Part shown: one piece after another, positions 1-64,000 of the stretch
How positions within the stretch are numbered: position 1 is the stretch's first letter
Layout: each line of letters begins with the position of its first letter
From: Aureimonas mangrovi
GTDB taxonomy: Bacteria; Pseudomonadota; Alphaproteobacteria; Rhizobiales; Rhizobiaceae
Length of the DNA: 64,000 bases
Direction of reading: 5' to 3'
NCBI RefSeq assembly: GCF_014058705.1
Contig: NZ_CP059692.1
Coordinates: 1,059,001 to 1,123,000, forward strand
Notes under the pieces: generated by a model
Databases searched by the model: none
What the model was told of the DNA's origin: nothing
Seen by the model: only the letters and a program-made list of their open reading frames with translations
Made by a program: the position numbers and the translations under genes

Positions 1-258
1 CCGTTTCTCGGCGAGCTCGACGCGCGACCAAAGGGCCTCGCGATCCTGCGCCCAGTCGGGGGCGCCGATCGGAAGCATCACGAAGGAATCCGTTACGTGG
101 CGCTTGCGCGAATAGTCCCATGTCTGGCCGGTGCGAGCGTCGGTCAGGCGCGCTGCGGCACGATAGGCTGCGGCGGCGACAGCGGACTTGCCGCGGCTGC
201 GCTGGATAACCGACGCGCGGACATGGCATAGCGCCTCATGGTCCGGGAGGGACGTCAC
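1..258 (-). CDS. MobA/MobL-family (MOBQ-like) relaxase, N-terminal part, runs off the left edge
   Basis: Reading leftward from a GTG at 258-256 gives 86 codons that stay open to base 1. The segment QRSRGKSAVAAAAYR (about residues 19-33) followed by a TGQTWDYSRK-like stretch is the N-terminal signature of MobA/MobL relaxases, which nick oriT and pilot the strand into the recipient. Tyr32 lines up with the catalytic tyrosine of RSF1010-type MobA. The His-rich metal motif would lie off the window. The GTG start overlaps the stop of the upstream 65-residue gene (GTGA), implying translational coupling. Only the N-terminus is visible, so total length and any helicase or primase domain are unknown. 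Confidence 0.8.
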   Translation of the reverse strand, partial: MTSLPDHEALCHVRASVIQRSRGKSAVAAAAYRAAARLTDARTGQTWDYSRKRHVTDSFVMLPIGAPDWAQDREALWSRVELAEKR

Positions 259-452
259 GCAGTGCGGTCGTCCGTGTCAGAGCCAGCCGCAAGCCGCGCT
301 TCTGCCCAAGCGAGACACGCTGCGTGGAAGTAGCGATCGATCGCAGCGCGCTCGACCGGGTGAGTGCGCCGACACGAAGCGTCTTCGCGGACCACGTAGG
401 CGTCCCTCGCCGCTCGCCACGCAGCACGCTCGGCCATGGCCAGTGTACCCAT
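255..452 (-). CDS. Small conserved-looking protein upstream of and coupled to the relaxase
   Basis: This gene encodes 65 residues, rich in Ala and Arg, with no recognised domain. The start was chosen at ATG 452-450 because GGGAG lies 6-10 bases upstream on the same strand; a longer in-frame reading exists but has no such site. The stop overlaps the relaxase start by four bases, so the two genes are probably one operon. Position suggests a mobilisation accessory role or simply a leader gene for relaxase coupling; the sequence does not decide this. No membrane segment or signal peptide is visible. Confidence 0.6.
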   Translation of the reverse strand: MGTLAMAERAAWRAARDAYVVREDASCRRTHPVERAAIDRYFHAACLAWAEARLAAGSDTDDRTA

Positions 453-669
453 GCTGATCTCTCCCTGCCTCAGGCGGGAGGCCCCGCAGGGAGCGATGTC
501 ACGCAGTGACATATAATCGCGCCCTTCGGGGAGGCTCCGCCGATCTCGATATGTTCCGCCGGTCGTTTGCGGGCCGCAAGCCGGTGACGGACACTGTTTG
601 TTCCGGGGCCGGCTGTCGGCTCCGCCGGGGCCGCGATCGATCGCCCCCGGAAGCGGAGGGAGGCACACC
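453..669. other. Divergent mobilisation intergenic region with candidate oriT
   Basis: This gap separates the relaxase operon (minus) from the MobC/TraD-like gene (plus), the usual position of oriT in MOBQ plasmids. At 496-512 there is a perfect 7-bp inverted repeat (ATGTCAC, spacer GCA, GTGACAT). It is followed at 514-525 by TAATCGCGCCCT, which resembles the RSF1010 nic region TAAGTGCG/CCCT and sits at a similar distance from its inverted repeat. By analogy the nick would fall near 521/522. Further GC-rich inverted repeats lie at about 600-650. Promoters for both operons must also lie here, but none is clear. Confidence 0.55.
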
Positions 670-942
670 GTGGACCTGACCAAACTCGAACAGCGGCGCG
701 CTTCGCTGGAGGGGAAGCTCGCGAGCGCGAACGCGGCGCTCAAGCAGGCGCAACGGCGCGACGACACGCGGCGGAAAGTGGTCGTCGGTGCCGCGCTACT
801 CGCGGCCGTCCAGAGCGGCCGGTTGGACGCGAAGATTATCGCGTTCCTCGCCGCCCGGATGCCCGAGCGGGACCGGGCGCTCGTCGCCGATCTCCTGCCA
901 CCGGTCGCGGCCGGTGAGACCGACCGGGAGCCACGCGCATGA
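670..942 (+). CDS. MobC/TraD-like relaxosome accessory protein
   Basis: This gene encodes 90 residues from a GTG at 670, preceded by CGGAGGG at 654-660; an upstream ATG at 598 has no comparable site. The protein begins with a coiled-coil-like stretch (LEQRRASLEGKLASANAAL), followed by RRDDTRRKVVVGAALL, the pattern of small mobilisation proteins (MobC, or TraD of Ti-type plasmids) that load the relaxase at oriT. The gene is divergent from the relaxase and overlaps the dotA/traY start by four bases (ATGA at 939-942). Family assignment rests on pattern and context rather than on a defined catalytic motif. Confidence 0.65.
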   Translation: MDLTKLEQRRASLEGKLASANAALKQAQRRDDTRRKVVVGAALLAAVQSGRLDAKIIAFLAARMPERDRALVADLLPPVAAGETDREPRA

Positions 943-3047
943 GGCCCGCCGACCTTCTCGCTACGCCTCCCGATACGGACGTCGCGTGGCAACTTCTGAC
1001 GACGCTCCTGCCGACCGACGACGGCGCGACCCCTTTCGCATCGGTGATCGGCACCCTCTCGACGGCGCTGGTTTTCGCTGCCGCTGTATGGCTCGGATTC
1101 CAGATCGTCCAAGCATTGGTCACCGCCGCCCGGACGGGCGAGCCGCTGACGCGCGAGCAGGCCGGCGCGAGCGCGATCGTCCGCGTCGTCGTCGGGATCG
1201 GACTACTCGTACCGGTCACGTCGGCGGGGCTCTCGACGGCCCACTATCTGCTGCGCGACTGGGTAGCGCTGCCAGGCATCAACATCGCCAACCTCGCCGC
1301 CGAGGGCGCAGCGACACTGGTCGTTCGTGACGGCCAGCCGCTTGCACCGGTGTCCGCCGGCGGACGGGACGTCGCACTCGCTATCCTTGAGTCCGAGGTC
1401 TGCGTCCGGGCGCACGATGTCGCGCGCGCGTGGCGGCACGTCGCGGCGAGCAACGTAGCGGTGCTTCCTCCGGTCGCGGGAACGCCGGTCGTGAGCCCTG
1501 CGCGATCGTCGTGGCTTCCGTGGGGCGAGGACACCCCCGAGAGCGTGACCGGATTCGCGTGGTCATGGGGTCCCGCCTGCGGCTCACTGACGGTCTCGGC
1601 CGCGACCGATTTCGGCGGCGGCGCATTCGGTGAGGCTCGCCGCGGGGCGGTCGGAGCGATCGTCGCCGGGGTCCGGGAGGCCGAATGGCTGAATGCCTTG
1701 GCGGAGGAGTTGCGGTCGGTCTCGTTAGTGCGAGGGCACGGTCCCGAGTACGCGGAGGTGCTGCGGGAAGCGGGCGCGCTGCCGACCGATCTCGCCGCCG
1801 ATCTCCGTGCGGCAGGAGAGGCATACGACCGGGCGCTGTCGGCGGATGCGGTGCGGCTGACGGCGGCGGACGCTTCGACGGCGGACATGCGAGCCCTCGT
1901 CCTCGAGGACGTGCGGGAGCGCGGATGGTACGCCCTCGGTTCGTACTACCGCGTTATGGCGCACACCTCCCTCTCGGCAACGTCGGCGGTCGCCGAACGG
2001 GCGGAGCGCATGCGACCGAACCCGGATGCGTGGGAAACCCTGGCCGGGCCGGTCGGCTCGGCGCTCGCCGTGGTCGAGGCATACGGCGGCCGGTCGTCCG
2101 CTGCGGCGCGGCTCGCGCAGGGCGATGCCCTGACGGGACAGGCGGAGGCGGAGTCCGTGCTCGCGTCTGTAGTACAGACGGTCACGCTACCTGTCCTCGA
2201 CTGGCTCACCGCTCACGAGGCCCCGCGTGTCGATCCGGTCTCGGATCTGATGTCGCTTGGGGCGATCCTGCTCGTCGGCGCGCAAGCCGCGTGGGCGGTG
2301 GCGCTCGCGGCCTACGGCGGAAGCGCACTCTTCGCCGGCGTCGGTGGCGGGCTGATCGATTTCCTCATGGTCGCCGGCTGGCCCTTGATCGGGCTCGCGT
2401 GGTTGGGTGGGGCGGTCCTCGCGTACCTTCTCCCCCTGCTCCCCTTCCTGTTCGCAACCTTCGCCTTGGCGGCATGGGCGTGGGAAGTGATCAAGGCGGC
2501 GATCGCCGTGGTCGTGTGGGCCTTCCTGCACGTTCGGCTGAATGGAACCGACTTCGTGGGCAAGGAGCAACGTCAGGGCTATGTGTCGCTGGTCATCGGC
2601 ATTCTCCTGCGACCGGTCGTGACCGTTGCCGCTTTCGTCGCGATGAACGCCGTCAACGTCGCGGTCCTGAATGGCTTCCTCTTCGGCTACAACTCGGCGT
2701 TCAAGGCATCTCAGGTCGGCTACTCCATCGGGGTGACCGGCGTCGTGATCGCGGTCGCTGTCATGATCTACGTCCAATGGACTATCATCGTGTGGAGCTT
2801 CCGCATGGTCACCGAAATGCCGCAGAAGGTCGCCGAGTTCTTGGGCTACAGCGCGTCTGCATGGGGTGACGGGGACGCCGGCCGAGCCGTCGTCGGCGGG
2901 GTCGTGGGCGGTGGCAAAGGGACGCCGGTTCCCGGTGCCGGCCTCAAGAGCAAGGCGGAGACCGGTGGCGGAGGCGGCAGTGGCCTGCGAGCAACACCGG
3001 GCGCGGTCGCCGGGAAGCTCGTTGCGAAAGCTGGGAAGGGAGGTTGA
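939..3047 (+). CDS. traY: DotA/TraY-family type IVB secretion/conjugation membrane protein
   Basis: This gene encodes 702 residues. Hydrophobic segments occur near residues 32-52 and 78-95. A long soluble (probably periplasmic) stretch follows to about 420, then a cluster of membrane segments between about 430 and 530 and two more near 550-570 and 590-610. The C-terminus is Gly- and Ala-rich. The N-terminal pattern (FASVIGTLSTAL, GIGLLVPVTSAGLS) and the layout match DotA of Dot/Icm systems and TraY of IncI plasmids, inner-membrane channel components of type IVB systems. Translation is coupled to the upstream mobilisation gene (ATGA). The other type IVB genes are presumably left of the window. 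The last 60 bases or so recur in decayed form at 3310-3375. Confidence 0.8.
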   Translation: MRPADLLATPPDTDVAWQLLTTLLPTDDGATPFASVIGTLSTALVFAAAVWLGFQIVQALVTAARTGEPLTREQAGASAIVRVVVGIGLLVPVTSAGLSTAHYLLRDWVALPGINIANLAAEGAATLVVRDGQPLAPVSAGGRDVALAILESEVCVRAHDVARAWRHVAASNVAVLPPVAGTPVVSPARSSWLPWGEDTPESVTGFAWSWGPACGSLTVSAATDFGGGAFGEARRGAVGAIVAGVREAEWLNALAEELRSVSLVRGHGPEYAEVLREAGALPTDLAADLRAAGEAYDRALSADAVRLTAADASTADMRALVLEDVRERGWYALGSYYRVMAHTSLSATSAVAERAERMRPNPDAWETLAGPVGSALAVVEAYGGRSSAAARLAQGDALTGQAEAESVLASVVQTVTLPVLDWLTAHEAPRVDPVSDLMSLGAILLVGAQAAWAVALAAYGGSALFAGVGGGLIDFLMVAGWPLIGLAWLGGAVLAYLLPLLPFLFATFALAAWAWEVIKAAIAVVVWAFLHVRLNGTDFVGKEQRQGYVSLVIGILLRPVVTVAAFVAMNAVNVAVLNGFLFGYNSAFKASQVGYSIGVTGVVIAVAVMIYVQWTIIVWSFRMVTEMPQKVAEFLGYSASAWGDGDAGRAVVGGVVGGGKGTPVPGAGLKSKAETGGGGGSGLRATPGAVAGKLVAKAGKGG

Positions 3048-3089
3048 CGAGTCGGCGGCTCCGGGCGACCTTCTTCTCACGGCCTTCGG

Positions 3090-3303
3090 GTCGCATCCCT
3101 GAGGGATGTGGATTGAAGTACCGATACCGTCGAATAGATGGTGTTCACCGCCGAGCAGGCGGCTCTGAAGCATCGTGAGCGCGATCTTGTATCGCTCGCA
3201 CAGTCATTATCGTGAACGCGATCCGTCGCCGAGCGTATAGTCACCCGCCGAACAGGCGGTTCAGAGAACGGAAAGGGTGTCCTCTCGGGGGCACCCTTTT
3301 CCG
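3090..3303 (+). ncRNA. Candidate structured RNA with CRISPR-repeat-like hairpins (possible RNA anti-CRISPR)
   Basis: This stretch has no supported ORF and forms successive hairpins. At 3090-3119 GTCGC, a stem (ATCCC, TGA, GGGAT) and GTGGATTGAAG match the layout of type I-C CRISPR repeats. At 3143-3170, 21 of 28 bases match a typical type I-F repeat as I recall it; the stem change CTGCC/GGCAG to CCGCC/GGCGG is compensatory. A second, weaker I-F-like hairpin is at 3240-3267 (CCGCC, GAACA, GGCGG). Between them ATCGTGA(G/A)CGCGATC occurs twice, 37 bases apart. The region ends in a strong terminator at 3269-3303. The two I-F-like units are 97 bases apart, so this is not a normal array. Transcription is inferred; no clear promoter is visible. 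Confidence 0.45.
3269..3303 (+). terminator. Intrinsic terminator
   Basis: CGGAAAGGGTG and GCACCCTTTTCCG form a long stem that ends in a T-run. It closes the structured RNA region downstream of the dotA/traY-like gene. It is followed by CGTTTCCGGA at 3302-3311, the same ten bases that follow the terminator at 3886-3919. Confidence 0.75.
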
Positions 3304-3304
3304 T

Positions 3305-3480
3305 TTCCGGAGTGGCCTGCGGGCGACGCCGGGCGCGGTCGCTGGGGGCATCGCGAAAGCTGGGAAAGGCAGTTGACGGTAGGCCGGTTTCTGGCGACCT
3401 TCCCCTTCGTCGGCGGTAACGCTGGCATGGTCTAGTTCCCCTTGAGGGTGGGGATTGCCGCTAGCAGCCGCGGCAATCCC
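3305..3480 (+). repeat. Decayed duplicate of the dotA/traY 3' end and downstream DNA
   Basis: Bases 3311-3400 closely resemble 2990-3075: both contain AGTGGCCTGCG, CCGGGCGCGGTCGC, GCGAAAGCTGGGAA and GTTGACG in order. The copy has substitutions and small indels and carries no functional gene. Its continuation (3430-3458, CCCTTGAGGGTGGGGATTG) weakly echoes the I-C-like hairpin of the first copy (CCCTGAGGGATGTGGATTG). At 3451-3480 it contains a perfect 11-bp hairpin (GGGATTGCCGC, 8-base loop, GCGGCAATCCC) without a T-tract, in the leader of the next gene. Confidence 0.7.
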
Positions 3481-3531
3481 TCAGTTCCGGTTCCCCCGTG
3501 TGGATACCTCAACGAGCTTCAAGGACGCCTG

Positions 3532-3864
3532 ATGCGTATCATCAACACCCCCCACCCCCTCAATTCGTCGATGACGGTTAAGCGTGTTGAGGGCGCCCCC
3601 ATTCGGGGCCTGGCCCCTTCCGAGGATTTCGGGACGGACTGGTACTATCACCGCATTCGCGGCGTCACCTCGCTCAGCGAATACGCCTACGTTTGCCAGC
3701 CGGATCACCCGAACGCCGACCCCGTGCTGGGGCTTCGCGAAATCATCATCAACGAGTTGGACAGCCTCCCGGAAGATCATCCCGCTCTCGCGACTGAGGC
3801 GATGCGCGACGTGTGTCGGCGTATACGAGCCGACGTTGAGCGTCGCCTACCCGACGACTTCTGA
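3532..3864 (+). CDS. Hypothetical protein of the integrated element
   Basis: This gene encodes 110 residues. The start at ATG 3532 was chosen for AAGGA at 3521-3525; a reading from 3442 would begin inside the repeat and hairpin region. It is a soluble, mildly acidic protein with no recognised family and no signal peptide or membrane segment. A hydrophobic and charged helix near the C-terminus (AMRDVCRRIRADVERRL) suggests folding or dimerisation. It is a single-gene unit with its own terminator 21 bases after the stop. The 11-bp hairpin at 3451-3480 lies in its leader and may affect expression. Function unknown. Confidence 0.6.
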   Translation: MRIINTPHPLNSSMTVKRVEGAPIRGLAPSEDFGTDWYYHRIRGVTSLSEYAYVCQPDHPNADPVLGLREIIINELDSLPEDHPALATEAMRDVCRRIRADVERRLPDDF

Positions 3865-3885
3865 GCCGAGCATTCCTGGTCTAGA

Positions 3886-3923
3886 GAAGAAGGGGCATCC
3901 TCCGGGACGCCCCTTCTTCGTTT
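3886..3923 (+). terminator. Intrinsic terminator
   Basis: A perfect 11-bp stem (GAAGAAGGGGC at 3886-3896 with GCCCCTTCTTC at 3909-3919) and a 12-base loop are followed by GTTT. It ends the preceding 110-residue gene and faces the minus-strand small membrane protein gene. The trailing CGTTTCCGGA is shared with the terminator at 3269-3303. Confidence 0.8.
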
Positions 3924-3933
3924 CCGGACAGCC

Positions 3934-4056
3934 TCACATGCCAGCCCGCCAGATGGCGACGACTACGAGCGGGGAGCCGAGGATGAGGAGAACCGGGCTC
4001 GCCCGGAGGAGGACTACGCCGATGAAAAGGGCGGTGGCGCGGAAGAAGCGAAACAT
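3934..4056 (-). CDS. Small single-pass membrane protein
   Basis: This gene encodes 40 residues that are mostly one or two hydrophobic stretches (ALFIGVVLLR, VLLILGSPLVVVAIW) with basic residues at the N-terminus. The start is ATG at 4056, with AGGAGGT 5-11 bases upstream on the minus strand, which is a strong site. It probably belongs to the same minus-strand group as the small genes at 4203 and 4542. Function unknown; entry exclusion or membrane-stress roles are conceivable for such proteins on conjugative elements, but nothing here proves it. Confidence 0.6.
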   Translation of the reverse strand: MFRFFRATALFIGVVLLRASPVLLILGSPLVVVAIWRAGM

Positions 4057-4202
4057 GGTGACCTCCTGTGTGCGGTTCGTGGGCTCGAACATCGTCCCAG
4101 CCGCAGCGACAGTCCAGGCTCCCCACAGGGGACGCGATAGCGCTTGGCCATGGACGGTCGGTGGGCCGGGACGTAGAGGCCAACTACGAACCGCTGCGGT
4201 GG

Positions 4203-4415
4203 TCACACGCTGCGTGCTGCGGTGCGCCTCTGATGCTCGGCCGTCGCCATCATCAGCCCGATGCCGCCGACGAGCGGAAGGCCCGTCAGCAGCACCTGCT
4301 CCTGCGATAGGTCGGGGAGCCAGAAAAGGTACGTGCCGTAGCCCGCAAGGGCTGCGCCCCCGACGTAGCCTGCGGCGAGGGTGAGGAATCGGCTCACGCC
4401 GGTTAGTGCAGTCAT
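4203..4415 (-). CDS. Small two-pass membrane protein
   Basis: This gene encodes 70 residues with two predicted membrane spans (about 10-30 and 41-57) joined by a short loop, and a basic C-terminal tail (EHQRRTAARS). The start is ATG at 4415, with AAGGGGG just upstream. No family is recognised. It lies between two other small minus-strand genes of the integrated element. About 145 bases between it and the next small gene show nothing coding. Confidence 0.55.
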   Translation of the reverse strand: MTALTGVSRFLTLAAGYVGGAALAGYGTYLFWLPDLSQEQVLLTGLPLVGGIGLMMATAEHQRRTAARSV

Positions 4416-4456
4416 CGGTGCCCCCTTTCGAGACAGTGCGGCTAGCGCGGTCGGTA

Positions 4457-4502
4457 GGCGCTCCGTAGGCGGAGCCGCGCATAGCGGAGCCGTAGGAGCG
4501 CC
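4457..4502. repeat. Inverted repeat with internal repeated hairpin arms
   Basis: GGCGCTCC at 4457-4464 pairs perfectly with GGAGCGCC at 4495-4502. The interior carries GCGGAGCC twice (near 4470 and 4484). It lies in the 126-base gap between the 93-residue CxxC gene and the 70-residue membrane protein gene. It may be a terminator or processing structure, but no T-tract is present on either strand. Confidence 0.5.
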
Positions 4503-4541
4503 GGGTCCAGCATGGCCCGAGCGGGCGAGGTCCGACCAGCA

Positions 4542-4823
4542 TCACCCGGCGGGGTGGATCACCTCAAGCGGCCGGTACGCCTCGCGCGCCGGCCACAGAT
4601 CGATATCCCACACGCCCGGATCGATCTCCTCGACCTCGACCTCATCCACGCACCCGCGGCAGGCCGATAGCGCCAGCAGCTCGAATTCATCGGTTGTCGG
4701 AGCCGTGATCTCCGCCAGCCGCATCGCGTGGCCTGCCAACCCCTGCGCGATAGGGCATGTCTGGCACTTCCCTCCGCCGAGGATCGTCACCCATACGTCG
4801 GTTACGCTGTTCACTTCGCTCAT
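4542..4823 (-). CDS. Hypothetical protein with two CxxC motifs
   Basis: This gene encodes 93 residues with Cys20-x-x-Cys23 and Cys55-x-x-Cys58, spaced like a small zinc-binding ribbon. The C-terminal half is acidic (VDEVEVEEIDPG). The start is ATG at 4823, preceded by GGAGGGGAACGGCA, a strong ribosome site. No family is recognised. It is part of the accessory cargo of the integrated element, just upstream of and divergent from the toxin-antitoxin pair. Metal binding is inferred only from the cysteine spacing. Confidence 0.6.
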   Translation of the reverse strand: MSEVNSVTDVWVTILGGGKCQTCPIAQGLAGHAMRLAEITAPTTDEFELLALSACRGCVDEVEVEEIDPGVWDIDLWPAREAYRPLEVIHPAG

Positions 4824-4972
4824 TGCCGTTCCCCTCCGGAGGCTCCATCAGCCTCGGCTGGGTGCACATCGCAGATCGGCTCGCCGTTTCCCGGTGCAGC
4901 AGCGCCACACCGATGCAGCGTTCGTCCGAGGGACGTCGATCCAATCCGGTTGCCCCATCCGCCAAGGTCGAA

Positions 4973-4989
4973 TAGACCACTGTAGTCTA
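4973..4989. promoter_or_regulatory. Palindromic operator candidate upstream of the antitoxin gene
   Basis: TAGACCAC, T, GTAGTCTA is a near-perfect inverted repeat (7 of 8 pairs) ending 15 bases before the antitoxin start. Phd/YefM antitoxins repress their own operons by binding short palindromes at this position, so this is the likely autoregulatory site. Binding is inferred. Confidence 0.5.
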
Positions 4990-5004
4990 CGCGAAGGAGA
5001 TAGC

Positions 5005-5250
5005 ATGAGAGAGCTTCAACTGAAAGAGGCCAAGGCCACGCTGTCGGCGGTGGTCGAAGGGCTGACGGCCGGCGGCGAGGCCGTCACCATAACGCGCCAC
5101 GGCCGGCCCGCCGCCGTCGTGCTGGGGTACGAAGAGTGGCGTCGGCTGGCGACCGTCCCGAGCCTCGGACGCCTACTCATGTCCGCCCCGGAGGGGATCG
5201 AGGAGCTTCCGGAGCGCAGCAAGGCGCCGCTGCGCGAACTGGACCTCTGA
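5005..5250 (+). CDS. Type II antitoxin, Phd/YefM family
   Basis: This gene encodes 81 residues, start ATG 5005 with AAGGAGA at 4994-5000. The N-terminal domain (LKEAKATLSAVVEGLTAG, then AVTITRHGRPAAVVL and YEEW) is the Phd/YefM fold that dimerises and binds operator DNA. The C-terminal tail (about 55-81) would wrap the toxin. The VapC gene follows three bases after the stop. A near-palindrome overlaps the likely promoter. On an integrated plasmid such modules usually stabilise inheritance. Confidence 0.9.
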   Translation: MRELQLKEAKATLSAVVEGLTAGGEAVTITRHGRPAAVVLGYEEWRRLATVPSLGRLLMSAPEGIEELPERSKAPLRELDL

Positions 5251-5253
5251 CCC

Positions 5254-5706
5254 GTGTTCCTCGCCGACACCAACATCATCTCCGTCGCCTCGCCGTCCTC
5301 GAAGGCCGCGCCAGTGCATCTCGTCGCGTGGATGGATTCGGTGGGGCAAGCCGGGCGGCTCTACCTGTCGGCGGTCACCGCTGCCGAGGTCCGGGCCGGG
5401 GTTGCGAAGCTGCAACGGAAGGGCGCTACGCGGAAGGCTGCGGTCCTGCTCGACTGGTGGTCGGCGATCGAACACCTCTACGCCGACCGAATCCTCCCCT
5501 TCGATCTGAAGGCCGCTCATCATGCCGCCGTCATGGCCGACCGGGCGCTGGCGGCAGGCATCGAGCCCGGCTTCGCAGACGTCGCAATCGGATCGACGGC
5601 CGAGGCTCATGGTCTCGTCTGCCTGACGCGGAACGCGCGGCACTTCGCTCCGATGGGCGGTCGATGGCTGGACCCGTACACCGACCCTCTGCCTGAGGTT
5701 GTCTGA
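5254..5706 (+). CDS. vapC: PIN-domain ribonuclease toxin, VapC/FitB-like
   Basis: This gene encodes 150 residues from a GTG start three bases after the antitoxin gene. Acidic PIN-domain residues are visible: Asp5 in LADTN, Glu45 in TAAEVRAG, Asp84 in LPFDLKAA and Asp109 in GFADVAIGSTA, followed by LTRNARHF. The set is complete, so the nuclease is probably active. VapC toxins cleave specific RNAs (often tRNA) when the antitoxin is degraded. Pairing with a Phd/YefM antitoxin is common. Its role here is likely plasmid or ICE maintenance. The RNA target cannot be read from the sequence. Confidence 0.9.
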   Translation: MFLADTNIISVASPSSKAAPVHLVAWMDSVGQAGRLYLSAVTAAEVRAGVAKLQRKGATRKAAVLLDWWSAIEHLYADRILPFDLKAAHHAAVMADRALAAGIEPGFADVAIGSTAEAHGLVCLTRNARHFAPMGGRWLDPYTDPLPEVV

Positions 5707-5795
5707 GAGCATCGTCTGGGGAGGGAGCGGTCTGTGAGTTCGGGGTTGGCCGGGAAGCATTGCTGCTTTTTTACTATACACTGAATTCCCCACCC

Positions 5796-7199
5796 TCATC
5801 CGATCGGTTCGGCCTCCGGCCAGTTTGCCCGAACCGTCTTGCGGTCCTTGCCAACGCGGCGCGCGATGCCGGATACGGTGACGGCCTCTCCTGCTGCTCG
5901 TGCGGCCTCGATCGCTTCCCGGATCGCATCGGCGGACCGGGAGCGTCGAACGGCGGCAGCGTAGCGTGCACCGACCGCCTGACGGGCAGCGACACCCTGC
6001 ACGTCCTCGACGGCATCGGCGCAGGCCCCGCGATCGCGGGACCCGTCGCGGGAGGCGCGGGACGGGTCCCAGTGATCCGCAGCGTAGGAGGCCACTCGGT
6101 AGAGAATGGCCTGCGCCTGGCGCGGGTTGTCGGCAGCGGCGCTCAAGCGTCCGACCAGCGTCCCGAACAGCCGCTCCGCGAGCGCGTCACGATCTCGACG
6201 CAGGACCGCGCCCTTGTAGTCGGCGTCGTTCTCCCGGTGCCATTCCCCTAGCAACTGGAATGCCAGCGTCTGCGCTGCGGTGAACAAGGCGTTGGAGGCA
6301 GTGCGCTTCATACCGGACAAGGCGACGGCGGACTCCCGTATCATCCGATCGCGAGAGGTGGACGTATCCACCCAGCCGGCCCACTCCGATAGGGACGGGA
6401 ACAAGCTCTCGTTCCACACCCTGAACGACCAGAAAGGGCTCAAGGGGTTCTTGATCTTGTCGGGGTTCGAGAGCGCGCCGGGGTCCGCTCCGAGCGGCAT
6501 CAGGACGTTCGTCAGGCCGGCATGGACACCCCGCCAGAGGTTCATGATGTCTCGCCGGCAGCGCTGGTCCTTGTCCGAGAACCAGACGCCCTGATTGTAC
6601 GGGAGGAGCCAGAGGAGGTGCGGGCGTTCGACACGACCGGTCTCGTCCTCGTAGCCGACAGCGATCGACGGCAGGCACGGCAGGGCGAGCTCGGCGAGTT
6701 CCTGACGAAGCGCCCCCCAGGACGGGAAGCAATGATCGAGGTCGATCCGGAACACGGATCGCACGACGGGGTTCAGGTGCACGTAGGGCTCGTCCAGCCC
6801 GAGCGTTTTCGAGTCCACCCCATACACCACGCCCTTGTCGCGTCCGACGAGCATTCCTCGCGCCCGAGGAACGGCATGCACGATGCGTCTCAACATGTGG
6901 CTTCTCGTCGATCGGAAGCCCGACTCGGTGAACGGTGCATGGTGCCGCCCAGCAACTGTCCCCCCGAAATGCTCGAACCCCTTCCAGAACCGGCGGTGGA
7001 TGAGGTCGCGGCGGCTCGCCGCAGCGGCTACGAAAAGCTCCGATCCGGGCTTCATCGGCCGGCGCTTGGGCTGGGTCCCGTCGTTGAGGGCCGACCGCAG
7101 CCATGCCTCTTCCTTCCAGCGTGTCTCGAACTCGCGCACGGAGGCGGGGAGCGGCACGAGGGACGCGGACTCGTTGACATGATGGGGGCTGGCAGGCAC
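5796..7199 (-). CDS. rep: Plasmid replication initiator (replicase family, ColE2/RepA-like)
   Basis: This gene encodes 467 residues from a GTG at 7199-7197, with GAGGT about 8 bases upstream. Residues about 140-210 (VHLNPVVRSVFRIDLDH, then PHLLWLLPYNQGVWF) match the replicase family of plasmid initiators, where an Asp-x-Asp core and the N/H...L..LPV-like segment belong to a primase/polymerase-like fold. The C-terminal EAVTVSGIARRVGKDRKT is a helix-turn-helix. The family starts replication at an origin near its own gene; four iterons lie 270-350 bases upstream. The gene shows that the integrated element has, or had, autonomous replication ability. Confidence 0.75.
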   Translation of the reverse strand: MPASPHHVNESASLVPLPASVREFETRWKEEAWLRSALNDGTQPKRRPMKPGSELFVAAAASRRDLIHRRFWKGFEHFGGTVAGRHHAPFTESGFRSTRSHMLRRIVHAVPRARGMLVGRDKGVVYGVDSKTLGLDEPYVHLNPVVRSVFRIDLDHCFPSWGALRQELAELALPCLPSIAVGYEDETGRVERPHLLWLLPYNQGVWFSDKDQRCRRDIMNLWRGVHAGLTNVLMPLGADPGALSNPDKIKNPLSPFWSFRVWNESLFPSLSEWAGWVDTSTSRDRMIRESAVALSGMKRTASNALFTAAQTLAFQLLGEWHRENDADYKGAVLRRDRDALAERLFGTLVGRLSAAADNPRQAQAILYRVASYAADHWDPSRASRDGSRDRGACADAVEDVQGVAARQAVGARYAAAVRRSRSADAIREAIEAARAAGEAVTVSGIARRVGKDRKTVRANWPEAEPIG

Positions 7200-7219
7200 G
7201 CTGGACCTCGTTCACACAG

Positions 7220-7265
7220 AGACCCCCGGGAGCGCCTGGCAGCGCGAAGATCGGGGGTCTTTCTG
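7220..7265 (+). ncRNA. Hairpin in the rep leader, possibly the end of an antisense RNA
   Basis: AGACCCCCG at 7220-7228 pairs perfectly with CGGGGGTCT at 7252-7260, followed on the plus strand by TTCTGCGTTT. It lies 21-61 bases upstream of the rep start, opposite in direction to rep. In the ColE2 group, rep expression is limited by a small antisense RNA to the leader, and this hairpin would suit its terminator. It could equally be an attenuator in the rep mRNA. Neither transcript is proven. Confidence 0.4.
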
Positions 7266-7661
7266 CGTTTAGGGTCCGGCGGATATCCGCGGGCGGCAAT
7301 CGCAACAGGATGTGAACAAGGGTGACCGTTGCACCTCAGGATCATGTCTCCCGGGTGATCTGGCCGGCTCCGCCCCCCAGGGGGATCACGCCGCCTCGCG
7401 GGGCGACGGCGTTTCGTCTGGATCGCCGCACCTGCGGCGCACCGATCCGTTCGCGGGACGGAAGTTGGGCCCGAGAGGGACGTCGATCGAAGTGAGAGAG
7501 GGACGTCAGGTCCGAGCCGAGAGGGACGTCAACCTCGATTCGGAGGGACGTGCGGCACCTGGGGTAGGTACAGAGTAGGTACGAAAGCTGAAAACGGGCA
7601 AAACACCACTCGGCGCCATATCGGCACCGGACGAAAAGCCTATCCATTTCAGTGATTTAGT
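7262..7661. other. Non-coding replication-origin region of the integrated element
   Basis: About 400 bases lack a supported gene. The stretch contains a GC-rich hairpin at 7420-7448 (GGATCG..CCGC, ACCT, GCGG..CGATCC), an inverted GTGATC/GATCAC pair near 7355-7388, the iterons at 7473-7552, and a short direct repeat GTAGGTAC at 7564-7571 and 7575-7582. Bases from about 7590 to the tRNA are less GC-rich. Together with the adjacent rep gene this looks like an origin. The exact element/chromosome border near the tRNA cannot be set without the other end. Confidence 0.55.
7473..7552 (+). repeat. Four iterons upstream of rep
   Basis: GAGAGGGACGTC occurs exactly at 7473-7484, 7496-7507 and 7519-7530. 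A fourth, diverged copy (CGGAGGGACGTG) is at 7541-7552. Spacings are 23, 23 and 22 bases, about two helical turns, so all copies face the same side of the helix. Such arrays are binding sites for a replication initiator; the rep gene lies about 270 bases away. Binding by this Rep is inferred. Confidence 0.8.
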
Positions 7662-7738
7662 TGGCGCGCCCGAAAGGATTCGAACCTCTGACCCCCAGAT
7701 TCGTAGTCTGGTGCTCTATCCAGCTGAGCTACGGGCGC
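7662..7738 (-). tRNA. tRNA-Arg (anticodon ACG)
   Basis: This is a complete cloverleaf on the minus strand. Acceptor arms GCGCCCG and CGGGCGC, anticodon stem CCAGA/TCTGG with loop CTACGAA (anticodon ACG, read as ICG), T arm with GGTTCGAATCC, and an encoded CCA at 7662-7664. Its 3' end faces the plasmid-like region, the arrangement expected when an element has integrated into a tRNA 3' end. Confidence 0.97.
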
Positions 7739-7853
7739 CACCGGCGAGAACGGCTCGTCGGCGTCTCGCGAGGGGGTTCCTAGCCGCTCGCCTTCGTGAT
7801 TGCAAGCGGCGTTCACGCACAATGTGCTCCTTCTCCCGGACCGCTCGAGCGGC

Positions 7854-9503
7854 TCAGGCGTCGCGAGCGGCGGAGTAGGGAATCTCGATCTCGAAGCGGG
7901 CGCCGGGGAAGATGTCGTCGCGGTAGCGGATACGCCCGCCGTGCGCCTCGACGATCTCGGCCGCGATCGCGAGACCGAGGCCCGTACCGCCAGCGCGCGT
8001 CGATCCGCGAAAAGCCTGGAAGAGGGTCGCGCGCGCCTGTTCGCTCAGGCCGGGCCCCGTGTCCTCGACGCCGATCGTCACGAAGCTCGACGCAAGGGTC
8101 GCCGAGATTTCCACCCGTCGCACCAACGCATCGCTGTCGTTCGATTCGACGGCCTCCATCGCATTTCGCACGAGGTTGGAGAGGGCGCGGTGGAATTGAT
8201 CGGGATCGACATCGACTTCGAGAGTATCAGGCACCGCGTTGACGAGTTCGATTCGCGAATCGCCGCGCGTGGCCGCGGTGTCGAAAATCTCCTCGACGAG
8301 TAAGAACAGTCGCAGGCGTCGCTTCACCGGCGTCTCCTCCACCGCCCGTCCGTAGTTGAGGACCGAGCGGGTGTAGAAGAGCGCGCGGTCGAGCGAACGA
8401 ATCAATGTCGGCGCGAAGCGCTGGACCTGCGGGTCCGGAATGTCGGACATGCGATCGGAAACGAGCTGTGCGGACGCCAGCGTGTTGCGAAGGTCGTGGT
8501 TGATCTTGGAGACCGCGAGGCCGAGATCGGCGAGATGTCGGCGCTCACGAAGGGTGCGTGCAAGGATCGCCTGCATGCGTGCAAGTTCCGCTTCCGCGAT
8601 CCCGATCTCGTCGTCTCGCCCGCTCGTGGGGACGATGCGCGTCGGGTCTTCGGGCTGTTCAGCGAAGCGGATCATGGCCTGCGTCAGCCCGCGGATGGGC
8701 CGTAGCAGGAAGTGGTTGATCGCGATGTTCATCAACAGTCCGACGAAGCCGGCGATCAGCAGCGAGATGACGAGGAGCTCACGCGCATAGGCCAACATGT
8801 CCCGGCGCAGCGGGCGCTCCGAGATCACGGCCTCGGCACGCATCGAACCGTCGCCGATATCGCCGAGCACGCGCAGTGCCCGTCTCTCGCCGAAGGCCAG
8901 CGTGTCGAAGGCCTGCGCGATCGAGCCGAGAACGCTCTCGCGCTCGAGATCGACTTCGCGGTCGACCGTGCTGACCTCTGGCGAGCGCGCGAGAAGGCGC
9001 GAGGTGCCGCCCGCGTCCACCGCGATCAGTTCCGCATCGAGCGCACGCAGGAGTTGGGCTTCGCCTTCGGGCGTCAGCATGACGCCGTCTTCGTCGCCCT
9101 GGCCGGCCGCGAAGCTAGCGACCGCGACGGTCTCGATCTTGGAATGCAGCCATTCTTTGCGGAAATTCGCCAGAGAGGGAACGAAGATAAGGACCTCCGC
9201 GATCATGACGGAGATCATCGTGGCCCAGACGAGACGGGTCGACAGCCGCCGGGGCAGCTTCGGGCGCGTCTTCGCGGCCGCTTTGGCGGGCAGGCCACCA
9301 GCGTTCGAACCAGTTCTGTCTGCGTGCTGCGCCAATGCCCCGATCCGGCCTCTCGCCCTTCCGTCCAGAGCGCGCCATGCGTCCGTCCAAACGGCCCACA
9401 TGGAGCATCCGGCCCATCGTTCCACGGATCGCAGCCATCGAAAGGTCGGATCCGCGCGCTGGTGCGATCTACGAGAACGCACGATCACACCTTTGCGATG
9501 CAC
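7854..9503 (-). CDS. Membrane sensor histidine kinase
   Basis: This gene encodes 549 residues from the furthest GTG (9503); an ATG at 9401 (515 residues) is an equally plausible start, since neither has a strong ribosome site. A membrane segment near 90-110, a variable extracytoplasmic sensor region and a second segment near 250-265 are followed by HAMP, H-box (KINHDLRNTLASAQLV), N-box (NLVRNAMEAVES), G1 (VEDTGPGLS) and G2 (GGTGLGLAIA). It autophosphorylates on the H-box His and passes phosphate to a response regulator. No regulator gene is adjacent, so the partner is elsewhere (orphan kinase). Signal unknown. Confidence 0.9.
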   Translation of the reverse strand: MHRKGVIVRSRRSHQRADPTFRWLRSVERWAGCSMWAVWTDAWRALDGRARGRIGALAQHADRTGSNAGGLPAKAAAKTRPKLPRRLSTRLVWATMISVMIAEVLIFVPSLANFRKEWLHSKIETVAVASFAAGQGDEDGVMLTPEGEAQLLRALDAELIAVDAGGTSRLLARSPEVSTVDREVDLERESVLGSIAQAFDTLAFGERRALRVLGDIGDGSMRAEAVISERPLRRDMLAYARELLVISLLIAGFVGLLMNIAINHFLLRPIRGLTQAMIRFAEQPEDPTRIVPTSGRDDEIGIAEAELARMQAILARTLRERRHLADLGLAVSKINHDLRNTLASAQLVSDRMSDIPDPQVQRFAPTLIRSLDRALFYTRSVLNYGRAVEETPVKRRLRLFLLVEEIFDTAATRGDSRIELVNAVPDTLEVDVDPDQFHRALSNLVRNAMEAVESNDSDALVRRVEISATLASSFVTIGVEDTGPGLSEQARATLFQAFRGSTRAGGTGLGLAIAAEIVEAHGGRIRYRDDIFPGARFEIEIPYSAARDA

Positions 9504-9547
9504 GCGCGCGATGAAAAGCCTCGCGGCGGCGCGAACGCTCCTGCGGA

Positions 9548-9577
9548 TTGACTTTTCGCAGTTTCCTTTCCTATAAG
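9548..9577 (+). promoter_or_regulatory. Sigma-70-like promoter for rpmH-rnpA
   Basis: TTGACT at 9548-9553 and TATAAG at 9572-9577, spaced 18 bases, precede rpmH by about 120 bases. This is the clearest housekeeping promoter in the window and fits the strong expression of rpmH. The leader is about 115 bases long. Confidence 0.65.
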
Positions 9578-9698
9578 CGCGCGATCAGAGCGGAAGCACC
9601 CGCCCGGTACCGATGGTCCGTGGCCGGGTTTCGCCCGCTCTTCGTTCTTATCGTCACCCGATCCGAGGGATCCGTGGCCGGTCCGCGGAAGAGGCATC

Positions 9699-9833
9699 AT
9701 GAAGCGCACTTATCAGCCGTCCAAGCTCGTCCGCAAACGCCGCCATGGCTTCCGCGCGCGCATGGAAACCACCGGTGGCCGCCGCGTGCTCGCCGCACGT
9801 CGCGCCAAGGGCCGCAAGCGCCTCTCCGCCTAG
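9699..9833 (+). CDS. rpmH: 50S ribosomal protein L34
   Basis: This gene encodes 44 residues beginning [18 protein letters not shown], the near-invariant L34 sequence, very basic, ending RKRLSA. It sits on the large ribosomal subunit surface. The start is ATG 9699 with GGAAGAGG upstream. It heads the conserved rpmH-rnpA-yidC string, and rnpA begins five bases after its stop. Confidence 0.98.
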
Positions 9834-9837
9834 GGGC

Positions 9838-10212
9838 TTGAAGCCGGCCACGGGGGTCGGGCGGCTCACGGAGCGCGCTCAGTTCCTCGCCGCCCGGCGA
9901 GGCCGGCGCCTCAACGGGCCGCTCTTCTTCGTCGAGGCCCTGGACCGGGGTGATGACGGGATGCCGCGCATCGGCTTCACCATCACGCGCAAGGTCGGCA
10001 ACGCGGTGGAACGCAACCGTATCCGCCGCCGTCTCCGCGAGGCTGTCCGACTGAACGCCGGGGCGGACATGACACGCGGCTTCGATTATGTCGTCGTGGC
10101 GCGGCGCGAGCTCCTCGAGGCGCCGTTCGAGACGATCGGCAAGGAACTTTCCCGGCGGTTCCGAAAGACCGCCGCTTCGAACGAAGGGCGAGGGGCGATC
10201 CCCCCGCGCTGA
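9838..10212 (+). CDS. rnpA: Ribonuclease P protein component
   Basis: This gene encodes 124 residues. The signature RNRIRRRLREAVR and the preceding IGFTITRKVGNAVE identify the RNase P protein, which helps the RNA subunit bind pre-tRNA 5' leaders. The best start is TTG at 9838, with AGGGG immediately after the rpmH stop; no ATG or GTG lies near the expected N-terminus (LTERAQFLAARRG). A longer reading would overlap rpmH. Expression is probably coupled to rpmH. Confidence 0.95.
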   Translation: MKPATGVGRLTERAQFLAARRGRRLNGPLFFVEALDRGDDGMPRIGFTITRKVGNAVERNRIRRRLREAVRLNAGADMTRGFDYVVVARRELLEAPFETIGKELSRRFRKTAASNEGRGAIPPR

Positions 10213-10228
10213 GGGCAAGCGAGACGTC

Positions 10229-12025
10229 ATGGAAAACAACCGCAACTTCCTCCTCGCGATGGCCCTGTCGATCGCCGTGCTGGTCGGCTGGCAGTTCTTC
10301 GTCGTCAATCCGCGCGTGGACGCGCAGAACGGGGCGACGGTCGCCGAGCCCGGTTCGCTGCAGACGCCGACCGTACCGGCCGGCGAGCCGCAGGAGGAGG
10401 CGTTCGTGCCCTCGGGCACCGAGAGCGTCCCTCTGGCGGGAGAGACACCGCAAGACACTGCGCAACAGGAGGAGACCCCGGAGGCGGGCCGCCTGACGAT
10501 CGAAACGCCGGAGCTTTCCGGCTCGATCAACCTTCAGGGCGCGCGGCTCGACGACCTTCACCTCAAGGGCTACCACGAGACGGTAGACGACAGTTCGCCA
10601 ACGATCGTCCTTCTTTCACCCGAGGCGAACGCCAACGGCTATTTCGCCGAGTTCGGCTATTCGGGCCAGAACGTCGGCACGTTGCCGGGGCCCGCGACTG
10701 TCTGGGAAGCCGCCGAAGGGCAGACGCTGACGCCCGAGACGCCGGTCGAGCTGACCTACACCAACGAGCAGGGCATCACCTTCGCGCGCGAGATCTCGGT
10801 CGACGCGAACTATATGTTCCAAGTGCGCGACAGCGTCACCAACACGGGCGCCGCGCCGGTCTCGATCACGCCCTACGGCCGCGTCACGCGCTTCTCCAAG
10901 CCCGAAGTCGCCGCCGCCTTCGTGGTTTTCGAGGGGCTCATCGGCGTTCTGGGTGAAGACGGGCTGAACGAGATCAGCTACTCCTCGATCGAGGATGACG
11001 GCAGGGTCGCGCCGCCGGCATCGCAGTCCGGCTGGCTCGGTATCACGGACAAGTACTGGGCGACGGCGCTTATCCCGGGCGAGGGCAACGGCACCTTCCA
11101 GCCGAACTTCCGCTACGCCTCACAAGGCCGCGCCTTCTACCAGTCGGACTATCTCAGCCAGGCGGTCACGCTGGAGCCGGGCGCGACGAGCGAGGTGACG
11201 AGCCGTCTCTTCGCCGGCGCCAAGGTCGTCAGCCTCGTGCGCGGCTACGAGGAGGCCGGCATCGACCGGTTCACCCAGCTCATCGACTGGGGCTGGTTCT
11301 TCTTCATCACCCGGCCGATGTTCACGGTGATCGACTGGCTCTACGTCCTCACCGGCAATTTCGGCGTGGCGATCCTGCTCGTCACGGTCCTCGTGAAGCT
11401 CATCTTCTTCCCGCTCGCCAACAAGTCGTACAAATCGATGGCGAACATGAAGCGCGTGCAACCGCGCCTCATGGAGCTGCGCGAGAAGTATGCCGACGAC
11501 CGGATGAAGCAGCAGCAGGAAATGATGCGCATCTACAAGGAGGAAAAGATCAACCCCGCCGCCGGCTGCTGGCCGGTACTGGTGCAGATCCCCGTCTTCT
11601 TCGCGCTCTACAAGGTGCTCTACGTCACGATCGAGATGCGGCACGCGCCGTTCTTCGGCTGGATCCAAGATCTCGCCGCGCCCGATCCGACCTCGATCTT
11701 CAATCTCTTCGGCCTCATCCCGATCGATCTCCCGATGTTCCTGATGATCGGTGTGTGGCCGATCCTGATGGGCATCTCGATGTTCATTCAGATGAAGCTG
11801 AATCCGCTGCCGCCGGACCCGACGCAGCAGATGATCTTCACCTGGATGCCGGTGATCTTCACGTTCATGCTGGCGACGTTCCCGGCTGGTCTCGTCATCT
11901 ACTGGACCTGGAACAACACGCTTTCAATCATCCAGCAGAGCGTTATCATGAAGCGCCACGGCGCCAAGATCGAGCTGTTCGACAACATCCGAGCGATGTT
12001 CAAGCGAAAGAAAAAGGAGGCCTGA
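10229..12025 (+). CDS. yidC: Membrane protein insertase YidC
   Basis: This gene encodes 598 residues. An N-terminal membrane anchor (FLLAMALSIAVLVGWQFF) leads into a large periplasmic domain (about 30-350), then the conserved insertase core with five membrane segments (FGVAILLVTVLVKLIFFPL and following). The C-terminus ends in a basic KRKKKE tail. YidC inserts proteins with or without SecYEG. The start ATG 10229 was chosen by homology of the anchor. It is 16 bases after rnpA and followed by a terminator at 12056. Confidence 0.98.
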   Translation: MENNRNFLLAMALSIAVLVGWQFFVVNPRVDAQNGATVAEPGSLQTPTVPAGEPQEEAFVPSGTESVPLAGETPQDTAQQEETPEAGRLTIETPELSGSINLQGARLDDLHLKGYHETVDDSSPTIVLLSPEANANGYFAEFGYSGQNVGTLPGPATVWEAAEGQTLTPETPVELTYTNEQGITFAREISVDANYMFQVRDSVTNTGAAPVSITPYGRVTRFSKPEVAAAFVVFEGLIGVLGEDGLNEISYSSIEDDGRVAPPASQSGWLGITDKYWATALIPGEGNGTFQPNFRYASQGRAFYQSDYLSQAVTLEPGATSEVTSRLFAGAKVVSLVRGYEEAGIDRFTQLIDWGWFFFITRPMFTVIDWLYVLTGNFGVAILLVTVLVKLIFFPLANKSYKSMANMKRVQPRLMELREKYADDRMKQQQEMMRIYKEEKINPAAGCWPVLVQIPVFFALYKVLYVTIEMRHAPFFGWIQDLAAPDPTSIFNLFGLIPIDLPMFLMIGVWPILMGISMFIQMKLNPLPPDPTQQMIFTWMPVIFTFMLATFPAGLVIYWTWNNTLSIIQQSVIMKRHGAKIELFDNIRAMFKRKKKEA

Positions 12026-12055
12026 GCCTCCTCCGCCCTCGGGCGATTGGATAGA

Positions 12056-12085
12056 GGGCGAGCCGTCGGCTCGCCCTTTCTCGTT
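12056..12085 (+). terminator. Intrinsic terminator after yidC
   Basis: GGGCGAGCC (12056-12064), loop GTC, GGCTCGCCC (12068-12076), then TTTCTCGTT: a perfect 9-bp stem. It separates rpmH-rnpA-yidC from the acetyltransferase-engB pair. Confidence 0.85.
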
Positions 12086-12111
12086 CGGGCTCACGCAAGA
12101 AGGACACCGCC

Positions 12112-12750
12112 ATGCTCGGACCGGACCCCAAGGCCATTCATCCGTTGCCGCATCTCCCGCGCCTCGTCTTCCTCAAGCCGCTGGTCACGCGGCCGAACAT
12201 CGAGGTGGGCGAGTACACCTATTACGACGATCCGGCAGACGCGCTCGCTTTCGAGAATCGCAACGTCACCCATCACTATGAGTTTCTCGGCGACCGGCTG
12301 GTGATCGGACGCTTCTGTGCCATCGCGGCCGGTGCGACCTTCGTGATGAACGGAGCGAACCACGTCATGGGCGGGCTCTCGACCTTCCCGTTCAATATCT
12401 TCGGCAATGGCTGGGAGGAGGGGTTCGACGTCGACAGTGTGCTCGGGCAGACGCGCGGCGACACGGTGATCGGCAGCGACGTCTGGATCGGCGAAGGCGC
12501 GACGATCCTGCCGGGCGTCACGATCGGGTCAGGTGCGGTGATTGGAGCGCGCGCGGTCGTCGCGCGCGACGTGCCGCCCTACGCGATCGTCGCGGGCAAT
12601 CCCGCTCGCCTGAAGCGCTCCCGTTTCGAGGCGCAGCAAGTCGAGCGTCTCCTCGCCCTTGCGTGGTGGGACTGGAGCGCCGAAAAGATCGGCCGGAACA
12701 TCGCCGCCATTCGCGGCGCGGACGTCGAGACACTGGAGCAGGCGGCATGA
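12112..12750 (+). CDS. CatB/Vat-type xenobiotic acetyltransferase (hexapeptide repeat)
   Basis: This gene encodes 212 residues with the left-handed beta-helix pattern ([20 protein letters not shown], then [25 protein letters not shown]). The N-terminal [16 protein letters not shown] and the segment [12 protein letters not shown] carry the catalytic His region of the Vat/CatB family. These enzymes transfer acetyl groups to streptogramins, chloramphenicol or unknown hydroxyl acceptors; chromosomal homologues often have no known drug substrate. The start is ATG 12112 with AAGGA upstream. The stop overlaps the engB start (ATGA), so the two are coupled. Confidence 0.9.
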
Positions 12751-13409
12751 GCGGAGCGATCGATCCCATCGCAGGCGAGGAGACGCGGCTTTTCTTCGCG
12801 CGGCCCTGGGTCTTCATCCGCGGTGTGCCGGCGATGAAGTTCCTGCCGCCCGAAGGTCCGCCGGAGATCGCCTTCGCGGGGCGCTCGAATGTCGGCAAGT
12901 CCTCGCTGATCAACGCGGTGGTCTCGCAGAAGGGTCTCGCACGCACCTCGAATACGCCGGGCCGCACGCAGGAGCTGAATTACTTCGTGCCGGACGGATT
13001 CTCGGGCGAGGGCGGCGATCTGCCGCCGATCGCGGTGGTGGACATGCCTGGCTACGGTTACGCGAAGGCTCCGAAGGAACAGGTGGACGCGTGGACGAAG
13101 CTCGTCTTCGACTATCTGCGCGGCCGCTCGACGCTGAAGCGCGTCTTCGTCCTGATCGATGCCCGCCACGGCATCAAGAAGAACGACGCCGACGTCCTGT
13201 CGTTGCTGGACAAGGCGGCGGTCTCCTACCAGATCGTTCTGACCAAGGCCGACAAGATTTCCGAGCTGGCTCTGCCCAAGCTCGAGGCCGCGACGCTGGA
13301 GGCGATCCGCAAGCGCCCGGCCGCCTATCCGCAGATCATCTCGACGTCGTCGGAGAAGGGCAGGGGGGTGGACGATCTGAGAACCGCCATCGCCACGCTG
13401 TCGGACTGA
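12747..13409 (+). CDS. engB: Ribosome biogenesis GTPase EngB/YihA
   Basis: This gene encodes 220 residues. GTPase motifs: G1 GRSNVGKS, G2 Thr near TSNTPGRT, G3 DMPGYGYA, G4 TKAD, G5 STSS. EngB is an essential GTPase that acts late in 50S assembly. The start ATG 12747 overlaps the upstream acetyltransferase stop by four bases. The location after yidC is conserved in many Hyphomicrobiales, although an intervening acetyltransferase gene is less usual. Confidence 0.96.
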
Positions 13410-13477
13410 GGGATCGGCCCCAATCCAGAATCGGTTTCGGAAAAGTTTCGGGCGAGGATTGAACGGCCGCTCTGCCT

Positions 13478-13936
13478 TTAGCGCGCCTTCAGTTCCTCGA
13501 TCTTCTCCTCGATGCGACGATAGACGTCGCGATAGGCGTCGAGGATCTGTCCTCGCGAACCGGCGACGACGGACGGGTCGGGCATCGGCCAGAACTCCAC
13601 CGCTACCGAATCGGTGCCGGTGCGGTCGAGCGCCACGTGATGCGCCTCCGGTGACATGGTCACGATGAGGTCGAAATAGCCGTCGGCAAGCTCTTCCAGC
13701 GCGCGGGGCCGGAAGTCGCCGAGCGACAGGCCGTTCTCGGCGAGGATCACGTCCACGAACGGATCGCGCTCGCCGCATTTCACGCCGGCGGAGGCGACGT
13801 AGACGGACGGCGGCAGGATGGAGTGGGCGATGGCCTCGGCCATCGGCGAGCGGATGGCGTTCATGCCGCAGACGAAGAGGACGGAGCCCGGCCGCGCGCC
13901 GTTCTGGCCGACCACCGCTTCGCCCGCGCCGCTCAA
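13478..13936 (-). CDS. Low-molecular-weight protein-tyrosine-phosphatase-family protein (ArsC-like)
   Basis: This gene encodes 152 residues. The P-loop CGMNAIRS (Cys23 to Arg29, C-x5-R-S) and the general-acid Asp120 in PMPDPS are intact. The family hydrolyses phosphotyrosine or related phosphates. It lies downstream of hisD and UPF0262, an arrangement conserved in Hyphomicrobiales, but the true substrate is not known. The start at 13936 is TTG without a clear ribosome site; GTG at 13915 is an alternative. Confidence 0.85.
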   Translation of the reverse strand: MSGAGEAVVGQNGARPGSVLFVCGMNAIRSPMAEAIAHSILPPSVYVASAGVKCGERDPFVDVILAENGLSLGDFRPRALEELADGYFDLIVTMSPEAHHVALDRTGTDSVAVEFWPMPDPSVVAGSRGQILDAYRDVYRRIEEKIEELKAR

Positions 13937-14005
13937 GGGCGCACCGTGGACGGCCGGGCGGCGGCGGTGGCAGGCTTGAGCGGCTTTGCGAAGCGCGTCA
14001 TCGTC

Positions 14006-14476
14006 TCAGTTCCGCCAGTGGAGGGCGCAGATGAGGGTAAACAGCCGGCGCGCGGTGTCCTGGTCGATGCTGATCTTGCCGGCCAGACGCTCGCGCAGGA
14101 GCTGCGAGCCGTCGTTGTGGACGCCGCGCCGTCCCATGTCGATCGCCTCGATCTGCGAGGGCGTCGCCGAGCGGATGGCGGCATAGTAGCTGTCGCAGAT
14201 GAGGAAATAGTCTCGGATGATCCGCCGGAAGGGCGTCAGCGACAGGATGTGCGTCGCCACGGCGCCGCCGGCCTCGTCGGTGATCTCGAAGACGAGCCGC
14301 TTGTCCGCGAGCAGAAGGCGCAGCTTGAAGCGTCCCCCTTCGGCCCCGACCGGGTCGAAGGAGTTCTCCTCGATCAGATCGAAGATCGCGACGGCGCGCT
14401 CATGCTCGATGTCGCTCGTCGCGCGCCCGATCGTCTCGTCGAGATCGATGGCGACGAGGCGCCCGTGCTCGCTCAT
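14006..14476 (-). CDS. UPF0262 family protein
   Basis: This gene encodes 156 residues. The sequence ([18 protein letters not shown], then [20 protein letters not shown]) matches the uncharacterised UPF0262 family, which is confined largely to alphaproteobacteria and almost always sits next to hisD. The start ATG 14476 overlaps the hisD stop by four bases. No catalytic motif is known. The tight coupling with hisD suggests shared regulation rather than a proven histidine role. Confidence 0.9.
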
Positions 14477-15783
14477 GCCGCCTCGCTGCGACGGTCGAGC
14501 CGCACCCCGACCGAGCGGGCGTGGGCGCCAAGGCCCTCGGCCTCAGCGATCGTGATCGCGGCCGGGCCGAGCGCGGCCAGGCCCTCCGGCGTCAGCTTCA
14601 GGACCGAGGTGCGCTTGACGAAATCCAGCACCGAAAGCCCGGACGAGAAGCGCGCCGAGCGTGCGGTCGGCAGGACGTGGTTCGAGCCGCCGACATAGTC
14701 ACCGATCACCTCCGGCGTGTGGCGGCCGAGGAAGGCCGCGCCCGCGTCGCGAATGCGTGAAAAGAGCACCTCGGGCTCGTCCGTGGCGATCTCCAGATGT
14801 TCGGCCGCGATGCGGTCGGCGAGCGGCGGCGCCTGCTCTAGAAGGTTCTCGACAAGGACGATCGCGCCGAAGTCGCTCCAGCTCGCGCGGGCAGTCTCTT
14901 CGCGCGGCAGCGTACGAAGCTGGCGTTCGACGGCCTCCTCCACCGCATCCGCGAAGCCCGCATCGTCTGTGATGAGGATCGACTGCGCCGCCGCGTCGTG
15001 TTCGGCCTGGGCAAGGAGATCGGCTGCGATCCAGTCCGGGTCGTTGGCGCCGTCCGCGATGACCAGAACCTCGGACGGGCCTGCGATCATGTCGATGCCG
15101 ACCGTACCGAACACCTGGCGCTTGGCCGCCGCGACATAGGCGTTGCCGGGGCCGACGATTTTGGCGACGGGCGCGATGGTCTGTGTGCCGAAGGCGAGGG
15201 CGGCCACGGCCTGCGCCCCGCCGATACGCCAGATCTCATCGACGCCGGCGATCCGGGCCGCCGCCAGGACTAGCGGATTGAGCTTGCCCGCGCGGGCGGG
15301 TACGGCCATGGCGATGCGCGGCACGCCCGCGACCTTGGCCGGCACCGCGTTCATCAGGACGGAAGAGGGATAGCTCGCCGCGCCGCCGGGCACGTAGAGA
15401 CCGACCGCGCCGATCGCCGTCCAGCGGTGGCCGAGCTCGGCGCCGGCGCCGTCGTCGTAGCGCTCGTCCATCGGGCGCTGGCGCTCGTGGTGGCGCAGAA
15501 TGCGGTCGTGCGCGAACTGCAGGGCATCGCGGATTTCGGCGGGCGCTCCCTCGTAGGCGGCCTCGATAGCATCCTGCGGAACGCGCAGCGTCTCGGGCGT
15601 CAACTCCAGCGCGTCGAAGCGCGCGGTCAGCTCGACGAGCGCCGTGTCGCCTTCGGCTCGCACCTTCGCGACGATCGCACGCACGGCGTCGTCGACGTCT
15701 TGGGAGACTTCACGTTTGGCGGCGAGGAGGTCGCGAAAGCCGGCCTCGAAGCCTTCGTCCCTGATGTCGAGCCTGACGGGCAA
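14473..15783 (-). CDS. hisD: Histidinol dehydrogenase
   Basis: This gene encodes 436 residues. It oxidises L-histidinol to L-histidine with NAD and zinc, the last two steps of the pathway. Visible motifs are [17 protein letters not shown], the signature segment [18 protein letters not shown], and the C-terminal [18 protein letters not shown]. The start is TTG at 15783, preceded by AGAGGA; no ATG lies nearby. It is followed without a gap by UPF0262. Length is normal for the family. Confidence 0.97.
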
Positions 15784-15817
15784 AATACGCTGTCCTCTTC
15801 CCCGCCACCGTGGCGTC

Positions 15818-16291
15818 TCACTCGATGAGGCCCGGCTCCTCCCGGTCGTGGTCCGGCCGGTTCTGCGTGCTCCAGGCGGCGCCGAGGTCGGTGAGCTGGG
15901 CCTCGATGCATTCCACGTCGAGCCTTATCGCGGAGCCCCCGGCAAAGACAAGCTCGACGGTGCCGGAGGGCGCCTCGTCCTCCGCGAAACGCAGGGCCAG
16001 AAGCGCCAAGACCTGGTCGGGGTCGCCGATGAGGACCCCCGTCTGGCGCACGGCGCGGACGCGATCGAAATGCAGGACGGCGCGGCGGCGCTCGTAGTCG
16101 CGCCTGCGCGTGAAGGCGAAGCGGCGCCCCTTGCCGGCTTCTTCCCAGGCGAAGCGATTCATCACCAGGACGAACCGGCCTTCGGCGGGAAGGAAGGAAA
16201 TCTCGGCCGTGCGCACCACCGCGTCCTGACAATGCGCCGAGACTATCGCCAGATCCTCTTCGTCTATCGCCAGAAGTCTCAATTCGCTCAT
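15818..16291 (-). CDS. DUF2948 family protein
   Basis: This gene encodes 157 residues beginning MSELRLLAIDEEDLAIVSAH, with FVLVMNRFAWE in the middle and VLALLALRF near residue 95. This is the DUF2948 family of alphaproteobacteria, normally adjacent to hisD. Function unknown; it is soluble, with no signal peptide. It is 34 bases upstream of the hisD start and probably in the same operon. Confidence 0.88.
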   Translation of the reverse strand: MSELRLLAIDEEDLAIVSAHCQDAVVRTAEISFLPAEGRFVLVMNRFAWEEAGKGRRFAFTRRRDYERRRAVLHFDRVRAVRQTGVLIGDPDQVLALLALRFAEDEAPSGTVELVFAGGSAIRLDVECIEAQLTDLGAAWSTQNRPDHDREEPGLIE

Positions 16292-16354
16292 CTCAGACCG
16301 CCTTCCGAATCGCCTCTGCCTACCTAGCGCATCGGCGCGAAAGGCGAGAGGGGC

Positions 16355-17662
16355 TTATGGGCCGGTGGCGCTCAGCCCGTGGCGCCCCTGCAGTCGCAGG
16401 CCCACGACCGCCATCCACAGGGTCACCCAGATCGGGTTGGCGCGCTCGAACAGGAAGCTTTCGAGGAAGGCGTTGAGAAGCCCGAAGGCGAGAATCATCA
16501 GGAAAAGGTCGGCGAGCCGACGGCTTTCGTCGTCGCGCCCGCTGCGCAGGAAGTCGGCGAAGGGAAGGACGACGAGGATCAGCACCACAAGGGCGAGGCC
16601 CGGCCAGCCCGTGGCGATGGCAATGTCGAGATAGCCGTTGTGCGCGTTCGTGGCTCCGCGCGGGTCCCAGGCAAGTTCGCGGCTCGCCTCCACCGAGGTG
16701 ACGAAGCCGTCGCGCCAGAAGGATTCAAAACCGAAGCCGGTCGACAGATGCCCGTCTGCGGCCGCAAGCGCGAAGCGCCACAGATCGGTGCGGCCGGTGA
16801 AGGTCGTGCCCGGCATGACGAGCTGCAGGAGGTCGTTGATGGCGGGGATCATCACCGAGCCCAGCGTGGCGAGCGCGGTCACGATCAGCGCCAGCGACAG
16901 GACGAGGACCGGGACGATCCGCCCGCCGATAAGGCGCCCGCCCATGACGAGGAGGACGACGGCCGGAAGCAGGGCGGCGGCCGTCTTCGAGCCCGTCTGG
17001 AGGACGAAGACCAGTGAGAGCGCGGCGAGCGCGCCACCGATGAGCCACTGGCGGGCGCGCATCAGGTAGATGCCGATGAAGAAGAAGGACGCCATCACCG
17101 CGCCGGCCACGTTCTTGTGGCTGTAGACGCCGCGCCACAGGCCGACATGCATGCCCTCCGGCCCGGCATCGGAGTGAATGGCGCCAGCAGGCATGAAGAC
17201 GATGCCGAAATAGGAAAGCGCCACCGCGATGCAGGCGGCCGCGCCCAGCGCGAAGCGGAAGGCGCGCACGTTCGGCGGCAGGCAGAGTGCGCCCGTGGCC
17301 GCGACCATCGCGAACAGCGTGAAGGCGAGAGCGCGTGCCGCATTGCCGGCGTCGAGCGACTGCGCCGTGGAGAAGAAGATCCACAGCAGCGTCACGATCC
17401 ACGCCGGGCGCAGGAGCGAAAGCGCCACCCGGCGCTCGGTGAAGGCCAAATGGCAGAGAAGCGCGATTCCAGCAAGGACGGTGTAGCCGAGCTGGTTGAC
17501 GAGGTTGCCCGCGTCGACGTTGCCCTCGAAGCTCGCCTGGAAGGGCGTCAGCGTGACGAAAAGAGCGGTGAGGACGAGGGTCGCAAGGACGGTGCGGACG
17601 AACGCGACGAATTCGGCGCGCGCGCCTGCGTCAATTGCCTTCGGGGCGGCGGTACTGCTCAT
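16355..17662 (-). CDS. O-antigen ligase/polymerase-like membrane protein (ExoQ type)
   Basis: This gene encodes 435 residues with about ten membrane segments and a large loop between about 290 and 345 that includes TNAHNGYLDIAIATGWPG, the Wzy_C pattern (H-N-x-Y-L). In rhizobial clusters such proteins (ExoQ) polymerise exopolysaccharide repeat units on the outer side of the inner membrane; WaaL ligases look similar. Context with flippase, glycosyltransferases and a Wzc-like protein favours polymerase. It overlaps the upstream glycosyltransferase gene by 32 bases. Confidence 0.82.
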   Translation of the reverse strand: MSSTAAPKAIDAGARAEFVAFVRTVLATLVLTALFVTLTPFQASFEGNVDAGNLVNQLGYTVLAGIALLCHLAFTERRVALSLLRPAWIVTLLWIFFSTAQSLDAGNAARALAFTLFAMVAATGALCLPPNVRAFRFALGAAACIAVALSYFGIVFMPAGAIHSDAGPEGMHVGLWRGVYSHKNVAGAVMASFFFIGIYLMRARQWLIGGALAALSLVFVLQTGSKTAAALLPAVVLLVMGGRLIGGRIVPVLVLSLALIVTALATLGSVMIPAINDLLQLVMPGTTFTGRTDLWRFALAAADGHLSTGFGFESFWRDGFVTSVEASRELAWDPRGATNAHNGYLDIAIATGWPGLALVVLILVVLPFADFLRSGRDDESRRLADLFLMILAFGLLNAFLESFLFERANPIWVTLWMAVVGLRLQGRHGLSATGP

Positions 17663-18611
17663 TGGCGCCTCCGAGATGGCCCTGGAGCCGGCCGAGCGCG
17701 ACCTGCACCGGATAAAGGCCGATCACCGCCGAGCGCGAGCGGGCGGCGAGCGCGGCGCCCCGCAGCGGCGAAGCCGCGAGAAGCGCGACGCTCTTGGCCA
17801 GCGATTTCACCCGGCCCGCCGCAGTCGTGGCGCGGCGTTGCTCGATGATCGTGGAGATCGCGCCGTTGCGCAAGGCGCGTGCGTTGACCCACGAAAATTC
17901 CGTGCGCCGTGCAGGCGTCGTCTCGTCGACGCGCGCCTCGGCACACCAGCCGAAACGGAAGCCCCGCAACCGGCAGCGCGAATAGAAGTCGCTGTCGCCG
18001 CCGCCGAGGAAGTTGAACATCGGATCCAGGAACGGGAAGGGCATCGCCTCCAGCACGTCGCGCCGGATCGCGACGTTGCCGGACGAGTAGAGGATCGGCA
18101 CGCGACCCGTCTCGGCGTAATGTGGGGTGAAGACCGGATGGCGGCGGTAGTGCTCGCCGTTCTCGCCCTCGAACACCGGCACCTGCGGGCCGCCGACGAG
18201 ATCGGCGGGCAGGACCTCGGCGGTGTCGACCAGAGCCTGCGCCCAGCCGGGCGCGGCGAGTTCGTCGTCGTCGATGACGATGATGAAGCGTGCGTTCGGA
18301 AACTCGGCGAGCGCGCTGCGCCAGCCGGAATTGTAGGCGTTGCAATTGCCCCGCTCGGGCACGACGAGGATGTGCCCGGCGATCTCGCCCGTCTCGAAGA
18401 GAGACCGCGCGGCCTCCAGCCCCTCGCGTCGCTCCGCGTCGTTCTCCATCACCAGGACGGCCATCGGCCCTCTCATGGCCTGCGTCTTCACGGAGGCAAG
18501 GGTTCGCAGGAGATGCTCGGGGCGGCGAAAGGTCGGCAGCGTGACGACGTACTCGATCCCCCGCCGGTCGAGGCCGGGCGAGCTCGCTTCGATGGTGTCG
18601 GCTGCGATCAT
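17631..18611 (-). CDS. Family 2 glycosyltransferase (ExoM-like)
   Basis: This gene encodes 326 residues from ATG 18611 (GGAG upstream); a TTG at 18632 would add seven residues. It is a GT-A fold: VVTLPTFRRPEHL at the N-terminus, IVIDDDELAAPGW as the metal-binding DxD region, and GGGDSDFYSRC as the likely catalytic segment. A weakly hydrophobic patch near 285-300 may associate with the membrane. It probably adds a sugar to the undecaprenyl-linked repeat unit. Donor sugar unknown. It overlaps the polymerase gene and runs in the same operon. Confidence 0.85.
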   Translation of the reverse strand: MIAADTIEASSPGLDRRGIEYVVTLPTFRRPEHLLRTLASVKTQAMRGPMAVLVMENDAERREGLEAARSLFETGEIAGHILVVPERGNCNAYNSGWRSALAEFPNARFIIVIDDDELAAPGWAQALVDTAEVLPADLVGGPQVPVFEGENGEHYRRHPVFTPHYAETGRVPILYSSGNVAIRRDVLEAMPFPFLDPMFNFLGGGDSDFYSRCRLRGFRFGWCAEARVDETTPARRTEFSWVNARALRNGAISTIIEQRRATTAAGRVKSLAKSVALLAASPLRGAALAARSRSAVIGLYPVQVALGRLQGHLGGANEQYRRPEGN

Positions 18612-18767
18612 AGCGTCGATCTCCGCGGTCAACGCTCCATATGCAGGCTTTACGCCGAAGGGAAGCTGAAGGTTGGTGGCATTCGCGCCGGTTCTTCAAG
18701 AAAACGTAAAAGCTGAACGGGCAGGATCAGCGGATCGGTCACGGGATCGGCCATCGGATCGGATCGC

Positions 18768-20672
18768 ATGCACTGCCTTTTCGTCACTTCGCTCCTGCCG
18801 GAGCCCGAGCCGAAGACCGGCTTCGAGATCGCCAATCGCGCGATCGTGGCGGCGTATCGCGAAGCGGGGGCACGGCTGACGCTGGCGGGCTTTCGCAGGC
18901 CGGGGGGCGCGACGCTCGGCGCAGACGAAATCCTCCTCAGCGAGATGGAGATCGAGAACGCCGCCGTCGGTCGCGCGCAAAAGGGCGCCTGGGTTGGGAA
19001 GGCGATCGCGAGCGGCCTGCCGGTCTCGGTCGCCAAGCTGCGTGTTCTGACCGATGCGGATCTACGCGAGCAGCTTCTGGCCGCGGGGCCTTTCGACGCG
19101 GTGATCGTCAATGGCGTCCATATCGCCGGGGCGTATCCCTCTCTTCTCGACATCGCGCCGGTGATCTTCGTCGCCCACAATGTCGAGTATCTTTCCGCGC
19201 GGCAGAACGCGGCGGCGGCCGGCAATGCCGGGGCGAAAGCGCTGTTCCGGCGCGAGGCGAAGCTTCTGGAGCGCATCGAGCGCCGCGTCTGCGCGCGGGC
19301 CCGCGTCGTCCACACCCTCGCGCTCGACGACGCAGCACCCCTCGGGCTGGCCGGCGATCGGCGCGTCGTCCCCCTGTCCCTGTGGATCGGGCGCGAGCCG
19401 AAGGCCGACGATGGCCGGCGCGATCACGACGTCGGGCTCATCGGCACGTGGAGCTGGGCGCCGAACCGGGCCGGGCTCGACTGGTTCCTCAAGGATGTCG
19501 TGCCGCTCCTGCCGGCGGATATCAGCGTGGCGATCGCCGGCAGCATCGGAGGGCAGCCGCCTGCGGTTCGGTCCAACGTCACCTTCGCCGGCCGCGTGCC
19601 GGACGCGCAGGCCTTCGTGCAGGCCAGCCGGGTGATGGCGCTCGCCACCACCGGCGGCACGGGTGTGCAGCTCAAGACGATCGAGACCTTGGAAGAAGGC
19701 CTGGCGGCTGTCGCAACGCCCGCCGCGCTGCGCGGCATCGGCGGCGACCTGCCGGGCAACGTCCAGCGCGCGGGGGACGCGAAGCCGTTCGCGCACGCCC
19801 TTGCCGAACTCGTCACGGCCGAGCGTGCCGGCCGCCTGCCGCGACAGGACGGAAGCGCATTTCGAAACGCCCAGCGCGAGGCGAGCGTTACGGCCGCCCG
19901 CAAGGGGCTCGATCTCGTGGGGCGGGAGGCTGCACCTCGCACCATGCGCATCGGCCCGCTCGACGTTCTGGCGGTCTCGCGCGAGGCGGCCGTGGCGCTC
20001 TGCGTCGAGGCGCTCGAAGGACCGGGCCTGACGCGTCTCGCCTTCGCCAACGCCCATTGCGTGAACATTGCCCATTCCGATCCGGCCTATCGGGCGGCGA
20101 TGCAGACCTTCGCGATCCTGCCGGATGGCGTCGGCCTCGACATCGCGGGCCGGCTCGTCTACGGCGAGCGTTTCCCGGCCAATCTCAACGGCACCGACTT
20201 CGTGCCGCATCTCCTGAATGTCATCGAGCGACCCTTGCGCGTCGCGCTGATCGGCGGGGCGCCCGGCGTGCCGCAGGATGCTGCGGATGCCTTCTCGCGC
20301 CTCGCGCCTCGCCACGCGTACCTGCCCGTTTCGGACGGCTTCTTCGCGCCAGGCGATGAGCCGAGCGTGCTCTCCGCCCTGCGCGAGACGCAGGCCGACA
20401 TCGTGCTGGTGGCGATGGGAGTGCCGGCGCAGGAGCGCTTCATTGCCGAAAAGCTCGCCGACGGCGACGCGCGTCTCGCGATCGGCGTCGGGGCGCTGTT
20501 CGATTTCGTCGCCGGGCGCGTGCCGCGAGCGCCCGAAGCCTGGCGTCGCGCCCGGCTGGAATGGGCCTATCGCCTCTCGCGCGAGCCGCGCCGGCTGGCG
20601 AGGCGCTATCTCCTCGGCAATCCCGTCTTCATCGCGCACGCGCTGCGCCAACGCCGCGAAAGGAACCGATGA
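18768..20672 (+). CDS. Fused glycosyltransferase: GT4 domain plus WecG/TagA/CpsF (GT26) domain
   Basis: This gene encodes 634 residues. Residues 1 to about 385 form a GT-B glycosyltransferase (VIFVAHNVEYLS, then GTWSWAPNRAGLDWFL and VMALATTGGTGVQLKTIE). From about residue 393 the sequence is a full WecG/TagA/CpsF transferase (ILPDGVGLDIAGRLV, NGTDF, VAMGVPAQERFIAEKL, GVGALFDFVAG). The joint is clean, with no frameshift. The two domains would add successive sugars to a lipid carrier. The start is ATG 18768; short GGATCGG repeats precede it. Its stop overlaps the next gene (ATGA). Confidence 0.88.
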   Translation: MHCLFVTSLLPEPEPKTGFEIANRAIVAAYREAGARLTLAGFRRPGGATLGADEILLSEMEIENAAVGRAQKGAWVGKAIASGLPVSVAKLRVLTDADLREQLLAAGPFDAVIVNGVHIAGAYPSLLDIAPVIFVAHNVEYLSARQNAAAAGNAGAKALFRREAKLLERIERRVCARARVVHTLALDDAAPLGLAGDRRVVPLSLWIGREPKADDGRRDHDVGLIGTWSWAPNRAGLDWFLKDVVPLLPADISVAIAGSIGGQPPAVRSNVTFAGRVPDAQAFVQASRVMALATTGGTGVQLKTIETLEEGLAAVATPAALRGIGGDLPGNVQRAGDAKPFAHALAELVTAERAGRLPRQDGSAFRNAQREASVTAARKGLDLVGREAAPRTMRIGPLDVLAVSREAAVALCVEALEGPGLTRLAFANAHCVNIAHSDPAYRAAMQTFAILPDGVGLDIAGRLVYGERFPANLNGTDFVPHLLNVIERPLRVALIGGAPGVPQDAADAFSRLAPRHAYLPVSDGFFAPGDEPSVLSALRETQADIVLVAMGVPAQERFIAEKLADGDARLAIGVGALFDFVAGRVPRAPEAWRRARLEWAYRLSREPRRLARRYLLGNPVFIAHALRQRRERNR

Positions 20673-21559
20673 GCCAGGCCGATCCGACCGTCGCCATCGT
20701 GACCGCGAGCTACAAGGGCGACTTCGAGCGCTGCCGGCTCCTGTGCGAGTCGATCGACCGTCATGTCACGGGCTTCACGCGCCACTACCTCCTCGTCGAG
20801 GAGGCCGATCGCGAGCTTTTCAGGGTACTGCAGGGCGAAAAACGCAAGGTCGTCGGCGAGCGCGAGCTGCTGCCGTCATGGCTGCGAGCGGTGCCGGACC
20901 CGACGAACCTCAAGCGGCGTCTCTGGATCCACCCGTTCGGCCTCCCTTTGCGCGGCTGGCACGCACAGCAGCTCCGGCGGATCGCTTTCGGCCTGCAGAT
21001 GCCCGAGGACGCCATGCTCTCCTCGGATTCCGATGTCGTCTTCCTGCGCTCCTTCGATGTGCGGTCGTTGATTGAGGACGGTCGCACACGTTATCAGCGT
21101 GTCGAGGACGGTCTCGACGAGATCATCCCGGAACTTCTGGACGATCACCTCTCCTGGTCACGCGCCGCCGGGCGCCTCCTCGGCATCGCGTCGCCGGCTG
21201 AGACGCGCACCGCCTACATCTCGCCGCTGGTGCCGTGGCGCGGCGCCTCCGTGAAGGCGATGGGCCGGCGCATCGAAGCGGCGACGGGCCGCTCCGCTCT
21301 TCGGGCCCTCGTGGCCACGCGTGCGCTTTCGGAATGTACGATTTACGGCCGCTTCGTCGACGAGGTGGAGGGCCAGCCGGACGTCCATGCCGTCACGCCC
21401 GAGCCGCTCATCGATGTCTACTGGGCGGGCGAGGCGATGGGCCGCGCGGAGGTGGAAACCTTCATCGAAAGGCTCGCGCCGGGGCGCGTCGGCATCGGCG
21501 TGCAATCCTTCACCGCCACCGACCCGGATCTCATCCGGGCAGCTGCCGGCTTCGCCTGA
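20669..21559 (+). CDS. DUF6492-like putative glycosyltransferase
   Basis: This gene encodes 296 residues beginning MSQADPTVAIVTASYKGDFE, with LSSDSDVVFLRSF (an SDSD resembling a DxD metal site) near residue 120. The pattern matches a family often listed as DUF6492 in rhizobial polysaccharide clusters and looks like a GT-A fold. The start ATG 20669 overlaps the stop of the fused transferase gene (ATGA), implying coupled translation. The end overlaps the convergent flippase gene by 29 bases. Enzymatic activity is inferred only. Confidence 0.65.
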   Translation: MSQADPTVAIVTASYKGDFERCRLLCESIDRHVTGFTRHYLLVEEADRELFRVLQGEKRKVVGERELLPSWLRAVPDPTNLKRRLWIHPFGLPLRGWHAQQLRRIAFGLQMPEDAMLSSDSDVVFLRSFDVRSLIEDGRTRYQRVEDGLDEIIPELLDDHLSWSRAAGRLLGIASPAETRTAYISPLVPWRGASVKAMGRRIEAATGRSALRALVATRALSECTIYGRFVDEVEGQPDVHAVTPEPLIDVYWAGEAMGRAEVETFIERLAPGRVGIGVQSFTATDPDLIRAAAGFA

Positions 21560-22832
21560 AGCGCGGCGCGGCGAGGGGGCGTCCGTCGAGGGCGATGTAG
21601 GTCGTCGTCATCGAGGCGAGCCACAAGACGGCGAAAACGCCGTTCAACCCAACGACCCAGTGGCTGGCGCCGAAATCGTTGGTCAGGAGCAGCGACAGGA
21701 AACCCGCCTTCATCACACCGAGCATGAGCAGGATGAGCACCCGCACCCCGGTGCGTCCGCGCGCGTACAGAAGATCGCTCTGATACTCGATCACATTGCG
21801 GAACGCCGGAACCAGAAGCGCCAGCAGAACGAGGGGCGCGATATCGGCGACGTTGCGTCCAAGCGCGGTGGGGAAGAAGTGCAGGACCGTTCCAAGGAAG
21901 CCGAGCCCGCCGATCGAGACGGCTGCGATCGCCGCCTCCAGACCCCAGCGCTTCTTCCAGGATGACAGCCAGCCTGGCTTGCGCATCAGGCGCTGGACGA
22001 CCATCGTGTTGAAGGAGCGCACGGGCAAGGCGGTGAGGTCTACGAGCCGCATCAGGATGGCGTAGAGGCCCGCCGTCTGCGCGCCGGCGAGCGCCAGCAC
22101 GAGAAGCTTGTCCAGATCCGACTGGACGTAGAACGAAACCTCCGCCGCCGCGACCGTGACGGAATCGCGCCAGCGCGCGAGGTAGACACGCGGCACGAAG
22201 CGCAGCCGCACGCGTGGATAGAAGAGGGCGATGGCGAGCACCGTCGCGACGGCATTGGCCGCGAGATAGACGAGCGACCAGGTGAGCAGCGAGCCGTCCG
22301 AGGAGAGTGCGAAGCCGAAGGCGGCAAGCGCACGCACCGCCGAGCCGAGGATCACCGTGACGGCGCCGCGCCCGAAGCGGTGAAGCCCGTTGTTGACGAT
22401 GCACACGACCTCGAGCGCGCGCCACAGCGCCACCTCGGCGACGATGATCGCGGCGAAGGCGACAGGGGCCATCTGCCCCTCGAAGAAGAGGAGGAAGAGA
22501 ACGAGTGCAACGAGGGCGACGAACGGGAGCGATGCCGCAAAGGCGGCCAGGAGCCCGGCGGTGTAGGTGCCGACGAGATGCGGCTTGCGCGTCGAGATGC
22601 GATAGAGCGGCGAGACGAAGCCGAAGGCGCCGATACGAGAAAGTGTGATGCCGACCGCCGAGGCGGTGGCGAAGAGGCCGAAGTCGCCGACGCTCAACGT
22701 ATTGGCGACGCTGATGAAATAGACGAGCGAGATGACGAGGCGTCCGACAGAGCCGCCCAGCAGTTGCGCGTAACCCGTTACCGTTGCGCGATCGACCTTG
22801 AGACCGCTCTGCAAAATCGCGTTAACTCGCAT
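21531..22832 (-). CDS. Polysaccharide flippase (Wzx/ExoT-like, MOP superfamily)
   Basis: This gene encodes 433 residues from ATG 22832; an upstream start at 22892 would overlap the divergent GH10 gene and is less likely. About twelve hydrophobic segments are spread through the protein, with a Wzx-type N-terminal half (GYAQLLGGSVGRLVISLVYF, then LSVGDFGLFATASAVG). Such proteins flip undecaprenyl-linked repeat units across the inner membrane. Convergent with, and overlapping, the DUF6492-like gene. With the ExoQ-like polymerase and the Wzc-like protein it completes a Wzx/Wzy-type assembly set. Confidence 0.85.
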   Translation of the reverse strand: MRVNAILQSGLKVDRATVTGYAQLLGGSVGRLVISLVYFISVANTLSVGDFGLFATASAVGITLSRIGAFGFVSPLYRISTRKPHLVGTYTAGLLAAFAASLPFVALVALVLFLLFFEGQMAPVAFAAIIVAEVALWRALEVVCIVNNGLHRFGRGAVTVILGSAVRALAAFGFALSSDGSLLTWSLVYLAANAVATVLAIALFYPRVRLRFVPRVYLARWRDSVTVAAAEVSFYVQSDLDKLLVLALAGAQTAGLYAILMRLVDLTALPVRSFNTMVVQRLMRKPGWLSSWKKRWGLEAAIAAVSIGGLGFLGTVLHFFPTALGRNVADIAPLVLLALLVPAFRNVIEYQSDLLYARGRTGVRVLILLMLGVMKAGFLSLLLTNDFGASHWVVGLNGVFAVLWLASMTTTYIALDGRPLAAPRFRRSRQLPG

Positions 22833-22861
22833 TCCCGCCCGCTCTCGAAGGGTCTCTTGCC

Positions 22862-23995
22862 ATGCCTGATACACATGATTCCGCCGCCGCACACGGCGCG
22901 AGCGAGGGAGACCGGCATGGTATCCATGCCACGCTCAACTTAACGCGCCGTTCCTTCATGGCGACAGGCGCGGGTGCGGCGATCGCCGCGACAGCACGCA
23001 TTCCTCCCGCCCGCGCCGCGCCGACCGGCATCCCCTTCGGGGGCGCGATCCAGTTCGAGTATTTCGACGATCGGCCCTACCGGCAGGCGTTTCTCGATCA
23101 TTGCGACATCGTGATGCCGATGAACGAGCTGAAGTTCGGGCTTCTCCAGCGGGAGCGCGGGCAGTTCGACTTTTCCCGTTCCGACACTCTCGTCGACTTC
23201 GCACGCGACAACGGCAAGGCCTCGCGGGGGCATGCGTTCCTCTGGCACTCGACCAATCCGCCCTGGGTGGACGCCCTGAACGACGAGCGCGATACAGAAA
23301 GCGTCGTGATCGACCATATAGAGCGCGTGGCCGATCACTATCGTGGACGGCTCGCGAGCTGGGACGTGGTCAACGAGGTGATCGCCCATGAGCCACGCGA
23401 GGCGGGTGGCCCGCTGCGCGACACGATCTGGCGGCGCAATCTCGGGCCCCGCTACATCCCGCTCGCCTTCGAGACGGCGGCGCGCGCCGACCCGGACGCG
23501 CTCCTCGTCATCAACGACTACGACCTCGAATTCGCCGGCGACCGCTACGATGCGAGGCGCGCGGTGATGCTCGACCTCGTGCGACAGCTTCAGGACGGCG
23601 GGCTGCACGTCGATGCGGTCGGCTGCCAGGCCCATCTCTACGCGCACTTCAAGGTGGACGTGGACGCGCTCGCCCGTTTCAAGGAGGAGCTGGAGGGTAT
23701 GGGGGTCGCGTTCATCGTCACCGAACTCGACGTCATCGACTTCCAGATTCGCGGCGGCGTGGAGGAGCAGGACGCGGCAGCGACGGTCGTCGTCTCCGAT
23801 CTTCTCGACGGCGTGCTTTCGGGCCGCCCGCCGCTCGCGGTCGTCGCGTGGGGCATCACCGACCGTTACTCCTGGGTGGACGACGCCATGCCGCATGAGG
23901 ACGGCAAACCCTCGCGGCCGCTCCCGCTCGACGTGGATTTGCGGCCGAAGCCTTGGTACGATGCTATGAAGGCGCGCCTCCTCGCCGCCTCGTGA
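22862..23995 (+). CDS. Tat-exported glycoside hydrolase family 10 (endo-beta-1,4-xylanase-like)
   Basis: This gene encodes 377 residues. The N-terminus carries a twin-arginine signal (TRRSFMATGAGAA, Arg29-Arg30), so export is folded, via Tat. The catalytic pair is intact: acid/base Glu172 in WDVVNE and nucleophile Glu289 in FIVTELD. GH10 enzymes cleave beta-1,4-xylan-type bonds. Inside an exopolysaccharide cluster a role in trimming or releasing the polymer is more likely than plant xylan use, though that is inference. It is divergent from the flippase gene, 29 bases apart. Confidence 0.92.
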   Translation: MPDTHDSAAAHGASEGDRHGIHATLNLTRRSFMATGAGAAIAATARIPPARAAPTGIPFGGAIQFEYFDDRPYRQAFLDHCDIVMPMNELKFGLLQRERGQFDFSRSDTLVDFARDNGKASRGHAFLWHSTNPPWVDALNDERDTESVVIDHIERVADHYRGRLASWDVVNEVIAHEPREAGGPLRDTIWRRNLGPRYIPLAFETAARADPDALLVINDYDLEFAGDRYDARRAVMLDLVRQLQDGGLHVDAVGCQAHLYAHFKVDVDALARFKEELEGMGVAFIVTELDVIDFQIRGGVEEQDAAATVVVSDLLDGVLSGRPPLAVVAWGITDRYSWVDDAMPHEDGKPSRPLPLDVDLRPKPWYDAMKARLLAAS

Positions 23996-24035
23996 GCGGA
24001 CAAGCTTCGGTAGAGAGGTTAACGGTTTCTTTGCC

Positions 24036-26111
24036 ATGAGCGGACAAGAGTGCCGTCTCATCGGGACTTCGGCCGCAGTTCGGGGCAGACGCCACATGTT
24101 CACATCCGACGAGCCCCGGGCGCATGCAGCACGGGCCGGCGCAGCATCCGCAGCGTCCTCGGGCGGCGCGACGTCGCTGGTCGATCCCGCCTATGTGGCC
24201 GGCCGCGTGTGGCGCGGTCGCTGGTTCATCATCCTGTTGAGCATCCTCGGCGCGGCGCTGGGCGTCTTCATCGCGCTCGCGACACCCAACGTGTATCGCG
24301 CCGCGACGCAACTCATCATCGACCCGCGCGGGCTCAACCTCGTCCAGAACGAGGTGACCCAGACCCCGCTCGGCCTCGCCTCGGATGCCGCGCTCGCGCT
24401 CATCCAGAGCCAGATCGCGGTGGCGACGTCCTACGGCGTGCTGGAACAGGTTGTCGATCGCGCGAACCTCACTCAGGATCCCGAGTTCAACGGGACGGCG
24501 GAAGGCCCCTTCGACCGCTATATCCCGGCCCTGCCGTTCTTCGAAGACGAGACGCCGGAAGCCGGGATCGAGGACCGACGCCTCGTGACGCTGAGCAATC
24601 TGAGTCGCGCGGTGGGCGCGGAGCGTAGCGCCAACAGCTTCGTCATCAATGTCAGCGTCGAGAGCCGGGACCCGCAGAAGGCGGCAGACCTTGCCAATCT
24701 CGTTTCGGAGGTCTTCGTCGAGGAGCAGCGCCGCGCGCAGGTGGAAACCGCACGCGACGCGACGGCGGCGCTGACCTCTCGCCTTGCAGAACTTCGCACA
24801 CGCGTTTCGCAGGCCGAGGAGGCGGTGGAGCGCTACAAAGCCGAGAACCAGCTCGTCGGCGTCGGCGGGCGGCTGATCGACGACGAATACATCGTGCGCA
24901 TCAACGAGCAACTCGCCGACATACGCGGGCAGATTCCGGTCCTGCGCGTGCGCGCCGAGTCCATGCAAAGCACGACGGTGGACGACGTCGTCACCGGCGC
25001 CTTCCCGGAAGAGCTCAGCTCTCAGGCACTGGTGCGTCTTCGTCAGACCTATGCGGAAGCGCAACAGGAGAACGCGGTGCTGGCCGCGCGGCTCGGCCCG
25101 CGCCATCCGCAATACATCGCCAGCCAGGAAGCTCTCGGCACGGCGCGGCGCGCCATCGCGAGCGAGCTCGAACGCGTCGCGGCGGCTGCGCGCACCGAAC
25201 TGGAGCGCGCTCAGCAGACCGAGCGCGATCTTTCGACCGAGATCACGACGCTGCGCCAACGCCAGATCGAGACGAGTGAGGCCTTCGTGCCGCTGCGCGA
25301 GCTGGAGCGCAATGCCGACGCCTCGCGCGCCGTCTACGAGGCGACGCTTCTGCGCTCGCGCGAGGTCGGCGAGCAGGAGAGCCTCAACACGATCAACATG
25401 CGCACGATCTCGGCCGCGACGCGCCCGCTGGATCCGTCCGGTCTCTCGCGTCGCGTGATCGTGGCGGCAGGCGGCATCGGCGGCTTCGCCATCGGTTTCG
25501 CGATCGTCCTCGCGCTGGCGCTCTATTCGTCGATCCGCTCGCGCCTTACGGTGGCGCCGACGCAGCCGGCTTTCGACCGCCCTGTCTGGACCGCGCTGCC
25601 GCCACCCCAGCATCCCGGCCGCAGGCGCGCCGACCGTGCCAACCGGACCTATCGCAAGTTCCGCGCCGCACCGGGCGCCGCCGTCGCGGCGAGCGATGCG
25701 GCAAGTCCTCGAGCGTCGTCTGGGGGGAAAGACGCCGATTCGTCGAAGGGTGAGGTCGAGAACGCGGACGAGATGGACAAGCGGCAGAGCGCGCCGCGAA
25801 CCGTGTCGCTGGCACAAGCTTCGATGACTGCGGGGGCGGCCGCGCGCCGCGAGGCTAGCGCGACAGACCAGGCACCGAATGCGACCGGGGAAGCACCGGC
25901 AGGCGAAGGCGAACCAACCGAACCGGCGGACGCGGCGGCGCAGGAGCGCCGCGAGATGCTGCGTCGTCGCATCCGCGAGATCGGCGCGCGCCGTCGCGGC
26001 GAAGCGCTGCCGGACGGAACGCCAGGGGCCGTGCAGCGGCTCGCCGGCTCACAGCGCGCAACCATTGCGGACATCAAGCGGCGCCGCGCTGCCCGGCACG
26101 ACAAGAACTAG
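24036..26111 (+). CDS. Wzc/GumC-like polysaccharide co-polymerase without kinase domain
   Basis: This gene encodes 691 residues; ATG 24096 is an alternative start 20 codons in. A first membrane segment (about 63-82) is followed by a Wzz domain, a long periplasmic coiled-coil region (about 210-430), the conserved GNVR-like stretch before a second membrane segment (about 475-500), and a low-complexity cytoplasmic tail of some 190 residues rich in Ala, Arg and Glu. No Walker A motif is present, so the tyrosine-kinase half of Wzc/ExoP is missing. It sets chain length and couples polymerisation to export. The end overlaps edd by four bases (convergent). Confidence 0.88.
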
Positions 26112-27925
26112 AAGACGCTGGCGCCTTCGTCGGCCGGGCGTACGGCCCGGCGGAAGACGCCGAAGAGTTCACGTCCCAGCCCGAACTCGTTGCGCGAGAG
26201 ATCTTCGACCGCAAGCGGGCGCGCAGCGAACTCCTCTTGCGGTACCAGCACCGATAACTCGCCGGTCTCGCCATCGAGGCGGATCATGTCGCCGTCGCGG
26301 ATGCGGCCGATCGCACCGCCTTCCTTCGCCTCCGGCGTGACATGGATCGCGGCCGGCACCTTGCCGGAGGCGCCCGACATGCGCCCGTCGGTCACCAGCG
26401 CCACCTTCTGCCCGCGATCCTGCAGGACGCCGAGCGAGGGCGTCAGCTTGTGCAGTTCCGGCATGCCATTGGAGCGCGGACCCTGGAAGCGCACTACGGC
26501 AACGAAGTCGCCCGTCAACTCGCCCGCCTTGAAAGCGGCCTGCAGATCGTCCTGGTCGGAGAAGACGCGCGCGGGCGCTTCCACGACCCGCCGCTCGGGC
26601 TTGACGGCCGAGACCTTGATGACCGCCTTGCCCATGTTGCCTGTGAGCATGCGCAGGCCGCCATTGGCGGAGAAGGGTGCGTCGGCCGTCGTCAGGACCT
26701 TCGTGTCGCCGCTCTCCAGCGGAACCGGACGGCGCTCGACGGTCTTGCCGTCCGCTGCCAGATGCGCCTCCACCGTGTAGGCGCCGAGGCCCGTGCCCCA
26801 GGCGGTGCGCACATCGTCGTGCAGGAGGCCGGCCGACAGGAGCTCCCGGATCAGGAAGCCCATGCCGCCGGCCGCGTTGAAGTGGTTCACATCCGCAAGG
26901 CCATTCGGATAGACGCGCGCCAGAAGCGGCGTCGCGTCGGACAGCTCCGAGATGTCGGCCCAGGTCAGCTGTACGCCGGCGGCCGCCGCGATGGCGACGA
27001 GATGCATGACGTGGTTGGTAGAGCCGCCCGTCGCGTGGAGGCCGACGACGCCGTTCACCACCGCCCGTTCGTCCACGACGAGGCCGGCGGGCGTGTATTC
27101 GTTGCCGAGCGCGGTGATGGAGAGCGCACGCTTTGCGGCCTCGCGGGTCAGCGCCTCGCGCAGCGGCGTTCCCGGATTGACGAAGGAGGAGCCGGGCGTG
27201 TGCAGGCCCATGATCTCCATCAGCATCTGGTTGGAGTTGGCCGTGCCGTAGAAGGTACAGGTGCCCGGCCCGTGATAGCTCTTCGATTCGGCTTCGAGTA
27301 GAACGTCGCGCCCGACTTTGCCTTCGGCATAAAGCTGACGGATGCGCGATTTCTCGTCGTTCGGCAGGCCGCTCGTCATCGGTCCCGCCGGCACGAAGAT
27401 CGCCGGCAGGTGGCCGAAGGTCAGGGCGGCGATGGCAAGCCCCGGCACGATCTTGTCGCAGATGCCGAGATAGACGGCCGCATCGTACATGTCGTGGGAG
27501 AGGCCGACGGCGGCGGCCATGGCGATGACGTCTCGCGAGAAGAGCGAGAGCTCCATGCCACCCTGGCCCTGCGTGACGCCGTCGCACATCGCGGGCACGC
27601 CCGAGGCGACCTGCGCCGTCGCTCCCACCTCTCGCGCGGCCTGACGGATCAATTCCGGATAGGTCTCGTAGGGCTGATGGGCCGAGAGCATGTCGTTGTA
27701 GGCGGTGATGATGCCGAGATTGGGCGCGACATCACCGGACAGCATCGCCTTGTCGCCCGGGCCGCAGGCCGCGAACGCATGGGCGAGGTTGCCGCAATTG
27801 AGACGCGAACGCTTCGGCCCCTCGGCACCCTTGGCGGCAATGCGCTCCAGATAGGCTTCGCGCGTGGCGCGCGAGCGCTCCCGGATGCGATCGGTGATGG
27901 TCTCGATGCGCCGGTCTGCGGCCAT
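26108..27925 (-). CDS. edd: 6-phosphogluconate dehydratase
   Basis: This gene encodes 605 residues. It converts 6-phosphogluconate to KDPG in the Entner-Doudoroff route, using a 4Fe-4S cluster. IlvD/Edd motifs are present: [48 protein letters not shown] and the C-terminal [17 protein letters not shown]. Length matches the family. It is the last gene of zwf-pgl-edd on the minus strand, 26 bases after pgl. The eda aldolase gene is not in the window. Confidence 0.97.
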
Positions 27926-27951
27926 CCCAGCCTCCGTTGGTTTAAGGCGCC

Positions 27952-28653
27952 TCAGGGCGCCCAGAAGATCTCGATCGGCTCTTGCCGCTCGCCGCGCAGC
28001 ACCGCGCGCACGGGCATCTCTTCCGCAGGCCCCTCCTGCACCGCCTTATCGAGCACGCCGCGCTTCTCCTCGCCTTCGATATGAAGGGCAAGAAAGCGGG
28101 CAGCGAGAATCGGCGGCAGGGTCAGCGTGACGCGGGGCTCGCCGGAGCCCGGCGCTTCGATCGCCTCGAACATCGCCGAACTCGCGGGGTCGATCGCCTC
28201 GGCGAGCCGGTCTCCACCCGGGAAGAACGACGCCGTGTGGCCGTCGGTGCCCATGCCAAGGACGAGTGCATCGATGGGCCGCTCGAGGCGATGAGCTGCG
28301 CCCAGCGACGAAGCCTCCTCGCGCGCCGTCGTGCCTTCCCGGTAGTATGGCGCGAAGGATGCGGCAGCGGCCGGACCTTGCAGGAGATTGCTGCGCAGGA
28401 AGGCGGCGTTGGAGCGATCGCTTGCTTCCGGCACCCAACGCTCGTCTACGAGCAGGACGGTCACGCCCGACCAGTCGATCCCGGCCGCGGAGAGCTTGCG
28501 CAGGAACAGCGCCGGCGTCGAGCCGCCCGAAACGGCGAGCGTCGCCGCGCCATGCGTCGCGAGCCCGCCCGCCAGCACAGCCGCGACGCCTGCCGCCAGC
28601 GCCTCGGCAAGTGCCTCGCGGGTTTCGTAGGCGTGCAGGTTCATCGCGGCCAT
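27952..28653 (-). CDS. pgl: 6-phosphogluconolactonase
   Basis: This gene encodes 233 residues. It hydrolyses 6-phosphogluconolactone. Typical segments are [19 protein letters not shown] and [18 protein letters not shown] (the phosphate-binding region). The start is ATG 28653, six bases after the zwf stop, so it is translated as part of the zwf operon. Length is normal. Confidence 0.96.
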
Positions 28654-28659
28654 CTCAGA

Positions 28660-30138
28660 TCACTCGGGTTCGTGCCACGTCCGCCCATCGCGCTCGATCA
28701 GCGCGATCGAGCCGGACGGGCCCCAGGTGCCTGCGGTGTAGCCCTGCGGCTTCATTTCCGCGTCCGCCCAGGCGTTCAAGATCGGGTCGATCCATTCCCA
28801 GGCGGCCTCCACCTCGTCCTTGCGCATGAAGAGCGTCTGGTTGCCGCGGATCACGTCCATCAGGAGGCGTTCGTAAGCATCCGGGTTGCGCACGCCGAAG
28901 CTCTCGGCGAAGCTCATGTCGAGCGGAACATGGCGCAGGCGCATGCCGCCGGGGCCAGGGTCCTTGATCATCAGCCACTGCTTCACGCCCTCGTCCGGCT
29001 GCAGGCGCAGGACAAGCTGGTTCTGTGCCACCGAGCCCACGCCCTCGCCGAAGATCGAATGTGGAATCTTGCGGAAGGTGACGACGATCTCGCTCATCCG
29101 CTGGGCGAGGCGCTTGCCCGTGCGCAGGTAGAAGGGCACGCCGGCCCAACGCCAATTGTCGATCTCCGCCTTGATGGCGACGAAGGTCTCGGTATCGCTC
29201 GTCGGCGCGCCGAGATCATCGAGATAGCCCTTGACCGGGCCTCCGGCCGAGGCGCCCGCGCGATACTGCCCGCGCACCGTCAGATGCTCGACATTGGAGC
29301 CGTCGATCGGCTTCAGCGAGCGCAGGACCTTCAGCTTCTCGTCGCGCAGGGCATCTGAGTCGAGCGCGAAGGGCGGCTCAAGCGCCACGAGGCAAAGCAG
29401 CTGGACGATATGGTTCTGGACCATGTCGCGCAGCGCACCGGCCTTGTCGTAATAGCCCGCGCGCCCTTCCAGCCCGACGCTTTCGGCGACGGTGATCTGG
29501 ACGTGGTCCACATAGGCCGCATTCCAGACCGGCTCGTAGAGCATGTTGGCAAAGCGCAGCGCCATCAGGTTCTGCACGGTCTCCTTGCCGAGATAGTGGT
29601 CGATGCGGAAGACCTGCTCCTCGGCGAAATGCTCGCCGATTACGGTGTTCAGCGCGCGGGCGGATTCCAGATCGCGTCCGACGGGCTTCTCGACGACGAT
29701 GCGGCTGTTGTCGTGGGCGAGGCCCTTTTCGCGGATGCGCGAGGCAAGGTCGCCGAACAGGCCGGGGCCGACTGCCAGATAGAAGGCTCGGATGCGATCG
29801 CCGTTCTTCTCGTCCAGAAGGCTTTTCAGATCATCCCATCCGTCATCGGACTGGGCGTCCACCTGTCGATAGAACAGACGATCGAGGAAGCGCTTCGTCG
29901 CCGCGTCCTCACGCTCGTCGTCGGGCACGTGCGCCTCCAGCGCCTTCAAAGCGAAGGCGCGGTAGTCCTCATCGGAAAGCTCGGAGCGCGAGGCGCCGAT
30001 GATGCGCGCGCCGTCCGGCAACTGGCCGTCGAGATCGCGATGATAGAGCGCGGGCAGGAGCTTGCGTTCGGCGAGGTCGCCGCTGCCGCCGAAGACGACG
30101 TAATCGAACAGTTCGACGGGTATGATCTGGCTGGACAC
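28660..30138 (-). CDS. zwf: Glucose-6-phosphate 1-dehydrogenase
   Basis: This gene encodes 492 residues from GTG 30138, the start that aligns with family N-termini; a longer reading adds 18 unlikely residues. The nucleotide-binding segment is [18 protein letters not shown] and the active-site signature is [13 protein letters not shown]. It feeds glucose-6-phosphate into the Entner-Doudoroff and pentose phosphate routes and makes NADPH. It leads zwf-pgl-edd. A palindrome (TAATCGATTA) lies about 90 bases upstream. Confidence 0.97.
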
Positions 30139-30224
30139 GGGGTGCGGGCCCTCGAATCGAAGAGCGGCGCGGCCGCCCGGACGCTGCCGCAAGGCAGCAC
30201 GAATCTCGCCCGGAAGATAGGATT

Positions 30225-30234
30225 TAATCGATTA
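30225..30234. promoter_or_regulatory. Palindrome between bphP and zwf, operator candidate
   Basis: TAATCGATTA is a perfect 10-base palindrome, extended by AT-rich flanks, in an otherwise GC-rich 99-base gap just before the zwf start. Zwf operons are often controlled by a RpiR/HexR-type repressor at such positions. Which protein binds, if any, is not shown by the sequence. Confidence 0.35.
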
Positions 30235-30237
30235 GCG

Positions 30238-32823
30238 TCAACTTGTTTTCCCGCGGGCGACTGTAGCGATGGCGGCGAGGAGTTCATCGGCCGCGAAGGG
30301 CTTCCTGATCGCCACGACCCTGCCGGCGGCCGGCGGGAAATCGATATGCTCCCCATAGCCGGTCACGAAGACATAGGGCACGCCCTTCGCATTGAGATCG
30401 GGCAGGAGGGCGAAACTCGTTTCCGTACCCAGATTGACGTCGAGGACGGCGACGTCCACGGCCTGCGCCTCAATCACCTTGCGCGCCTCGGCGATGCTCG
30501 CGGCCACGAAGACGTTCGCCATGCCGTTGTCGTCCATCACCTGCTCGGCATCAAGCGAGATGATCATGTTGTCCTCGACGATCAGACCGTTCAGGCCATC
30601 AAGCGCGCCTGGCGCGAACGGCGCGGGTGCCATCGGCCCGCCGGCTGGCGCGATATGATGCGCGACCGCCTTGGCCGGAACGTGGAACGTGCCGGCCGGC
30701 AGGGTGAAGCGTGCCTCGAGGCCCGAGAGCCTGTAGTCCACGCGCGCCTCTCCACCGAGATCATGTGGGATGGAGCGTTCGATGATGGTCGATCCGAAAC
30801 CGCGCCGCGTGGGCGCCTGGACGGGCGGGCCGTCGCTCTCGCGCCATTCGATCGCGCAGTTCTCGTTCTCGTCGACGCGCCAGGTGATGTCGACCGCACC
30901 GGAGGAATCCGACAAAGCGCCGTATTTCGCCGAGTTGGTGACGAGTTCGTGCAGGACGAGGGCGAGCGTAGAGAAGGCGCGGGCCTCGACGCGCACCGGG
31001 GGCCCTGAAACGCGAACGCGCGAGGCCTTCGGCCCGATATAGGCCGAGACCTCGGTCTCGATGATTTCCGTCAGCGGCACCGCAGCGAAGTTCTCGCGGG
31101 TGATCTGGTCATGCGCGCGCGCCAAAGCCTGAATGCGTCCGCCGATGATCCGTGCAAAGTCGTCCACGTCGCTCGCGCCGGGCTTGGACTGGACGATGAG
31201 CGCGCGGATCAGGCTGAGGACGTTCCTCACGCGGTGATTCAGTTCGGCGATCAGGAGTTCCTGGCGCTGGTTGGCCAGCGCCTGCTGGCGCTCCGATTCC
31301 TCGTTGAAGCGCAGCAGCACTTCGAGGATCGACACGCGCAGCGCCTCGGCGGCCTGCTTCTCGCTCTCGTTCCACTCGACGGAACGACCGCGCACGGTCT
31401 CCTGCCAGGTCTCGAAGCTCTTGCGCGGCGTCAGGCGAGCCCCGTTCGGACCGAACCCGGTCTCCTTGGTGTGTGGATCGCCCGCCCAGGAGACCGTGCG
31501 AATCATCTCCTGGCGGAAGAAGAGGATGTAGTCGCGCGGGGCGCGCGAGACGGGAATGGCAAGCACGCCCGCCACCTTTTCCAGATAGTCGAGCGCTGGC
31601 TGGTGGACCGCCCCGAGTTCGCTGTTGGCGTAGACGCGGCTTGCGCCGGTCCGGTTGAGGAAACGCGACAGAGCCTCGACCTCTTCGAAGCTCGGGCAGG
31701 TGCCGAAGGCCCGCAATTGGCCCTTGGCGTAGACGGCGAAGCCATCCGAGGGAATGATCTCGCGCAGCTCCTCGGAGAAGTCCGCGATAGCTTCGACCGA
31801 GGGCGTGGCCGCCACGATCCGGGCCACGAAGCGATCGTGCATGGTGCGGGCCAGTTCTTCGGCCTGTCGGCGCTCCTTGTAGAGGCGCCCCTCGATGATG
31901 AGGGAAACCATCTGGCCGAACAGTTCGACGGCCGAGCGCAGGTCCAGCGGCAGGTGGCGTGCCGCGTAATGGTGGAGCGCGAAAAGGCCCCAGAGCTTGC
32001 CGTCGATCACGATCGACACCGACATAGACGCGCCGACGCCCATGTTGCGCAGATATTCCAGATGGATCGGTGAGACGGCGCGCATCACCGAGAGCGAGAG
32101 GTCGAGCGGTTTGCCGTGCGGATCGAGCGACGGCAGGATGTCGGCCGCCGTGCCGTCGACATCGAAGATCGAGCGGATCTGGTTGCGGACGTAGAGCGCC
32201 CGCGCCTGAATGGGGATGTCGCTCGCCGGATAGTGCAAGCCAAGGAACGAGCCGATGCCGCTGCGGGCCGACTCCGCGATGACGTGACCCGAGCCGCTCT
32301 CTGCGAACTGGTACAGCATCACCCGGTCGAAGCCGGTGACACCGCGAAGCTGGCGCACCGCCTCGCGATAGAGGGTCTGAAGGTCCGGTGCCTTCTGCAC
32401 GCGCGTGATCATGCTCTTGACGAGGGAGCCTTGGTTGACCTCGCCTTCGCTCGTCGCCGGTTCAGCCTCGATCACCACCGAGCCGCCCGAGATGTGAACC
32501 GCCACGTCGAAACGGCGCCCGTCGCCCATCAGGTCGAGGCCGAAGACGCGCTCGGATCCCTCGTTGGAGGCAAGCACCTGCAGGCGGCCGCGAATGGCGT
32601 GGACGGAGTTCTGCGGAAGGATCGAGGTCAGGGGCTCGCCGAGAAGGTCCTTGGCAGAACGTCCGATGAAGCGCTCGACATTGGCGGAGGCGCGCTCGAT
32701 CAGCCAGTCCATCGAGACGACGAGAAGGAAGCCCACGTCCTGGATGCGGCCGAGCAGATGGATCGGCTCGCGGTCGCAATTGGTGAGGTCGACCTGGAAT
32801 TGCGTGGGATCGTCTTCGTTCAC
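30238..32823 (-). CDS. bphP: Bacteriophytochrome with HWE-type histidine kinase and C-terminal receiver domain
   Basis: This gene encodes 861 residues from GTG 32823, which overlaps the bphO stop (GTGA). Order: PAS-GAF-PHY photosensory core, HWE/HisKA_2 kinase (AELNHRVRNVLSLIR), receiver domain (LIVEDNM, VAVLDVNLG, IRKPF). Cys16 near the N-terminus is the expected biliverdin attachment site. DIPIQAR (Asp202 onward) and RAVSPIHLEYLRNMGV are chromophore-pocket motifs; PRKSF is the PHY tongue. One oddity: the usual PHG after the conserved GxIQ is DVG here. It likely senses red/far-red light. Physical distance from zwf is 99 bases. Confidence 0.92.
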   Translation of the reverse strand: MNEDDPTQFQVDLTNCDREPIHLLGRIQDVGFLLVVSMDWLIERASANVERFIGRSAKDLLGEPLTSILPQNSVHAIRGRLQVLASNEGSERVFGLDLMGDGRRFDVAVHISGGSVVIEAEPATSEGEVNQGSLVKSMITRVQKAPDLQTLYREAVRQLRGVTGFDRVMLYQFAESGSGHVIAESARSGIGSFLGLHYPASDIPIQARALYVRNQIRSIFDVDGTAADILPSLDPHGKPLDLSLSVMRAVSPIHLEYLRNMGVGASMSVSIVIDGKLWGLFALHHYAARHLPLDLRSAVELFGQMVSLIIEGRLYKERRQAEELARTMHDRFVARIVAATPSVEAIADFSEELREIIPSDGFAVYAKGQLRAFGTCPSFEEVEALSRFLNRTGASRVYANSELGAVHQPALDYLEKVAGVLAIPVSRAPRDYILFFRQEMIRTVSWAGDPHTKETGFGPNGARLTPRKSFETWQETVRGRSVEWNESEKQAAEALRVSILEVLLRFNEESERQQALANQRQELLIAELNHRVRNVLSLIRALIVQSKPGASDVDDFARIIGGRIQALARAHDQITRENFAAVPLTEIIETEVSAYIGPKASRVRVSGPPVRVEARAFSTLALVLHELVTNSAKYGALSDSSGAVDITWRVDENENCAIEWRESDGPPVQAPTRRGFGSTIIERSIPHDLGGEARVDYRLSGLEARFTLPAGTFHVPAKAVAHHIAPAGGPMAPAPFAPGALDGLNGLIVEDNMIISLDAEQVMDDNGMANVFVAASIAEARKVIEAQAVDVAVLDVNLGTETSFALLPDLNAKGVPYVFVTGYGEHIDFPPAAGRVVAIRKPFAADELLAAIATVARGKTS

Positions 32824-33425
32824 GAGAGGGGCTGGCCGCTGAGGTCGGCCACGCGGGCGTAGAAGTCGAAGGTCGCACGCGCTGCTTCCACCGCTCGCGT
32901 CGTGCGCGCAGGCGACCATTCGAGCGTCGATGCGGCCCTCATCAGTTCCAAGAAACGGTCTCCGTCGCGGGCGCCCTGAAGGTAGCGCCGTGCCTTCAGC
33001 CGGCTGTCACCGGCGATTGCTTCCTCGATGCGTCGATGAATGAGAGTTGCTCCCAGGCGCGAGCCTTCCACCACATATGAAACGCCGATGGCCTGCGGCA
33101 AGTCCAGCTGGCGCAACGGAAATTCGGGAACCTGCAGTTCCACGACCTGCATAGACTCCAGATCGAGTCGAAGTTGCGGCAGGCGCGACCATTGCGGCCA
33201 GTCGGGCAGAAGATCGAGAAGTGGGCTCGCCGCCACCACGGGTTCGATCGCCTCGTGGCAGGCGTGGTTCATCGCGATGAAGCGCGCATAGGCATCGCCG
33301 TCGAGATGATCGAGGATCGCGGCGAACCGCGCGTCGAGGCGCTCATGGTTCTCGGCGGTCCCCTCACGAAGTGCGCGCCGCAGATCGAGCCTGCGCGACC
33401 TCGGGTCGTCCTTGGAGTTCTGCAT
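32820..33425 (-). CDS. bphO: Heme oxygenase, biliverdin-producing
   Basis: This gene encodes 201 residues. It is a compact heme-oxygenase fold; the proximal His is probably His27 (ENHERLDARF). It makes biliverdin, the chromophore of bacteriophytochromes. The stop overlaps the bphP start by four bases, so pigment supply and apoprotein are made together. Homology is to the BphO group rather than to larger eukaryote-like enzymes. Upstream lies the polyamine oxidase gene on the same strand, 28 bases away. Confidence 0.9.
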   Translation of the reverse strand: MQNSKDDPRSRRLDLRRALREGTAENHERLDARFAAILDHLDGDAYARFIAMNHACHEAIEPVVAASPLLDLLPDWPQWSRLPQLRLDLESMQVVELQVPEFPLRQLDLPQAIGVSYVVEGSRLGATLIHRRIEEAIAGDSRLKARRYLQGARDGDRFLELMRAASTLEWSPARTTRAVEAARATFDFYARVADLSGQPLS

Positions 33426-33453
33426 CGGTCCCTTCGAGTGGCCTCTGCGTCCT

Positions 33454-34752
33454 TCAGAAGCGATCCCGGAGGGAGAACCACGTCATCGCCATGAAAAGCA
33501 AGGGCGCCCGCAACGCGGCACCGCCCGGAAAGGCCGGTATATTCAACTCCTTGAGGATATTCAGCCTGTCCGGCCCTCCGGTGACCTGCTCGGCGTAGAG
33601 GCGCCCACAATAGTTCGACAGCATCACGCCATGACCGGAAAAGCCCGCGATCGCCGTCACGCCGGGCCGGACGTCGGCGACATAGGGCATGCGGGTCATC
33701 GTGACGGCGACCGAACCGCCCCAGGCATGATCGATCGGCACGCCCTTCAGGTGCGGCCAGACGCTCTCGATCTGCTTTCGGATCGCCGGTTCGATGGAGC
33801 TGTCGCCGCCGTTCGAATAGGCCTCCCGGCCGCCGAACAGCAGGCGGTTGTCCGGCGTGCGGCGGAAATAGCGCACGACGAAGCGCGAATCGTCGACCGA
33901 TTCGCCGCCCGGGATGACGCGCTGCGGCTGCTGCAGCGGCGCGGTCGCGGCGATGAAGGAGCGGATCGGCATGACGTGCGCGGCGGTGCGCCGATCAAGA
34001 TCGCCGCCGTGCGCGTTGGTCGCGATGAGCACGCGATCGGCCGTCAGCGTACCTCGATCGGTCTCGACGGCGACCTTGCCACCATCCTTTCCCAGGCTGA
34101 GTGCGCGCGTTTCCTCGAAGATCGCCGCGCCGGCGCGGGCCGCTACGCCCGCGGTGCCGACGAGGATCCGCAGCGGCTGGACATGACCGGTGCCCGTGTC
34201 GCGGATGCCGCCATGATAGACGTTCGAGCCCAGCCGTTCGGCGGTTTCTGCCGCGTTCAGGAAAGTGGCGTGCGGGTAGCCGTAGCGCTCGGCGAGGTTC
34301 CCGGCGTGCTCGCGATAGTCGTCGACCAGCCGCTTCCTGTGCGCGACGGAGATCTGGCCGGGCACGTAGCCGGCATCGATGCCGTGAGCTTGCGCGAAGG
34401 CGAGAAGATGCGCCTTGGCGTCCTCGGCCATGTCGAACAGCGCTTTGGAGCGCTCGAAGCCGAGGCTCGGCTCCAGTTCGTCAGGCCAGAGGCGGTGGCC
34501 GGTGCCGAGCTGGCCGCCGTTGCGTCCGGAGGCGCCGTCGCCGAGGCGGGCAGCCTCCACAAGCGCGACGCGCACGCCGGCGAGCGCCAGATGCGCAGCC
34601 GCCGACACGCCGGTGAAGCCGCCGCCCACGATGACAACGTCATAGGCGGCCGAGCCGTCCAGCGCGGCGTAGCGTGGGCGCTCTTCGAGCAGGGCCTCGT
34701 AGGCCGAGACGCCCGGCGATATGGGAGACTGGTAGGGCGCGGCCTCAGACAT
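33454..34752 (-). CDS. puuB: FAD-dependent oxidoreductase, gamma-glutamylputrescine oxidase-like
   Basis: This gene encodes 432 residues. The dinucleotide fold is at VVIVGGGFTGVSAAAHLA (about 39-56), with the DAO-family ASGRNGGQLGTGHR motif and C-terminal GFSGHGVMLSNYCGRLYAE. PuuB oxidises gamma-glutamylputrescine to the aldehyde. The start overlaps the end of the glutamine-synthetase-like gene by eight bases, a typical puuA-puuB pairing. The aldehyde dehydrogenase and hydrolase partners are not in this window. Confidence 0.88.
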   Translation of the reverse strand: MSEAAPYQSPISPGVSAYEALLEERPRYAALDGSAAYDVVIVGGGFTGVSAAAHLALAGVRVALVEAARLGDGASGRNGGQLGTGHRLWPDELEPSLGFERSKALFDMAEDAKAHLLAFAQAHGIDAGYVPGQISVAHRKRLVDDYREHAGNLAERYGYPHATFLNAAETAERLGSNVYHGGIRDTGTGHVQPLRILVGTAGVAARAGAAIFEETRALSLGKDGGKVAVETDRGTLTADRVLIATNAHGGDLDRRTAAHVMPIRSFIAATAPLQQPQRVIPGGESVDDSRFVVRYFRRTPDNRLLFGGREAYSNGGDSSIEPAIRKQIESVWPHLKGVPIDHAWGGSVAVTMTRMPYVADVRPGVTAIAGFSGHGVMLSNYCGRLYAEQVTGGPDRLNILKELNIPAFPGGAALRAPLLFMAMTWFSLRDRF

Positions 34753-36283
34753 TGAGCAGCAGGAACTCGCGCTCCCAGGGGCTGATGACCTGCATGAAGG
34801 TCTCGTGCTCGCCGCGCTTGACGCCGGCGAAGGTCGCTACGAACTCGCGCGACAGGACGTCCTGGAACGGGTCTTCCGCCTCGAAGGCGGCGACCGCTTC
34901 CAGAAGGCCGCGCGGCAGCGAGATCACCCCGTCCTCGTTGACGGTGCGGTCGGTTGGCTGGTCCGGGTCGATGCCCTCCGTCATGCCGAGCCAGCCGGCG
35001 GCGAGAGAGCCCGCCAGCGCCAGATACGGGTTGGCGTCGGAGGAGGGCAGGCGGTTCTCGACGCGCCGCGCGACGGCGTCGGAGGTCGGCACCCGGAAGG
35101 CCGTCGTGCGGTTGTCGAAGCCCCAGGCGTTGTTCGTCGGGGCGGACATGCCATGCGTCAGGCGACGGTAGGAATTGACGTAGGGCGCCATCATGATGAG
35201 CGCGGCCGGCACGTAGCGCTGCATGCCGCCGATGAAGTGGTAGAAGAGCTGCGACGGCTCGCCATCCGCCTTCGAGAATATGTTGGCACCTGTCTCGCGA
35301 TCCACCACTGATTGGTGGATGTGCATGGCCGAGCCCGGCTGGCCCTGGATCGGCTTGGCCATGAAGGTGGCGTAGATGCCGTGCTTGAGCGCGGCTTCCC
35401 GGATGGTGCGCTTGAACATGAAGACCTGGTCGGCCAGCTCGATCGGATCGCCGTGCCGCAGATTGATCTCCAGCTGGGCCGCGCCCTCCTCGTGGATCAG
35501 CGTATCGATCTCCAGCCCCTGTCGGTCGGAGAAGTCGTAGATGTCGTCGATCAGCTCGTCGAACTCGTTGACGCCGCCGATGGAGTAAGCCTGCCCGCCC
35601 TGGATCTGACGCCCTGAACGGCCGATGGGCGGGGTGAGCGGATAGTCGGGGTCGATGTTCTTGGAGACGAGGTAGAACTCGATTTCGGGGGCGACGACGG
35701 CCTTCCAGCCCTTGTCCTCGTATAGCTTCAGGACGCGCTTCAGGACGTTGCGAGGGGTGTAGGGCACGGCGTTGCCCGAAACGTCCACGACGTCGCAGAT
35801 GATCTGCGCGGTCGGATCGCTCTCCCAAGGCACTTCGGAGAGCGTCGACAGGTCCGGCATCAGTTTGAGGTCACCGTCGTTCGGCGAATAGCGGAAGTCG
35901 CCCGTCTCCTCCGGATAGTCGCCCGAGATCGTATGCATGAAGAGCGCGGAGGGCAGCGCCAGCGAGGTGTTGGCGGTGAACTTCTTGGCCGGCATCATCT
36001 TGCCGCGCGCAACGCCCGCCAGATCGGGCGTGATGCATTCGATGTCGTCGATGCCGCGCCAGCGTAGCCACTGGGCGGCCTCCTCCATCGACTTCACGCC
36101 CCGAGGTCGGTCGATGAAGGGGGGGCGCGAAGGCTCCACGTCGAGGAAGCCCGCAGGCTCTCGGCCCTGATCGCGCGCCACCTCCCGTGCCTGTCGCCCC
36201 TGCTTTCGCGCCTCGTCGCCGTCTCGTTGGAAGTGCGAGGGGGCGGCGGCTTCTGACTTCGGGGCCTTGATACGCTCGACCAT
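34745..36283 (-). CDS. puuA: Glutamine synthetase family protein, gamma-glutamylputrescine synthetase-like
   Basis: This gene encodes 512 residues from ATG 36283 (AAGGA upstream); further upstream ATGs lack good sites. The first 60 or so residues are charged and low in hydrophobicity, an unusual extension. The glutamine-synthetase core follows: VVAPEIEFYLVS, GAAQLEINLRHGDP and GQPGSAMHIHQS (ATP/metal site). With the adjacent PuuB-like gene it likely ligates glutamate to putrescine. Other substrates of this GS subgroup cannot be excluded. Confidence 0.87.
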   Translation of the reverse strand: MVERIKAPKSEAAAPSHFQRDGDEARKQGRQAREVARDQGREPAGFLDVEPSRPPFIDRPRGVKSMEEAAQWLRWRGIDDIECITPDLAGVARGKMMPAKKFTANTSLALPSALFMHTISGDYPEETGDFRYSPNDGDLKLMPDLSTLSEVPWESDPTAQIICDVVDVSGNAVPYTPRNVLKRVLKLYEDKGWKAVVAPEIEFYLVSKNIDPDYPLTPPIGRSGRQIQGGQAYSIGGVNEFDELIDDIYDFSDRQGLEIDTLIHEEGAAQLEINLRHGDPIELADQVFMFKRTIREAALKHGIYATFMAKPIQGQPGSAMHIHQSVVDRETGANIFSKADGEPSQLFYHFIGGMQRYVPAALIMMAPYVNSYRRLTHGMSAPTNNAWGFDNRTTAFRVPTSDAVARRVENRLPSSDANPYLALAGSLAAGWLGMTEGIDPDQPTDRTVNEDGVISLPRGLLEAVAAFEAEDPFQDVLSREFVATFAGVKRGEHETFMQVISPWEREFLLLNV

Positions 36284-36363
36284 GCGATCCTTCGACATGC
36301 GGGTGGGGCGCGCGGATGATAGCCCGCGCGCCCCCATTTCTCAAAGCCGGCCTTGCGGCATTC

Positions 36364-36621
36364 TCAGCCGCGTGCGTGCAGGACGACGGGCGTCAGCAGA
36401 TCGCCCCAGCAGCCATTGCCGGAGTGATGGCGGGCCGAGCGGACGAGCTCGACGCTGACGCCGCTCTCCACCGCCTTCATCACCGACTGGTTGAGGCGAT
36501 GAAGATCGTTGGCGAGGCTGCGGATCGCGGCCTGCTGGTTTTCGCTCATCGCGCTGGATTGTTCCTCGGCCCGCTCTCGGACGCGGGTGCGGGGACGTTC
36601 GATCTCGGCAACTGCGCTCAT
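36364..36621 (-). CDS. Small hypothetical protein downstream of aceA
   Basis: This gene encodes 85 residues, start ATG 36621 with GGGAGA upstream. Predicted helical, charged N-terminus (IERPRTRVRERAEEQ) and a less polar tail ending DLLTPVVLHARG. No family is recognised. It lies 38 bases after the aceA stop in the same direction and may be cotranscribed. Function unknown. Confidence 0.55.
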   Translation of the reverse strand: MSAVAEIERPRTRVRERAEEQSSAMSENQQAAIRSLANDLHRLNQSVMKAVESGVSVELVRSARHHSGNGCWGDLLTPVVLHARG

Positions 36622-36659
36622 GACACTTCTCCCTTGATGTGCTGGTCAATACCGCGCGG

Positions 36660-37967
<1,308 letters not shown>

Positions 37968-38191
37968 GGCTAAACTCCCTCTTGCTTCATGAGCACTCGA
38001 CCTATCGTGGCTGATGCGCCCGTCACTTGAAGCTGTGACAATCAGACGAGGATTGCATCGGGAAATCCTGCAGATGGACGACTGAGGGCGGTCACCCGGT
38101 CGGTGAATTGACAATTCAAGGCAGTAAAGATGTAATATTTGTCACGATCAGCGCCGTCAGTGTTGTCGAAGCGTTGTCAAGGCGAGGCCGG
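37968..38191. promoter_or_regulatory. Divergent control region between aceA and its regulator
   Basis: This 224-base gap is less GC-rich than its surroundings. It contains a perfect inverted repeat GAATTG-A-CAATTC at 38105-38117 and a pair of direct repeats GTTGTC at 38162-38167 and 38173-38178 (11-base period), placed between the divergent starts. These are candidate sites for the adjacent regulator. No canonical promoter pair is certain. Confidence 0.5.
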
Positions 38192-39613
38192 ATGTCCGAG
38201 AGCAAGATCTTCGCGGGGCCGCGCATCAGGCGCCTGCGGCAGGGGCTGAAGCTGACCCAGACGGCGATGGCGCAGGAACTCGCCATCTCGCCCTCCTATC
38301 TGAACCTCATCGAGCGCAACCAGCGCCCGCTGACGGTGCAGATCATCCTCAAGCTCGCCGAGACCTACCGTATCGATCTGGCCGGCCTGAAGGCGACGGG
38401 CGACAGCGCGAACGTGCTGGCGCAGCTCAAGGCCGTCTTTGCCGAACCGCTGATCTCGGACGAACTGCCGGGCGACGGCGAACTGGTCGAGGTCGCGGAA
38501 GCGGCACCGAACGCGGCGGCCGGCATCGTGCGCCTGCATCGCGCCTACAAGGAACTGGAGGAGCGGCTGTCCGATCTGTCCGGACTTCTGGCTGCCGGAG
38601 GCCGTGCGGTCGAGGCCGCGCCGCGTCTGCCGAGTGACGAAGTGCGGGAGACGTTCGAGACACGGCCGAACCATTTTCCCGCGCTCGACAGGGCAGCCGA
38701 GACGCTGCACGAGTCTCTCGCGGCCGGCGACGATCCGGCCGGCGCGCTGCGGCGTTGGCTGCGCGAGCGCCACGACATCGCCGTGCGCGTGCTTCCGGCA
38801 GACACGATGCCGTCCTGGCGGCGTCGGTTCGACCGTCATTCTCGGCGGCTCTTTCTCTCAGAGCGCCTGCCGCAGGCGGAACGGCTGCACGAGATGGCCG
38901 CCGAAGCGATGGCACTGGAAGCGCGCGAAGCGGTGGATGCCGAGATCGCCACCTTCGCCTTCACGACGCCGGAAGCGAGCCGGCTCGCCCGCACCGAGCT
39001 TCTGGCCTATGCCGCCGACGCGCTGACGATGCCCTATGCATCGTTCCAGAGCGCCGCGCTCCGACTGCGCTACGACGCCGGGCTTCTGGCGCAGCGCTTT
39101 CAGGTCTCGTTCCTGCGTGCGGCCTTCCGGCTGACCAGCCTGCAGCGCGCTGCCGCCCCCGGCCTGCCGTTCTTCGCGATGGAGGTCGATCAGGCCGGCA
39201 ACCGTATCCGCAGGGCCGGCGCGCGCGGCTTTCCGCACCAGCGCTTCGGCGGTGCCTGCGTCAAGCTGCCGGTCCACGAGGTCTTCGCGATGCCCGAGCG
39301 TGTCCTTGCCGAAGCCGCCCAGACGCCGGACGGCACGGCCTATCTCCTCGTCGCGCGAAGCTGCGCGGGACTGGCGGCCGGCATCGGCGAGCGCCCGCGC
39401 CGCACGGCCGTGCTCCTCGGCCTTGATCTGGCGCAGGCCGGCGAGACGGTCTATGCCGCGATGCTTCCACAAGGTGTCGCGCCGGTTCCGATCGGCCCGG
39501 CCTGCCGCCTTTGCGAACGCGCGGCATGTCCGGCGCGCGCCGAACCACCCTTGACGCGCCCGCTGGCGCTCGACCCGCATGTCGCCGGGCTGTCGCCCTA
39601 CGATTTTCACTGA
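38192..39613 (+). CDS. HTH-XRE regulator of the short-chain fatty-acyl/RamB type
   Basis: This gene encodes 473 residues from ATG 38192. The N-terminal XRE helix-turn-helix (LRQGLKLTQTAMAQELAISPSYLNLIERNQRPL) is followed by a long ligand-binding part and a C-terminal DUF2083-like region ending with a Cys cluster (CRLCERAACPAR). In actinobacteria and alphaproteobacteria this family controls aceA/aceB or propionate genes in response to acyl-CoA. Its divergent position next to aceA supports that role here. Confidence 0.85.
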   Translation: MSESKIFAGPRIRRLRQGLKLTQTAMAQELAISPSYLNLIERNQRPLTVQIILKLAETYRIDLAGLKATGDSANVLAQLKAVFAEPLISDELPGDGELVEVAEAAPNAAAGIVRLHRAYKELEERLSDLSGLLAAGGRAVEAAPRLPSDEVRETFETRPNHFPALDRAAETLHESLAAGDDPAGALRRWLRERHDIAVRVLPADTMPSWRRRFDRHSRRLFLSERLPQAERLHEMAAEAMALEAREAVDAEIATFAFTTPEASRLARTELLAYAADALTMPYASFQSAALRLRYDAGLLAQRFQVSFLRAAFRLTSLQRAAAPGLPFFAMEVDQAGNRIRRAGARGFPHQRFGGACVKLPVHEVFAMPERVLAEAAQTPDGTAYLLVARSCAGLAAGIGERPRRTAVLLGLDLAQAGETVYAAMLPQGVAPVPIGPACRLCERAACPARAEPPLTRPLALDPHVAGLSPYDFH

Positions 39614-39624
39614 AGGGAGAAGCG

Positions 39625-40125
39625 ATGAGCGCCGAAAGCCCGGTCTGGCGGATCATGCGGGACGAGGACCTCACGGCGGTGATGCGACTGGCCGCGCGCG
39701 TTCATCCGGCCCTGCCGGAGGCCGAAGCGGTCTTCGCCGAACGCGTGCGGCTGTTTCCGGCCGGCTGCCTCGTCCTCGACGGGGCGGGAACTGTCAGCGG
39801 CTATGCCGTCTCACACCCTTCGATGCGCTTTGCTCCACCACCGCTCGACACGCTGCTCGGCGCACTGCCGGAGGCGCCAGACGATTATTACCTCCACGAC
39901 TTCGTGCTGGCGCCGGAAACGCGGGGCGCCGGGCACGCCCAGCGCGGCGTCGAGATCCTTCTGGGCGAGGCGGCAGCCTACCCCTCCACCTCGCTCGTCT
40001 CGGTCTACGGCACGGGCGGTTTCTGGTCGCGCTTCGGCTTTCGTCCCGCGATCCGGGGTGGATTACAGGCGAAGCTCGCGCCTTACGGGCAGGACGCTGT
40101 CTACATGCTTCGGGAAAACCGATGA
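39625..40125 (+). CDS. GNAT family N-acetyltransferase
   Basis: This gene encodes 166 residues, start ATG 39625 with AAGGGAGA upstream, 11 bases after the regulator stop. The GNAT acetyl-CoA loop is in YLHDFVLAPETRGAGHAQRG (VLAPETRGAGHA pattern), and the C-terminal region includes YGTGGFWSRFGF. Substrate unknown. It is probably cotranscribed with the upstream regulator. Confidence 0.87.
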   Translation: MSAESPVWRIMRDEDLTAVMRLAARVHPALPEAEAVFAERVRLFPAGCLVLDGAGTVSGYAVSHPSMRFAPPPLDTLLGALPEAPDDYYLHDFVLAPETRGAGHAQRGVEILLGEAAAYPSTSLVSVYGTGGFWSRFGFRPAIRGGLQAKLAPYGQDAVYMLRENR

Positions 40126-40251
40126 TCGGGCGGGAATTTTCTAAGCTTACGCCTTTCCTTTGCGAAAACGCTCCGAAATAGTGGGCAAAGTTTCTGTTGC
40201 GGCGCACACAAGTCGCGACGGCCCGTCCGACTGAACGAAAGGTTGCCCGCC

Positions 40252-41337
40252 ATGACAGCCCGTTTCGCCGCTCTCGCCGCGCTGCTCTTCATCCCTGCCG
40301 CCGCGAGTGCGCAGGAGAATGTCGTCAACGTCTTCAACTGGTCGGATTATATCGACGAATCGATCCTCGCCGATTTCACCGAGGAGACCGGCATCCGCGT
40401 CGTCTACGACGTCTACGATTCCAACGAGATTCTCGAAACGCGGCTCTTGGCCGGCTCGTCCGGCTACGACGTGGTGGTGCCGTCCGCCGAGTATCTCGGC
40501 CGCCAGATCGAGGCGGGCGTCTTTCAGGAACTCGACAAGTCGAAGCTGCCGAACCTTTCCAACATGTGGCCTCTGATCGACGAGCGCACGGCGGTCTACG
40601 ATCCGGACAACGCCCATTCGATCAACTACATGTGGGGCACCACCGGCATCGGCTACAATTCCGACCGCGTTGCCGAACTCCTGCCCGACGCGCCGACCGA
40701 TTCCTGGGCGCTCGTCTTCGATCCGGCGAATGCCGAGGTGCTGAGCCAGTGCGGCATCGACTTCCTCGATTCACCCGGCGAGATCTTCCCGCCCGCGCTC
40801 GCCTATCTCGGCCTCGACCCGGATTCGCGCGAGCCCGCCGATATCGAGGCGGCGACCGAACTCCTGATGAGCGTGCGCCCCTTCATCCGCCGCTTCCACT
40901 CGTCGGAGTACATCAATGCGCTTGCCAACGGCGACATCTGCGTCGCCATCGGCTTCTCGGGTGACGTTTTCCAGGCGCGCGACCGCGCGGACGAGGCCGG
41001 CAACGGCGTGTCGATCGACTATTCGATCCCGAAAGAAGGCGCGCTGATGTGGTTCGACCAGATGGCGATCCCGGCCGACGCGCCGCATGTCGATGCCGCG
41101 CACCAGTTCATCAACTTCATGATGCGGCCCGACATCATCGCCCGCGCGACGGACTATGTCGTCTACGCCAACGGCAACCTCGCCTCGCAGGAACTCATCG
41201 ACCCGGAGATCCTGAACGATCCCGCCGTCTACCCGGACGAGGCGACGCTCGAGACGCTGTTCATCAAGCTGCCCTACGATGCGCGCACCCAACGTCTCGT
41301 GACCCGCGCCTTCACGACCATCAAGACCGGCCGCTGA
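40252..41337 (+). CDS. potF: Putrescine-binding periplasmic protein
   Basis: This gene encodes 361 residues from ATG 40252; the TTG nine bases upstream is less likely. Signal peptide is residues 1 to about 20 (FAALAALLFIPAAASAQ). The mature start NVVNVFNWSDYIDES and the segments VVYDVYDSNEILETRLLAG and YMWGTTGIGYN match PotF closely. It captures putrescine in the periplasm for PotGHI. The operon order potF-potG-potH-potI is complete and tightly spaced. Confidence 0.95.
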   Translation: MTARFAALAALLFIPAAASAQENVVNVFNWSDYIDESILADFTEETGIRVVYDVYDSNEILETRLLAGSSGYDVVVPSAEYLGRQIEAGVFQELDKSKLPNLSNMWPLIDERTAVYDPDNAHSINYMWGTTGIGYNSDRVAELLPDAPTDSWALVFDPANAEVLSQCGIDFLDSPGEIFPPALAYLGLDPDSREPADIEAATELLMSVRPFIRRFHSSEYINALANGDICVAIGFSGDVFQARDRADEAGNGVSIDYSIPKEGALMWFDQMAIPADAPHVDAAHQFINFMMRPDIIARATDYVVYANGNLASQELIDPEILNDPAVYPDEATLETLFIKLPYDARTQRLVTRAFTTIKTGR

Positions 41338-41371
41338 GGCGGGCGGCAAGCAGGGCAGGGGGTAGCGCGCG

Positions 41372-42523
41372 ATGGCGACGGCGCTGAAATCGCTGGGCAA
41401 CATCCGGCGCAACTTCGAGCCATGGAACGACCCGGCGCAGAAGCCGGTGATCGAGTTCGATGCCGTCACCAAACGCTTCGGCGATGTCGCGGCCGTCGAC
41501 AATCTCTCCCTGAAAATCTTCGAGCGGGAGTTCTTCGCGCTGCTCGGGCCCTCCGGCTGCGGAAAGTCGACGCTCCTGCGTATGCTGGCCGGCTTCGAAA
41601 CGCCGACGAGCGGCGACATCCGGCTGAACGGCGAGAGCATCACGGGCATGCCGCCGCACCGGCGCCCGCTCAACATGATGTTCCAGTCCTACGCGCTTTT
41701 CCCGCATATGAGCGTTGCGAAGAATATCGCCTTCGGCCTGAAGCAGGACGGGATGGGGCGCGCGGAGATCGAGGCACGCGTCGCCGAGATGCTGAAGCTC
41801 GTGAAGCTCGAGCGCTTCGCCGGGCGCAAGCCACAGCAGCTCTCGGGCGGCCAGCAGCAGCGCGTCGCACTGGCCCGCTCGCTCGCCAAGCGGCCGAAAG
41901 TGCTGCTCCTCGACGAGCCGCTCGGCGCGCTCGACAAGAAGCTGCGCGAAGAGACGCAGTTCGAGCTGATGGACCTTCAGCAGGATCTCGGTCTCACCTT
42001 CGTGGTCGTCACACATGACCAGGAGGAGGCGATGACGATGTCCGACCGGATCGCCGTGATGAGCGAAGGGCACATCAGCCAGGTCGCGACGCCGGCCATC
42101 CTCTACGAGGCACCGACGAGCCGCTACGTCGCCGACTTCGTCGGCAACGTCTCGATCCTCACCGGCACGGTTTCCTCCGTCGACGGCGGGCGCGTGCGCC
42201 TGCAGGCCGATGGGCATGCGATCGAGGTGGAAAGCGAACTGCGGCCCAGGGCTGGAGAGGAGATCGCCTTCGCGATCCGCCCCGAGAAGTTGCGCCTTTC
42301 GCGGCAGGCTCCGGCGGATACGAGCGTCAACGCGATCCAGGGCACCGTCTGGGACATCGCCTATCTCGGCGATGTGACGCTCTTCAACGTCAAGCTCGAC
42401 ACGGGCGCGATCGTCCGCGCCACCGTGGTCAACTCGGTTCGCGCCGCCGCCGAGCAGATCACCTGGGAAGAGCGCGTCTGGCTCACCTTCGCGCCCGATG
42501 CGGGCGTGCTCCTGAAGGACTGA
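41372..42523 (+). CDS. potG: Putrescine ABC transporter ATPase
   Basis: This gene encodes 383 residues. Walker A GPSGCGKST, signature LSGGQQQRVALARSLA, Walker B VLLLDEPLGALD, H-loop VVTHDQEEAM, then a TOBE domain at the C-terminus. It energises PotHI-mediated putrescine uptake. The start is ATG 41372; AGGGG precedes it. The potH start is four bases after its stop. Confidence 0.95.
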   Translation: MATALKSLGNIRRNFEPWNDPAQKPVIEFDAVTKRFGDVAAVDNLSLKIFEREFFALLGPSGCGKSTLLRMLAGFETPTSGDIRLNGESITGMPPHRRPLNMMFQSYALFPHMSVAKNIAFGLKQDGMGRAEIEARVAEMLKLVKLERFAGRKPQQLSGGQQQRVALARSLAKRPKVLLLDEPLGALDKKLREETQFELMDLQQDLGLTFVVVTHDQEEAMTMSDRIAVMSEGHISQVATPAILYEAPTSRYVADFVGNVSILTGTVSSVDGGRVRLQADGHAIEVESELRPRAGEEIAFAIRPEKLRLSRQAPADTSVNAIQGTVWDIAYLGDVTLFNVKLDTGAIVRATVVNSVRAAAEQITWEERVWLTFAPDAGVLLKD

Positions 42524-42526
42524 GCG

Positions 42527-43453
42527 ATGGCGCAGAAAGCCAGGGCCAAGCGAGCGAGGGCGAGCGGTGAGGGCGGCGCGTTCCGGGCGCTCGTCATCGC
42601 CGTGCCCTATCTCTGGCTGCTGGCGCTCTTCCTGGTCCCCTTCGCCATTGTCCTGAAGATCTCGTTCTCGGTCGCGGCGATCGCCCAGCCGCCCTACACG
42701 CCGGTCTTCACCTTCGAGAGCCTGTCGGGCTTCCTCGCGAACGTGCGCGAGCTGACCCTCGAGAGCTATCTCTGGGTCGCGGGCGACGCTCTCTATTTCG
42801 ACGCCTATCTCTCGAGCCTGCGCATTGCCGCGATCTCGACTGTTTTCGCCCTCCTGATCGGCTATCCGCTGGCCTACGCGATGGCGCGCGCGCCGCAGGG
42901 CTGGCGGCCGGTCCTTCTCATGCTGATCATCCTGCCGTTCTGGACGAGCTTCCTGATCCGTGTCTACGCCTGGATCGGCATCTTGCGCTCGGAGGGCTAT
43001 CTCAACCAGTTCCTCCTCTGGACGGGGCTGATTTCCCAGCCGCTCGCCATCCTCAACACCGAGACGGCGGTCTATATCGGCATCGTCTATTCCTATCTGC
43101 CCTTCATGGTTCTGCCGATCTATGCCGGGCTCGAGCGCATGGACTACCGGCTGATCGAAGCGGCGAGCGACCTCGGCTGCCCGCCATTGCGCGCCTTCTG
43201 GTCGATCACGCTGCCGATCTCGATCCCTGCCGTGATCGCGGGTTGTTTCCTCGTCTTCATTCCGGCCGTTGGCGAGTTCGTCATTCCCGACCTTCTCGGC
43301 GGCTCGCAGACGCTGATGGTCGGCAAGGTCCTGTGGGACGAATTCTTCGCCAATCGTGACTGGCCGATCGCATCGGCCGTGGCAATCATCCTGCTGCTCG
43401 TCCTCGTCCTGCCGATGGTGGCCTTCCAGCGATACCGGGAGCGCGCGCTGTGA
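42527..43453 (+). CDS. potH: Putrescine ABC transporter permease
   Basis: This gene encodes 308 residues with about six membrane segments. The EAA-type cytoplasmic loop is at RLIEAASDLGCPPLRAFWS, which contacts the ATPase. The first segment (LWLLALFLVPFAIVLKISF) follows a basic start. The stop overlaps the potI GTG start by four bases. Confidence 0.93.
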   Translation: MAQKARAKRARASGEGGAFRALVIAVPYLWLLALFLVPFAIVLKISFSVAAIAQPPYTPVFTFESLSGFLANVRELTLESYLWVAGDALYFDAYLSSLRIAAISTVFALLIGYPLAYAMARAPQGWRPVLLMLIILPFWTSFLIRVYAWIGILRSEGYLNQFLLWTGLISQPLAILNTETAVYIGIVYSYLPFMVLPIYAGLERMDYRLIEAASDLGCPPLRAFWSITLPISIPAVIAGCFLVFIPAVGEFVIPDLLGGSQTLMVGKVLWDEFFANRDWPIASAVAIILLLVLVLPMVAFQRYRERAL

Positions 43454-44268
43454 ACCGCCTGTCTCCGTTCAACATCGTCTCGCTGGTGGTGGGCTTCGCC
43501 TTCCTCTATCTGCCGATCGTCCTGCTCGTCGTCTATTCGTTCAACGCCTCCCGGCTCGTCACGGTCTGGGGCGGCTTCTCGACGCAGTGGTACGGCGCGC
43601 TGTGGAACAACCAGATGTTCCTGGACGCTGCCTGGGTCACGCTACGGGTGGCTTTCGTCTCAGCGAGTGCGGCGACGGTCCTCGGCACGCTGGCGGCGCT
43701 GGCGCTCGTGCGCTACGCGAACTTCCGCGGCAAGCTTCTGTTCTCGGGCATGATCTACGCCCCGCTCGTCATGCCCGAGGTCATCACCGGCCTCTCGCTG
43801 CTGCTTCTGTTCGTCGCCGTCGGCATCGATCGCAGCTTCTGGACGATCGCGCTCGCGCACATCACCTTCTCGATGTGCTTCGTGGCCGTGGTCGTGCAGT
43901 CGCGCCTGCTCTCCTTCGACCGGAGCCTGGAGGAGGCCGCTCAGGATCTCGGCTGCCCGCCCTTCAAAGCGTTCCTCCTCGTGACGCTGCCAGTGATCTG
44001 GCCGGCGGTCGCGGCCGGATGGATGCTCGCCTTCACCCTGTCGCTGGACGACCTCGTGATCGCGAGCTTCACCTCGGGACCGGGCGCGACAACACTGCCC
44101 ATGCGCATCTACAGTCAGGTGCGGCTTGGCGTGACGCCGGAGATCAACGCGATCTCCACCATCCTGATCGGGGTCGTCGCCACAGGTGTCATCGCCGCGA
44201 CGCTGGTGACCAAGCGCCGCGAGGTGCGGCGCCTGCGGGACGAGCGGCTGGCGGCCGAGGCCGGCTGA
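43450..44268 (+). CDS. potI: Putrescine ABC transporter permease
   Basis: This gene encodes 272 residues from a GTG that overlaps the potH stop (GTGA). Six membrane segments; EAA loop at SLEEAAQDLGCPPFKAF. With PotH it forms the transmembrane channel. The basic C-terminal tail ends in KRREVRRLRDERLAAE. Convergent with the next gene, six bases apart. Confidence 0.93.
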   Translation: MNRLSPFNIVSLVVGFAFLYLPIVLLVVYSFNASRLVTVWGGFSTQWYGALWNNQMFLDAAWVTLRVAFVSASAATVLGTLAALALVRYANFRGKLLFSGMIYAPLVMPEVITGLSLLLLFVAVGIDRSFWTIALAHITFSMCFVAVVVQSRLLSFDRSLEEAAQDLGCPPFKAFLLVTLPVIWPAVAAGWMLAFTLSLDDLVIASFTSGPGATTLPMRIYSQVRLGVTPEINAISTILIGVVATGVIAATLVTKRREVRRLRDERLAAEAG

Positions 44269-44274
44269 AGCCGG

Positions 44275-45387
44275 TCAGTCGGCGCAGGTGCAGGTCTCGG
44301 CCCGCGCCGCCTCGATCGCGTCCATCGTCGCGTGGAGCGCGCCGCTCATCGGATCGGCGGTACCGTTCTGCGCCGCCTGGAGGTAGTCGAGGATCTCAAG
44401 GTCCGAGAGAGCGGTCTCGAGCGCCGGGCGTACGAGCGGATCGGCGATCGGATGCGCTTTCAGATGTCGATCGAGAGCGGCGAGGCGCGCGAGGACGGGC
44501 CGCGGCGTTTCGCTGACGTCGATTTCGGCGGCCTCGATCGGGGCGAGGTGTCCTTCGTGCAACGTGCGGCGCACGAGCACTTCGAGCGCGCGTACGATGT
44601 CGCTTTCGGAGTCCAGACGCCGTCCGGGCAGTTGCGTGAGCGGCGGCAGGTCGGGGTCGATCTGCCCTTCGGAAATGCGGGTGTCGCCCTCGCGCGACGC
44701 GACGCGAACGGCTGGGCTCGTCGCCTCGCGCAGATTGGTGTCGAGCGCCATGCGCAGGCCTTCAATGGCCAGGAGGCCCGGCCTGTCGGCCGGCGCGAAG
44801 CGGGGCAGGGGAGCGGGACGCATCGCGGCATAGACGGCGTCGATGCTCCGCGCGGTGGTCTCGCGCTGGACCGCAAGGTCTTCCGCGATGCGCGCGGGCG
44901 AGGGCGCGCCCTGCGCGGCGTAGTCACGCAGCACGGTCAGATAGGCGGCGGTGCCGGCGCACAGATAGGGCGTCGGCTTCTGGCGCAGATAGTCGCCGAG
45001 GTCTTCGCGGATGCGCTCGGCGATCCAGCGCGTATTGGCGTCGCGCGCAAAGCTCGTGCGACCCTGCCGGCGCGCCAGCGTCTCGCCCGCGCCGCGGGCG
45101 CGCTGCACGTCCTGTCCGTCGCCGCGAACCCGCGCGAAGATCAGACGGCCGGGCAAGGCGGCATCGACGTCGCCAATGGTGCTCGCTGCCGCCTTCAGTG
45201 TCTCGAATTCGCGATCACGGATCGTGCCCAGCCGAGAATGATAGTCCGCGGCGCAGGTCTCGGCGCGCTGTATGGCCTGAGAGGGGTGCGCCTCATCCTG
45301 CGCGCTTGCAGCGGGAGCTCCGGCGAAAAAGGTGGTGGCGCACGCCGCCAGAAGAGCGGTTCGAAGAGAGGATCGGGCGTTCGGCAA
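44275..45387 (-). CDS. Exported hypothetical protein
   Basis: This gene encodes 370 residues from TTG 45387 (AGGAG upstream); no ATG gives a better N-terminus. A Sec-type signal peptide is visible (LRTALLAACATTFFAGAPAASAQ). The mature part is helical and polar, with a C-terminal ETCTCAD where two Cys may form a disulfide. No family is recognised. It is convergent with potI and upstream (on the minus strand) lies the AsmA-family gene. Function unknown. Confidence 0.7.
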   Translation of the reverse strand: MPNARSSLRTALLAACATTFFAGAPAASAQDEAHPSQAIQRAETCAADYHSRLGTIRDREFETLKAAASTIGDVDAALPGRLIFARVRGDGQDVQRARGAGETLARRQGRTSFARDANTRWIAERIREDLGDYLRQKPTPYLCAGTAAYLTVLRDYAAQGAPSPARIAEDLAVQRETTARSIDAVYAAMRPAPLPRFAPADRPGLLAIEGLRMALDTNLREATSPAVRVASREGDTRISEGQIDPDLPPLTQLPGRRLDSESDIVRALEVLVRRTLHEGHLAPIEAAEIDVSETPRPVLARLAALDRHLKAHPIADPLVRPALETALSDLEILDYLQAAQNGTADPMSGALHATMDAIEAARAETCTCAD

Positions 45388-45425
45388 CGGGCGGCTCCTG
45401 CCTTTGGCGCCGCTGTGTGGAGCGC

Positions 45426-47330
45426 CTAGATGGGCCTTTCGCTCGATCCGACGAAGATCGTCGGGGCGGGCCATTCACCCCGCATGGTGAACCCGATCTC
45501 TTGCGATGAGGTGAACGGCTCGGATGCACCGACATTGGCGGCGGCGCTCGTCGCGGCAGGCTCGAAGGTCCCGTCCACCATCATCTGGTCGTCCATCACG
45601 GACAGGAAGCCCGAAGCCTCAACGACGCCCTGCGGCACGGTGATGCGCACGCTCTCCAGATTGGCGTAGGGGCCTTTGGTCGTCAGTTCCGCGCTCATCG
45701 CACTGAAGGCAGTGGGCGGCGCTTGCGGATCGACCTCGAATTTCCGTTCGCCGGCGGTGCGGAAAACGTCGGCCGAAAGCCCCGTCACGGAACCGGAAGC
45801 CATCGAGACGCGTATGCGCGTCTCGTTCTGGCGCAGGATGTCGGACCAGTTGCCCGCTGGTCCCGCGAGTTCGGCGGTGAGGTTCATCGGGCCGGCGAGG
45901 CGCACGGAATCGATCCCGGCCAGAGCAGCGATATCGCCCGACGACACACCGGAAAGGTCGATACGCGCGCTCGCGACCGGCCGGGGCTGACGGGTGTCGA
46001 TCGAGAGGCGCCCCTGTGCCCGTCCGCCCAGGATCTCGGCGTCGCCGACATCGAGCGTCGCGCGGCCGTCCTGGAAGATGACGGCCGCCGCGAACTGACG
46101 GACGGAGAAGCCGGCGAAGCTCGCCGCGGAGGCCGAAAGACGCAGGTCGAGGTCGAATTCGTCGATGAAAGAGAGAGCCAGCGGGCGCTGCAGATCAAGC
46201 GCATGACGCGGCAGAGGTGCGACGGCGCGCGCGAAGCGATCAAGGTCGAGCTGCGGGAACGCCAGCGTTCCCGTGATGGCGGTCGAGCCGCCATTGCGGA
46301 AGAGCGCTTCGAGCGCGCCCTCGCCCTCCTGGCCATCGAAGCCGAGGCGAGCGCCTTCCAGTGCCGCGCGGTCGTTTCGCAGAACGAGCCGGGTGACGAT
46401 CGAAGCCGCGCCGAAGTCCGGCAAGGTCGATCCTCCGCGGCCGAGCCAGCGCGCCGCACGGGTGACCGAGGGCGTTGCGATCCGCAGGCTGCCATCGAGG
46501 CCGATCGCGTCACCACCCTGCGCGACGCCTTCGAAGCTCAGGTCGAGCGGCGGCGCCTCGAGGAGGAGGCGCACGGCGCTGCTCTCCCCGTCGAGGAAGG
46601 CGACGGGGCGCTCCGCATGCGTCGTGACAGTCGTCGGCTGGCCGTTCCAGACGAAGTTGCCGGCAATGGTGGCGGGCGCGGATCGGGAGGGCCAATCGAG
46701 CGTCAGATTGGCGTTCGAAAAGCCGAGAGAACCGTCGTTCGGGCGGAACACGCCATCGCGAATCTCGACCGCACGCACGCCCTCGAAGCGCGTGAAGAAA
46801 GAGCGTAGATAGAGAAGCGCTGCTCCGTAGGCGCCGTCCTCGGCTGCTTCTGCCCCGGCAGGCGGAGGCGATGGAGCTGTCGCGGGTGCCCGATCCTGCA
46901 CAGGCGCCGAAGCCGACTCGTTCGACGCGAGTTCCGGCCGTATCAACGTCAGCCGCGCGACGTCCGTGCGGCCGAGAACGGCATCCAGGAAGTCGAGCTC
47001 GGCGACGATCCTGTCGACCGAGAGGCCCAGCCCCGGCTCGACGCCGCCGATCCGCACGTCGGCGAGCGTCAGAACCGGACGCGGCAGGAACTCGAAATCC
47101 ATCTCACCGCCGACGAAGACGGGCTGGCCGGTCAGATCGCCGAGCCGGGCCTCGATGTCATCGCGGGCGGCGGCCGCATTGAGGGCGATGGTCGAGTTGG
47201 CCGCGAACCAGACGCCCGCGATCACCAGCACCAAGACCCCAGCCAGAAGGAAGCGTCGCCTGGGGCGCCGCCTGCGCTTCTGTCGGTCGCCGGACGGCGG
47301 CCCGGCCTGTGGGGTGGTGGCGAAAGACAA
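45426..47330 (-). CDS. AsmA family protein
   Basis: This gene encodes 634 residues from TTG 47330 (GGAAGAG upstream). A basic stretch (KRRRRPRRR) and one membrane segment (about 28-47) anchor a large extracytoplasmic region with AsmA features: LGDLTGQPVFVGGEMDFEF, then VLTLADVRIGGV, and repeated beta-rich segments to the C-terminal TMRGEWPAPTIF. AsmA-like proteins are linked to outer-membrane lipid homeostasis. Exact role here unknown. Length is within the family range. Confidence 0.85.
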   Translation of the reverse strand: MSFATTPQAGPPSGDRQKRRRRPRRRFLLAGVLVLVIAGVWFAANSTIALNAAAARDDIEARLGDLTGQPVFVGGEMDFEFLPRPVLTLADVRIGGVEPGLGLSVDRIVAELDFLDAVLGRTDVARLTLIRPELASNESASAPVQDRAPATAPSPPPAGAEAAEDGAYGAALLYLRSFFTRFEGVRAVEIRDGVFRPNDGSLGFSNANLTLDWPSRSAPATIAGNFVWNGQPTTVTTHAERPVAFLDGESSAVRLLLEAPPLDLSFEGVAQGGDAIGLDGSLRIATPSVTRAARWLGRGGSTLPDFGAASIVTRLVLRNDRAALEGARLGFDGQEGEGALEALFRNGGSTAITGTLAFPQLDLDRFARAVAPLPRHALDLQRPLALSFIDEFDLDLRLSASAASFAGFSVRQFAAAVIFQDGRATLDVGDAEILGGRAQGRLSIDTRQPRPVASARIDLSGVSSGDIAALAGIDSVRLAGPMNLTAELAGPAGNWSDILRQNETRIRVSMASGSVTGLSADVFRTAGERKFEVDPQAPPTAFSAMSAELTTKGPYANLESVRITVPQGVVEASGFLSVMDDQMMVDGTFEPAATSAAANVGASEPFTSSQEIGFTMRGEWPAPTIFVGSSERPI

Positions 47331-47496
47331 CGGCTCTTCCAGACCTTTCGAAACCTAGCTTGCCCGGCCTTGTGCGACGCGGGAGGGTTGCCGAATCGCA
47401 ATGGCGGCGTCATGGCGCCGGGCGGAACCTGCCATGACTGTCTTCGATGGCGCGAGCAAGCCTTCGGGGGCGCGCGCTCGACTCAAGCTGCGATCA

Positions 47497-50400
47497 TCAA
47501 TGCGCGAGCACCCGCTGCGCTGGAAAGGTAATCTCGATCAGCGTGCCCTCGCCCGGCGTGGAGGCGATGCGGAAGAGCGCGCGGTTGGCTTCCACCATCG
47601 CCTTGGTCAGCGGCAGCCCGAGACCGGTGCCGTCACCGCGCTCCTTGCCGGCGGCGTTCACCTGCTGGAAGGGCGTCAGCGCGATCTCGATCTCGCGATC
47701 CGTCATGCCGATGCCGGAATCGCGGAAGCGCAGTGCTACCTCGCCGTTCTCGCCGTAGCTCGTGGAGGCGATGATCTGCCCTCCGGCCGGCGTGAAGCGG
47801 ATGGCATTGGACACGAGGTTGAGGGCGATCTGGCGAAGCGTGCGCCGATCGGCGACCACCGGGGGAATACCGCCGGGCAGGTTGGAGCGCACGATCACCC
47901 GCTCGCGATTGGCCTGCGGCTGCATCAAGGACACAACCTCGCTGACGACGTCGTTCAGGGCGACGGCCTCGAAGGCGAGTTCCACCTTGCCGGCTTCGAT
48001 CTTGGAGATGTCGAGGAGGTCGTTGACGAGATCGAGGACATGATGGCCCGAGCGCTTGATGTCGCCGAGATACTCCATGTAGCGCTCGTGGCCGATCGGC
48101 CCGTAGGTCTCGGAGGTCATCACGTCGGCGAAGCCGATGATGGCGTTGAGCGGCGTGCGCAACTCGTGGCTGATATTGGCCAGGAACCGGCTCTTGTGCA
48201 GGCTCGCATCCTCGGCCTGGCGGCGCGCGGCGACGAGTTCCTCTTCGGCGCGCTTCCAATGGGCGATGTCGCGAAGGACGACGCACCACCCGCGCTCGCC
48301 CGGCAGGCGCCCGATGGTGATGAAAAGCGGGATCGTGCCCCCGCCGGCGACCTGCGCGTCCACCTCGCGCCCGTCGTTCAGGATGCCCGCCAGGCCCTCC
48401 TCGCGCAGCGTCTCCAGATAGTTCTGCGTCGGCCGGCGGCTGTCGGCGGCCAGAAGCTCGGTGAAATCACGCCCGCGATAGTCCTCGGCCGAGAGGCCGA
48501 ACAAGGCTTCTGCCGCGCCGTTCATGGAGCGCACCGCGCCGGGCGTATCGAGAAGGACGATGCCGTCAGTCGCCGTGTCTAGAACGGCCCGCAGTTCCTC
48601 GACCTCCGAGCGCAATGCTTCCGCCGCCTCGCGCGCGGTCGGCTGGTGGGTCGCGGCATCGTCTTCCGGCGCGGCCGGCTCGAGATCCCCTTCCGGGGTG
48701 AAATAGAAGGTGAGGCAGGAGCGGCCCGAAAGGCTGACGCGCTGGATCTGCACGCGCGCCAGCGTGACGGAACCGTCCGCCCGGCGGATCGGCACCTGTC
48801 GCCTCTCGCCGGTGCCGTCGCTGTCCTGCGGCTCCTCCGCCTCGGCAAACAGCGCGTCGAGCCCGCCCGCTTCGCGGAAGGCGGCGAGATCACGATAGCC
48901 GGTCAGCTTCCAGAAGCCGGCATTGGCGAAGACGGGGCGCGTGCGCATCTCCACCAGAACCGGCAGCGGAAGGCCCGAGAACAGCGCGGAAAGCTCCGGG
49001 TCGAGGCTCGCGCGCTCCGGATCGACGGGGGCTTCACGCTTCTCCGGTTCGGACGCCGGTTCCTCGCCCGTCTGGAGGGGGCGGGCCGTCTGGTCCGTCG
49101 GTGAAAGCTCGGCGCCGATCGCGCGGAAGGCGTCGGCCTCGGCGGGCGACAGCAGCGGTTCGCGGCGACGCCGCTCTTCCAGCCGCACCACCGTTCCGGC
49201 CGCGTCCCCACCGCCTTCGTCTTCGATGGCAGCGCTCTCCTGCGCGGGCGTCCGGCGGCCGAAGGCCGGCATCTCCTCGGAATCATCGGCAAGGCCGCCC
49301 CGCGGGACGGCTTCGCCCGCGTCTTCGGCCTCCGGCTCCTCGGCGACGAGCATCATGCCGATCGCCTCCAGGTCGTTCACCGTCTCTTCCGGCCGCACGA
49401 CGCCAAAGCCACGGAAGCCCTCGAAGACGCGGTCGCGCCCGTAGACGGGCAGGGCGGCGAGTTCCACCAGCACCTTGTGCTCGGTGCCCTCGACCGGCCA
49501 AAAGATGCCGCGGCCCGAGAACGTGTCGCGCCGCTGCATGAGCCCGGCGATCTCGCCGTCCTCGTCGAAGCCGAAGGCCTCCGCCACCTCCGTGAAGGCC
49601 ACGCCTATCACGTCGGCCGCAGCCGGCCCGACAACGGCGGCGAACTCGTGTGAGAGATGCGAGAAGCGTCCGTCCGCATCGATCCGCCAGACAAAGCGCG
49701 CAGGCTCGGCCAAAGGCGAAGCCGGAGCCTCGCGAACCTCTTCGGTTTCGGGCGCGGTGCGGGAACGATCTGGCTCGTCGAGCGCGACGGGGTGTTCCAG
49801 GGCCTTGGTCGCGTCAGGCTCGGGCGCCTCAGGCTCTGACTCTGGAGCCGAGGTGCCTGTTGCAGCCTCTCCTGACGCGGGTTCTCCTGCCGGGACGCTC
49901 GCCTGTTCGCCGCCGCGGCTGCGCCAGCGATCGAGAAGCGCGCCGATCGGGCTGGCTGCCGCGTCGGCATCCACCGGTCCCGCTCGAGAGGCCGCGGGCT
50001 CGTTCATCGCGCGTTCCGGCACGCGCACGAGCGCGAGCGTGCTCGCGACCGGCCAGATGTTCGCGCCCCCGCCGAACGCCGCATCTTCGGCGGGGAAGAT
50101 GCTGCCCGGCAGCGCCGCCAACTGCCCGTCATCGTCCGCGAGATCGTCGGTGCGTGCGAGAATGCCCTCGGCAGAGACGATTGCCACGCGATCCGCGCAC
50201 CCCGATTCGGCAAGGAGGCGGCCGGCGAGGGCCGCCTCGCTCTCGCGTGCCGCCCCCGGAAGCGGTGCCGCCATGAGCGCCAGCGTCGTGCCGTCCGCCG
50301 CGACGATGTTCATGAGGTGGGCCGTAACCCAGACCTGCAGGCCCTCCGCACCGCCCTTGACGCGCAGCATGGCCTCGCCGTCCTCCTCGAGGATCGGCCG

Positions 50401-50607
50401 AACGCCAGCGATCTGGCGAGTGACGAGCGCGGGGAGGTTGCGGTCCTCCGCCGCGTCGCTCCAGCCGAAGAGCGCGGCGGCGGCGGTGTTGGCGAAGAGA
50501 ATATGGTCGAGATCGCGATCGAAGACGAGGACCGCGCGCCCTGCCTCGTTGGCGATGCGCACTTCCTCCAGAGCCATGATGTCGGGCGTCGTCGCGTTCA
50601 CCGCCAT
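47497..50607 (-). CDS. pdhS: PdhS-like PAS sensor histidine kinase (cell-cycle/polarity type)
   Basis: This gene encodes 1036 residues, no membrane segment. Several PAS-like regions (about 20-110, 320-420, 570-660 and 690-790) precede the kinase core: H-box HELRTPLNAIIGFADVM, N-box LNLVSNAIRFT, G1 DSGIGM, G2 GDGTGLGLPLTK, ending FPAQRVLAH. The core and total length closely fit Brucella PdhS (about 1035 residues, from memory), which phosphorylates DivK and marks the old pole. The middle 200-300 region is acidic and low-complexity. The phasin gene is adjacent and divergent. Confidence 0.85.
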   Translation of the reverse strand: MAVNATTPDIMALEEVRIANEAGRAVLVFDRDLDHILFANTAAAALFGWSDAAEDRNLPALVTRQIAGVRPILEEDGEAMLRVKGGAEGLQVWVTAHLMNIVAADGTTLALMAAPLPGAARESEAALAGRLLAESGCADRVAIVSAEGILARTDDLADDDGQLAALPGSIFPAEDAAFGGGANIWPVASTLALVRVPERAMNEPAASRAGPVDADAAASPIGALLDRWRSRGGEQASVPAGEPASGEAATGTSAPESEPEAPEPDATKALEHPVALDEPDRSRTAPETEEVREAPASPLAEPARFVWRIDADGRFSHLSHEFAAVVGPAAADVIGVAFTEVAEAFGFDEDGEIAGLMQRRDTFSGRGIFWPVEGTEHKVLVELAALPVYGRDRVFEGFRGFGVVRPEETVNDLEAIGMMLVAEEPEAEDAGEAVPRGGLADDSEEMPAFGRRTPAQESAAIEDEGGGDAAGTVVRLEERRRREPLLSPAEADAFRAIGAELSPTDQTARPLQTGEEPASEPEKREAPVDPERASLDPELSALFSGLPLPVLVEMRTRPVFANAGFWKLTGYRDLAAFREAGGLDALFAEAEEPQDSDGTGERRQVPIRRADGSVTLARVQIQRVSLSGRSCLTFYFTPEGDLEPAAPEDDAATHQPTAREAAEALRSEVEELRAVLDTATDGIVLLDTPGAVRSMNGAAEALFGLSAEDYRGRDFTELLAADSRRPTQNYLETLREEGLAGILNDGREVDAQVAGGGTIPLFITIGRLPGERGWCVVLRDIAHWKRAEEELVAARRQAEDASLHKSRFLANISHELRTPLNAIIGFADVMTSETYGPIGHERYMEYLGDIKRSGHHVLDLVNDLLDISKIEAGKVELAFEAVALNDVVSEVVSLMQPQANRERVIVRSNLPGGIPPVVADRRTLRQIALNLVSNAIRFTPAGGQIIASTSYGENGEVALRFRDSGIGMTDREIEIALTPFQQVNAAGKERGDGTGLGLPLTKAMVEANRALFRIASTPGEGTLIEITFPAQRVLAH

Positions 50608-50825
50608 ATCCTGCCGTTGACGGCCGCGCCGCCGATTGGTTCACGTTTCGTTAATAAGGCGCGGGCGTGAACAAATCCAGAATTGCGAGCATTGTCACAA
50701 TCTCAAAGGCAGGAAAGGGTTAATTTGCGTGAAGACTTTTGAACGAAACGAGCGCTCGACCGGCAACCGAGCCGGGCGGCTACCGTTTGACCTTCATGAC
50801 TTCACACCGTCCAGGGAGATAGACC

Positions 50826-51362
50826 ATGGCAGTCGACACAGGGAACACCGGTGACAAGAAGCCGGAAGACGCGATGAAGGACGCAGCGCAACGCAGCCAG
50901 GAGGCGTTCCGCGACGCGATGGACCCGGAGAAGATCGCACAGGCGCAGGCCTCGATGGGCTTCGATCCGCAGCGCATGCAGGAGACGCTTCGCACCATGA
51001 CGGAGCGTTCGATGGCGCAGTCGCGCGAGGCCTACGGGCGGATGAAGTCGGCCACCGACGAGGCGGCGCGCACGCTCGAATCGACGATGGAGAATGTTCA
51101 CAACGGCTCGCTGACCTTATCACGCAAGGCGATCGAGGCGATGCGCACCAATGCTGAGATGGGATTCTCGCATCTGGAGAAGCTGGCCTCGGCCGGCTCG
51201 GTCGCTGAGTTCGTCGAACTTCAGACCGGTTATCTGCGCCGCCAGATGGAGACGGTCGCCGATCAGGCGCGTGAGATGCAGGCGCTCTCGCGCGATGTAG
51301 CGCAGGACATGGCCCGCCCGACGCGCGAGGCGGCCGAGCGGATGAAGCCGGGCCGCGCCTGA
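50826..51362 (+). CDS. Phasin family protein
   Basis: This gene encodes 178 residues, start ATG 50826 with AGGGAGA upstream. Helical and amphipathic throughout: MTERSMAQSREAYGRMKSAT and NEMGFSHLEKLA-type segments (NAEMGFSHLEKLASAGS) and FVELQTGYLRRQMETVADQA are the phasin core pattern. Phasins coat polyhydroxyalkanoate granules or act as general helical chaperones. No PHA synthase is in the window. The gene is divergent from pdhS. Confidence 0.85.
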   Translation: MAVDTGNTGDKKPEDAMKDAAQRSQEAFRDAMDPEKIAQAQASMGFDPQRMQETLRTMTERSMAQSREAYGRMKSATDEAARTLESTMENVHNGSLTLSRKAIEAMRTNAEMGFSHLEKLASAGSVAEFVELQTGYLRRQMETVADQAREMQALSRDVAQDMARPTREAAERMKPGRA

Positions 51363-51460
51363 CCCTTGGCCGTTCGTGCCCGGACGCATGCGATGCCTTG
51401 CGTTCGGGCCGGAATTTCTCTATTGCCACCCTCGCGCTCTGCTGCGACGGAGTGCCATGT

Positions 51461-51537
<77 letters not shown>

Positions 51538-52669
51538 CATTTTTTAACAGCCATTTCAGTGTCCTTTCGGAGTGACCGCTCACCAGCGGCTGGGTTTTCA
51601 TGTCGCGCCGCTCCTCCGGGTTGGAGAGGACGTCGATCTGCGGCAGTGGATCCTTGCGGATCGTCTCGATCGCCTCGACGGGGTCATGGAAGGCGGACGC
51701 ATCGTAGAGGAGGCGGCCCGGAATACTGCAACGTCGCTCCTAGAAGTTCGTCACCTTCTGGTGGGCGACTGAACCGGATACGAGGGCAAGATGAAGCGCG
51801 CTCTTTTGCGTTCGCAGCATCATCTCTCCTCCGAAATAGACGAGTGCAACAGGATTCTCAGGAGCGAGCCCGTGATGATAGTAGCGGATGCACTCGCCCT
51901 CGCAGCCGACCACCACCCAGAGGCGTCCCGTGCCGGGCCCGCAATACTCCGGTGATCCGACGGAGCCGTGCAGCGCCTCGTAGGCGTCGAAGGTTTCGGT
52001 CCTTTCAGTGGTCCTTAGTTCGCGCGGCTGCGGGTATTCGAAAGGTCCGAGGCGTGGGCTTTCGGCCGATGCCGTCTGAGAGGCCGGCGGGACCGTGAGC
52101 ACTGCGGCGGACGAGCCGACAGGTTAGGCTGGGCTTGGAGGATCGGGCGATCGCCACTCTCCTTCAGGGACGCGAGGCCGCATTCTAGGCCGCGCGCTGC
52201 ATCGAAGGAAGCGTGCTTATTCGACGCCATGAGAAGAGTCGGACTTCGTGTGGCGCCGCCCCTTGGGGCCGTCTTCTTCTAGCCCGCACAGATGACGCGT
52301 CGGTGACGCCTTCAAACGGTGGCCTGCACCCGATCCACTCGGCCTCTCTTTGGCCCATCCTGCGCCGAAGCTCACATGCCGGTGATCGGCAGGGCCTCGG
52401 TCGGGATGGGAGATCAGCCGTGAAGCGACTTCCCATCCCTGTGTTCCTTGCCTCGTCCGCGTTCCCGCCGCTTTGCGTGCAGGCATCGGCTCGCGACGTG
52501 GCCTGCGGCCGGGAGGGCGGCCAAAGGGCCGGAAACGATTTCGCCCAACGGTTGAAGTCGAAGAGCCCGTTTAAGGGATGAGCAGCTATTTTCTGCTTGG
52601 CTCTCGCAACGGAAGACGAGCGAAGCTGCAGCTCGGTCTCGCACGGGCGGCGATGGGAAGGTGAAAAGC
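51538..52669. other. Decayed intergenic region after tRNA-His
   Basis: About 1.1 kb with no intact gene. The stretch 51740-52102 (minus) encodes a 120-residue N-terminal fragment, and 51560-51740 (minus) a C-terminal-like fragment in another frame. From about 52103 to 52669 neither strand shows a credible coding frame, only short unrelated ORFs. The location directly downstream of a tRNA fits a site of past insertion and loss. Confidence 0.6.
51560..52102 (-). pseudogene. Broken gene, possibly alpha/beta-hydrolase-like
   Basis: Two fragments on the minus strand: 51740-52102 (120 residues, with VVVGCEGECIRYYHHG and NPVALVYFGGEMML, the style of an alpha/beta-hydrolase N-terminus) and, shifted in frame, about 51560-51740 (AIETIRKDPLPQIDVLSNPE). 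The first ends in an unrelated tail (HQKVTNF), and the middle of a normal hydrolase (nucleophile elbow, most of the core) is missing. So frameshift plus internal deletion is likely. Family assignment is tentative. Confidence 0.4.
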
Positions 52670-54073
52670 ATGAAACCGATTGCCATTCTCGGTGCCGGGC
52701 TCGCCGGCCTGACGGCCGCACGCGAACTGCGCGCCAAAGGGCTGCCCGTGGTCGTCCTGGAAGCGGGCGGTGTGATCGGCGGCCTCGCCGCTTCGTTCAA
52801 GGACCCGGAAGGCTTCTCCTACGATTTCGGCGCGCATTTCATCAGCAACCGTCTGGCCGGGGCGCTGGGCGCGGCAGCCGAGTGTCGCACGGTGCGCCAT
52901 TACGGCGAGGCCGTGATGGTGGGCGGCCGTTTTCGCAACTATCCGCTGGGTCTCGCGCTGGAGCCGCGCTTCGCGATAAGCGCGATGAAGGGACTGTCCC
53001 TTCGCTCCGGCAAGGCTGCCTCGGCCGCCGAGCTCTTCCGCAACCGCTTCGGCGCAACGCTCGCCGACGAGGTGGCGATCCCGATCGCCGAAGCGTGGTC
53101 GGGGGCACCAGCTGCCGAACTCGCGCCCTCCGTCGGCGACAAGTTCGGCTCGGGCATCGCCAGATCGCTCTATCTCAACATCGCCTCGCGCGTCACGCAT
53201 CGCGCGGTCTGCAACGGTTACTCCCACGAAATGGCGGAGAATGCAGGGGTCTATCACGTCTACCCCGAAGGCGGTCTTTCGAAGCTCCTTGAGCCGACCG
53301 TGGCGGCCGTCAGCTCCGCGATCCGCCTCTCCTCGCCGGTCGAGAAGATCATGGTGCGCAAAGGGCGCGTCGCTGCCGTGCGCGTGCGTGGCGAGGAAAT
53401 GCCGGTCTCGGCCGTGGTGAGCACGGCGCCGGTCAACGTTCTGCCGCGCCTTGTTGAAGGCACGGACGCGCTTGCTCACATGGCGGCCTTCCGCTACCGC
53501 CCGATGACCTTCGTCAATCTGCGCTTCGCGGCGAGGAACATCCTGCCTGATACGCTGCTCTGGGTGCCGGATCGCTCGCAGCGCTTCTTCCGCATCGCCG
53601 AGGCACCGATCTCGATGCCGTGGCTGGCGCCCGAGGGGAAGACGCTCCTGACCTACGATCTCGGTTGCGAGATGGGTGACGAGATCTGGACGATGTCCGA
53701 CGCCGATCTCGCCGAACTCTGCCTGGAAGGCACGTGCCGCATCTTCGGCAACGACCTGCGTCGCCATTTCATCGGCCACGGGGGCACCTTGCGCACGCCG
53801 AACGCCTATCCGGTCTATCTCTCGCGCTACGAAGAGGATCGCCAGCGCTTCGCACGCTCGACGGGCGTCGATGGCCTCTACAGCATCGGCCGGCACGGCG
53901 AGTTCGCCCATATCCTGATGGAGGACATCCATTGGCGCACGCTCAAGCGCATGCGCGAGGTGGAAGCCTATGTGCGCGGCGTGCCGGAAGACGAGAACGA
54001 CGGCGTGAACATCGCGGGACTCGCCACGCAGGTGGCGGAGATGATGTCGCCGCGCTCGGCGGTCTCGCACTAG
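52670..54073 (+). CDS. FAD-dependent amine-oxidase/protoporphyrinogen-oxidase-like protein
   Basis: This gene encodes 467 residues from ATG 52670 (GGGAAGG at 52655-52661). The N-terminal Rossmann motif is [19 protein letters not shown], followed by [20 protein letters not shown], as in UDP-galactopyranose mutase and protoporphyrinogen-oxidase-like NAD(P)-binding proteins. The C-terminal [19 protein letters not shown] binds FAD in this group. Such chromosomal genes often act on sugars or lipids of the envelope; the substrate cannot be told. It overlaps the convergent xseA by four bases. Confidence 0.82.
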
Positions 54074-55680
54074 CTGCTGTCGCCAAAGAGATCCGTCTGG
54101 GAGGCCGGGGTCGCCACCCGCGCGCGGCGCGGGCGCGTCGGCTGAGCAGGCGGGGGCGCGGGTCTCGAGCCGTCTAGCACGGCCGTGGCGGCGCGCCTTT
54201 CGCGCCCGGCGAACTCGATCTCGTACAATGCGCCGGGCAGGAAGCCTTCTGCACGTGTGACGGGCGCGCCGGCTTCGTCGCGCACGATCGCATAGCCGCG
54301 CTCCAGCACACGCTCGGGATCGAGGCTTTCGGCCATGCGCCAGGCGGCGACGAGCCGTTCACGACGGGCGGTCGCCGCTCTCTCCGCCGCCAAGATCAAT
54401 CGCGCTTCGAGATAGGCGAGGTGCCGGCGTGCTTCGCGGCTGCGGCCCGCGAGCCCTTGCGGCTGGAGGGCGGCGGACGCGCGAAGGAACGCCGAGCGGC
54501 GCCGCGCGACCATAGCGCCCAACGCATGGCCGGCCTTTAACGCGCCGCGCTCCAGCCGGGCGCGGCGGTCGGCGACGAGGGCGTCGAGCCTGGAGAGCTG
54601 TAATCCGGAGCCGGCCCGATCGAGCCGCGCGGCGCGTTCGCCCTGGATGGCGCGCAGGTTCCGGTCGAGCGCACTCGTCGCCTCGTCCAGGCGGCGCCGT
54701 GGGAGCGCAAGCAGAGTGTCGGGCGAGGGCAGGGCGCGCGCGAGGCCGTCGGCGGCCCGCCTTGCGTGATGGATGCCCCGGCTCATCGCGCCGCCATGGC
54801 GCGCATGGACGGCGGAGAGCGCGGCAAGAAGATCGGCGCGCACCGGCACCACCATCTCCGCCGCGCCGGTGGGCGTGGGCGCGCGGAGATCCGCCGCGTG
54901 ATCGATCAGAGTCCAGTCCGTCTCATGGCCGACGGCCGATACGAGCGGGATCGCCGAGCCCGCAGCCGCACGGACCACGGCCTCGTCGTTAAAGCCCCAG
55001 AGATCCTCCAGACTGCCGCCGCCGCGCGCGACGATCAGGACGTCAGGGCGCGGGATCGGGCCGCCCGGCTCGATCGCGTTGAAGCCTTCGATCGCGGCGG
55101 CGACCTCCGCGCCGCTCGTCTCTCCCTGGACGCGCACGGGCCAGACGATGACGTGGACGGGAAAGCGGTCGGCGATGCGATGGCGGATGTCCCGGATGAC
55201 GGCGCCGGTCGGCGAGGTGACGACGCCGACGACGCGGGGCAGATAGGGCAGACGACGCTTGCGGGCGGGGTCGAAGAGGCCTTCGGCCTCGAGCTTCAGC
55301 CGCCGCTCGTTGAGAAGCGCCATCAGCGCACCTGTGCCTGCCGGCTTCAGATCCTCGATGACGATCTGGTATTTCGAGGAGCCGGGATAGGTCGTCAGCT
55401 TGCCGGTGGCCACGACCTCCAGCCCCTCTTCGGGCTTAAAGGCGAGTTTGGAGAAGGACGTGCGCCAGATCACGGCTTCCAGTCGGGCCCGCTCGTCCTT
55501 CAGCGCGAAATAGGCGTGACCGGAGGAGTGCGGTCCGCGATAGCCGGAAATCTCGCCGCGCACGCGCACATGGCCGAAGGCGTCCTCGACCGTGCGCTTC
55601 AGCGCACCGGAGATTTCCGAGACGGAGTATTCGCCCGCGTTGCTGGCGGGTTCGGAGAGACTGTCGGGCGCTCGGCTCAT
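54070..55680 (-). CDS. xseA: Exodeoxyribonuclease VII large subunit
   Basis: This gene encodes 536 residues. N-terminal OB fold ([40 protein letters not shown]), then the nuclease core with [17 protein letters not shown] and [20 protein letters not shown], and a coiled-coil C-terminal half. It pairs with XseB (not in the window) to degrade single-stranded DNA. The C-terminal 50 residues or so are a Pro- and Arg-rich tail. Confidence 0.96.
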
Positions 55681-55728
55681 GGCCTCATGTGGCGAAGCAC
55701 GGGGTGCGCGGTCAAGGGCGCAGTCCGC

Positions 55729-56670
55729 TCATGCGGCTGAGGACGTGCGCAGACGCTGCGGGCGGATGATGCGGGTCTCGGGCACATCAGACTCTTCGAG
55801 CGGGCCTTCGTGCTGCACCAGATTCTGCAGGCTCTCCCGGATATGTTCGATCAGGGCCGTGACCACCGGCCGCTCGGCGTTGCGCGCGCGCATGAAGCCG
55901 ATCTCCGCGTCGCGCAGCCTGGGAAAGCCATCGGCCTCGCCGAGGACGCGCATGCCGGGCCGCAGCGCGCATTCCGGAAGGACGCTGACGGCCAGACCCG
56001 ACAGGACGGCGGAGGTCACGATGGTCGCCGACCAGCTCGAGAACAGGATGCGATAGTCGCGGCCCATGTCCTCCAGCGCCTCGACGCACTGGCGTCGCCA
56101 GACGCAGTCCTGCCGGCCGATGGCGAGCGGCAGGACGGCTTCCTCATGCACGCTGTGCGTCGCCGACGTGACGAAGTGCAGAGGCTCGGAGCGCACCACC
56201 TCCGAATGCGCGCTGGCCGTGTGGCAAACCAGTGCGACATCCAGATGGCCCTTGTCGATCTGCTCGACGAGGCTCGACGTCGTCTCGCAGGCGATCTGAA
56301 GTTCGACGCGTGGATTGGTTCGCACAAAGCGCGCCATGATCTCGGGGAGGAAGCGCTCGGCATAGTCGTCGGGCAGGCCGATGCGCACATGGCCCTCGAT
56401 CGAATCCTCATCGAAGGCGGTCAGCGCCTCGCGCGAGAGGCTGAGCATCCGACGCGCGTAGGACAGAAGCCGTGTCCCATCCTCCGTCAGCCGCACGGCG
56501 CGCCCGCCGCGCACGAAGAGTTCGACACCGAGCCGCTCCTCGAGCCGGCGGACCTGCATGGAAACCGCCGATTGCGTCTTGAACACCTCGTCGGCTGCGC
56601 GGGTGAAGCTTCCCGTGTCCACCACGGCGACGAAGGTGCGGAGCTGGTCGAGATCGAGAGGGGCGGCCAC
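55729..56670 (-). CDS. LysR-type transcriptional regulator
   Basis: This gene encodes 313 residues from GTG 56670. N-terminal winged helix: LDQLRTFVAVVDTGSFTRAADEVFKTQSAVSMQVRRLE. The rest is the two-lobed effector-binding fold. It is divergent from the DUF1127 gene, 171 bases apart, and may control it. Ligand unknown. The C-terminal tail (about 280-313) is polar. Confidence 0.9.
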   Translation of the reverse strand: MAAPLDLDQLRTFVAVVDTGSFTRAADEVFKTQSAVSMQVRRLEERLGVELFVRGGRAVRLTEDGTRLLSYARRMLSLSREALTAFDEDSIEGHVRIGLPDDYAERFLPEIMARFVRTNPRVELQIACETTSSLVEQIDKGHLDVALVCHTASAHSEVVRSEPLHFVTSATHSVHEEAVLPLAIGRQDCVWRRQCVEALEDMGRDYRILFSSWSATIVTSAVLSGLAVSVLPECALRPGMRVLGEADGFPRLRDAEIGFMRARNAERPVVTALIEHIRESLQNLVQHEGPLEESDVPETRIIRPQRLRTSSAA

Positions 56671-56841
56671 CGCAATTATCCATTCTCAATGCTGATGGCA
56701 AAGATTACGAACATTCGTTTGATTGATCAAGAAGACGGACGTACTTCTGCTCGTGCAGCAGCGAGGACCCACCTTCGCCGACGCGCCCGCGGACCGCGGT
56801 GCGCGAACCCAGGCGGCTGCCCGAAGGATGGAGAGACGACG

Positions 56842-57105
56842 ATGACACTGACATTACCGACCACGCCTAACATCTGCGAAGCGCCCGTTGGGCGGCTCAG
56901 CCGCTACGCCATGGCGATCGGCGCCTTCGTGCGTGCGATGCGCAACCGGCGCGCGGCCCTGCACATCGCCGACCTGCCGGACAGCCTGCTGGCCGATCTC
57001 GGCCTGAAGCGCGATGACGTGCACGAAGCGCTCGCGACTTCCTGGCGCGAAGATCCGACCTATCGCCTGGCCGACTGCGCGAGGCGCCGAGCCCCGCATG
57101 CGTGA
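56842..57105 (+). CDS. DUF1127 domain protein
   Basis: This gene encodes 87 residues from ATG 56842 (GGAGAGACGACG upstream). The C-terminal half has the DUF1127 pattern (HIADLPDSLLADLGLKRDD). Small DUF1127 proteins are common in alphaproteobacteria, where some affect phosphate, carbon or RNA metabolism. This one is longer than the 45-residue type. A strong terminator follows 30 bases after the stop. Confidence 0.8.
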   Translation: MTLTLPTTPNICEAPVGRLSRYAMAIGAFVRAMRNRRAALHIADLPDSLLADLGLKRDDVHEALATSWREDPTYRLADCARRRAPHA

Positions 57106-57135
57106 GGCCAAGGCAGGACGACCAGGAAAAACCAG

Positions 57136-57170
57136 AACCGCCGCCGACCTGACGTCAGCGGCGGTTTTTT
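57136..57170. terminator. Intrinsic terminator between convergent genes
   Basis: AACCGCCGC (57136-57144) pairs with GCGGCGGTT (57158-57166), with a T-run at 57165-57170 on the plus strand. It ends the DUF1127 gene and, with a weaker T-tract, may also serve the convergent hemolysin-family gene. Confidence 0.85.
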
Positions 57171-57195
57171 CATGCCCGCGTGATCGGCGTCGGGA

Positions 57196-58509
57196 TCATA
57201 TGGAGAAGCTCTCTTCCGTGCTTTCCTCGGTGCGACGCGTGGCGAGGATCTTGTCGACACGGCGCCCGTCGAGGTCGACCACCTCGAATTGCCAGTCGGC
57301 GTAGTCGATCGTTTCGCCGACCTCCGGTATGTGCCCGAAGCGCTCGAGGATGAAGCCGGCGAAGGTCTCGTAATCACGCTCCCTGGGGAAGGTGAGTCCG
57401 TCGAGCGCGCGGTCGACGTCGTCGATCGGCATGCCGGCATCCACCAGGAACGAGCCGTCCGCACGGCGAACGATCCCGTACTCCTCCTCCAGGCCCTCCG
57501 GCAGCGAGCCGGCGATTGCGGCCAGGATGTCCGTCGGCGTCACCAGCCCCTCGAAGGAGCCGTACTCGTCGAGGACGATGGCGATATGAGTACTGGCGCT
57601 CTGGAAGCGGTCGAGCAGTTTCAGCGCGGGCATCGATTCGTTGACGTAGATCGGCTCGCGAAGGGCTGCACGAACATCGATGCCGCCCGTCTTGCGAAAT
57701 TGCTCGAGCAGATCCTTGGCCTGGACGACACCGACGATGTCGTCCGATTCCTCGCCGCTGACCGGAAAGCGCGAATGGCCGCTGGCCTGGACCTCGTCGA
57801 GGATGACCTGCGGATCGTCGTCGATCGAGATCCAGAAGACGTCCGGGCGCGGCACCATGATGGAACGCGCGCTGCGATCGGCGATTCGCAGAACGCCCTC
57901 GATCATCTCACGCTCCTTCTGCTCGAAGACGCCGCTTTGCGTGCCTTCGGCGATCATGGCCTTCACCTCCTCCTCCGTCACCGAACTCTCGCTGACCCCG
58001 CGATTGCCGAGGAGCCGAGAGACGGCCTCCGTAGAGACGCGCAGGAACCAGACGATCGGTGCGCCGACGGCTGCGATCGTCAGCATGACGGGCGCGACGA
58101 AGGAGGCGATGCGCTCGGAATAGGCGAGGGCGAAGCGCTTGGGGACGAGCTCGCCGAGAATCAGCGAAAGGTAGGTGATGACGATGACGACCAGCGCGAA
58201 AGCCGTGCCCTGCGCATAGGCACCGACGACCGGCAGCGGGTCCAGAAGTTCGGCGAGCGGGCCGGCGAAGGCCGAACCGCCATAGGCGCCGGCGATGATG
58301 CCGACGAGCGTGATGCCGATCTGCACCGTCGAGAGGAAGCTCGTGGGATCATCGACGAGGCGCAGCGCCTTCTGGGCGCCGCGGCTGCCTTCGTCGGCCA
58401 TCTGCTGCAGGCGTGCGCGGCGCGAGGAGACGACCGCCAGTTCGGACATGGCGAAGAAGCCATTGAGAATGATGAGGAAAAGAACGATCAGCGCGTTGAC
58501 GAAAAGCAT
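57196..58509 (-). CDS. Hemolysin-family/CorC-type CNNM transporter (DUF21-CBS-CorC)
   Basis: This gene encodes 437 residues. Three to four membrane segments in the DUF21 part (about 1-150), a CBS pair (about 205-330) and a CorC_HlyC domain at the C-terminus (about 345-430). The family is linked to magnesium or cobalt efflux and resistance; the hemolysin name is historical. Start is ATG 58509. Function as a metal transporter is inferred. Confidence 0.9.
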   Translation of the reverse strand: MLFVNALIVLFLIILNGFFAMSELAVVSSRRARLQQMADEGSRGAQKALRLVDDPTSFLSTVQIGITLVGIIAGAYGGSAFAGPLAELLDPLPVVGAYAQGTAFALVVIVITYLSLILGELVPKRFALAYSERIASFVAPVMLTIAAVGAPIVWFLRVSTEAVSRLLGNRGVSESSVTEEEVKAMIAEGTQSGVFEQKEREMIEGVLRIADRSARSIMVPRPDVFWISIDDDPQVILDEVQASGHSRFPVSGEESDDIVGVVQAKDLLEQFRKTGGIDVRAALREPIYVNESMPALKLLDRFQSASTHIAIVLDEYGSFEGLVTPTDILAAIAGSLPEGLEEEYGIVRRADGSFLVDAGMPIDDVDRALDGLTFPRERDYETFAGFILERFGHIPEVGETIDYADWQFEVVDLDGRRVDKILATRRTEESTEESFSI

Positions 58510-58626
58510 CGGGGTTCCACCGGGCGTCAGGCCGCCCGCACTTCAGATACAACGGAACCATGGTTCTTGGCGACGAAGATTATGATCTCGGCATCACCTG
58601 GGCGTCCTTGTGCGATGCATGAGCCT

Positions 58627-59436
58627 TCACTTTGAAGCGGAACGGTTGCGATCGAACAGGGCCAGCATTTCCAGCGCGTAGCTTTCCTGCAGGTTCCGCC
58701 CGGCCTGCGCGAGCCCGAGGAAGGTGTCGAGCGGGTCGGCGGCGGGTTCCGGCTTTGCTTCCGGCTGTTTCGCCGGCTTGTCGCCCGATCGAGCGAACGC
58801 CTCCATCATCGGCTCGAAGGCAGAGAAGGGATTGGCCGACACGGCTGCGCCGCGTGACGGCGGGCGCATCCACGGAAACCCGCCGGTCAGGGCGTCCGCA
58901 AACAGCGAAGGCAGATCCGCGCCCGACGACGTCCCCGCCTTGGAGGACGGCCTGTGGAAAGCCTCGACCGCATTGGCCGAACGGCGCAATGTCTCGGCGA
59001 GCATCTGGCCGCCCGCGTCGCCCGCGAAGGGCATCGCGCCGGCCCACGAGCCGCCCGTCATCCGCGTCATGGCCTGTACGCTGAGGAGCGCGAGTTCGGG
59101 CATCATGCGGGCGATGGTGTCGGGTGCGACACCTGCCATCAGGGAAGCTTGCCGCGCCACCGCTTCCGGCATCACGCCGGCGCCGAAAAGTGCGCCGAGA
59201 AAGCCGTTCATCGGCGCTGCACCGTCGCCTTGCGCGTCCAGCGTCGCGGCTTGCCGGACCATGTCCGCGAAGGCGGCCGGCCGAGCGGCGAGCCGGGTGA
59301 AACCCAGAAGAAAGGCCGGAGCCAAGGCCTGTGTCGTGCGCCGCATCTCCTCCGTGCTCAGGCGGAACTGCTCGCGCAGCCGCTCGACCTCGTCGCCCGG
59401 CACGCTCGCCGTCAGCCAGTCGAAGAAATCCGTCAT
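58627..59436 (-). CDS. Hypothetical protein (DUF937-like)
   Basis: This gene encodes 269 residues from ATG 59436 (GGGGAG upstream; an earlier ATG at 59448 adds four residues). Helical and hydrophobic-patch rich (LGFTRLAARPAAFADMVRQA, MNGFLGALFGAGVMPEAVAR), low-complexity Pro/Ala/Lys toward the C-terminus. It resembles the DUF937 or related Rhizobiales proteins but I cannot confirm. No signal peptide. Flanked by the CorC-type gene and gshA, both on the minus strand. Confidence 0.6.
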   Translation of the reverse strand: MTDFFDWLTASVPGDEVERLREQFRLSTEEMRRTTQALAPAFLLGFTRLAARPAAFADMVRQAATLDAQGDGAAPMNGFLGALFGAGVMPEAVARQASLMAGVAPDTIARMMPELALLSVQAMTRMTGGSWAGAMPFAGDAGGQMLAETLRRSANAVEAFHRPSSKAGTSSGADLPSLFADALTGGFPWMRPPSRGAAVSANPFSAFEPMMEAFARSGDKPAKQPEAKPEPAADPLDTFLGLAQAGRNLQESYALEMLALFDRNRSASK

Positions 59437-59537
59437 CCCGCTCCCCATCCACCGATGCCGCCGCCTGAAGGCGCATCAGATGAAGAATGGAGCAGCCGAG
59501 ATGCCTGCCAAGTCACCCGGCGAGGGCGATTTCCGCG

Positions 59538-60911
59538 TCAGTAAGTCAGATCTTCGATCACGCGCCGCATGGAGCGCTGCCACGGCCCGTCATAAAGCCG
59601 CACCAGTTCCTCGGCCGCGGTCGTGCCGCGTGCGACCGCCTCCTCGAGGGGGGCAAGGAAGAAGCTCTCGTCGTTGCCGTCCTCGTTGAGGCGGGCTCGG
59701 GAGGCCAGGCCCGATCGCGCGATCGCCAGGCTCTCGCGTGCGAGGTCGAGAACGGTGCCCGAGCGGAACGGCGTTGCGAAGCCCGAGCGCGGCACCTCGG
59801 CGCGCAGGGCCGCGACTTCCTCGAAGCTCCAGTCGGCGGTCATCGCATCCACGGCCTCGAGTGCGGCCGTGTCGTAGAGGAGGCCCACCCAGTAGGCGGG
59901 AAGCGCGCAGATGCGCCGCCAGGGGCCGCCGTCCGCTCCGCGCATCTCGATGAAGCGCTTCAGGCGAACGTCCGGGAACAGCGTCGACAGATGGTTGATC
60001 CAGTCGCCCATCGTCGGTGCAGGCGAAGCGATGCGGCCCTTCATCGCGCCGTCGAGGAACTGGCGGAAGGTGACGTCCGTCGCCTCGACGTAGCGACCCT
60101 CGCGCATGACGAAATACATCGGTACGTCGAGCGCCCATTCGACATAGTCGCGATAGGAGAAGCCCGGCTCGAAGGCGAAACGCAGGAGGCCTGAGCGCGC
60201 GTTGTCGACATCCGACCACACGTCGGAGCGCCAGGAAACCAGCCCGTTCGGCCTGCCTTCCGTGAAAGGCGAATTGGCGAAGAGCGCCGATGCGACAGGC
60301 TGGAGGCGCATACCGATGCGCATCTTGCGGGCCATGTCGCTTTCCGACGAGAAGTCGAGATTGACCTGGATGGTCGCAGTGCGGAACATCATGTCGAGCC
60401 CGCGCGTGCCGACCTTCGGCATGTAACGCGCCATGATGTCGTAGCGCGACTTCGGCATGCGCGGCGTCTCGGCCATCGTCCAGACCGGGCTGGACCCGAG
60501 GCCGAAGAACTTGATGCCCAGCGCGCCGGCAACGCGCCGCACGTCGTCGAGATGGGCGTTCGATTCGCGGCAGGTTTCGTGGATGGTTTCGAGCGGTGCG
60601 CCGGAAAGCTCGAACTGGCCGCCCGGCTCCAGCGAGATCGCCCCGGCGCCGGAGGGACCCGCGAGGCCGATGATGCGCCCCTCATCGGTGATCGCCTCCC
60701 AACCGGAAAGCCCTCGAATGCCTTCTAAGAGCGCTGCGATACCGCGTTCGCCCTCGTAGGGCACGGGGGTGAGGTCATCGGCGTAGTAGCCGAACTTCTC
60801 GTGCTCCGTGCCGATGCGGAAGGCGCTTTCAGGCTTTTCGCCGGCCTTCATGTAGGCGACGAGCTCGTCGATGGAGGTGAGCGGGGTCAGGTCCGTCGTA
60901 TCGCGCGCCAT
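59538..60911 (-). CDS. gshA: Glutamate--cysteine ligase (plant/alphaproteobacterial type)
   Basis: This gene encodes 457 residues. It makes gamma-glutamylcysteine, the first step of glutathione synthesis. Motifs: FRIGTEHEKFGYYADD, ISLEPGGQFELSGAP, and QVNLDFSSESDMARKMRIGM. This is the plant-type GCL found in alphaproteobacteria rather than the E. coli type. Start is ATG 60911. The gshB gene is not in the window. Confidence 0.95.
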   Translation of the reverse strand: MARDTTDLTPLTSIDELVAYMKAGEKPESAFRIGTEHEKFGYYADDLTPVPYEGERGIAALLEGIRGLSGWEAITDEGRIIGLAGPSGAGAISLEPGGQFELSGAPLETIHETCRESNAHLDDVRRVAGALGIKFFGLGSSPVWTMAETPRMPKSRYDIMARYMPKVGTRGLDMMFRTATIQVNLDFSSESDMARKMRIGMRLQPVASALFANSPFTEGRPNGLVSWRSDVWSDVDNARSGLLRFAFEPGFSYRDYVEWALDVPMYFVMREGRYVEATDVTFRQFLDGAMKGRIASPAPTMGDWINHLSTLFPDVRLKRFIEMRGADGGPWRRICALPAYWVGLLYDTAALEAVDAMTADWSFEEVAALRAEVPRSGFATPFRSGTVLDLARESLAIARSGLASRARLNEDGNDESFFLAPLEEAVARGTTAAEELVRLYDGPWQRSMRRVIEDLTY

Positions 60912-61034
60912 CAGATCATCCGGTCGTCTGTTCGGTTCACCCGTCGGCGGCGCGAGGGCGAGATGACCGCGTCTCTTGCCGCTTTCGGTCCGCTTCGCAA
61001 GCGATTTTCGGCGCGTCCACCGGCGACGAGGCGT

Positions 61035-61787
61035 TCACGAGGACGGTGTCGCCCAGTCTCCGGCGGCAGCCTGCACCACGGCAAGCGCCGCGACGGCGGC
61101 CGTGTCGGCGCGCAGGATCCGGGGGCCGAGCGAGATCGCGGTCACGAAGTCGTAGGCGAGGAGCATCTCGCTTTCCTGCCGCGAGAACCCGCCTTCCGGC
61201 CCGATCAGGACGGCCAACGGTTCGCCACGATACGCTGCGATGACAGGTAGCGGGTCGGCGCTCTCGGCGCGCTCGTCGCAGAAGAACAGCCGGCGCGCCG
61301 GATCCCACCCTTCGAGGACGGCGGCGAGCTTCTCCACCGGCGCGCAGCGCGGCACGGCGAGGATGCCGCATTGCTCGGCCGCCTCGACGGCGTTGGCCTG
61401 CGCACGCTCCAGATTGAATCGCGGGTTCTGCGTGTGTTGCGTCATGACGGGGCGCAGCACCCCGGCGCCCATCTCGCAGGCCTTCTGGATCATGTAGTCC
61501 AGCCGCGCGGCCTTCAGCGGCGCGAAGAGATAGTGCAGGTCGGGCGCGGGCTCCTGCGCCCGCACGCGCTCGGCGGGCGTCAGCGAAAGGCTCTTCTTCG
61601 AGGCCCTGGCGATCGTGCAACGCCATTCCCCGTCGCGGCCGTTGAAGGCGAGCACGGCGTCTCCGTCGGCGAGGCGCAGGACGTTGGCGAGGTAGTTGGA
61701 GTGGGCCACCGAAAGCGGGAAGCCGCCGCCTTCGGCCAGCGTGTCCTCGACGAAGATACGCGGGGCGTTGAAGTCGTGGTCCGGCAT
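61035..61787 (-). CDS. rsmE: 16S rRNA (uracil(1498)-N(3))-methyltransferase
   Basis: This gene encodes 250 residues from ATG 61787 (an ATG at 61805 would add six). It is a SPOUT-fold methylase: N-terminal PUA-like part, then LIGPEGGFSRQESEML and ISLGPRILRADTAAVAAL at the knot. It methylates U1498 of 16S rRNA. Divergent from the SDR gene, 112 bases apart. Confidence 0.93.
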   Translation of the reverse strand: MPDHDFNAPRIFVEDTLAEGGGFPLSVAHSNYLANVLRLADGDAVLAFNGRDGEWRCTIARASKKSLSLTPAERVRAQEPAPDLHYLFAPLKAARLDYMIQKACEMGAGVLRPVMTQHTQNPRFNLERAQANAVEAAEQCGILAVPRCAPVEKLAAVLEGWDPARRLFFCDERAESADPLPVIAAYRGEPLAVLIGPEGGFSRQESEMLLAYDFVTAISLGPRILRADTAAVAALAVVQAAAGDWATPSS

Positions 61788-61899
61788 TCTGTCGCAGTCT
61801 CTCATGGCGCTCGGGGCGAAACCTAAAGCGAAACGCCCCGTTGTCACGCGGAAGATGCGCGCCGCCATCCGCGCAGGCGCGCCGATAGAGAGACGATCA

Positions 61900-62697
61900 A
61901 TGGATCTGGGCATCAAGGGGCGCGTCGCGATCATCACGGGCGCCAGCAAGGGCATGGGCTGGGCGACCGCGCAGCTTCTGGCGCAGGAGGGCGTGAAGCT
62001 CGTCTTGTCCGACGTGAAGGTAGACGAGCTCGAAGCCGAATGCGGCGTGCTCGGCGCGGACGCGATCTGCGTGGAGGCCGACGTGACGAAGCAGGACGAG
62101 GTCGACGCGATCGTCGCAAAGGCCAGGGAGCGCTTCGGCAAGGTCGACATCGTCATCCACACGGCAGGGATCACAGGTGCCAAGGGCGATCCGCTCGAGA
62201 TGAAGGATGAGGACTACGAGGAGGCGTGGCAGATCGACTTCATGTCAGCCGTCCGCATCGCGCGCGCGAGTTTCCCCCTCATGCGGGAGAACAAATGGGG
62301 CCGCTTCGTCTGCATCACATCGGAGAACGCCGTTCAGCCCTACTGGGAGGAGGCGACCTACAACACCGCCAAGGCGGCGCTCGCGGTCTTCGTGAAGAAC
62401 CTTTCCTACAAGGAGGCCGAGTACGGCATCCTGTGCAACACCATATCGCCGGCCTTCATCGAGACACCCATGACGGACGGTATGATGGAGAAGCGCGCCA
62501 AGGAACTCGGCGTCTCGTTCGACGAGGCGGTCGAGAGCTTTCTGGAAGAAGAGCGGCCGGGCATCGTCCAGAAGCGGCGCGGCAGGGTGGAGGAGGTCGC
62601 CGCCGTCATCGCGCTCGTCGTCTCCGAGCGCGCCTCCTTCGTGAACGGCGCCAATCTGCGCGTCGACGGCGGCTCGGTGCAGGCCGTCCAGAACTGA
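61900..62697 (+). CDS. Short-chain dehydrogenase/reductase
   Basis: This gene encodes 265 residues from ATG 61900 (AGAGAGA upstream). Cofactor loop TGASKGMGWA, then CITSEN and the catalytic pair YNTAKAA (Tyr-x3-Lys). It is a classical SDR; substrate cannot be told. It is followed by a bidirectional terminator. Confidence 0.92.
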   Translation: MDLGIKGRVAIITGASKGMGWATAQLLAQEGVKLVLSDVKVDELEAECGVLGADAICVEADVTKQDEVDAIVAKARERFGKVDIVIHTAGITGAKGDPLEMKDEDYEEAWQIDFMSAVRIARASFPLMRENKWGRFVCITSENAVQPYWEEATYNTAKAALAVFVKNLSYKEAEYGILCNTISPAFIETPMTDGMMEKRAKELGVSFDEAVESFLEEERPGIVQKRRGRVEEVAAVIALVVSERASFVNGANLRVDGGSVQAVQN

Positions 62698-62708
62698 CGC
62701 AGGGCATG

Positions 62709-62745
62709 AAAAAAGCCGCCGGTCCCAGAGGGCCGGCGGCTTTTT
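62709..62745. terminator. Bidirectional intrinsic terminator
   Basis: GCCGCCGG (62715-62722) and CCGGCGGC (62733-62740), flanked by A-run and T-run. It serves both the SDR gene (plus) and the small acidic protein gene (minus). Confidence 0.88.
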
Positions 62746-62759
62746 GCGTCGTCGGTCTA

Positions 62760-62948
62760 TCAGTTGTTGGGGCCGTCGATCTGCTTGGGCGGCACCGGGT
62801 CTGAGGCCGGGAACGTATCGTCGAGCGATTCGTCCCGATCCTCCTCGTCGTTCATCGGGCGCTCCTGCGCACCCGGCTGTTCGCGCTTCTCCGGCGCCAC
62901 GATTCCTTCTTCTTCAATGGGAAGACGGCCTTGCGACACTTCTGACAT
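62760..62948 (-). CDS. Small acidic protein with an ESLDDTFPASDP motif
   Basis: This gene encodes 62 residues from ATG 62948 (AAGGAG upstream). Very acidic, ending DESLDDTFPASDPVPPK, a short motif that recurs in many small bacterial proteins of unknown role. No signal or membrane segment. A longer reading (86 residues) is less likely because the better ribosome site is at 62948. Function unknown. Confidence 0.65.
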   Translation of the reverse strand: MSEVSQGRLPIEEEGIVAPEKREQPGAQERPMNDEEDRDESLDDTFPASDPVPPKQIDGPNN

Positions 62949-63020
62949 CTGGATGCTCCTTGATCTGTCCCGTCGGAAACGCCGTGCAGGTCGACGCGTT
63001 CCGAGGACAGCATGTCGCAA

Positions 63021-64000
63021 CTACCAGTTCGACAGGTCGCAGCCGCTGCCTTCCATAGGACGGAAGGCCTCGTCTCCGGGGATCGTGGAGACCAGTTCGT
63101 AATAGTCCCACGGCCCCTCGGACTGCTCCGGGGTCTTGACGCGGAAGAGGTACATGTCGTGCAGCTTGCGGCCGTCCTCGCGGATCATGCCGCTGGTGAA
63201 AAGCGGGTCTTCGCTCTGTGTCGCCTTCATCTGCGCGATCACGGCAGCTGCGTCATCCGGCGATCCGACCTCGGCGACGGCCTTCAGGTAATGCAGGAGG
63301 CCGGAATAGACGCCAGCCTGCGAGGAGGTCGGCATGCGACCGTCGAACCGCTCCGCGAAGCGCTGCGACCACTCGCGCGTGCCGTCGTTGAGGTCCCAGT
63401 AGAAGGCTTCCGTCAGGACGAGGCCCTGCGCCGTCTGAAGGCCGAGGCTATGGATGTCGCTGATGAACATCAGGAGGCCGGCCAGCGCCTGTCCGCTCTG
63501 GACGATGCCGAACTCGGCCGCCTGCTTGATGGCGTTGGTGGTGTCGGCGCCCGCATTGGCGAGGCCGATGACCTGTGCGCCCGACGCCTGTGCCTGAAGC
63601 AGGAAGGACGAGAAATCCTGCGTCGGGAACGGGTGGCGCACCGACCCCACCACCGTGCCGCCGGCTTCCTCCACCGATTGCGAGGTGTCGCGCTCCAGCG
63701 CGTGGCCGAAGGCATAGTCGGCCGTCAGGAAGAACCAGCTCGTCAGCCCCTCGCGCACGAGCGCGGAGCCGGTGCCGTGGGCGAGCGACCAGGTGTCGTA
63801 GGTCCAGTGGATGGTGTTCGGCGAGCAGTTCGTGCCCGTCAGGTCCGAGGTGCCGCCACCCGAGACGATCACCACCTTGTCCATCTGCCGCGTGACGTCC
63901 GCCACCGCGAGCGCGGTGGAGGAGGCCGGCAGGTCAAGGATCACGTCCACGCCTTCCGCTTCGTACCACGAGCGCGCCGTTGTCGCAGCGACGTCCGGTT
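63021..64000 (-). CDS. ABC transporter substrate-binding protein (branched-chain amino-acid type), 5' end beyond window
   Basis: The reading frame is open at base 64000 (PDVAATTARSWYEAEGVDVI...), so the start and signal peptide lie outside. The visible 326 residues match periplasmic ligand-binding proteins of the Leu/Ile/Val type (SGGGTSDLTG, FLTADYAFGHALERD, then VKTPEQSEGPWDYYEL). The actual ligand can be an amino acid, urea, short amide or aromatic compound. The rest of the transporter is presumably to the right. Confidence 0.85.
   Translation of the reverse strand, partial: PDVAATTARSWYEAEGVDVILDLPASSTALAVADVTRQMDKVVIVSGGGTSDLTGTNCSPNTIHWTYDTWSLAHGTGSALVREGLTSWFFLTADYAFGHALERDTSQSVEEAGGTVVGSVRHPFPTQDFSSFLLQAQASGAQVIGLANAGADTTNAIKQAAEFGIVQSGQALAGLLMFISDIHSLGLQTAQGLVLTEAFYWDLNDGTREWSQRFAERFDGRMPTSSQAGVYSGLLHYLKAVAEVGSPDDAAAVIAQMKATQSEDPLFTSGMIREDGRKLHDMYLFRVKTPEQSEGPWDYYELVSTIPGDEAFRPMEGSGCDLSNW

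Follow-up and report, generated by a model that had tools for sequence, protein, structure and literature searches.

A type I-F CRISPR-repeat look-alike behind traY in an integrated element of Aureimonas mangrovi, with a possible role as a Racr-like RNA decoy

Positions 3143-3170 of the window, as we call the whole 64,000-nucleotide stretch of the Aureimonas mangrovi genome analysed here (contig NZ_CP059692.1), hold what is, judged by sequence, a genuine look-alike of the type I-F CRISPR repeat, located between the traY gene of an integrated element and a terminator-like hairpin. The best explanation that we can offer, with a probability of roughly 0.55, is that the 3' end of the traY transcript serves as an RNA decoy against CRISPR-Cas systems, working in the manner of Racrs (RNA anti-CRISPRs). 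We favour this idea because the resemblance to I-F repeats lies far above background, and because clusters of several hairpins are present in related elements (L007 and L018/L019), one of them with a convincing type I-C unit beside I-F-like units. The features discussed are collected in Table 1.

Table 1. Coordinates of the features in the window and in the compared loci.
Feature	Sequence	Position	Strand	Basis or remark
traY/dotA-family gene, 702 aa	window	939..3047	+	NCBIfam TIGR04346 DotA_TraY, 185.7 bits (cut-off 100)
Structured insert with repeat look-alikes	window	3048..3303	+	between traY stop and terminator-like hairpin
I-C-repeat-like hairpin with TGGATTGAA tail, weak	window	3090..3117	+	hairpin-plus-tail layout
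Type I-F-repeat look-alike	window	3143..3170	+	Cas6f-type stem CCGCC/GGCGG, pentaloop GAGCA, predicted Cas6f cut after 3162
Stretch between the I-F-like units	window	3171..3239	+	69 nt; over-long pseudo-spacer if both units are cut
Second, weaker I-F-like unit	window	3240..3267	+	DR4 21.9 bits, E 0.031; R1 21.8 bits
Strong terminal hairpin	window	3270..3303	+	predicted fold; similar hairpins after traY in L017 and L018
Diverged duplicate of traY 3' end, SGLRATPGAVAGGIAKAGKGS*	window	3311..3402	+	repeat search D1/D2, alignment, translation; 3' of the RNA unit
att copy	window	7662..7712	.	51-bp exact repeat at tRNA end
tRNA	window	7665-7738	minus	gathering-level Rfam scan
Second att copy	L005	12268-12318		51-bp exact repeat, 14.4 kb to the left, beside the integrase
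Hairpin cluster, ~750 nt	L018/L019	12260-13005	minus	3.2-3.9 kb downstream of traY, opposite strand
Single I-C repeat look-alike, native tail GTGGATCGAAAC	L021/L022	15026-15072	+	26.4 bits
Two weak I-F-like hairpins 10 nt apart	L024	13265-13322	minus	R1 18.9 and 14.2 bits
Native type I-F locus	L161 (G181, Hyphomicrobiales)	5675-15603		array repeat GCTCCCTGCCGGATAGGCAGCTGAGAGA
Two I-F repeats, 19-nt middle	L163 (G187)	3770-3844		between cas3f and cas8f of native I-F operon

The type I-F look-alike and the structured insert

The Rfam CRISPR-DR4 model matched 3143-3170 over all 28 positions with 32.4 bits (E 1.9e-5; 511 nt searched with 4227 families), a score below the curated cut-off of 35, and the gathering-level scan of the window lists two tRNAs only. 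Natural I-F repeats were gathered by a pattern search of 299 Pseudomonadota genomes, of which 17, the present one included, gave a match. The initial annotation had counted 21 of 28 matching bases, and this number was confirmed at exactly this place against the commonest natural I-F repeat; identity rises to 23/28 with the best repeat from a bacterial array and to 24/28 (86%) with a viral mini-array repeat, the best of the 13 repeats gathered. In 13 sources searched on both strands, ungapped identity of at least 21/28 to these 13 repeats was reached by the two window units and the L007 unit only (24, 21 and 23, respectively). The likeness of 3143-3170 to natural I-F repeats thus stands far above background. 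The stem change from CTGCC/GGCAG to CCGCC/GGCGG, described earlier as compensatory, is real and keeps the Cas6f-type stem, but it is found in natural arrays too.

Using a model (R1) of 12 natural I-F repeats, nine distinct ones from bacterial arrays and three from viral contigs, we determined how the unit ranks among whole genomes. R1 is somewhat biased to the window unit, since some of its repeats were fetched by patterns shaped on that unit, whereas the Rfam DR4 model is independent of it. In 15 whole genomes (~72 Mb by listed sizes; best 150 candidates per genome) 3143-3170 was the top match at 34.2 bits, and the runners-up among the matches listed were the second window unit (21.8), a background match in the same genome (20.9) and the L007 unit (20.1). 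When 229 genomes of the order were searched (best 32 candidates per genome), the unit shared the top place with a pair of repeats in genome G187 (34.2 and 33.2 bits); the scores that follow among the matches listed are 28.1, 26.1 and 24.0 bits, and the window unit stands 6 bits above the best listed background match outside cas loci. Weak background may be undercounted in all genome-wide searches, which kept 150 and 32 candidates per genome for R1 (15 and 229 genomes) and 44 for the I-C model R2 described below. Coding sequence contributes to this background: a frame reading DTAEQAAQK, clpB-like by eye, scores 22.2 bits with R1 in the 229-genome search, and 3143-3170 itself overlaps a 25-codon open frame (MVFTAEQAALKH..., 3138-3215) encoding F-T-A-E-Q-A-A-L-K.

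The region had also been described as structured and terminated. The predicted fold of 3044-3310 has a z of -3.43, with none of 200 shuffles as stable, and bears out the former description; a 34-nt piece with the I-F unit alone folds no better than its shuffles (z -0.58; 57 of 200 as stable). As for termination, the strong hairpin at 3270-3303, which resembles hairpins behind traY in relatives, is by its modelled fold a probable intrinsic terminator, but a simple scan finds neither a terminator nor a sigma-70 promoter at the insert.

Further units in the insert

The third, weaker unit proposed at 3240-3267 was recognised locally by both models, but several background matches in the 229 genomes score above it with R1, so it is notable in its place and not genome-wide. 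It lies 97 nt downstream of the first unit in a different reading frame and, being identical to it at 20 of 28 positions (71%), may be a diverged copy (repeat family D4). A phage search with 3163-3245 returned partial matches only (E 3-9). The middles between paired I-F-like units measure 69 nt in the window, 21 in L018 and 10 in L024, compared with the 32 nt of a natural I-F array that is implied by the 60-nt periods of the gathered arrays.

When seven units were aligned with three natural repeats, all 50 stem cells were found to pair, and two of the five stem pairs show changes on both sides, including a C-G to U-A replacement in an L018 unit. The units compared had been picked by a stem-requiring pattern or model, so the pairing is partly by construction and the weight rests on the compensatory changes alone. 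All units and repeats of this set share C6, G20, G11 and A15; G11 and A15 have a role in the loop. Three units have CTCTGAAG, CTCTGAAA and CTCTGGAA as their tails, as against CTTAGAAA. This variant tail is absent from all natural I-F repeats gathered, and the pattern CCGCCGNNYAGGCGGCTCTGAA with the variant tail has no match in IMG/VR.

A type I-C unit had been annotated at 3090-3119. Its layout of GTCGC, hairpin and TGGATTGAA is present, but a model (R2) of 11 of the 18 distinct Hyphomicrobiales I-C repeats (five of 31 nt and two of 32 nt dropped) gives 3090-3117 6.2 bits (E 0.25 in 601 nt), which is not above background for natural I-C repeats, the Rfam list holds no I-C match at this place, and the TGGATTGAA tail pairs with upstream CTTCGG in the predicted fold. 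A search of the same genome with R2 gave no match at E <=0.5 among the best 44 candidates. A hairpin followed by the tail TGGATYGAA arose in two of 30,000 shuffles and, on both strands of 584 kb of comparison sequence, was found in the unit itself only; this test was written after the unit had been seen and is strict enough to miss the I-C unit of L018. The R2 score, the lack of matches in the same genome and the paired tail led us to reject 3090-3117 as a firm I-C member, and its I-C likeness is suggestive only.

The element, its relatives and native CRISPR systems

The genome that carries the window is a single contig of 3.49 Mb, and the first 7.7 kb of the window form the right end of an integrated element. 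The att repeats bound this element, of 14.4 kb, at a tRNA gene (genome 1052268-1066712), and it encodes a tyrosine-type integrase, a MobA/MobL relaxase and a Phd/YefM-PIN toxin-antitoxin pair. A complete transfer system is not seen in the list of larger open frames inside the att repeats, from which we infer that the element is mobilizable rather than conjugative. traY, whose closest named relatives come from Aureimonas and Aurantimonas (52-58%), is presumably cotranscribed with the RNA unit downstream.

The 3' end of traY is duplicated on either side of the RNA unit (window 2979-3073 and 3311-3402), and another closing hairpin of this type is seen at ~3885-3926; two cargo slots may derive from a tandem duplication. 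Directly 3' of the RNA unit, a 110-aa open frame (3532-3864) is a candidate cargo gene, with no match in Pfam, NCBIfam or PHROGs.

TraY relatives occur in 8 of 397 genomes of the order (the present one included) and at nine loci of the genome collection, while IMG/VR has none. The sequence directly 3' of traY was inspected at 13 loci (L007-L010, L014, L015 and L017-L023); L011, L012 and L013, viewed only upstream of traY, are not counted. These relatives are not all independent: the traY regions of L018-L022 are near-identical, L009 and L014 belong to one genome, and a single contig seems to underlie both L008 and L025. The initial annotation proposed to judge its claim by conservation of the hairpins in related elements: 12 of the 13 relatives have no such hairpin cluster directly after traY, but comparable clusters exist in L007 and L018/L019. 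Several relatives pass straight from traY to a hairpin like the one that closes the window insert, and the 12 relatives without a cluster there led us to reject it as the ancestral 3' end of traY. L014 has a weak place just after traY (20/28) that R1 does not find.

In L007 (genome G271; TraY 49% identical) a string of hairpins follows traY on its own strand, ~0.4-0.8 kb downstream. It comprises an I-F-like unit (DR4 22.0 bits, E 0.028; R1 20.1 bits, within the R1 background of the 229 genomes) and two weak I-C-like units (R2 11.5 and 10.4 bits; E 0.005 and 0.012 in 601 nt). The clusters of L018 and L019, from Aureimonas flava and A. psammosilenae, are identical, and the fold of the L018 cluster has a z of -5.8 (20 shuffles). 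Two I-F-like units score 24.5 and 15.3 bits with R1 and 21.1 and 20.6 bits with DR4 (E 0.083 and 0.12), the 24.5-bit unit without the last six repeat positions, and an I-C unit with the native tail GTGGATCGAAAC scores 26.1 bits with R2. L018/L019 is the best mixed-subtype case, and a mixed string is better supported there than in the window. Several CCCTGCGNNAGCAGGG hairpins are also seen in this cluster.

The I-C look-alike of L021/L022 is identical in A. endophytica and A. ureilytica. The two L024 hairpins, in a Hyphomicrobiales MAG, are placed between two small genes with similar ribosome-site cassettes, and this locus is a possible anti-defence island. The theme so recurs at differing places of related elements, as accessory cargo would. 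Hairpins of L018 (CCCTGCGCGAGCAGGG) and L007 (CCCCGCGGAAGCGGGG) were considered as type I-E mimics and rejected, as a model (R3) of 7 of the 8 natural I-E repeats gathered found nothing better than E 1.6 in 18 sources; on 851 nt of L018 an unfiltered run of R3 scored 10.7 bits (E 0.022) on the strand opposite to the cluster and, over the hairpin core only, 8.5 bits (E 0.084) on the cluster strand. Plasmid searches with the window region and with the L018 and L007 clusters returned short matches at weak E or none (window region E 0.3-3), as did the phage search with the L018 cluster. A search of IMG/VR for an I-C tail followed within 5-35 nt by TTCACYGCCG gave 45 stretches, none of them with a complete I-F hairpin.

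The annotation had seen neither cas genes nor an array, and both statements hold over a wider range: csy4 and cas1 were not found in the genome, and 2800-3800 of the window contains no regular CRISPR array. One Cas5 match below the cut-off is probably spurious, because it runs antisense to a long frame that looks by eye like an acyl-CoA dehydrogenase. csy4 was detected in 1 of 337 genomes of the class. Among the matches listed for the 229 genomes of the order there are one I-F array (G181) and one pair of repeats inside an I-F operon (G187). In G181, cas8f, cas5f, cas7f, cas1f and cas3f were recognised, while neither Pfam nor PADLOC recognises the 217-aa Cas6f candidate, so the csy4 counts are lower bounds. 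The G187 contig also has a partial Csy4. The G187 pair was rejected as a second solitary case by its position between cas3f and cas8f and by this partial Csy4, and may be a native array of minimal length or have a regulatory role; with its 19-nt middle, it implies that odd spacing alone is no mark of a decoy.

I-C cas1 lies above the cut-off in 23 of 297 genomes of the order, and each of nine listed genomes of the same family has at least seven R2 matches (matches, and not array-spaced repeats as such). Set against csy4 in 1 of 337 genomes, this makes type I-C a common and type I-F a rare threat. The strong I-C units of L018 and L021 are in keeping with this; that the window has a strong I-F unit becomes harder to account for.

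A decoy model, rival explanations and known systems

In the decoy model, an element entering a cell with a type I-F system would produce the traY-linked transcript, which Cas6f would bind and cut at 3162/3163 and possibly at 3259/3260. Cas6f would stay on the upstream product, that is, the end of the traY mRNA with hairpin 3148-3162, and Cas7f would be drawn onto an RNA that is not a guide. This would parallel the published decoy, which Cas6f binds and cuts and on whose upstream product Cas7f assembles without Cas5f and Cas8f (PMC10651486, here and below the article without its supplements). Cutting at both sites would release a 97-nt molecule that starts with the 8 nt CTCTGAAG at its 5' end and finishes in a repeat hairpin. 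A natural crRNA has 60 nt, with an 8-nt 5' handle and a 20-nt 3' handle, according to the part of PMC5965380 used here; the 97-nt product would be crRNA-shaped, but with a middle of 69 nt instead of 32. Middles of 69, 21 and 10 nt, as in the window, L018 and L024, would make poor guides and plausible decoys.

Because the L018 string also holds a strong I-C unit, we infer that the decoys are polyvalent, directed at more than one subtype. The wider proposal is a tentative one, drawn from sequence comparison: polyvalent RNA anti-CRISPR cassettes might be a cargo of alphaproteobacterial integrative elements, with I-F and I-C decoys, and perhaps decoys of other subtypes represented by some of the unexplained L018 and L007 hairpins, joined in single transcripts at distances unlike those of spacers, which would yield over-long or over-short pseudo-crRNAs; in the window the cassette would sit behind a transfer gene, and its decoys would be made during transfer. 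The suggestion of the initial annotation that one transcript acts as a Racr with mimics of two subtypes gains from the I-F resemblance and from the related clusters, but its I-C half is weak in the window. If the proposal is true, integrative elements use broad-range RNA decoys made of strings with several units and subtypes, which would explain why a finder of solitary units misses them and would provide natural tandem inhibitors for CRISPR control.

Several observations argue against the decoy reading. The host has no detected csy4 or cas1 and type I-F is rare in the class; 12 of the 13 inspected relatives have no cluster directly after traY; the I-C unit of the window lacks support from the I-C model; coding sequence can mimic the motif, as in the 22.2-bit clpB-like frame and the 25-codon frame at the unit; the second unit and the L007 unit lie within the 229-genome background; and the simple scan found no promoter.

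Among the rivals, the one that survives best, unlikely as we judge it, holds that these are 3' hairpins that stabilise the tra mRNA or regulate the operon and resemble CRISPR repeats incidentally. Strong structure directly behind a tra gene and ahead of a hairpin resembling a terminator, in a host without detected csy4 or cas1, is in agreement with it. On the other hand, stabilising would not need the I-F flanks GTTCAC and GAA, an identity of 24/28 and a joint top score in 229 genomes would be unexpected, and the similar units of L007 and L018 sit elsewhere, in L018 on the opposite strand and more than 3 kb off.

A rather improbable alternative takes the two I-F-like units of one transcript as a mini-array, relic or functional, that guides the host system against competitors. 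Mini-arrays are known on mobile elements (in the part of PMC11656645 used here), and the native I-F operon of G187 contains a two-repeat unit with a 19-nt middle; yet the middle in the window has 69 nt instead of 32, its units are merely 20/28 identical, its phage matches are partial (E 3-9) and the plasmid matches of the region are short (E 0.3-3). Least probable of the three is a likeness due to chance or to coding, with F-T-A-E-Q-A-A-L-K in a small frame and GC-rich coding DNA often making such hairpins. The 25-codon frame and the clpB-like and other background of up to 28.1 bits would suit it; against it, 34.2 bits lies 6 above the best listed background outside cas loci, the small frame has no visible ribosome site, its frame is not that of the second unit, the L007 and L018 clusters repeat the theme and the L018 stem carries a compensatory change.

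The preferred decoy reading can be placed beside several known systems. The 28 positions of the window unit agree with CRISPR-DR4 (Rfam RF01317) in sequence and fold, but its score is under the curated 35 bits and it does not belong to a regular array. Like viral CRISPR mini-arrays, the window has few repeats on a mobile element; in contrast to them, its middle is not spacer-sized, its repeats are not identical and no target was found, so that near-identical repeats around a spacer of ~32 nt are replaced here by a 69-nt middle and 20/28 identity. Racrs of types I-F and I-C are known, one I-C Racr sharing its transcript with a protein gene that ends 11 nt before it, and the survey of solitary Racrs counted 2,103 on viral sequences and 90 on plasmids (PMC10651486). 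The finder used there compares a library of 17,823 repeats, accepts units from 90% identity to a known repeat upwards and drops loci with partial repeats (>70%) within 100 bp (PMC10651486). The second window unit starts 69 nt after the first one ends and is 20/28 (71%) identical to it, so the locus falls outside the filter for solitary units; going by the article without its supplements, the finder would discard it and would miss clustered strings of this kind. Multi-subtype repeat strings or Racrs on alphaproteobacterial integrative elements are not described in PMC10651486 without its supplements, in the part of PMC11656645 used here or in reviews at abstract level (open-licence sources, preprints aside).

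RacrIF1 and the other Racrs (Camara-Wilpert et al., 2023, PMC10651486, main article) are the closest comparison. As in those, an I-F hairpin away from arrays and cas genes is carried by a mobile element with C6-G20 kept, two positions whose mutation abolishes Cas6f binding and inhibition (PMC10651486). The window I-F unit displays the Racr features of an intact C6-G20 pair, a 5-bp stem and a pentaloop. In contrast to the Racrs described in that article, the window strings two I-F-like units and other hairpins behind a tra gene of an integrative mobilizable element.
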